From Roseivirga sp. UBA6061 (GTDB lineage Bacteria; Bacteroidota; Bacteroidia; Cytophagales; Cyclobacteriaceae): 23,690 nt of DNA. Each line of letters opens with the position of its first letter. The stretch's first letter is position 1. The notes beneath the pieces are model-generated. The model was not told where the DNA came from. It saw only the letters and a program-made list of their open reading frames with translations, and made no database searches. Below are positions 1-23,690 of the stretch, piece by piece. The translations under genes were made by a program, and so were the position numbers. Where the stretch lies: positions 1 through 23,690 of the forward strand of contig DIYF01000102.1 of the NCBI GenBank assembly GCA_002427745.1. The letters are read 5' to 3'.

Positions 1-31
1 CTTCGGGGTCAAATCCCTTATTATTACTCAT
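1..31 (-). CDS. Possible N-terminal fragment of a gene running off the left edge
   Basis: On the minus strand an ATG at 31-29 opens a frame that stays open to the window edge and reads MSNNKGFDPE. It has the hydrophilic look of a real Bacteroidota N-terminus, and the A/T-rich sequence just upstream (32-60) would suit a start region. It lies on the same strand as the thioesterase gene that ends at 113. Only ten codons are visible, so no family can be assigned and the frame could be chance. Confidence 0.35.
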   Translation of the reverse strand, partial: MSNNKGFDPE

Positions 32-80
32 GTTGATTATTTTATAAAAAAATTCAAATATCTAACTCCCCGGCATCAGA

Positions 81-100
81 ATGGTTTTAAGATAAACCAT
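81..100 (-). terminator. Small hairpin downstream of the thioesterase gene
   Basis: ATGGTTT (81-87) and AAACCAT (94-100) form a perfect 7-bp stem with a 6-nt loop, 12 bases past the stop codon of the minus-strand thioesterase gene. No U-tract follows on the minus strand, so this is at best a weak or factor-assisted terminator, or a 3'-end stabilising hairpin. Confidence 0.25.
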
Positions 101-112
101 AGCCCAGACTTT

Positions 113-634
113 TCAAACCACTGTACGTACCTCATTTTTCACCTCCGTCACGCGCTCATCAAAACGATGCGGATGATAATTCACATTTGGAAACTGGATG
201 GCTTTCAGGTAGTTCAGCACTTCTTCTGAGTGATCAACGGATTGACTGTTGTTTAGCCCCACATACTTTAAAGTAGTCCACATCAGTGTTTTCAGATGTG
301 TTTTATGGTCATTGAGCATGCAGTATTCTACCACAATTGTATTTCTATCGAACCAGACAATGCGGGTAACAATCTTTACCCATTCACCCATATTAGCTGG
401 CTTGAGGTAAGCGATGTGATGATTGTAGACTACCCATACGGCATTGAATGAGTTCATAAAATCGAGAAACTCCATCCCATACAGCTTCGGCACCTGATCT
501 TCCCGGGCATTGAAAAAATAGTCGAAGTACTTGGCGTTATTCAGGTGCCTCAAAGGGTCACAGTCCTGAAAACGGATGATCACCCTGGACTCAGTCTCCT
601 TCGGGTAATCACGCATGGGGTCTACTACAAACAT
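113..634 (-). CDS. Acyl-CoA thioesterase, hotdog fold (4HBT family)
   Basis: 173-residue single-domain hotdog protein. Residues 21-40 carry the 4HBT active-site signature, Asp-Pro-Leu-Arg-His-Leu-Asn-Asn around D26, H30 and N32-33, followed by the aromatic-rich helix Y-F-D-Y-F-F. In this family the Asp side chain supports hydrolysis of the acyl-CoA thioester, and the enzyme works as a cytoplasmic oligomer. Length is slightly above the 130-150 usual for YbgC/FadM-type members because of a C-terminal tail. The start ATG shares its A with the TGA stop of the DinB-family gene upstream (TGATG), so the two are probably translationally coupled. An in-frame Met at residue 7 is an alternative start. 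The acyl-chain preference cannot be read from the sequence. Confidence 0.85.
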   Translation of the reverse strand: MFVVDPMRDYPKETESRVIIRFQDCDPLRHLNNAKYFDYFFNAREDQVPKLYGMEFLDFMNSFNAVWVVYNHHIAYLKPANMGEWVKIVTRIVWFDRNTIVVEYCMLNDHKTHLKTLMWTTLKYVGLNNSQSVDHSEEVLNYLKAIQFPNVNYHPHRFDERVTEVKNEVRTVV

Positions 635-1143
635 CAGAGGTATCTTTCTTTAATTACTTGTGTATGGTGCGCTAAATGTCCTGCGATAATAGAGACCAGC
701 CCTCTCACCGTAACCGGACTTCCGCTGGCATTGCCTTCATTATCATGCACTTCCGGAGACAAAGATGACAACAGGGCCAAAGTAGCTGAGCGAATGGCTT
801 CGAATTCAGCTACCAGACTCTCATACGTCCTTTCATCTGTGCGGGCCCCGGCCATATATTCATTCTGATCCATACCAGGCAGCGGGCTCTTATCTCCCCT
901 GGCAATGCACATGGCACGGTAAGAAAAAATACGCTCTGTATCGCAGCAGTGGTGCAACACCTCAGCAAGGCTCCACTTATCAGGACCATAACGATAGTCT
1001 GCCTTATGGGCCAGTGAACGTAACCAGGCAGGTATTTCGTCAGCCTGTTGCTGCAGAAATGTCAAAACATCACCTTCCGGTACCTTTGAAACATAGGTAC
1101 CATAAAAAGGATTGAACTCTCCGTCTTTGGCTTTATCGATCAT
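634..1143 (-). CDS. DinB-family putative metal-dependent protein
   Basis: 169 residues from the ATG at 1143-1141. A longer frame begins with a TTG at 1158, but the ATG is preferred. The protein fits the DinB/YfiT four-helix-bundle superfamily: Trp-Ser-Leu-Ala-Glu-Val-Leu-His-His in the first third and Ala-Gly-His-Leu-Ala-His-His-Thr near the C-terminus supply the spaced histidines that bind a divalent metal in this family. Members include thiol-S-transferases and damage-inducible proteins, so the reaction cannot be predicted. It overlaps the thioesterase start by one base and is probably co-transcribed with it. It is cytoplasmic, with no signal or membrane segment. Confidence 0.8.
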   Translation of the reverse strand: MIDKAKDGEFNPFYGTYVSKVPEGDVLTFLQQQADEIPAWLRSLAHKADYRYGPDKWSLAEVLHHCCDTERIFSYRAMCIARGDKSPLPGMDQNEYMAGARTDERTYESLVAEFEAIRSATLALLSSLSPEVHDNEGNASGSPVTVRGLVSIIAGHLAHHTQVIKERYL

Positions 1144-1293
1144 GGCCGAATTTATCAAAATTTACCAAAAGGCCGTCTCATGCTTTTGAATAAGGTAAGG
1201 TGTTTTTTAAGCAGGACCAACCGACACTGGCGCAATACACTGCACAGCAGGCCTGAAGCCCTTATTTAAAAAGGTCTGATTTTTACTGATAAT

Positions 1294-1806
1294 CTAGTCT
1301 TCAATCCAGCTGGCATACATCACATAGTGACCTGGCGTGCGGTCTACCATCTCTTTGAGTTGAGGTCCTACCGGCTTGATTTTCTTTGCGGGCGTACCGG
1401 CATAGAGCATCCCTGCTTCTACCACCGTATTGGCAAGTACTACAGCACCTGCCGCTATCACAGCTCCCTCTTTGATAATGGCATTGTCCATCACGATAGC
1501 CCCCATACCTATCAAAACGTTGTCTTCTACTATACAGCCGTGAACAATGGCGTTATGACCAATAGAAACATTCTTGCCCAATACCGTCTTTGAGAGCCCA
1601 AGGGTTCCATGCACAACCGCTCCGTCCTGAATATTGGTATTATCACCTACTTCAATGGAGCAGACATCTCCGCGGATCACACCATTATACCACACACTGC
1701 AATTCTCACCAAACCTGACATCACCAATCACTGTCGCATTGTCCGCTATGAAATTATTCGCACCAAAAACGGGTCTTTTCCCCTTAACTCCTTTGATTAT
1801 CGCCAT
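1294..1806 (-). CDS. Gamma-carbonic-anhydrase-like hexapeptide-repeat protein (YrdA/PaaY type)
   Basis: 170 residues, mostly left-handed beta-helix hexapeptide repeats of the form (I/V)-G-x-N-x-x ending in a C-terminal helix. Histidines H66 (GAVVHGT) and H84/H89 (IGHNAIVHG) match the three zinc ligands of trimeric gamma carbonic anhydrases, including the typical five-residue spacing of the second and third. The acidic proton-shuttle loop of archaeal Cam is absent, as in CamH/YrdA proteins, many of which show weak or no measured CO2 hydration, so catalytic activity is uncertain. The start is the only ATG near the beginning of the family homology. It is divergently transcribed from the YceI lipoprotein gene across a 135-bp intergenic region. 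Confidence 0.87.
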   Translation of the reverse strand: MAIIKGVKGKRPVFGANNFIADNATVIGDVRFGENCSVWYNGVIRGDVCSIEVGDNTNIQDGAVVHGTLGLSKTVLGKNVSIGHNAIVHGCIVEDNVLIGMGAIVMDNAIIKEGAVIAAGAVVLANTVVEAGMLYAGTPAKKIKPVGPQLKEMVDRTPGHYVMYASWIED

Positions 1807-1810
1807 AATT

Positions 1811-1818
1811 CAAATTTA
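1811..1818 (-). promoter_or_regulatory. Candidate -7 box (TAAATTTG) for the gamma-CA gene
   Basis: The minus strand reads TAAATTTG, an exact match to the Bacteroidota -7 consensus TAnnTTTG, ending 5 bases before the ATG of the hexapeptide-repeat gene. If used, transcription would start at or very near the ATG, giving a leaderless or near-leaderless mRNA. I see no convincing -33 TTTG at the usual spacing, so this is tentative. Confidence 0.35.
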
Positions 1819-1941
1819 TATGTACATACATGAAACTTTTATTCCGATTGTGCGGTTTAGCATTTAATTCCGAACAATCGCGTTGTGGTATAGTTACAAC
1901 ATTGTTCTTTAAACAAGCAACTAATATTCAATAAGACTAAG

Positions 1942-2679
1942 ATGAAAATATTAAAATCCACTCTCTCAATGATCGCTCTGGCAACGCTGGTATTTGCCTG
2001 TGGACCTAAGGGATCGACTGTAGAAACTTCAGAAGCCAAGGCGGTAGCTTCTGCCGAGAGCGCCACTACCCTGACGCTCAACACTGCTGCCAGTAAAATC
2101 ACCTGGATCGGTTCAAAACCTGCCGGTCAGCACAATGGTACTATTGATATTGCTTCTGGCGAGATCAGTGTAAAAGGAGATGACATTGTAGCGGGTAAAT
2201 TCACCATCAGTATCAATACCCTGAAAAACCTGGATATGGCAGGTTCTGAAAGTGCAGGTAAGCTGGAAGGTCACCTGATGTCGGATGACTTCTTTGATCA
2301 GGCCAATTTTCCGGAAGCTACTTTTGAGGTGACTGGTGTGAGTGCCTTTAACTCAGCCAACCTTGAAGCTGACAAAGACGAGTACAAAACTGATTATGCT
2401 CCTGCCAAACTGAGTGAGATTCTGGTTGACAATCCTACTCACTTTGTATCAGGCAACCTGACCATGAGGGGCACCAGTAAAAACATCACCATTCCTGTAT
2501 CAGTAAGTATGAATGGCGGTACCCTCAAAGCAGTAGCTAAATTCAATATTGACAGAACTGAATGGGGATTGAAATACGGAGATGAAGCTACGGCAGTAGA
2601 CAAAGCCAAAGACAAGTTCCTGTACAATACGGTTCAGGTAGGTTTTGAAATTGAGGCCGGCAACGGTTCAGCGCTTTAA
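1942..2679 (+). CDS. YceI-family lipoprotein
   Basis: 245 residues. An N-terminal lipoprotein signal peptide ends in the lipobox Leu-Val-Phe-Ala-Cys, with Cys20 the likely lipidated residue, so the protein is membrane-anchored and faces the periplasm or surface. A low-complexity linker (about 21-45) precedes a YceI domain (about 46-240) with the family's opening S-K-I-T-W-I-G, the central H-x-x-G-T-I and F-x-I-x-x-L, and a late W-G-L-x-Y-G-D-E. YceI domains are lipocalin-like barrels that bind isoprenoid or other long apolar ligands. The ligand here is unknown. A terminator lies directly after the stop and the upstream gene is divergent, so the gene is probably monocistronic. Confidence 0.92.
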   Translation: MKILKSTLSMIALATLVFACGPKGSTVETSEAKAVASAESATTLTLNTAASKITWIGSKPAGQHNGTIDIASGEISVKGDDIVAGKFTISINTLKNLDMAGSESAGKLEGHLMSDDFFDQANFPEATFEVTGVSAFNSANLEADKDEYKTDYAPAKLSEILVDNPTHFVSGNLTMRGTSKNITIPVSVSMNGGTLKAVAKFNIDRTEWGLKYGDEATAVDKAKDKFLYNTVQVGFEIEAGNGSAL

Positions 2680-2698
2680 GCAAAGATAAAACTGAGAT

Positions 2699-2727
2699 AA
2701 AGGGGAGCTTTAGGCTCCCTTTTTTTT
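2699..2727 (+). terminator. Rho-independent terminator after the YceI gene
   Basis: GGGAGC (2703-2708) and GCTCCC (2714-2719) form a G/C-rich stem with a 5-nt loop, extended by A/T pairs and followed by a run of eight T (2720-2727). It starts 19 bases after the stop codon. This is the classic intrinsic terminator form. Confidence 0.9.
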
Positions 2728-2806
2728 GGTTTATGAAATAGCTCCGCAAGGTTATAAAAAAGCGCTCACCCCATCCAGGGGTTCATTTTCATATCAATCT
2801 TTCAAT

Positions 2807-2814
2807 TACCTTTG
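2807..2814 (+). promoter_or_regulatory. Candidate -7 box (TACCTTTG) for pabB
   Basis: An exact match to TAnnTTTG lies 15 bases upstream of the pabB ATG at 2830, downstream of the YceI terminator, where a new promoter is expected. The -33 region (about 2782-2789) holds only TTC/TTTT, so that element is weak. The upstream in-frame TTG (2812) falls inside this box, which argues for the ATG as the true start. The predicted leader is only about 10 nt. Confidence 0.5.
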
Positions 2815-2829
2815 TGCCTTCATCAGGCC

Positions 2830-4113
2830 ATGCTTCGACAACGAACTAAACATACACTCATTACCAAAAATCGTTTTGTCGAAAAAGCGCTGGTCTGGGC
2901 CGATCAGTTTTCACACGTAGCCTATTATCATCACAGCGACATCTCCTACCCTCAGGAAGGCTTTCGCCAGATACTGGCTATTGGTTGTGAGCAAGAGTTT
3001 AAACCCACCCGCACAGATCGCTTTGAGCAATTAAAAGCCTTTCATCAAAATGAATGGCTCTTTGGCTATCTGGGCTACGATCTGAAAAACGATACTGAGG
3101 TGCTGGAGAGTAACAATACAGACTTGCTCAACTTTCCGGAAATAGCCTTTTTCAAAGCGCAACACATCCTGTTTTTTAACGGAGATGAGGTAGTCATTGA
3201 CTCGGAAGATGAATCTGTCTTCGACAGAATTCTGGATACCTCTGTGCCTGACTCTGTGAGTCATTTTGGCACAGCAAAGGCCAGCTTAAGCCGGCAGCAG
3301 TACATAGATATCACTCAGAAACTCCGCTGGCATATTGAGGAAGGTGATTGCTACGAAATCAATTTCTGTCAGGAGTTTCATGGCGACATTCAGAAGGCCC
3401 ACCCTGTTCAGCTTTTCCTGGAGCTATCGGCCATTTCTCCCAAGCCCTTTGCCTGTTTTCAAAAATGGCATGACCAATACATACTGTGCGCTTCTCCTGA
3501 GCGCTTTCTGAAGAAATCGGGCAGGCAGCTTATTTCCCAGCCTATCAAAGGCACACGCCCCAGAGGTACAACGGCTGAAGAAGACAGACAGCTGGCACAT
3601 GAGCTACGCCATGATGAAAAGGAGCTCGCTGAAAATATGATGATTGTAGACCTCGTTAGAAATGACCTGGCCAGGAGTTCAGACAGTGGCTCTGTCAAGG
3701 TAGAAGAGCTTTTTGGTATCTATCAGTTCGAGCAGGTTTTTCAGATGATATCAACCGTAGCCTCCAGGCTGAGAGAAGACTGTCACTTTATAGATGCAAT
3801 CAGACATGCCTTCCCTATGGGCAGCATGACAGGAGCGCCTAAGGTAAAAGTGATGGAGCTGATAGAACAGTATGAAAACACAAAGCGCGGTACCTTCTCA
3901 GGTGCTGCCGGTTACATCAGCCCTAAGGGTGACTTTGACTTCAATGTATTGATCAGAAGCCTTTTCCTTGACATGGACAAGCAGAAATACTCCTTTCAGG
4001 TAGGCAGTGCCATTACCTATGATGCTGTTCCTGAAAACGAATTTGATGAATGCCTTATCAAAGCCCGCGCGATTATGCAGTTGCTTTCCAAATCTGGCCA
4101 ACATCCTTTATAA
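2830..4113 (+). CDS. pabB: Aminodeoxychorismate synthase component I
   Basis: 427 residues from the ATG at 2830. This chorismate-binding enzyme converts chorismate plus ammonia to 4-amino-4-deoxychorismate for p-aminobenzoate and folate synthesis. The C-terminal half holds the chorismate-binding domain: PIKGTRPRG, DEKELAENMMIVDLVRNDLAR, FPMGSMTGAPK and the closing FDFNVLIRS block. Lys240 in PIKGT is the active-site lysine typical of PabB, whereas anthranilate synthase TrpE has Ala there (PIAGT), so PabB is the better call. The N-terminal half is short and divergent. No glutamine amidotransferase (pabA) and no aminodeoxychorismate lyase (pabC) gene is adjacent, so both would lie elsewhere. The next gene starts 9 bases after the stop. 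Confidence 0.88.
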   Translation: MLRQRTKHTLITKNRFVEKALVWADQFSHVAYYHHSDISYPQEGFRQILAIGCEQEFKPTRTDRFEQLKAFHQNEWLFGYLGYDLKNDTEVLESNNTDLLNFPEIAFFKAQHILFFNGDEVVIDSEDESVFDRILDTSVPDSVSHFGTAKASLSRQQYIDITQKLRWHIEEGDCYEINFCQEFHGDIQKAHPVQLFLELSAISPKPFACFQKWHDQYILCASPERFLKKSGRQLISQPIKGTRPRGTTAEEDRQLAHELRHDEKELAENMMIVDLVRNDLARSSDSGSVKVEELFGIYQFEQVFQMISTVASRLREDCHFIDAIRHAFPMGSMTGAPKVKVMELIEQYENTKRGTFSGAAGYISPKGDFDFNVLIRSLFLDMDKQKYSFQVGSAITYDAVPENEFDECLIKARAIMQLLSKSGQHPL

Positions 4114-4122
4114 TTGTGCCGT

Positions 4123-5070
4123 ATGGCAACAAATGAAGGTTCGCAAAACGACAGCTCATCAGAAATTCACTCTGTTGATGAAATCGATTATTTCGGCTTT
4201 CTGGAAAATGCCAAGGCTTCTGCGGATGAAATCGTACTGCAAACCGTCAAGTGTAACAACTGCAATGCCTCCACAACGGTTGATGTAGCCTCTTCAGATA
4301 GTTCCTGCCCCTATTGTGGAGATAAACTGGTCACGGGCGATCTCAAACCAGAATCCGTTATCAAACCCTGGGGCCTTATTCCTTTCAGGCTTAATCAACA
4401 AGAAGCGGTAAAGACCTATCAAAAGTGGATCAGAAAGCGCTGGCTTGCTCCCTCATCTTTTTCCAGGCAGCCGAAGTTTCAAAGTATATACCTTCCCTAT
4501 TGGACCTTCGATACCTCTGCGAATGTTCAGTTTATAGGACAGAGAGGAGATGAATACTATGACGGGGAAAGGAACTATACGCTCTGGACTGATGTGATTG
4601 ACGAAGTACAATGGTATTTCGATGACATCCTGATCTGCGCCTCTGAATCCGTGAAGGAGGAAAGCATTAATAACCTGCGTCCCTGGGGAACAGAGGACAT
4701 TATTCCTTTTGAGGATAAATACCTGAAAGGTTTCATTTCTGAAAAATATGGAGTCGACCTCAAGGAAGGTTTTCAAAAGGCACAGGAAAGAACCACAGAA
4801 GGTATAGAAGCTTTGCTGCGAGAGTATATAGGCGGTGACGATCAAAAAATACTGAAAGCCAGAACCTCATATACAGATATCACCTTTAAGCATATACTGC
4901 TCCCTGTCCATATTATTTCTCATGAATTCAGAGGTAAGCGCTATCAGGTTCTTATCAATGGAAAAACAGGAAAGATCCAGGGTAAATCACCAAAGAGTCT
5001 GGCTAAGGTACTGACCACGGTATTTGGCACCATTGCGCTTATAGCACTCATTATCCGGCTGTTTTTTTAG
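4123..5070 (+). CDS. Zinc-ribbon protein with C-terminal membrane anchor, function unknown
   Basis: 315 residues from the ATG at 4123. An in-frame TTG at 4114 right after the pabB stop is a weaker alternative. An acidic N-terminus (1-40) precedes a zinc ribbon with C44-x2-C47 and C62-x2-C65. The central region (about 75-290) is rich in Trp, Tyr and charged residues and carries motifs such as LPYWTFDT, with no catalytic signature I can name. The last 20 residues (about 296-315) are a single hydrophobic helix. The topology is therefore a tail-anchored protein with its ribbon in the cytoplasm. Similar proteins are sometimes labelled as PriA/helicase-like because of the zinc ribbon, but no helicase motifs are present. 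Tight spacing suggests co-transcription with pabB. Confidence 0.75.
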   Translation: MATNEGSQNDSSSEIHSVDEIDYFGFLENAKASADEIVLQTVKCNNCNASTTVDVASSDSSCPYCGDKLVTGDLKPESVIKPWGLIPFRLNQQEAVKTYQKWIRKRWLAPSSFSRQPKFQSIYLPYWTFDTSANVQFIGQRGDEYYDGERNYTLWTDVIDEVQWYFDDILICASESVKEESINNLRPWGTEDIIPFEDKYLKGFISEKYGVDLKEGFQKAQERTTEGIEALLREYIGGDDQKILKARTSYTDITFKHILLPVHIISHEFRGKRYQVLINGKTGKIQGKSPKSLAKVLTTVFGTIALIALIIRLFF

Positions 5071-5159
5071 GGCTCCCGTGAATCATTTGGACCTCTCTCC
5101 TACCTTTTAAAAGCACTTCCCGTTTTTCTTTCGCAGAGAATTCTTTCTACCTTTTGTAG

Positions 5160-5732
5160 ATGAAGAAACTAATTCCACTCCTTTTACTGGCCATTCAGAT
5201 CAACGTGCTCCAGGCTCAGCAACTACCTGCTCACCTGGATGGTAAAATGACCTACCCTGTGTTTGATTTCAATCCCTGGGTGGGTGTGATTAAAACCAAG
5301 GCCAAAGCTCTCAAATATGACAGAGATCTTGAATACAAGGTAGTGATTGATGTAACTGACGCGGTCAAAGATTCTACGCGCATCATGCGACCTCTGCTGG
5401 AGGCTGCCCGCACCTACAACCTTAACATAGCCAACGGGGTACCCAAAAGGAAAATGGAAATGGCCGTGGTGGTGCATGCGGGAGCTGTAAATGCACTGCT
5501 CAGTGAAGAGGCCTATCAGCAAAAATACGGAGTGCCCAACCCCAATATAGCGGCCATCAGAGCGCTGAAAAAGGAAGGAGTTGATATCTATGTCTGTGCT
5601 CAGATCTTATCGGTTTATAAAATCCCGGAAGACGATATTTTTAAGAGTGTAGACATTGCCATTTCTGCCAGAACAGCCCTGATTACCCTGGATCAAAAGG
5701 GCTATAGCTATATTAATGTGAACCGGGACTGA
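5160..5732 (+). CDS. Secreted DsrE/DsrF-like family protein
   Basis: 190 residues. A signal peptide (about 1-19, MKKLIPLLLLAIQ followed by a QA/QQ cleavage region) sends it to the periplasm. The mature part has the alternating beta/alpha pattern of the DsrE/YchN fold: a VVIDVTD strand near 62-67, a VVVHAGAV strand around His106, and DIYVCAQIL with Cys146 at the position where sulfur-relay members carry their active cysteine. Many exported DsrE-like proteins have no known reaction, so a role in periplasmic sulfur chemistry is only an inference. The start is fixed by the signal peptide. A TACCTTTTG string, one base longer than the TAnnTTTG box, ends 3 bases before the ATG. The gene may belong to the same run as pabB and the zinc-ribbon protein (90-bp gap). 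Confidence 0.75.
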   Translation: MKKLIPLLLLAIQINVLQAQQLPAHLDGKMTYPVFDFNPWVGVIKTKAKALKYDRDLEYKVVIDVTDAVKDSTRIMRPLLEAARTYNLNIANGVPKRKMEMAVVVHAGAVNALLSEEAYQQKYGVPNPNIAAIRALKKEGVDIYVCAQILSVYKIPEDDIFKSVDIAISARTALITLDQKGYSYINVNRD

Positions 5733-5751
5733 TTTTTGACCTGCTACCCAG

Positions 5752-6423
5752 ATGAAAGACCTGAACGAGCTCGCTCCTGACATATATGGTGTACTGTTAC
5801 TGGCCAGTATGGGTGGAAAAGGTCAGGGGCTGGAGCAGGCAGTTCGGGAGGCCGGAGTAAAGGAAGACAACATAGCCCTGGTGCTGAAATCGGCAGAAAA
5901 AATCATTGAGGAGCGCGATAAACACAAAGATGAGCTGGCCAACATTCTTACACGTGACGAGCTCTCAGAAGATGAATCTGAAGCAAGGGCCCATGACTAC
6001 CTCAAATCACAGGGCATCAACCAGGCACTGATCGAACATATACTCATTTACAATACATTTGTCATGGTCAAAACCGGCACGCAGGAGCTTGTGGCAGTGG
6101 CTGAAAAGGAAGGTTATTCTGAGCGGCAGATCAAAAAGGTAATGCGGAAAGAAATGAAGCTGAGCCGGGAATTAGTTGACCAGATGTATGATGCCGCTAC
6201 GCTGTCGTTTGAAGAAACTGTGGCCGGTAACCCCGAAAAGACTACCAAAAGGCCTGTTATCAAAGAACAGAAACCCGCCAGACTGCTGCTGCTCAGTGGT
6301 ATTGCCTTCATAATCATTGCCTACATGAATTACCAGATGAGATCTATGAATTATATTGGCTATACTTCTCTTATTCTGGGGGTTGTCTTTTTGAGAATCG
6401 GTATCAAACGGGCAATGGACTAG
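5752..6423 (+). CDS. Hypothetical protein with two C-terminal membrane helices
   Basis: 223 residues, not recognised. Residues 1-165 are highly charged and predicted helical (many E/K, e.g. KIIEERDKHKDELANIL), with a helix-turn-like segment EGYSERQIKKVMRKEMKLS. A short basic, proline-containing linker (about 160-175) leads to two membrane helices (about 177-193 and 202-218) and a basic C-terminus, KRAMD. There is no signal peptide, so the charged N-terminal domain is probably cytoplasmic and anchored by a hairpin of two helices. It starts 19 bp after the DsrE-like gene and is followed 29 bp later by a lipoprotein gene, so it is probably in the same operon. Confidence 0.7.
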   Translation: MKDLNELAPDIYGVLLLASMGGKGQGLEQAVREAGVKEDNIALVLKSAEKIIEERDKHKDELANILTRDELSEDESEARAHDYLKSQGINQALIEHILIYNTFVMVKTGTQELVAVAEKEGYSERQIKKVMRKEMKLSRELVDQMYDAATLSFEETVAGNPEKTTKRPVIKEQKPARLLLLSGIAFIIIAYMNYQMRSMNYIGYTSLILGVVFLRIGIKRAMD

Positions 6424-6452
6424 GAGCCTTACTTTCTCAAAACCTGAGTGTC

Positions 6453-7058
6453 ATGAAAAAATATATTACTACCGTCATTCTATTCTGCCTGATGACCCTG
6501 GGAGCAGCTGTACTGCACTCTTGCAGACCCTGCAATGATGGCCCGGTGGATAATACGGTTTCGCAAATCACACCGGTAGCCAGGGTGATATCCGAAGTAG
6601 TTCCCGGTAGTAGCATAGACTTTTACCGCACCCGTGCCATTGAAGATGAGGACACCGGCTCTTACGACAGCCTGAGTATCATAATTTACCTATACGAGAA
6701 CCTGGGCAAGGCTTCGCAGGGCTTCTCATTCATCAACCAGACTTATGCCTGCGACCCGGCTGTTTTCAACGATAGCCTGGAGAGCCTATCCATAATATCA
6801 GATACTGACTATGACGGGGACCATCCTGCCGGCAGCGACCTGAAAGATATTTTTCTTTTCAATACAGAAGCTTACAGCGATATGGAACCATTTGATACTT
6901 TTCTCGGGCTGACCCCGGAACTGTATTCATCAAAGCTCTTCCTGAGGTTCCTTACCCCTCCAGTCACTTCAGCTGAGCACAATCTCAGTATTTCATTGAA
7001 GGTGGTGGATGGTGAAACTTTCCACGGTGAAATCAACGGTCTTCTGATCAGTCCCTGA
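6453..7058 (+). CDS. Hypothetical lipoprotein
   Basis: 201 residues, family not recognised. The N-terminus MKKYITTVILFCLMTLGAA is a signal sequence, and AVLHSC forms a lipobox with Cys24 as likely lipidation site, followed by a second cysteine at 27. The rest is acidic, with predicted beta strands and many S/D/Y residues and no catalytic motif I can name. It is the last plus-strand gene before a strong hairpin and the convergent AraC-type gene. The repeated order of DsrE-like, two-helix membrane protein and lipoprotein suggests an envelope-related set, but the sequence does not show a function. Confidence 0.7.
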   Translation: MKKYITTVILFCLMTLGAAVLHSCRPCNDGPVDNTVSQITPVARVISEVVPGSSIDFYRTRAIEDEDTGSYDSLSIIIYLYENLGKASQGFSFINQTYACDPAVFNDSLESLSIISDTDYDGDHPAGSDLKDIFLFNTEAYSDMEPFDTFLGLTPELYSSKLFLRFLTPPVTSAEHNLSISLKVVDGETFHGEINGLLISP

Positions 7059-7076
7059 TGGTTACGTAAGGCAGTC

Positions 7077-7113
7077 GGTAATTAATCCCGGTTTGTCTCC
7101 GGGACTAATTACC
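7077..7113. terminator. 15-bp inverted repeat between convergent genes
   Basis: GGTAATTAATCCCGG (7077-7091) and CCGGGACTAATTACC (7099-7113) pair along 15 positions with one A/C mismatch around a 7-nt loop. It sits between the stop codons of the plus-strand lipoprotein gene (7058) and the minus-strand AraC-type gene (7134), as expected for a shared bidirectional terminator. Neither strand has a good U-tract after the stem, so efficiency or mechanism is uncertain. It might instead be an mRNA 3'-end stabilising structure. Confidence 0.55.
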
Positions 7114-7133
7114 AGTGCAAAAAGCGACCGGTT

Positions 7134-7673
7134 TCAGCTGGTCTGAACAGACAGTGAAGCGGCCATTTTCTTTTGAGTCTTTCGGAATTCCCGGGGGGTC
7201 ATACCCGTGCATCTTTTAAATGCCTCATAAAAAGTTGATTTTGAGCTGAAGCCCGATTCGTAAAAAATCTCCGATATATTCTTCTCCTGCTCACCGAATT
7301 TGCTGAGCATCATACTACACTCCTCCACCCTGTAGTAATTGACGAAGTTGAAAAAATTGCTACCTGTAGAGGTATTGATTACCTGTGAAAGATGATGCGG
7401 GGCCACATCCATTTTCCCGGCAAGCGAGTTAAGTGTAAGGCAAGGTTCCCGGTAAACCTTCTCCTGTTCCATAAGCCTGAGCAGTCTTTCACGGCATTCT
7501 CTTAAATACTCATCAGACATTTTGTTCTTCTGGTATTTGTCAGGAGGTATTACATCAGATTCTTCCTGAATCACATAACTCTTCAGAAGCCTCAGGTCTT
7601 TTGACAGGTAATACACAAAGCCCAACTGCATAGCTAAAAATGCCATCAACATGGCAATCTGATAATTTTCCAT
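7134..7673 (-). CDS. AraC-family regulator with a single N-terminal membrane helix
   Basis: 179 residues. Residues 5-24 are a hydrophobic helix (IAMLMAFLAMQLGFVYYLS). A charged linker (about 25-80) leads to an AraC/XylS DNA-binding domain (about 75-172): LTLNSLAGKMDVAPHHLSQVIN is the first helix-turn-helix, and FSSKSTFYEAFKRCTGMTPREFRK is the second helix-turn-helix with the family signature. This looks like the C-terminal part of the multi-helix membrane AraC regulators common in Bacteroidota, cut down to the last helix. No upstream frame encodes the missing helices: 7674-7900 has none. It is therefore a compact membrane-tethered regulator, or a naturally shortened one. A 16-bp direct repeat lies upstream. 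Confidence 0.85.
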   Translation of the reverse strand: MENYQIAMLMAFLAMQLGFVYYLSKDLRLLKSYVIQEESDVIPPDKYQKNKMSDEYLRECRERLLRLMEQEKVYREPCLTLNSLAGKMDVAPHHLSQVINTSTGSNFFNFVNYYRVEECSMMLSKFGEQEKNISEIFYESGFSSKSTFYEAFKRCTGMTPREFRKTQKKMAASLSVQTS

Positions 7674-7733
7674 AATCGTCTCAATCTTCCTTCAAATACG
7701 CGAAAACCGCCCTTTATCGTCAGAAAAGAGGCA

Positions 7734-7782
7734 TTACAAATACTCTACATACCACAACCTCCCTCCTTACAAATACTCTACA
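7734..7782. repeat. Two direct copies of TTACAAATACTCTACA
   Basis: Identical 16-mers sit at 7734-7749 and 7767-7782, with start points 33 bp apart, close to three helical turns. They lie 61-109 bp upstream of the ATG of the membrane AraC-type gene. The placement and direct orientation suit a regulator that binds tandem sites on one face of the helix, as AraC-type proteins do. A weaker partial match (TTCAAATAC) occurs at 7691-7699. Confidence 0.7.
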
Positions 7783-7900
7783 ACCTTATTTTAACTGCAG
7801 GGAAATGGTATTTCATCAGCACATTAATGGCTTTGATCATATCAGAACTGTCGACATATAAAAAGGCAGGCTGATCAGGCCGTCACCACCAGGTACGAAC

Positions 7901-9700
7901 TCATACCTGACCTATAGAATCAGCGATGCGATGCAGATAAGAAGCAAGCGTGACCTCTTCGTCAAGGCCCATCTTTTTCTTTAACCGATAGCGCGACATT
8001 TGTACACTGGAGGAATTGATATTCAGAATACGGGCCACCTCTTTAACCGAAAGGTTCATCAGCACATAGGCACAATGCTTCAGTTCATTCTGTGAGAGCC
8101 GGGGATGCGCCTCGTAGAGGTTTCTGAAAAAATCGGGATGAACCTGATCAAAGTGCTTTTTGAGTGTCTGCCATTCATTATCCATATCGGTATGCTCATT
8201 GATAAGCTTTAATATGGCTGTATAATCGCATGCCGATGAGTTCTCACCCTGGTTCGAAATATGAATCAGCTGCTCCTGGATATCCAGCAGTACGCGACTC
8301 TTTTCGGCCAGAAAAAGTGTATTAGAGGTGAGCTCACGGTGTTTGAAGTCCAGTTCCTTTTGGAACTGCTGCTGCTTTACAGATTGTAACTCTTTAACAA
8401 GCTCAAGCTTTTTCCTGGTCTCTTTTTGCCTTACATAAATAAAGTAGGCGATCATGGCAATGATGATCGTTGTGGCAACGCCCAGAAAAATATACAAACG
8501 CTGTCTGCCCGACCTTGCTTCCAGCAGTTCAAACTCAGTTTGCTGTACCACGAGCTCATTCTGAATTTTACTGGTTTCGTATTTAGTACGGACCTCGGCC
8601 AGTGCTCTGTTTTGCTGATCGTTAAAAACGGAGTCTCTCAAAACCTGGTATTGCTTCTGAAAATTCAGCGCTCCCTCAAAGTCTCCCATCCCCTCTCTTA
8701 TACCAGACAACAGCGACCAGCACTCCATCAGGTGAGAACGATGACCATACGAACGGGCGATATCACTGGCCTCATGCAGAATCTGCTCAGCCTCATCGTA
8801 TCTCGGCCGCTGGCGACTTAATAAGTTCTTCGCGATACTCAGGTTATCTTCTACAATCCCAAACTTGTCATCGACCAGTTTATGACTTTCCAGGGCCTTT
8901 CTATGGTACTCCAGCGATTTCCTCTCATCTCCCAGTTCAAGAAAAAGACTCCCCAGGAGGTTGTTAACAGCGGCTTCGTTGATCTGATCATTGGTTTGCC
9001 TGGCATGACGCAAAGAGCTTTGAAAAGCATCCACAGCTTCGTCATAGGCTTTTTCAAGCAGGTACACCTTTCCCAGTGATTCCCAAATGCTCTGTAGTAG
9101 TTTGGCATTATCAGAATCTCCCACTATGTCAAGTGCTTCCTGTAAGTAAGCTTTGGCTTCATTAAGCCTTCCATAGTCAGTCAAAACCAATGAAATATTG
9201 CTAAGGGTATGGGCAATGCCATCAGGAATACCAAGGGTTCTGGCTACTTCCAGAGATTGATTATAGTAAAACAAAGCCGAATCATAGGCCGCTTCCCGAA
9301 CATAAACAGAGCCGAGGTTATTATAAGCGACCTTTAAGCGTGGCAACACCTGGTCCTGTTTTTCAAGTTCAAGCAGTTTGCGATAGTATACGGCAGATTC
9401 CCGCTGGTTGCCCGTCATCACCAGGATCCCTCCAATGGTGTTCAAGCCATTTTTTATTCCCAGTCTATGGCCGTTTTTCTCACTCAGTTCATAAGACTGA
9501 GAAGCAAGGAGCATGGCAGTATCGGGTTTGATATTCATATAGCGCCATGCCAGGGTTTTTAACACCAGCGCTTTTGTGGAATCATGGAGATTGCCCTGAT
9601 TGAGAACGGTCTTCAGGCTGTCTATCTCCTGCTGTTGTGCATACAGGCCGGCACAGCAAAAGAAGAAAACAACACTTAGCAGATAAAACCTCCTTTTCAT
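7901..9700 (-). CDS. Periplasmic TPR / transmembrane / cytoplasmic HTH regulator
   Basis: 599 residues. A signal peptide (1-21, ending GLYAQQ) exports the N-terminal part. About 60-350 is an array of tetratricopeptide repeats (e.g. AYNNLGSVYVREAAYDSALFY, ESLGKVYLLEKAYDEAVDAF, NNLLGSLFLELGDERKSLEYH). A transmembrane helix follows at about 402-424 (YIFLGVATTIIIAMIAYFIYV), then a cytoplasmic coiled coil (about 425-480), and at about 534-580 a LuxR-like winged or helix-turn-helix domain (SVKEVARILNINSSSVQMSRYRLKKKMGL). Such one-piece proteins are common in Bacteroidota, and the TPR part is assumed to sense a protein or envelope state and pass it directly to the DNA-binding domain. There is no kinase. 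It may control itself or its neighbours: the divergent giant surface protein starts 361 bp away. Confidence 0.88.
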   Translation of the reverse strand: MKRRFYLLSVVFFFCCAGLYAQQQEIDSLKTVLNQGNLHDSTKALVLKTLAWRYMNIKPDTAMLLASQSYELSEKNGHRLGIKNGLNTIGGILVMTGNQRESAVYYRKLLELEKQDQVLPRLKVAYNNLGSVYVREAAYDSALFYYNQSLEVARTLGIPDGIAHTLSNISLVLTDYGRLNEAKAYLQEALDIVGDSDNAKLLQSIWESLGKVYLLEKAYDEAVDAFQSSLRHARQTNDQINEAAVNNLLGSLFLELGDERKSLEYHRKALESHKLVDDKFGIVEDNLSIAKNLLSRQRPRYDEAEQILHEASDIARSYGHRSHLMECWSLLSGIREGMGDFEGALNFQKQYQVLRDSVFNDQQNRALAEVRTKYETSKIQNELVVQQTEFELLEARSGRQRLYIFLGVATTIIIAMIAYFIYVRQKETRKKLELVKELQSVKQQQFQKELDFKHRELTSNTLFLAEKSRVLLDIQEQLIHISNQGENSSACDYTAILKLINEHTDMDNEWQTLKKHFDQVHPDFFRNLYEAHPRLSQNELKHCAYVLMNLSVKEVARILNINSSSVQMSRYRLKKKMGLDEEVTLASYLHRIADSIGQV

Positions 9701-10061
9701 TCTTATGTGTTTAGCCAGACCAGGTCTGTAGTGGTACCTTAAGGTAGCGTTTTTGGCATATTTTCAAATCCATTATCAGACAGTCTCTTTATTCTGTTGA
9801 TATAATACCATCCATGCCCGAAAACTAAATAACCTCGTTTTTCTTCCGTTCTCTCACGGGCTATCCGGACCGCATCACTTTTTCCGACTTTCAAAGGTCA
9901 GAATATCTGAGTCCATCAATTTTCTCCGGGTTTTTAAGGCAGTACCGCAAAGCATTCCGGCCATTCTAGTTTCGGATCAATCTCAATCTCATAGGTGCAT
10001 GTGTCTCTATCGCTATAGGGCCGTGTGCCTTGAGAACTGAGACGAGAGAGATTGAAGATTT
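9701..10061. other. 361-bp divergent intergenic region
   Basis: It separates the minus-strand TPR-HTH gene from the plus-strand giant surface protein, so it should hold promoters for both. Apart from the two dyads at 9716-9746 it contains the small inverted repeat TCAGA-ATA-TCTGA (9898-9910) and a one-mismatch -7 box, TAGTTTCG (9967-9974), that might serve the plus-strand gene. TGGATTTG on the minus strand (9772-9765) is a similar one-mismatch candidate for the TPR-HTH gene. I see no open frame of credible size and no RNA gene here. Confidence 0.5.
9716..9746 (-). promoter_or_regulatory. Two adjacent dyads in the leader of the TPR-HTH gene
   Basis: CAGACC-A-GGTCTG (9716-9728) and TACCTTAAGGTA (9735-9746) are both perfect palindromes, 16-28 and 35-46 bp upstream of the ATG at 9700, with centres 18-19 bp apart. 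Loops of one and zero bases rule out normal RNA hairpins, so protein-binding operators are more likely. Their sequences differ, suggesting two different binders or one with loose specificity. Confidence 0.45.
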
Positions 10062-13000
10062 ATGATTTGGAACCTTAAAATAGTGCGGCCCGCCTGGGTA
10101 GTGGCACTCTTGTACTGCATTTGTTTTCCCCTTACCGGGAGCACCTCTTCAGAAGACAAGGGCGGGCCTTATCCCAGACATGCCATCAGTTTTCAGCCCA
10201 CTGACGCCTCTACTTCGCCTCAGCCGAATGCTACCGGTGTTTCGCGCACAGCCAACATCGTCATGAAGTTTTCGGCAGCCGTGGATGCGTCCACTGTGAC
10301 CAGTGCCAACTTTGTTTTCTGGGGTGAAAGAACCGGATATATTACAGGTTCATTCAGCGGTGGAGGTACCAACACCATCACTTTTACCCCTGCGAGTTCC
10401 TTTAAAGCCGGTGAGATTATCTGGGTTACCATCACAGCGGATGTGGTAGAAGACGGAACCAGCAATAACCTTTCTAACCCATACAGCTATCGCTTCACCA
10501 CCGCTGCCAGTACTATCAACAACTCTCAGTTTCTCGATCCTGAGTTTTTCAACGATCATGAGACCCTGATTCGGGGCTTCTATTCTGCAGACATCAATGG
10601 AGACGGTCGTCCGGATGTGATCAGTGCTTCAGATACGGATACTACACTGGCCTGGTATGACAGCGGCAACGGCTTCGCCCGCACGAGGATAGACAGTACC
10701 TCGGGCAAAAACTATTATAGCATTGTGGCCGCTGACATGGACAATGACCAGGACATGGATATTCTGTACGCAGCCTACAAAGACAGTGAGCTGGGGTGGT
10801 TTGAAAATACAGCCGGTGACGGCAGTGCCTGGACCAGAGCTACGATTCAGACCGGGCTGAACAGTATCAGAGACCTCTACCCTGCTGATATGAACAACGA
10901 TGGCTTTACTGACATTGTGATTGTGCACCCCGGGGCCACTCCCTCCATTGCATGGTTTAAACATGACGGCAACACCAATCCATCATTCGGAAGTAAACTG
11001 GTGATCAACAATCTGGGGGTGTCTCCTCATGGCGTTCGCATTGGTGACCTGGATGAGGATGGCTATGCCGATCTGGTAGTAGCACAGCAAGACACAGTCT
11101 ACTGGATCAAAAACAATGGCAATGAGACTTTTGACAGCACAATTGACGCAGCAGATACCATTGTTACTTCACGAAGGTACGATACAAGTTCCGGCAGGTT
11201 GTTTTATGACATTTACATAGAAGATGTTAATAATGACGGACATCTCGATGTGATTCCTGGTGTGGGCTTACAAGCCAATACCTTGGGTAACCGGGATATA
11301 GCCTACTTTTCAGGCAATGGCAGTGGTGGTTTTAGCTATAACAGCGTTGGTGAAGTCAGTACCGCCAACTATGAATCCAAAGCTGCTGACATGAACGGAG
11401 ATGGCCATATCGACCTTGTGGCAAGCAATACGGCCGGCACCTATCACCTGTTTATAAATGACGGAGCGGGAGCTTTTACCGAGACACAGGTAGCAGTAGG
11501 ACTGAATCAAAACAGAACCTTTGAGCTGGCAGATATTGATAATGATGGTGATATGGACCTGGCAGGAGCTTCAATCACCCATGATACGGTCTTTTGGTTC
11601 CAGCAGGTGCCCCAACTAGAAGTCAGTTCCGTGAGCCCCACAGTTAATGCAACAGACATTGCCCTCAATTCAGATATCACCTTTACTTTTAATGTAGATG
11701 CCGGCACAGGTACCTCCTCCAATATTATTGTCAGAGGTGAATTTCAGGGTAACATTGAGGGCGTTTTTTCCACCAGTACCAATACCATCACTTTCAATCC
11801 GAACAGTGATTTTATTGAAGGAGAAGTAATATATGTCACTCTCACCACTGACCTCAAAAGTGCAGAAGGAGGTAATCTGGTATCTCCTTATTCCTTTCAG
11901 TTTACCGCAACAAGCTCCGGAAAACCCTATAACTGCTATTGTGAGAACATTATTACAGATGGATCAGCAACCGAAAACTTCAGAAGTGTCTACCCTGTAG
12001 ACCTGGATGAAGATGGTGATATGGATGTGATCGCTACTTCCATTAACGATACGCAAACAGACTCAAAACTATTCTGGTACCGGAATGACGGGCAAGACGG
12101 CTTTGTCGAAAATGAGATTGCCACAGTTAATACAGCATTTGGCCTGGCGGTAGCCGATTTTGACGGAATCAACGGACTCGATATTGCCGTTGGCGGAGCC
12201 TCTCTGAAGCTTTTCCTTAATGATGGTGACCAGACCTTTGTTGAAAGCACCATCAGTGCTACCGGAAGTTACCGCTCCGTCCACTTTGTCGATATGGATG
12301 GCGATGCCGATCTGGATATCATAGGCACTGCTTATGTAGAATCAGGAGGTGTCAACTGGTGGCAAAACAACGGCAATGATCCCTTCACAAAAAACAGTCT
12401 GGGTACCATCAGTCAACCCAACGGACTCCATTTTGGTGACATCGACCGTGACGGTGACATGGACATTGCGGCAGTTCATCTTTCTGGCCGTGAAGTGGCC
12501 TGGTACAGAAATGATAATAACAGCTTTACTGAGCTGACCATCGATGACACCTTTACCAGTAACGACCCCTACGCTACCTACCTGGCCGATATGGATGGCG
12601 ATGGGGATCTGGATGTGGTTGTGGCGCTTCTCAGCAATGACATCTATTGGTATGAAAACGACAACCTTACCTTTACGCGCAGAGATACTCAAATCAGCGT
12701 CACCTCTGCCCGTCATGTCTACGCTGCCGATGTAACAGGCGATGGCCATATGGACATTGTCGCCTACGGGCATAGCGCTGACCTTACCCTGCTGGTCAAT
12801 GATGGCAACCCGGCAGGAGGAAACGACTATCCGGAGTTTACCAAAGTACAGGTCAATACAGGAAACACGGGCGGTGCAGCCGTTTATGCTGTGGACATGG
12901 ACAATGACGGCATCCTGGATATTCTCTCCGGTGGCGGTGTATTTCAGAACCTGAGCGATGGCAAACTTGCCTGGTACAAGGGCTCTTATGATGTCAACCT

Positions 13001-16000
13001 GGAGCCGTTGAATTCAAGCCCGGCTCCCTATGCGACCGGAGTAGCCAGAGACAGCAAAATCAAAATGACCTTCAATGCCGGAGACATTCTGGATGATAAT
13101 ACGGCCAGCAACATTCTTATACGGGGCAATCGTTCCGGAGTACTTGACGGCACTTTTACCGTAAGCAAAAGCGGCAGTGCAGACACTGTTATTTTCACTC
13201 CCACCAACAATTTCTTTGCCGATGAAATCATTCATGTTTCCCTTACCAAAAGCTTTACTTGTAAGGCCTACACCTATGAGTTCAGGGCTGCTTCGGCTCC
13301 GGCAGGTCACCTGACTTATAAAATCATGGACACGCTGGCTACCAACCGCTCTGTTCCACGCGGGATTCGGCTGGCAGACCTGAATAAAGACATGCGTCTG
13401 GACGTACTGGCATCTACTGATGGAGATACCGCCTCCTGGTTTAACGGAGATGGCAGCTTTACCGAGACCATTCTGGACAATGGTTCACAACTGAGCGTTG
13501 GCAGCAAACTCTACCACAAATTATTCAATATAGATATCGATGGTGACGGAGATCAGGATGTGGTTTATACCTCCAATTCAGATTCTGAAATAGGATATTT
13601 TAAAAACCAGGGAGCCCCCGGCTACACCATCAGCACCACCAAAACGGTAATACATCAGTCTTCTGTTAATGCCAATGGGGTCAGGAATGTACAACCTGCA
13701 GATATAGATCATGACGGAGATCTTGACCTTTTCTACGTGGCTCCCGGTAACAGTACCCGGCTGGCCTGGCTGGAAAACAACGGGGCGACAGATCCGACTG
13801 TAGCGGACTTTACCTACCATGAAATACATATGTTCAGTACCAACCCCACGGAAGGCCTGAACCTGGCAGATACTGACAATGATGGCGACCTGGATATCGT
13901 CACGGGCACCCAAAACGAGATCAATCTTTTCGAAAATGACGGCAATGCTAATTTCACACAAAAGACCCCGGTCATCAGAAGTGGTACAGCCAGTTACCGT
14001 TCAATTCAAACAGCCGACATGGATGGTGATGGCGACCTGGATATTATCCCGGCTCTGGGTTCAGAAGCCAAAGTCGTTTACTACAAGAACAACGGGAATA
14101 ACAGCTTCAGCGAAGAGCTTATAGAAACCATAGCGGGCAACATATTTGAAGTGGCCGCTGCCGACTTTGATGGTGACGGAGATAACGACATCATGGTAGT
14201 AAACAATACCGATATCGTGTACTGGTATCAGAATGATGGAACGGGAATAGCCGCCAACTTCACAGAAATTCAGCTGGATACTAACCAAAGTGGACTACAG
14301 ACTATTGATGTGGGCGATCTGGATAATGACAATGACCTCGACATTATTATTGGCTCCACCTCATCGCAAAACGTATTCTGGCTTAAATGCATTACAGCCA
14401 GTCTTACCAGCCTGAGCGCCTCCCCCGACTCAAGGCTGGCAGATGGTTCTGAATCGTCCACAATAAGTGTACAATTGATTGATGAAGACGGAGACGTGAT
14501 CAATATATCCGGTTTGGACGTGACTTTCTCTTCCAGCCACGGTGATTTAAGCAGTACCACAGCTACCACCAACAGTTTAGGAGTAGCAACGGTTACAATT
14601 ACTGCCACACAAAAAGGAGATGCCTCCATTACCGCCACCGTTGACCATGATGGTGAGACCGGTACAGCTCAGAACGAAGTGGTTAATGGTAGCCCTGCCA
14701 CCGTCAAATTTTTCGTATCCCCCACCGGCAGCATTACCAACCTCTCACTTTGGTTACGCGCAGACCAACCCGGCACAGCCTATGCCCATAATGCCGCCAT
14801 GTCGAGTGGCTGGGAAGATTACGGACCTGCTGAGAATGACGCGTCTGTCAGCGATGGAAGCCCTACCTTTTTCGATAACGCTTCCAGTACCCTGAACTTC
14901 AACCCCCGGGTAAGCTTTGACGGGAACGATGCTTTCAGTCTGCTCGATGCTTCTCTCCTGCCCAATGGCAGCTCTGCCAGAACTTATTACATGGTCAGTA
15001 CCAATACCGACAATGCTCATGGCGCCATCACGCAGTTTACACATGGTAATAATGCACCGGGAGAGGCAGCCTCCGTAGTTCAGAACTCAGGAGGTAACGA
15101 AGCAGCCTTTCTTGCAGGAGTGTTCGGAGTAGGTGGCACTACCAGAGGGGTTTCAGGTAGCACCAGTACACAAGCCGAGGTGGTTGCTATACGGCTTCCT
15201 GATGGCAATACGACCAATACAGAGATTCAGGTAAACGGAGATATTAAGACTGTATCACTCTTGTCCGGTAGTGACCGTACAATCAATACAGGCACCGATG
15301 CCGCTTATATAGGTCGTCATTTTCTCGGTATCGCTACGGATGCTTACTCTGGAGAAATTCAGGAAATCATTGTATTCGATTCTTATCTGGATGATGCCAC
15401 TTCGCAAAAGACAGAATCCTATCTGGCTCTGAAATATGGTATTACCCTCAGTAATGATTTTGATCAGGATGGCACCCCTTTTGAATTTACAGGAGAAGAA
15501 TATGGTGAAGGCACCTATATCATGTCCGATTTTACGCCTTACTGGGAGGTCTCCAATGCTCAGTTGCAACAGTATCATCATGACGTAGCGGGCATTGGCC
15601 GTGATGATATGGCCGGGCTGGCGCAAAAACAGTCCAAAAGTATCAACAGCGATGCCATTCTTGCTATTGGGGTCGATAATGATGATGCGCTGGACGGCCT
15701 CGAAAGCACCAACAGCACTAACAACGGTACTCTGGCTAATAACAGGGCATTCCTGACCTGGGGTAATAATAACAAGCCTCTTGATCCCGAACCCGATGAC
15801 CCTGCCTACACCCAGATTCCGGCCGGAGTGAACAGCCGGCTCAACCGACAGTGGTATGCACAGAGAGTCGGTACAATCGGCACAGTCACCCTGCAGTTCG
15901 ATGTGAGTAACCTGCCCGGACTATCGGGAGCGGGCACCAATGTTGAAGCCGATATTAAACTGCTGGTTTCAGATGAGGACGACTTCACCTCTCCCACTGC

Positions 16001-16688
16001 CACAGTTTCCATTATCCAGCAAGCTCTGGTCACAGACGGAGACGGTCTGGTAAACTTCCGATATAACTTCACCACCGGTACCTACTTCACACTGGGGTCT
16101 GCAGAAGAGTCTGCGCTGGCGGTAAACCTGGTAGATTTTGACGCCCGGCTTCAGGATCAGACGGTACTGCTTGAGTGGAGCACCTCATCTGAAGATGATC
16201 ACAGCCATTTCAGAATTGAAAAGAGTGCAAATGGTACGCATTTCGAAACCCTGGCACTTAAAAACACCGGCTACAGTCAAACCACATTAAAAACATATCA
16301 GCATACCGACCCGGCTCCTTTCGCTGGGCACAACTACTACAGGCTGGTAGATGTTGACATGAACGGAAGAGAGAATATCTCCAAAATCGTTCGTGTACAT
16401 TATCAACCGCGTACCGATGCCTTTGCATTGAAAGCTCCCTTCCCCAACCCGGTAAAAAAGGGAGAGCTCATCCATATTCCGGTTTCACAGGCCCTGATTG
16501 AGGAAAACCTGCGCCTGAGGCTCCACAATGTCTCAGGTAAGCAAGTCATTCATCAATCGCTGACCAGAGACAGGACCAAAAACCGGATCGACCTGCCTAC
16601 AGGACACATCCCCTCCGGGCTTTACCTGTTGGAGATAGTCCTTGATTCAGGGCAAAAATTCTATTCCAAGATCATCATCCAGGACTGA
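10062..16688 (+). CDS. Giant secreted multidomain protein: 3 x (Ig-like + seven FG-GAP repeats), T9SS sorting domain
   Basis: 2208 residues. After a signal peptide (about 1-27) come three units: SbsA-like Ig domains (Big_5) at about 43-148, 519-622 and 980-1080, each followed by a block with exactly seven D-x-D/N-x-D-G-x-x-D calcium loops (about 167-518, 637-977, 1097-1445). Next are a Big_1/invasin-like Ig domain (about 1447-1553), a LamG-like region (about 1560-1797, opening LWLRAD), a segment typical of Bacteroidota surface proteins (about 1797-2015, SYLALKYGITL), an FN3-like domain (about 2020-2117) and a type IX secretion sorting domain (about 2123-2208, PFPNPV... ending FYSKIIIQD). It should cross the outer membrane by T9SS and be released or attached. 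Adhesion or ligand binding is inferred; there is no enzyme motif. The small gene downstream starts 6 bp after the stop. Confidence 0.92.
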   Translation: MIWNLKIVRPAWVVALLYCICFPLTGSTSSEDKGGPYPRHAISFQPTDASTSPQPNATGVSRTANIVMKFSAAVDASTVTSANFVFWGERTGYITGSFSGGGTNTITFTPASSFKAGEIIWVTITADVVEDGTSNNLSNPYSYRFTTAASTINNSQFLDPEFFNDHETLIRGFYSADINGDGRPDVISASDTDTTLAWYDSGNGFARTRIDSTSGKNYYSIVAADMDNDQDMDILYAAYKDSELGWFENTAGDGSAWTRATIQTGLNSIRDLYPADMNNDGFTDIVIVHPGATPSIAWFKHDGNTNPSFGSKLVINNLGVSPHGVRIGDLDEDGYADLVVAQQDTVYWIKNNGNETFDSTIDAADTIVTSRRYDTSSGRLFYDIYIEDVNNDGHLDVIPGVGLQANTLGNRDIAYFSGNGSGGFSYNSVGEVSTANYESKAADMNGDGHIDLVASNTAGTYHLFINDGAGAFTETQVAVGLNQNRTFELADIDNDGDMDLAGASITHDTVFWFQQVPQLEVSSVSPTVNATDIALNSDITFTFNVDAGTGTSSNIIVRGEFQGNIEGVFSTSTNTITFNPNSDFIEGEVIYVTLTTDLKSAEGGNLVSPYSFQFTATSSGKPYNCYCENIITDGSATENFRSVYPVDLDEDGDMDVIATSINDTQTDSKLFWYRNDGQDGFVENEIATVNTAFGLAVADFDGINGLDIAVGGASLKLFLNDGDQTFVESTISATGSYRSVHFVDMDGDADLDIIGTAYVESGGVNWWQNNGNDPFTKNSLGTISQPNGLHFGDIDRDGDMDIAAVHLSGREVAWYRNDNNSFTELTIDDTFTSNDPYATYLADMDGDGDLDVVVALLSNDIYWYENDNLTFTRRDTQISVTSARHVYAADVTGDGHMDIVAYGHSADLTLLVNDGNPAGGNDYPEFTKVQVNTGNTGGAAVYAVDMDNDGILDILSGGGVFQNLSDGKLAWYKGSYDVNLEPLNSSPAPYATGVARDSKIKMTFNAGDILDDNTASNILIRGNRSGVLDGTFTVSKSGSADTVIFTPTNNFFADEIIHVSLTKSFTCKAYTYEFRAASAPAGHLTYKIMDTLATNRSVPRGIRLADLNKDMRLDVLASTDGDTASWFNGDGSFTETILDNGSQLSVGSKLYHKLFNIDIDGDGDQDVVYTSNSDSEIGYFKNQGAPGYTISTTKTVIHQSSVNANGVRNVQPADIDHDGDLDLFYVAPGNSTRLAWLENNGATDPTVADFTYHEIHMFSTNPTEGLNLADTDNDGDLDIVTGTQNEINLFENDGNANFTQKTPVIRSGTASYRSIQTADMDGDGDLDIIPALGSEAKVVYYKNNGNNSFSEELIETIAGNIFEVAAADFDGDGDNDIMVVNNTDIVYWYQNDGTGIAANFTEIQLDTNQSGLQTIDVGDLDNDNDLDIIIGSTSSQNVFWLKCITASLTSLSASPDSRLADGSESSTISVQLIDEDGDVINISGLDVTFSSSHGDLSSTTATTNSLGVATVTITATQKGDASITATVDHDGETGTAQNEVVNGSPATVKFFVSPTGSITNLSLWLRADQPGTAYAHNAAMSSGWEDYGPAENDASVSDGSPTFFDNASSTLNFNPRVSFDGNDAFSLLDASLLPNGSSARTYYMVSTNTDNAHGAITQFTHGNNAPGEAASVVQNSGGNEAAFLAGVFGVGGTTRGVSGSTSTQAEVVAIRLPDGNTTNTEIQVNGDIKTVSLLSGSDRTINTGTDAAYIGRHFLGIATDAYSGEIQEIIVFDSYLDDATSQKTESYLALKYGITLSNDFDQDGTPFEFTGEEYGEGTYIMSDFTPYWEVSNAQLQQYHHDVAGIGRDDMAGLAQKQSKSINSDAILAIGVDNDDALDGLESTNSTNNGTLANNRAFLTWGNNNKPLDPEPDDPAYTQIPAGVNSRLNRQWYAQRVGTIGTVTLQFDVSNLPGLSGAGTNVEADIKLLVSDEDDFTSPTATVSIIQQALVTDGDGLVNFRYNFTTGTYFTLGSAEESALAVNLVDFDARLQDQTVLLEWSTSSEDDHSHFRIEKSANGTHFETLALKNTGYSQTTLKTYQHTDPAPFAGHNYYRLVDVDMNGRENISKIVRVHYQPRTDAFALKAPFPNPVKKGELIHIPVSQALIEENLRLRLHNVSGKQVIHQSLTRDRTKNRIDLPTGHIPSGLYLLEIVLDSGQKFYSKIIIQD

Positions 16689-16694
16689 CCGCCT

Positions 16695-17162
16695 ATGACT
16701 GTAAAGCAAAAGACCCTATTCTACCAATTCAAATTTGACGGCACACTGCTGGAGTATCGCCTTACGGCCCTCGGGACTTTTATCAAATTCCTTTTTAACA
16801 AGTCCGTCCATTCGCGGGTAGAATTTCCGGTAAGCTATCTGCTTGACTATAAACACCATAAGAACTGGCTTTTCGGCAGTATAAAGGTGACGATCAATCG
16901 CTATAAGTTCGGTCGCAAAAAGCCCATTCCCATCACCCTTGGCACCATCTTTCTTACAGGGCTGGCACCGGAAAATTACGAGGGAATACTTCAGTCGTTC
17001 GACAATATCAAGACAGCCAATTTTGAAGGTAGTAACAGCGCCATGACTGGTATTGAGGCAGAAGCCATAAGAAAATTTTACCTGGGGGATGAACAGGTGG
17101 CGGGTTCTGATTACCAGCCCCGTGAAAGACAACAATTACTAGCGAAGGCGAGAGTATGCTAG
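16695..17162 (+). CDS. Hypothetical protein co-transcribed with the giant surface protein
   Basis: 155 residues, not recognised. There is no signal peptide or membrane helix. The N-terminal 90 residues are rich in aromatic and basic residues (Phe, Tyr, Lys, Arg) with alternating beta-like segments such as KQKTLFYQFKFDG. The C-terminal part is helical and more acidic, with TGIEAEAIRKFYL. It starts 6 bp after the surface-protein stop and is followed by a hairpin terminator, so it almost certainly shares that mRNA. It may be a cytoplasmic partner or simply a neighbour, and sequence gives no basis to choose. Confidence 0.65.
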   Translation: MTVKQKTLFYQFKFDGTLLEYRLTALGTFIKFLFNKSVHSRVEFPVSYLLDYKHHKNWLFGSIKVTINRYKFGRKKPIPITLGTIFLTGLAPENYEGILQSFDNIKTANFEGSNSAMTGIEAEAIRKFYLGDEQVAGSDYQPRERQQLLAKARVC

Positions 17163-17178
17163 ATTGTGTTTAGGTTAA

Positions 17179-17211
17179 AAGTGCCGGCAGCCAGAAGGGC
17201 TGCCGGTGCTT
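17179..17211 (+). terminator. G/C-rich hairpin after the 16695 gene
   Basis: CCGGCAGCC (17184-17192) and GGCTGCCGG (17198-17206) form a perfect 9-bp stem with a 5-nt loop, extended outward by wobble and A/T pairs to about 14 bp. It starts 16 bases after the stop codon. Only two T follow, so the T-tract is short, but the stem and position make termination likely. Confidence 0.65.
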
Positions 17212-17241
17212 AAGTACTCAGCCCCCCGCAGAATTAAAGTA

Positions 17242-17335
17242 CTGACTGACAAGACCCTTCAACAAAATCTGTGCTTTCCTCACCTTTTCTCCACCACACC
17301 CCTCCTACTAAAACCTGACAATCTGTCAGATTTAG
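17242..17335. promoter_or_regulatory. CTGACA/TGTCAG sites and dyad upstream of miaB
   Basis: CTGACTGACA lies at 17242-17251. At 17315-17329 CTGACA-ATC-TGTCAG forms a perfect 6+6 dyad, flanked by CTAAA (17308-17312) and TTTAG (17331-17335), which extend the symmetry. The dyad overlaps the expected -33 region of the miaB promoter, so a protein bound there could repress or activate. The same decamer and half-site occur in front of groES. Confidence 0.55.
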
Positions 17336-17347
17336 GTGAGAAAGCCT

Positions 17348-17355
17348 TATATTTG
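17348..17355 (+). promoter_or_regulatory. Candidate -7 box (TATATTTG) for the miaB operon
   Basis: An exact match to TAnnTTTG lies 29 bases before the miaB ATG at 17385 and downstream of the preceding hairpin terminator. The predicted leader is about 20-25 nt. No clear TTTG -33 element is present, and the region where it should lie is occupied by the CTGACA/TGTCAG dyad, which suggests activator or repressor dependence. Confidence 0.5.
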
Positions 17356-17384
17356 CAGCCTGAAAATTGGCTCAGAAAGAAGGC

Positions 17385-18851
17385 ATGGAGAATTTAATTC
17401 AGGATATAGATCTGCTCGACAGAAACAGTGAAGAAGCACAGGAAGTAAAAACTTCTAAAGAAGAGAATACCGGTAAGCAAAAGAAGCTCTATATAGAAAG
17501 CTACGGCTGTCAGATGAATTTTGCTGATAGTGAGATTGTCACCTCTATTATGAAAGAGAACGGCTATGACACGACAGCGGATTTTGCCAGTGCCGATGTG
17601 GTTTTTCTGAATACCTGCTCTATTCGCGAGAAGGCTGAACAAACCGTACGCAACAGACTCAACCACTTTAACGCTGTAAAAAAGAACAAGCCGGATATGA
17701 CCATCGGAGTACTGGGTTGTATGGCTGAACGACTCAAAGAACAGCTACTGGAAGAAGAAAAAGTCGTGGATGTGGTGGTGGGACCAGACGCTTACCGCGA
17801 CCTGCCAAAGCTGGTAGAAAAAGCCGAAGACGGGCTAAAAGCAGTCAACACCTTCCTCTCCAGAGAAGAAACCTATGCCGACATCTCCCCCGTTCGCCTC
17901 AACTCCAATGGCGTGACAGCCTTCGTTTCTATTATGAGAGGTTGTGACAATATGTGTTCTTTCTGTGTGGTACCCTTTACCCGGGGCCGTGAGCGCAGTC
18001 GCGACCCGCATTCTATTGTTCAGGAGGCCATGGACCTTTTCAATCAGGGCTATAAAGAGGTGACGCTGTTAGGTCAGAATGTAGACTCCTACAAATGGTC
18101 TGAAGCTGAGAACAACAAGGCCTGGTTAGAAAAGAAAGAGCGCAAAGGTGAAGAAGTAGAAGTGGTAAACTTTGCCAACCTGCTGGAAATGGTGGCCAAA
18201 GTATCTCCTGAACTAAGGGTTCGTTTCTCTACCTCTCACCCTAAAGACATTACGGATGAAGTGCTACACACGATGAAGCGCTACGAAAATATCTGCAAGT
18301 ACATCCACCTGCCGGCTCAAAGCGGCAATACCAGAGTACTGGAATTAATGAACAGAACCTATACACGAGAGTGGTACATCAACCGTGTAGATGCCATTCG
18401 CGAGATTCTGGGTGAGGAATGTGGTATTTCTTCCGATATGATTGCGGGATTCTGTACAGAGACAGAAGAAGAGCATCAGGAATCACTGACCTTAATGGAC
18501 TACGTGCAGTACGATTTCTCCTATATGTTCTTTTACAGTGAAAGACCCGGCACGCTGGCTGCGAAGAAATATGAAGATGATATCCCGCTGGATATTAAGA
18601 AGAAGAGGCTCAGGGAGATCATCGAGAAGCAACAGGGCATCTCACTGGAACGCAATAAGCTGGATGTAGGTAAAGTGCACAAAGTACTGATTGAGGGTAC
18701 CAGCAAGCGTTCGGAAGACTTCTTACAGGGTAGAAACACCGCCAATAAGGTGATCATCTTCCCTAAGGAGCAATATGAAAAAGGCCAGTATGTAAATGTA
18801 CTGGTAGACGACTGTACCGCAGCCACGCTTTTTGGCAAGGCGGTAGTCTAA
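17385..18851 (+). CDS. miaB: tRNA-2-methylthio-N6-dimethylallyladenosine synthase
   Basis: 488 residues from the ATG at 17385. The frame could extend to a TTG at 17367, but homology begins after residue 30. This radical-SAM methylthiotransferase adds the methylthio group to i6A37 of tRNAs reading UNN codons. The N-terminal UPF0004 domain (about 34-150) has the three auxiliary-cluster cysteines C42 ([11 protein letters not shown]), C78 (NTCSIREKA) and C112 (GCMAERL). The radical-SAM CxxxCxxC is C187, C191 and C194 ([10 protein letters not shown]), followed by FTRGRERSR. The C-terminus is a TRAM domain. YGCQMNxxDSE and [11 protein letters not shown] separate MiaB from MtaB and RimO. It heads the operon that continues with the sigma-54 activator (15-bp gap). 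Confidence 0.96.
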
Positions 18852-18866
18852 ACTCAAAAAAACAAC

Positions 18867-20132
18867 GTGAATCATAGCGAGATACTAAGTATAAAACAGC
18901 GGTTCGGTATTATAGGCAACAGCCCTAAGCTGAATCATGCCATACAGGTGGCCTCTCAGGTGGCCCCTACCGACATGTCGGTATTGATTACAGGAGAGAG
19001 TGGTAGTGGTAAAGAATCCTTTTCCAAGATCATTCACCAGCTGAGTGCCAGAAAGCACGGCAAATTCATCGCCATAAACTGTGGCGCTATTCCGGAAGGC
19101 ACCATCGACTCTGAGCTATTCGGTCATGAAAAAGGTTCGTTTACGGGAGCTTATGAGGCACGTAAAGGTTATTTCGAGGTAACGGATGGTGGCACCATAT
19201 TTTTGGATGAGATTGGTGAGATGCCTCTTTTCACCCAGGCCAGGCTGCTCCGTGTACTTGAAAACGGAGAGTTCATCAAAGTGGGAGCCTCCAAAGTACT
19301 GAAGACCAACGTGCGCGTGGTGGCTGCCACCAATGTAGATCTGCTCAGGGCCGTAGAAAAAGGCAAGTTCCGTGAAGATCTATTCTATCGCCTCAGTACT
19401 GTACCTATCTCTGTGCCTCCCTTGCGTGAGCGGGGTAATGATATTGATTTGCTGTTCAGAAAATTCGCCACAGACTTTGCAGAAAAGTACAGAGTGGAGT
19501 CTATCAAACTGGACGAAGCAGCAAAAAGCAGGCTGCTCAGGTTCCGATTTCCGGGAAATATTCGCCAACTCAAGAATATTGTTGAACAAATTTCGGCTTT
19601 AGAGCTCAACAGGAACATCACTGAAGACACTTTGGTAAAGTATTTGCCTCAGAATTCATCGAATCTGCCTGCGGTGTATCGTGGAGAAAACGGAGGAGGT
19701 GAAAGTCTCAATGAGCGTGACCTCCTGTACAAGGTGCTTTTTGATATGAAAAAAGACATGACCGAGCTTAAAAAACTCGTTCATGATATGATACAAAGTG
19801 GCGAAGTAGATACGGGAGTCATTCAGGAACACCCGAATCTCTTCAGGAATCTGGACAAGGAATTGCCGGCCCATGAAGAGTTTATATCAGAACCTGTAGC
19901 CCCTGTCTACTACGAAACCCAGCCGGTGGAAACACATGATTACGAGCTTGAAAAGGTGGAGGACATCACCCATGAAATGGAAGATGAGTCACTGTCAATC
20001 GAAAAGAAAGAAAAAGAGCTCATTGTAAAAGCCTTGAAAAAGAACAATAACAAAAGAAAGTATGCGGCTAAAGACCTGGGGATTTCAGAAAGAACACTTT
20101 ACAGAAAAATCAAGCAGTATGAGATCGAGTAA
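18867..20132 (+). CDS. Sigma-54-dependent activator (AAA+ enhancer-binding protein) lacking a receiver domain
   Basis: 421 residues from GTG 18867. The AAA+ domain begins almost at once: Walker A GESGSGKE (43-50), sigma-54-contacting loop GSFTGA (90-95, one change from GAFTGA), Walker B TIFLDEIGE (110-118) and arginine-finger region RLSTVPISVPPLRERGNDI (175-193). About 245-380 is a long charged linker with a probable coiled coil. A Fis-type helix-turn-helix closes the protein (384-421, KKNNNKRKYAAKDLGISERTLYRKIKQYEIE). There is no N-terminal receiver, GAF or PAS domain, so as with PspF activity must be set by a partner protein, the linker or expression level. It overlaps the lptE start. Likely targets include the groESL promoter downstream, and sites resembling its candidate operators lie before miaB. 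Confidence 0.93.
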   Translation: MNHSEILSIKQRFGIIGNSPKLNHAIQVASQVAPTDMSVLITGESGSGKESFSKIIHQLSARKHGKFIAINCGAIPEGTIDSELFGHEKGSFTGAYEARKGYFEVTDGGTIFLDEIGEMPLFTQARLLRVLENGEFIKVGASKVLKTNVRVVAATNVDLLRAVEKGKFREDLFYRLSTVPISVPPLRERGNDIDLLFRKFATDFAEKYRVESIKLDEAAKSRLLRFRFPGNIRQLKNIVEQISALELNRNITEDTLVKYLPQNSSNLPAVYRGENGGGESLNERDLLYKVLFDMKKDMTELKKLVHDMIQSGEVDTGVIQEHPNLFRNLDKELPAHEEFISEPVAPVYYETQPVETHDYELEKVEDITHEMEDESLSIEKKEKELIVKALKKNNNKRKYAAKDLGISERTLYRKIKQYEIE

Positions 20133-20649
20133 ATCCATCTGGATCATTCTGCTCACAAGTACATTGCTGACTGCCTGTGGAGCTTATAGCTTCAACGGGG
20201 CGTCTATTGATTATAATAAGACCAAAACCCTTTCAGTAGCTAATTTCTTTAACGATACAGCCGGTGGACCTCCTAATATGGGGCAGACCTTCACAGAAGA
20301 ACTCAGAGAGTACTTTCAGCGAAATACGAAGCTGGAGCTGGTACCCTCTAAAGGAGATCTGCAGTTTGAAGGAGCTATCTCCAGCTATACGGTAAGACCC
20401 CAGGCCGTTACTTCATCAGGTAGCAGAACACAAAGTGATCAGTCGGGACTTATGCGACTGAGTATCAACGTTGAAGTGGCATTCACCGACACTACTGATG
20501 AAGAGAAAGGCTTCAAAAGAGGCTTTTCATTCTATGCCGATTATGACCCTCAGCGCAGTACCCTGACGGCTGTGGAAAATGATCTGGTTGACGAGATTTT
20601 CGAGCAGATAATTTTCGACATTTTTCAGGCCTCGGTTGCCCAGTGGTAA
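20119..20649 (+). CDS. lptE: LPS-assembly lipoprotein LptE
   Basis: 176 residues from the ATG at 20119, inside the last codons of the activator gene (14-bp overlap). A longer frame upstream is shadow coding. The signal peptide ends in LLTACGAYSF, with Cys20 of the lipobox LTAC. The mature part carries the Bacteroidota LptE pattern: GASIDYNKTKTLSVANFFNDT, a central F-x-x-E-L-R-E-Y-F segment and a C-terminal helix (VDEIFEQIIFDIF). LptE forms the plug of the LptD outer-membrane translocon that inserts lipopolysaccharide. lptD is not in the window. Overlap with the activator gene implies translational coupling. Confidence 0.87.
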   Translation: MRSSKSIWIILLTSTLLTACGAYSFNGASIDYNKTKTLSVANFFNDTAGGPPNMGQTFTEELREYFQRNTKLELVPSKGDLQFEGAISSYTVRPQAVTSSGSRTQSDQSGLMRLSINVEVAFTDTTDEEKGFKRGFSFYADYDPQRSTLTAVENDLVDEIFEQIIFDIFQASVAQW

Positions 20650-20685
20650 TTTTCATTCTATTTTTAGCCACCGAACAAATGCATT

Positions 20686-21768
20686 GTGGATAGGGACAGG
20701 TTCAATACGCTTCTTGAAGATATGGATAAGATAACCGACCAGGATATCAAATCTCTGAATCAACTCCGCAAACAGTACCCCTACTTTCAGAATCAGTATG
20801 TGATGATTGCCAGGGCGCTTAAGAAGCGTAATCATCCTAAGACTGATGCATTTATCAAAAAAGCCGCTATTTACTCAGCAGACCGGGCTTTGCTCAAGTC
20901 CATCATTATGGATGAGTACGATTTTGCCCCCGTAGTTGAGGAAGTTCCTGCGGCTCCGGTTCCTCAGGAAGTCAAAGAAGTGGCTGCCCCCGAACCGGAA
21001 GCATCTGCCAATACAAAAGAGGTAGTACAGGAAGCCCCCATTGAAAAGACCAGGGCCGAAGCACCATCCATAAGTGAAGAACAGGAGAAGCCCGAATTAC
21101 CCAAAGCGGATCTTGACTCGAAGCAAGAGGAACCATCCACAGAGTCTAAGCCGGAAGCTGAGCAGGTCCAAAATGCGCCTGAGGCTGAGATCAAGGAAAG
21201 CCCTGCCACTCCTCCAACACCGCTTCCTGAACCAGAGAAGGCAGCACCCACCGTGGCTGAAACAGCCCGTGAAGCAGCTGAGGTTACCACTCAAGAAAAC
21301 GAAGCGGCCCCCAAACCGGAAAGCAACCAGGAGTTAATAGATGAACTGGAGCGGGATCTTCAGGAAATCCGGAAAAAGAAACAGCTGATTGCCAAAATGC
21401 TGGAACAGCAGGAAGCCAAGCAGGCTTCTAAAAAAACAACTCCCGCGAAAAAGGCAGCCCCTGCTAAAAAAAAAGTAACAACTCCCGGAAAAAGCCAAAG
21501 TGAGCTGATTGAGAAGTTCATTCGGAACGAACCACAGATGGGTAAACAAAAACCTGTTCTGGATGAAAGTAACCATCAGAATGAAGATCTGTCAGCTCGT
21601 TTCACTAAAGAACAGGATGATTTTTATACCGAAACCATGGCTAAACTCATGGTAACGCAGAAAAAATACCGGAAGGCAATTCAGGTTTATGAAAAACTAG
21701 GGTTGAAGTTTCCCGAAAAAAGGGCTTACTTTGCATCCCAAATTGAACAAGTAAAGAGTAGAAAGTAA
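20686..21768 (+). CDS. Proline/glutamate-rich protein with TPR-like C-terminus
   Basis: 360 residues. The best start is GTG 20686 (MDRDRFNTLLEDMDK), because the nearby ATG at 20679 runs into a stop. Residues 1-85 are helical (QLRKQYPYFQNQYVMIARALKKR). About 86-215 is a low-complexity A/E/P-rich stretch, about 215-245 a probable coiled coil (ELERDLQEIRKKKQLIAKML) and about 246-270 a Lys/Ala/Pro patch. About 295-360 is TPR-like (LMVTQKKYRKAIQVYEKLGLKFPEKRAYF). There is no signal peptide or membrane helix. It lies between lptE and secG, and its TAA overlaps the secG ATG by one base. I infer a cytoplasmic scaffold or export-linked factor, but the sequence does not show a reaction. Confidence 0.8.
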   Translation: MDRDRFNTLLEDMDKITDQDIKSLNQLRKQYPYFQNQYVMIARALKKRNHPKTDAFIKKAAIYSADRALLKSIIMDEYDFAPVVEEVPAAPVPQEVKEVAAPEPEASANTKEVVQEAPIEKTRAEAPSISEEQEKPELPKADLDSKQEEPSTESKPEAEQVQNAPEAEIKESPATPPTPLPEPEKAAPTVAETAREAAEVTTQENEAAPKPESNQELIDELERDLQEIRKKKQLIAKMLEQQEAKQASKKTTPAKKAAPAKKKVTTPGKSQSELIEKFIRNEPQMGKQKPVLDESNHQNEDLSARFTKEQDDFYTETMAKLMVTQKKYRKAIQVYEKLGLKFPEKRAYFASQIEQVKSRK

Positions 21769-22124
21769 TGTTTAAACTATTTATCATACTGGCAATCATC
21801 GTAGCGATCCTGCTGATTTTGATTGTATTGGTGCAGAATTCGAAGGGTGGTGGATTATCAAGCCAGTTTGGTGGTTCAGGAGCACAGCAAGTAATTGGTG
21901 TTAAGAAAACAACTGACCTTTTGGAAAAAGTAACCTGGGGTTTTGCCATCGCCTTATTGGTATTAAGCATGGCCTCAAGTGTTATGATTGATAATGGCGG
22001 AGGCGATTTCAGCGATCCTAACCTGGATGCTGCTCAGCAATCTGCTCCTCAAATGGCTATCCCGACAGCTCCTGTAGAGGCTACAGACGAGTTGACTCCG
22101 GTAGATACCACACAAAAAGACTAG
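21768..22124 (+). CDS. secG: Preprotein translocase subunit SecG
   Basis: 118 residues. Two membrane helices (about 2-22, FKLFIILAIIVAILLILIVL, and about 50-70) flank the conserved cytoplasmic loop QNSKGGGLSSQFGGSGAQQVIGVKKTTDLLEK, which is diagnostic for SecG. An acidic C-terminal tail of about 45 residues, longer than in E. coli, is usual for Bacteroidota. SecG assists SecYE/SecA-driven export. Its ATG overlaps the stop of the preceding gene (TAATG), so it is translationally coupled, and the operon ends here. Confidence 0.95.
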   Translation: MFKLFIILAIIVAILLILIVLVQNSKGGGLSSQFGGSGAQQVIGVKKTTDLLEKVTWGFAIALLVLSMASSVMIDNGGGDFSDPNLDAAQQSAPQMAIPTAPVEATDELTPVDTTQKD

Positions 22125-22143
22125 AATAGACCTGATTATATAG

Positions 22144-22176
22144 AAAAGGCTGTCAATTGACAGCCTTTTTTGTTTT
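22144..22176. terminator. Bidirectional rho-independent terminator after secG
   Basis: AAAAGGCTGTC (22144-22154) and GACAGCCTTTT (22159-22169) form a perfect 11-bp stem around the loop AATT, followed by more T. Because the stem is flanked by A on the left and T on the right, it can stop both secG transcripts and those from the convergent hypothetical gene ending at 22191. Confidence 0.92.
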
Positions 22177-22190
22177 ATGCACTTCAGTGT

Positions 22191-22910
22191 TCATTCCATC
22201 TCCCGTACCGTTTGTAATACCAGCCTCTTGGCAATAGGCACCACCGTCTCCTTCACCGGATAAGGTTTATGTGCCTGTAGCAGAAAGGTGGCCGGATTGG
22301 GCAGCGCCTGGTACGTTTTGATCAGCCCCATTTTTATTCCCTCAAAGGTCTCTCCCAGCCCACGTCTCATCGACCTGATCAGTTTCAGGTAAATGCTTCT
22401 GAACCCCTCTCCCGACATGACAAATTTGGAGATTTTATACTGATAGATATCAGTTCGCTTTTGCGGAGCCATTTCCAGCATGACATAGCCCTCATCTTTA
22501 TACAAGGGCACAATGCCTACGGGCTCAATGTGCAGGTCTGCCTCTACGGTTTCGTAGAGTTCCTTCCCTATGCCCAGCGTATTCTTCATTTCGGGTAAGG
22601 CATACTCTACGATTTCCTCCAATGCTTCCATGAGCTCCGAGTCCTCGGTGACAGACTCATAAGAAAGTCTGAGTTTCTCCAGGTCAATCTTGGTAATCTC
22701 TTTAGGGAAACCGGTTTTGAGCAAGGTCTTTCTGTTTTTAAAAGACTGCACATCCTGATAATGCGCAATGAGGTCAGACAAAAACGGATAGAGTTTGTCC
22801 TGATCAAAATTATTCTGCACATGCTGCAGGTATGCCAGTAAGACATACTTTTTGTATTCAAAATCAATCAGTCCATTCGTGATCCAGTCTTTATCCAGTT
22901 TTTCCATCAT
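22191..22910 (-). CDS. Hypothetical protein convergent to secG
   Basis: 239 residues, family not recognised. It has no signal peptide or membrane helix. The first 120 residues are helical and charged (WITNGLIDFEYKKYVLLAYLQHVQNNF). The second half looks alpha/beta, with GYVMLEMAPQKRTDIYQYKI and a repeated R-S/R-R-G motif. The start is the first of two adjacent Met codons (ATG 22910 or 22907). It is transcribed away from groES, sharing with it the 231-bp region that holds the sigma-54 promoter. The position between secG and groES looks like part of a conserved block, but function cannot be predicted. Confidence 0.75.
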   Translation of the reverse strand: MMEKLDKDWITNGLIDFEYKKYVLLAYLQHVQNNFDQDKLYPFLSDLIAHYQDVQSFKNRKTLLKTGFPKEITKIDLEKLRLSYESVTEDSELMEALEEIVEYALPEMKNTLGIGKELYETVEADLHIEPVGIVPLYKDEGYVMLEMAPQKRTDIYQYKISKFVMSGEGFRSIYLKLIRSMRRGLGETFEGIKMGLIKTYQALPNPATFLLQAHKPYPVKETVVPIAKRLVLQTVREME

Positions 22911-22979
22911 ATGCTTTCAGTGTTTTCAGAATATAACGAATTCCTGTCGCATTTGATATTGCCCCACCCTGTTAGCATT

Positions 22980-23059
22980 CTGTCATACTGGTGAAAGATT
23001 GGCAGGCTTAGAGGTCTGACTGACATGACAGCTGCAACAAAGTCACCAAAAGTCTGACA
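22980..23059 (+). promoter_or_regulatory. Candidate activator sites upstream of groES
   Basis: CTGTCA (22980-22985), CTGACTGACA (23016-23025, continuing as the near-palindrome CTGACATGACAG at 23020-23031) and CTGACA (23054-23059) lie about 45-125 bp upstream of the predicted start site of the sigma-54 promoter. This is the usual zone for enhancer-binding protein sites. The decamer recurs upstream of miaB (17242-17251). Confidence 0.5.
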
Positions 23060-23077
23060 AAAATGCACGATTCCGGC

Positions 23078-23094
23078 TTGGCACACTTCGTGCT
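23078..23094 (+). promoter_or_regulatory. Sigma-54 (-24/-12) promoter for groESL
   Basis: TTGGCACACTTCGTGCT matches the sigma-54 consensus TGGCACR-N4-TTGCW with a single change (GTGC for TTGC). The invariant GG (23080-23081) and GC (23092-23093) are separated by exactly 10 bases. Predicted transcription start is near 23105, giving a leader of about 37 nt before the groES ATG. A housekeeping box is poor here: the nearest string, ATAATTTG (23108-23115), misses the TA. Confidence 0.65.
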
Positions 23095-23141
23095 AAAGAG
23101 CACACAGATAATTTGTATTCACAATTAACTTTTAATAGAAA

Positions 23142-23420
23142 ATGTCAAAAGTAAACATTACTCCACTTGCAGACAGAGTGCTTGTAGAGCCGGCACCTGC
23201 TGAAGAGAAGACTGCTTCTGGTCTTTACATCCCCGATACTGCCAAAGAAAAACCTCAGAAAGGTATTGTGGTAGCTGCTGGTGCAGGTAAAAAAGATGAG
23301 CCGCTTACTGTAAAAGAAGGCGACACTGTACTCTACGGAAAGTACGCTGGTACTGAAATCACTGTAGAAGGCAAAGACTACCTCATCATGAGAGAGTCTG
23401 ACATTTTTGCAATTGTTTAA
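23142..23420 (+). CDS. groES: Co-chaperonin GroES
   Basis: 92 residues. This 10-kDa co-chaperonin forms the heptameric lid of GroEL. It opens with the family's [12 protein letters not shown] and includes the mobile loop [21 protein letters not shown], which contacts GroEL, then [14 protein letters not shown] and the closing [13 protein letters not shown]. Length is typical of the family (about 92-97). groEL starts 30 bp downstream with no terminator between, so this is the usual groESL operon. Regulation appears to be through the -24/-12 promoter upstream. I see no CIRCE element (TTAGCACTC-N9-GAGTGCTAA) in the leader. Confidence 0.98.

Positions 23421-23690
<270 letters not shown>

What the first reader, a model, noticed from the sequence alone, without database searches (positions are those of the whole stretch)
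23078..23094. Sigma-54 promoter in front of groESL
The groES leader contains TTGGCACACTTCGTGCT, with GG and GC exactly 10 bases apart and one mismatch to the sigma-54 consensus, and no good TAnnTTTG housekeeping box and no CIRCE. Chaperonin operons are usually run by sigma-32, HrcA/CIRCE or a housekeeping promoter, so sigma-54 control of groESL would be unusual and would make chaperonin synthesis strictly activator-dependent.
Basis: partly seen in the sequence, partly recalled or inferred. Interest (0 to 1): 0.75.

Follow-up and report, generated by a model that had tools for sequence, protein, structure and literature searches.

The report
Sigma-54 switch for chaperone genes
The start signal in front of the chaperonin genes really is of the sigma-54 type, is shared by the relatives examined, and comes with a repeated binding site whose likely reader, a partner protein needed to switch it on, is encoded a few genes away.

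Summary
Confirmed and extended. The site (23078-23094) is real: GG-N10-GC, predicted start 23105. Alone it is not beyond chance in this window, but conservation is decisive: all 58 same-family groES leaders (own included) and 75 of 80 named Bacteroidota leaders score 10 or more out of 12 (shuffles 3.2 of 50, 3.65 of 80). RpoN is present, HrcA absent. Sigma-54 groESL is not new in this phylum: it was start-site-mapped in Flavobacterium psychrophilum (PMC9723704). New, as far as I could search, is the activator side. A palindrome, CTGaCAaWtTGtCAG, lies upstream of groES, dnaK and grpE promoters at distances stepping by 10.5 bp, so on one helix face. Its best copy in the window (17315-17329) precedes the miaB operon, whose second gene (18867-20132) is a sigma-54 activator without a sensor domain. 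A palindrome recurs before miaB in 21 of 21 named and 19 of 19 further miaB-activator operons, followed by an exact housekeeping -7 box in 16 and 17 of them. I infer that this protein binds the site, activates the chaperone genes and represses itself, as PspF does. Binding, heat induction and signal are untested.

The parts
23078..23094 (+). -24/-12 sigma-54 promoter of groESL (GG 23080-23081, GC 23092-23093); predicted start about 23105
   Evidence: conservation
23054..23068 (+). upstream palindromic site 1, CTGACAAAAATGCAC, centre about -44 from the predicted start
   Evidence: PWM 11.6
23032..23046 (+). upstream palindromic site 2 (weak), CTGCAACAAAGTCAC, centre about -66
   Evidence: PWM 8.1-8.5
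22991..23005 (+). upstream palindromic site 3, GTGAAAGATTGGCAG, centre about -107
   Evidence: PWM 14.8-15.2
23142..23420 (+). groES (Cpn10)
   Evidence: PF00166
23451..23690 (+). groEL, start only (cut by window end)
   Evidence: sequence; named by position and recalled N-terminal sequence, no search made
18867..20132 (+). sigma-54 activator (enhancer-binding protein) with no N-terminal sensor domain: sigma-54 interaction domain 15-181 and lid to 266, HTH_8 378-418; candidate activator of the chaperone genes
17315..17329 (+). best copy of the palindromic site in the window, CTGACAATCTGTCAG, in front of the miaB-activator operon
   Evidence: PWM 18.6, top of the window; conserved
17348..17355 (+). 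TATATTTG, housekeeping -7 box (TAnnTTTG), 18 nt after the palindromic site
   Evidence: sequence; similar geometry in most relatives
17367..18851 (+). miaB, first gene of the activator operon (ATG alternative at 17385)
   Evidence: UPF0004, Radical_SAM, TRAM:
20062..20649 (+). lptE, downstream of the activator
   Evidence: PF04390
21768..22124 (+). secG, same cluster
   Evidence: PF03840

Best explanation
groESL here is transcribed by RNA polymerase with sigma-54 from the -24/-12 site at 23078-23094, and is one target of a chaperone regulon (groESL, dnaK, grpE). The activator is most likely the sensor-less AAA+ enhancer-binding protein at 18867-20132. It would bind CTGaCAaWtTGtCAG sites lying on one face of the helix relative to the promoter, and its GSFTGA loops would use ATP to open the sigma-54 complex. 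The same protein would bind 17315-17329, over the -33 region of its own housekeeping promoter, and hold its own level down. Shown by sequence statistics: conserved promoter, conserved palindrome, helical phasing, the palindrome at four kinds of promoter (groES, dnaK, grpE, miaB-activator), conservation of the activator. Inferred: that this protein is the one that binds, that binding at its own promoter represses, and that its activity is set by a partner protein (perhaps a chaperone) since it has no sensor domain.
For: Promoter: (above). RpoN in 291 of 296 Bacteroidia genomes. Palindrome found by EM without using position; PWM 10 or more in 50 of 50 family and 68 of 80 named leaders, shuffles 2.0 and 1.0 (the PWM was fitted to these same leaders). 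Positions relative to TTGGCA have best period 10.5-10.6 bp, R 0.84 in both sets (84 and 95 sites, nR2 59 and 68; largest of 500 random sets 9.2 and 8.6); in 112 of 130 redundancy-reduced leaders R 0.83, but R 0.17 when anchored on the ATG. dnaK: 30 of 30 leaders have promoter and palindrome. grpE: 25 of 30 as scripted; the own genome and G042 were added by a pattern search. Helical phase 0.62, 0.58 and 0.62 turns for dnaK, grpE, groES. Pattern palindrome-N-TGGCA in 18 genomes: 41 hits against 3 for the reversed pattern; of the 30 made into loci, 17 are grpE or dnaK leaders and 13 lie inside long frames; the own genome's only hit is grpE. Palindrome before miaB-activator: 21 of 21 named miaB loci at 14.7 or more; 24 of 28 named activator loci at 14.5 or more against 26 of 1759 background windows that still contain those promoters; best site of the fetched 2.7 kb before miaB in 19 of 19 more (scores 12.0-19.9), with TAnnTTTG 16-19 nt after it in 17. 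Activator ortholog, 54-72 percent identical over nearly full length, in each of the 36 other Bacteroidia genomes; recognition helix among the most conserved residues.
Against: No binding, mutant or expression test. The own genome has 14 activator-domain matches, so another protein could bind. The window's own groES palindromes are imperfect (14.8, 11.6, 8.1). 12 of 80 named leaders score under 10 for the palindrome. In 34 leaders from genomes chosen mainly for small size, the promoter reaches 10 in 32 but the palindrome reaches 9 in only 29. Three grpE leaders of 30 show no palindrome of 9. Of 54 named loci with at least 7.1 kb upstream of groES, 25 have the activator there, so linkage is not general. 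Of 7 named activator loci without miaB in front, 4 lack a good site, and the 1.2-Mb G400 has none in the 2.7 kb fetched. In G174, the one genome examined with a single activator domain, the groES -12 G is lost. Five of 296 genomes show no RpoN, four of them with RpoN-bearing genus mates. Sites centred near -44 are close for a sigma-54 enhancer (recalled).
Confidence: 0.8

Rival explanations
1. The promoter is sigma-54 dependent and the palindrome real, but the palindrome is bound by a different activator or another DNA-binding protein; the miaB-linked activator is merely one of its targets.
For: The own genome has 14 activator-domain matches; a site near a promoter shows regulation of that gene, not the identity of the binder. 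Activator and groES are unlinked in G174 (C2:361603 and C2:90911) and in 29 of 54 named loci with enough upstream DNA.
Against: Small genomes of the class often have only 1-3 activator domains, and those of them also (G061, G100, G112, G162, G166, G174) keep this ortholog; the palindrome is the strongest site of the locus at the activator's own promoter in most of the 28 named activator loci; where both are on the fetched stretch they lie within about 7 kb (28 named loci).
Confidence: 0.14
2. The groES leader is served mainly by a housekeeping sigma-A promoter, the -24/-12 site being secondary.
For: GroEL is essential as a rule (recalled), so some basal supply is needed; 13 of 80 named leaders have TAnnTTTG after the -24 element, 9 of them exactly 17 nt after the start of TTGGCA.
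Against: Only 1 of 50 same-family leaders has TAnnTTTG between the -24 element and the ATG; none within one mismatch of the two-box pattern tested in the window leader.
Confidence: 0.05
3. The site is a short inverted repeat (GCAC-N5-GTGC), a degenerate CIRCE or other repressor operator, not a promoter.
For: In the window TTGGCAC and GTGCTAA are nearly complementary.
Against: Relatives keep TGGCA and the -12 G but not the complementary arm (the base before TG is A in 31, G in 14 of 50); no HrcA match in the genome.
Confidence: 0.01

Closest known systems
Sigma-54 (SM4) chaperone promoters of Flavobacterium psychrophilum (PMC9723704, passages read)
   Same: Start sites mapped with -24/-12 motifs for groESL, dnaK, grpE-dnaJ, htpG, lon, clpB.
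   Different: Activator left open there (three PF00158 proteins, distinct activators suggested); 'palindrom' and 'upstream activ' do not occur in its main text. Here a shared phased palindrome and a candidate activator are added, in a family whose nearest named groES relative is Roseivirga pacifica.
Computed sigma-54 regulon survey (PMC12316311, passages read)
   Same: GroES, GroEL, IbpA, GrpE, DnaK, DnaJ groups enriched for predicted sigma-54 promoters in Bacteroidota (and Planctomycetota).
   Different: 'uas', 'upstream activ', 'palindrom' and 'pspf' do not occur in its main text; the passages name no activator for the chaperones.
PspF of enterobacteria
   Same: Sensor-less AAA+ activator with a Fis-type HTH; autorepression by a site at its own sigma-70 promoter (both recalled).
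   Different: Far below the PspF model's cut-off (273 against 443.55 bits); about 110-residue linker with one conserved helix; sits with miaB, lptE, secG, not psp genes.
Bradyrhizobium japonicum groESL3
   Same: A chaperonin operon with an RpoN promoter (PMC4842269, passage).
   Different: One of several groESL copies, driven by NifA in nitrogen fixation (recalled).
HrcA/CIRCE and sigma-32 heat-shock control
   Same: Coordinates groESL, dnaK, grpE (recalled).
   Different: No HrcA match in the genome and no exact CIRCE in the window; sigma-32 was not searched.

Membership tests
Sigma-54 (-24/-12) promoter | GG and GC 10 bases apart, TGGCA-type -24 element | tested here: met
Sigma-54 (-24/-12) promoter | conserved at that spacing in relatives | tested here: met
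   58 of 58 family, 75 of 80 named leaders at score 10 or more; spacing scan
Sigma-54 (-24/-12) promoter | genome encodes RpoN and at least one activator | tested here: met
Sigma-54 (-24/-12) promoter | upstream activator sites | tested here: met
   palindrome and helical phasing; binding itself not tested
Sigma-54 (-24/-12) promoter | transcript starts about 12 nt after GC and needs RpoN | not testable with these tools
   needs RNA work
Sigma-54 enhancer-binding proteins | AAA+ sigma-54 interaction domain with GAFTGA-type loop and HTH | tested here: met
   PF00158, PF02954; GSFTGA in 33 and GAFTGA in 24 of 58 orthologs, one without a match
PspF (TIGR02974) | score over the equivalog cut-off | tested here: not met
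   273 against 443.55 bits
PspF-like working mode | no N-terminal regulatory domain | tested here: met
   AAA+ domain from residue 15; whole open frames of only 404-463 aa in the 37 Bacteroidia genomes; model
PspF-like working mode | binding site at its own housekeeping promoter | tested here: met
   palindrome and -7 box
PspF-like working mode | represses its own promoter | not testable with these tools
   needs reporter or RNA work
HrcA/CIRCE | CIRCE in leader and hrcA in genome | tested here: not met
Housekeeping TAnnTTTG promoter | TAnnTTTG between -24 and ATG | tested here: not met
   1 of 50 family leaders

The most novel reading that the evidence does not exclude
The miaB-linked, sensor-less activator is the master heat-shock regulator of Bacteroidota, standing in for sigma-32 and HrcA: it reads one palindrome at groESL, dnaK and grpE, limits its own synthesis, and is held inactive by a chaperone through the conserved linker helix (residues 283-310), so that misfolded protein frees it. 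In members without a second promoter, RpoN and this activator would be essential.
Probability: 0.3. Interest if true: 0.85.

Novelty: new variant of a known kind. Interest (0 to 1): 0.66.

Why it matters
How Bacteroidota, a major gut and marine phylum, switch on their chaperones without HrcA is, as far as I could search, little described. The sigma-54 promoters were known in one species; a named DNA site and a single candidate gene turn the missing activator into a one-gene experiment. The 10.5-bp spacing record would also be a clean natural demonstration that the bound protein must sit on one face of the helix.

Tried and rejected
Lone-site significance: not significant, so conservation was used. 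One search used a spacing one base too long by mistake; it was kept as a control. The promoter score was written after I had looked at the leaders. Degenerate CIRCE or hairpin operator: rejected, the second arm is not conserved. Housekeeping promoter in the leader: rejected for this family. Co-loss test (RpoN lost, site lost): not possible, RpoN was missing in only 5 of 296 Bacteroidia genomes, probably assembly gaps. Single-activator elimination: only G174 of 52 genomes had one activator domain, and its groES -12 G is lost. Scrambled-motif control: of 30 column scrambles 5 had more than 15 hits, with nR2 5.0, 12.7, 15.0, 27.4 and 59.8 and 4-41 of 112 leaders at 10 or more (true motif 98); the strongest reads ATGCCAAATTGGCAT, close to the true motif, so this control is only partly informative and the ATG anchor is the cleaner one. 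An earlier count said 26 of 30 grpE leaders; the printed rows give 25. A first activator alignment caught only 9 sequences and was replaced by 58 and 29. The 34-42 residues before Walker A printed count from the BLAST match, not from the start codon, so the open-frame lengths were used instead. Structure: AAA+ and HTH well predicted, linker of low confidence; no fold search was made. Genomes of the phylum outside class Bacteroidia were searched for the activator but not for the groES site. clpB, htpG and lon leaders were not examined.

Full report
Observation. The sequence is as described. TTGGCACACTTCGTGCT lies at 23078-23094, GG at 23080-23081, GC at 23092-23093, and groES starts at 23142. 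There is no exact CIRCE in the window, no HrcA match in the 8.18-Mb assembly, one RpoN gene and no TTG-N20-TAnnTTTG within one mismatch on the + strand of the leader. On its own the match is not unexpected: the window holds 10 matches with up to two mismatches where shuffles give 13.3, and the genome holds 46 exact TTGGCAYN6TGC against 20 for the reversed pattern and 32 for a spacing one longer.

Conservation of the promoter. groES was found in 58 of 60 same-family genomes, own included. Leaders of 50 were scored for a -24/-12 site at every spacing from 6 to 15, with a score written after I had looked at the leaders: with 10 bases all 50 reach 10 and 45 reach 11; shuffled leaders give 3.2 and 0.6, and the best other spacing gives 15 and 3. 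The remaining 8 leaders also reach 10. The 80 loci kept from the named genome collection, spread over several orders of Bacteroidota by their titles, give 75 of 80 and 43 of 80; shuffles 3.65 and 0.45, best other spacing 29 and 5. GG is in all 130, the -12 G in 128 of 130; the C after it only in 54 of 130. The leaders are otherwise diverged: 112 of 130 stay after greedy removal of those sharing a tenth of their 9-mers. In 34 further leaders from genomes chosen mainly for small size, 32 reach 10. RpoN is in 291 of 296 Bacteroidia genomes.

A palindromic activator site. Motif search by EM on the 130 nt upstream of the promoter, with no position information, gave one strong palindrome of odd length 15, CTGaCAaWtTGtCAG. 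At a PWM score of 10 it is in 50 of 50 family leaders and 68 of 80 named leaders, against 2.0 and 1.0 in shuffles; the PWM was fitted to these same 130 leaders. In the 34 small-genome leaders, not used for fitting, 29 reach 9. In the window the copies are 22991-23005, 23032-23046 (weak) and 23054-23068.

Helical phasing. The distances from palindrome to promoter run mostly from about 24 to about 110 nt, but they fall into steps: about -25, -35, -46, -57, -67, -77, -87, -98. The best period, scanned from 7 to 15, is 10.5-10.6 bp with R 0.84 in both sets (84 and 95 sites at score 10); nR2 is 59 and 68, the largest of 500 random sets 9.2 and 8.6. A PWM rebuilt from family hits keeps the period with R 0.81-0.84 on 67 non-redundant named leaders; its starting hits came from the joint motif, so this is only partly independent. 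Anchored on the start codon the signal vanishes (R 0.17). This is what a protein that must sit on one face of the helix relative to the polymerase would leave. Of 30 column scrambles of the motif, 5 had enough hits to test and 3 of these gave nR2 of 15 or more; the strongest (59.8) is close to the true motif in letters.

The regulon. The same pair of elements is in front of dnaK in 30 of 30 family genomes and of grpE in 25 of 30 as scripted. Of the five misses, the own genome (start codon misassigned by the script) and G042 (the script preferred another stretch) do carry both elements; the other three (G055, G017, G021) show no palindrome of 9. dnaK, grpE and groES share one phase (0.62, 0.58, 0.62 turns). 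A strict pattern search (palindrome, 11-13 nt, TGGCA) over 18 whole genomes gave 41 hits against 3 for the reversed pattern; of the 30 hits turned into loci, 17 are leaders of grpE (14) or dnaK (3), four of these also overlapped by some long frame, and the other 13 lie inside long reading frames; 11 hits were not turned into loci. The own genome's single hit is its grpE leader. grpE was recognised by coordinates, dnaK by its N-terminal sequence.

The candidate activator. About three kilobases upstream, at 18867-20132, lies a 421-residue sigma-54 activator: sigma-54 interaction domain from residue 15, Fis-type HTH at 378-418, nothing recognisable in front. The whole open frames of the orthologs in the 37 Bacteroidia genomes are only 404-463 aa. 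The activating loop is GSFTGA in 33 and GAFTGA in 24 of 58 sequences; mean conservation is 0.71 for the HTH and 0.34 for the linker, which however holds a conserved helix around residues 284-304 (model, linker of low confidence). It is below the cut-off of each of the 25 NCBIfam models shown. Solved relatives by sequence are NtrC-family regulators, NifA, FleQ, ZraR and PspF. An ortholog at 54-72 percent over nearly full length is in each of the 36 other Bacteroidia genomes; outside the class the best hits are at 50 percent or less, apart from some shorter alignments up to 55.

The link between site and protein. The best palindrome of the 23.7-kb window is not at groES but at 17315-17329, CTGACAATCTGTCAG (18.6), in front of miaB, the gene before the activator, and 18 nt before TATATTTG, a TAnnTTTG housekeeping -7 box. 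Of 28 named activator loci, 21 have miaB in front and all 21 carry a site of 14.7 or more there; an exact TAnnTTTG follows within 45 nt in 16 of the 21, 15-20 nt after the palindrome in 13 and closer in 3. Of the 7 without miaB, 3 carry a good site. Only 26 of 1759 background windows of the same loci reach 14.5, and those windows include the activator promoters themselves. In 19 of 19 further miaB-activator operons from unnamed Bacteroidia genomes the best site of the fetched 2.7 kb (12.0-19.9) lies 41-128 nt before miaB, with TAnnTTTG 16-19 nt after it in 17; a twentieth genome, the 1.2-Mb G400 without miaB there, has none. In the window the site thus covers about the -33 region of the activator's own promoter. 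By analogy with PspF and NtrC (recalled) I read this as autorepression.

Counter-evidence. The own genome has 14 activator-domain matches. G174 has just one, the ortholog, and has the palindrome at groES, but its -12 G is lost. The activator is near groES in 25 of 54 named loci with at least 7.1 kb upstream, so linkage is common but not general. Some leaders lack a good palindrome. Nothing here shows heat induction, binding or direction of regulation.

What is known. In Flavobacterium psychrophilum 5'-end mapping put groESL, dnaK, grpE-dnaJ, htpG, lon and clpB under -24/-12 promoters, with the activator left open (PMC9723704, passages). A 2025 survey found the chaperone groups enriched for predicted sigma-54 promoters in Bacteroidota and calls GroES of B. 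thetaiotaomicron sigma-54 dependent (PMC12316311, passages). B. japonicum groESL3 has an RpoN promoter (PMC4842269, passage). The main texts of two B. thetaiotaomicron papers hold no word beginning rpoN or groE (PMC7366714, passages; PMC12596196, passage). In the listings of my ten paper searches and the passages I read, nothing names the palindrome or this activator; most subscription papers are not in that library.

Verdict. The finding is right; its stated rarity is wrong for this phylum. The new content is the phased activator site, the shared regulon in the family studied, and the activator gene next door with a conserved site at its own promoter.

Noticed in passing
L073, L076, L077, L078, L083, L088, L097, L122, L124 (groES leaders): In nine named leaders, several titled Chitinophagaceae, a TAnnTTTG box starts exactly 17 nt after the start of TTGGCA, so a housekeeping promoter seems to overlap the sigma-54 one.
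   Followed up: partly
window 23398-23412: A palindrome-like match (14.6) inside the 3' end of groES, seen at the same place (+255) in several relatives; perhaps a by-product of conserved codons.
   Followed up: no
window 10062-16688: A 2208-residue reading frame of repeated FG-GAP/VCBS-like blocks ending in what looks like a type IX secretion tail (by eye, no search made).
   Followed up: no
L077: The record is titled Streptomyces griseus but carries a Bacteroidota-type groES and leader; probably a mislabelled metagenome bin.
   Followed up: no
G220, G229, G235, G300, G427: No RpoN match in these five of 296 Bacteroidia genomes although four have genus mates with RpoN; probably assembly gaps.
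   Followed up: no
grpE and dnaK leaders, L252-L281 and L332-L361: The -24/-12 cores differ by gene: grpE often TTGGCAAAnTAATTGA, dnaK often TTGGCACAnCCnTTGT/A, groES often TTGGCAYARGAAATGC, as if promoter strength were set gene by gene.
   Followed up: no
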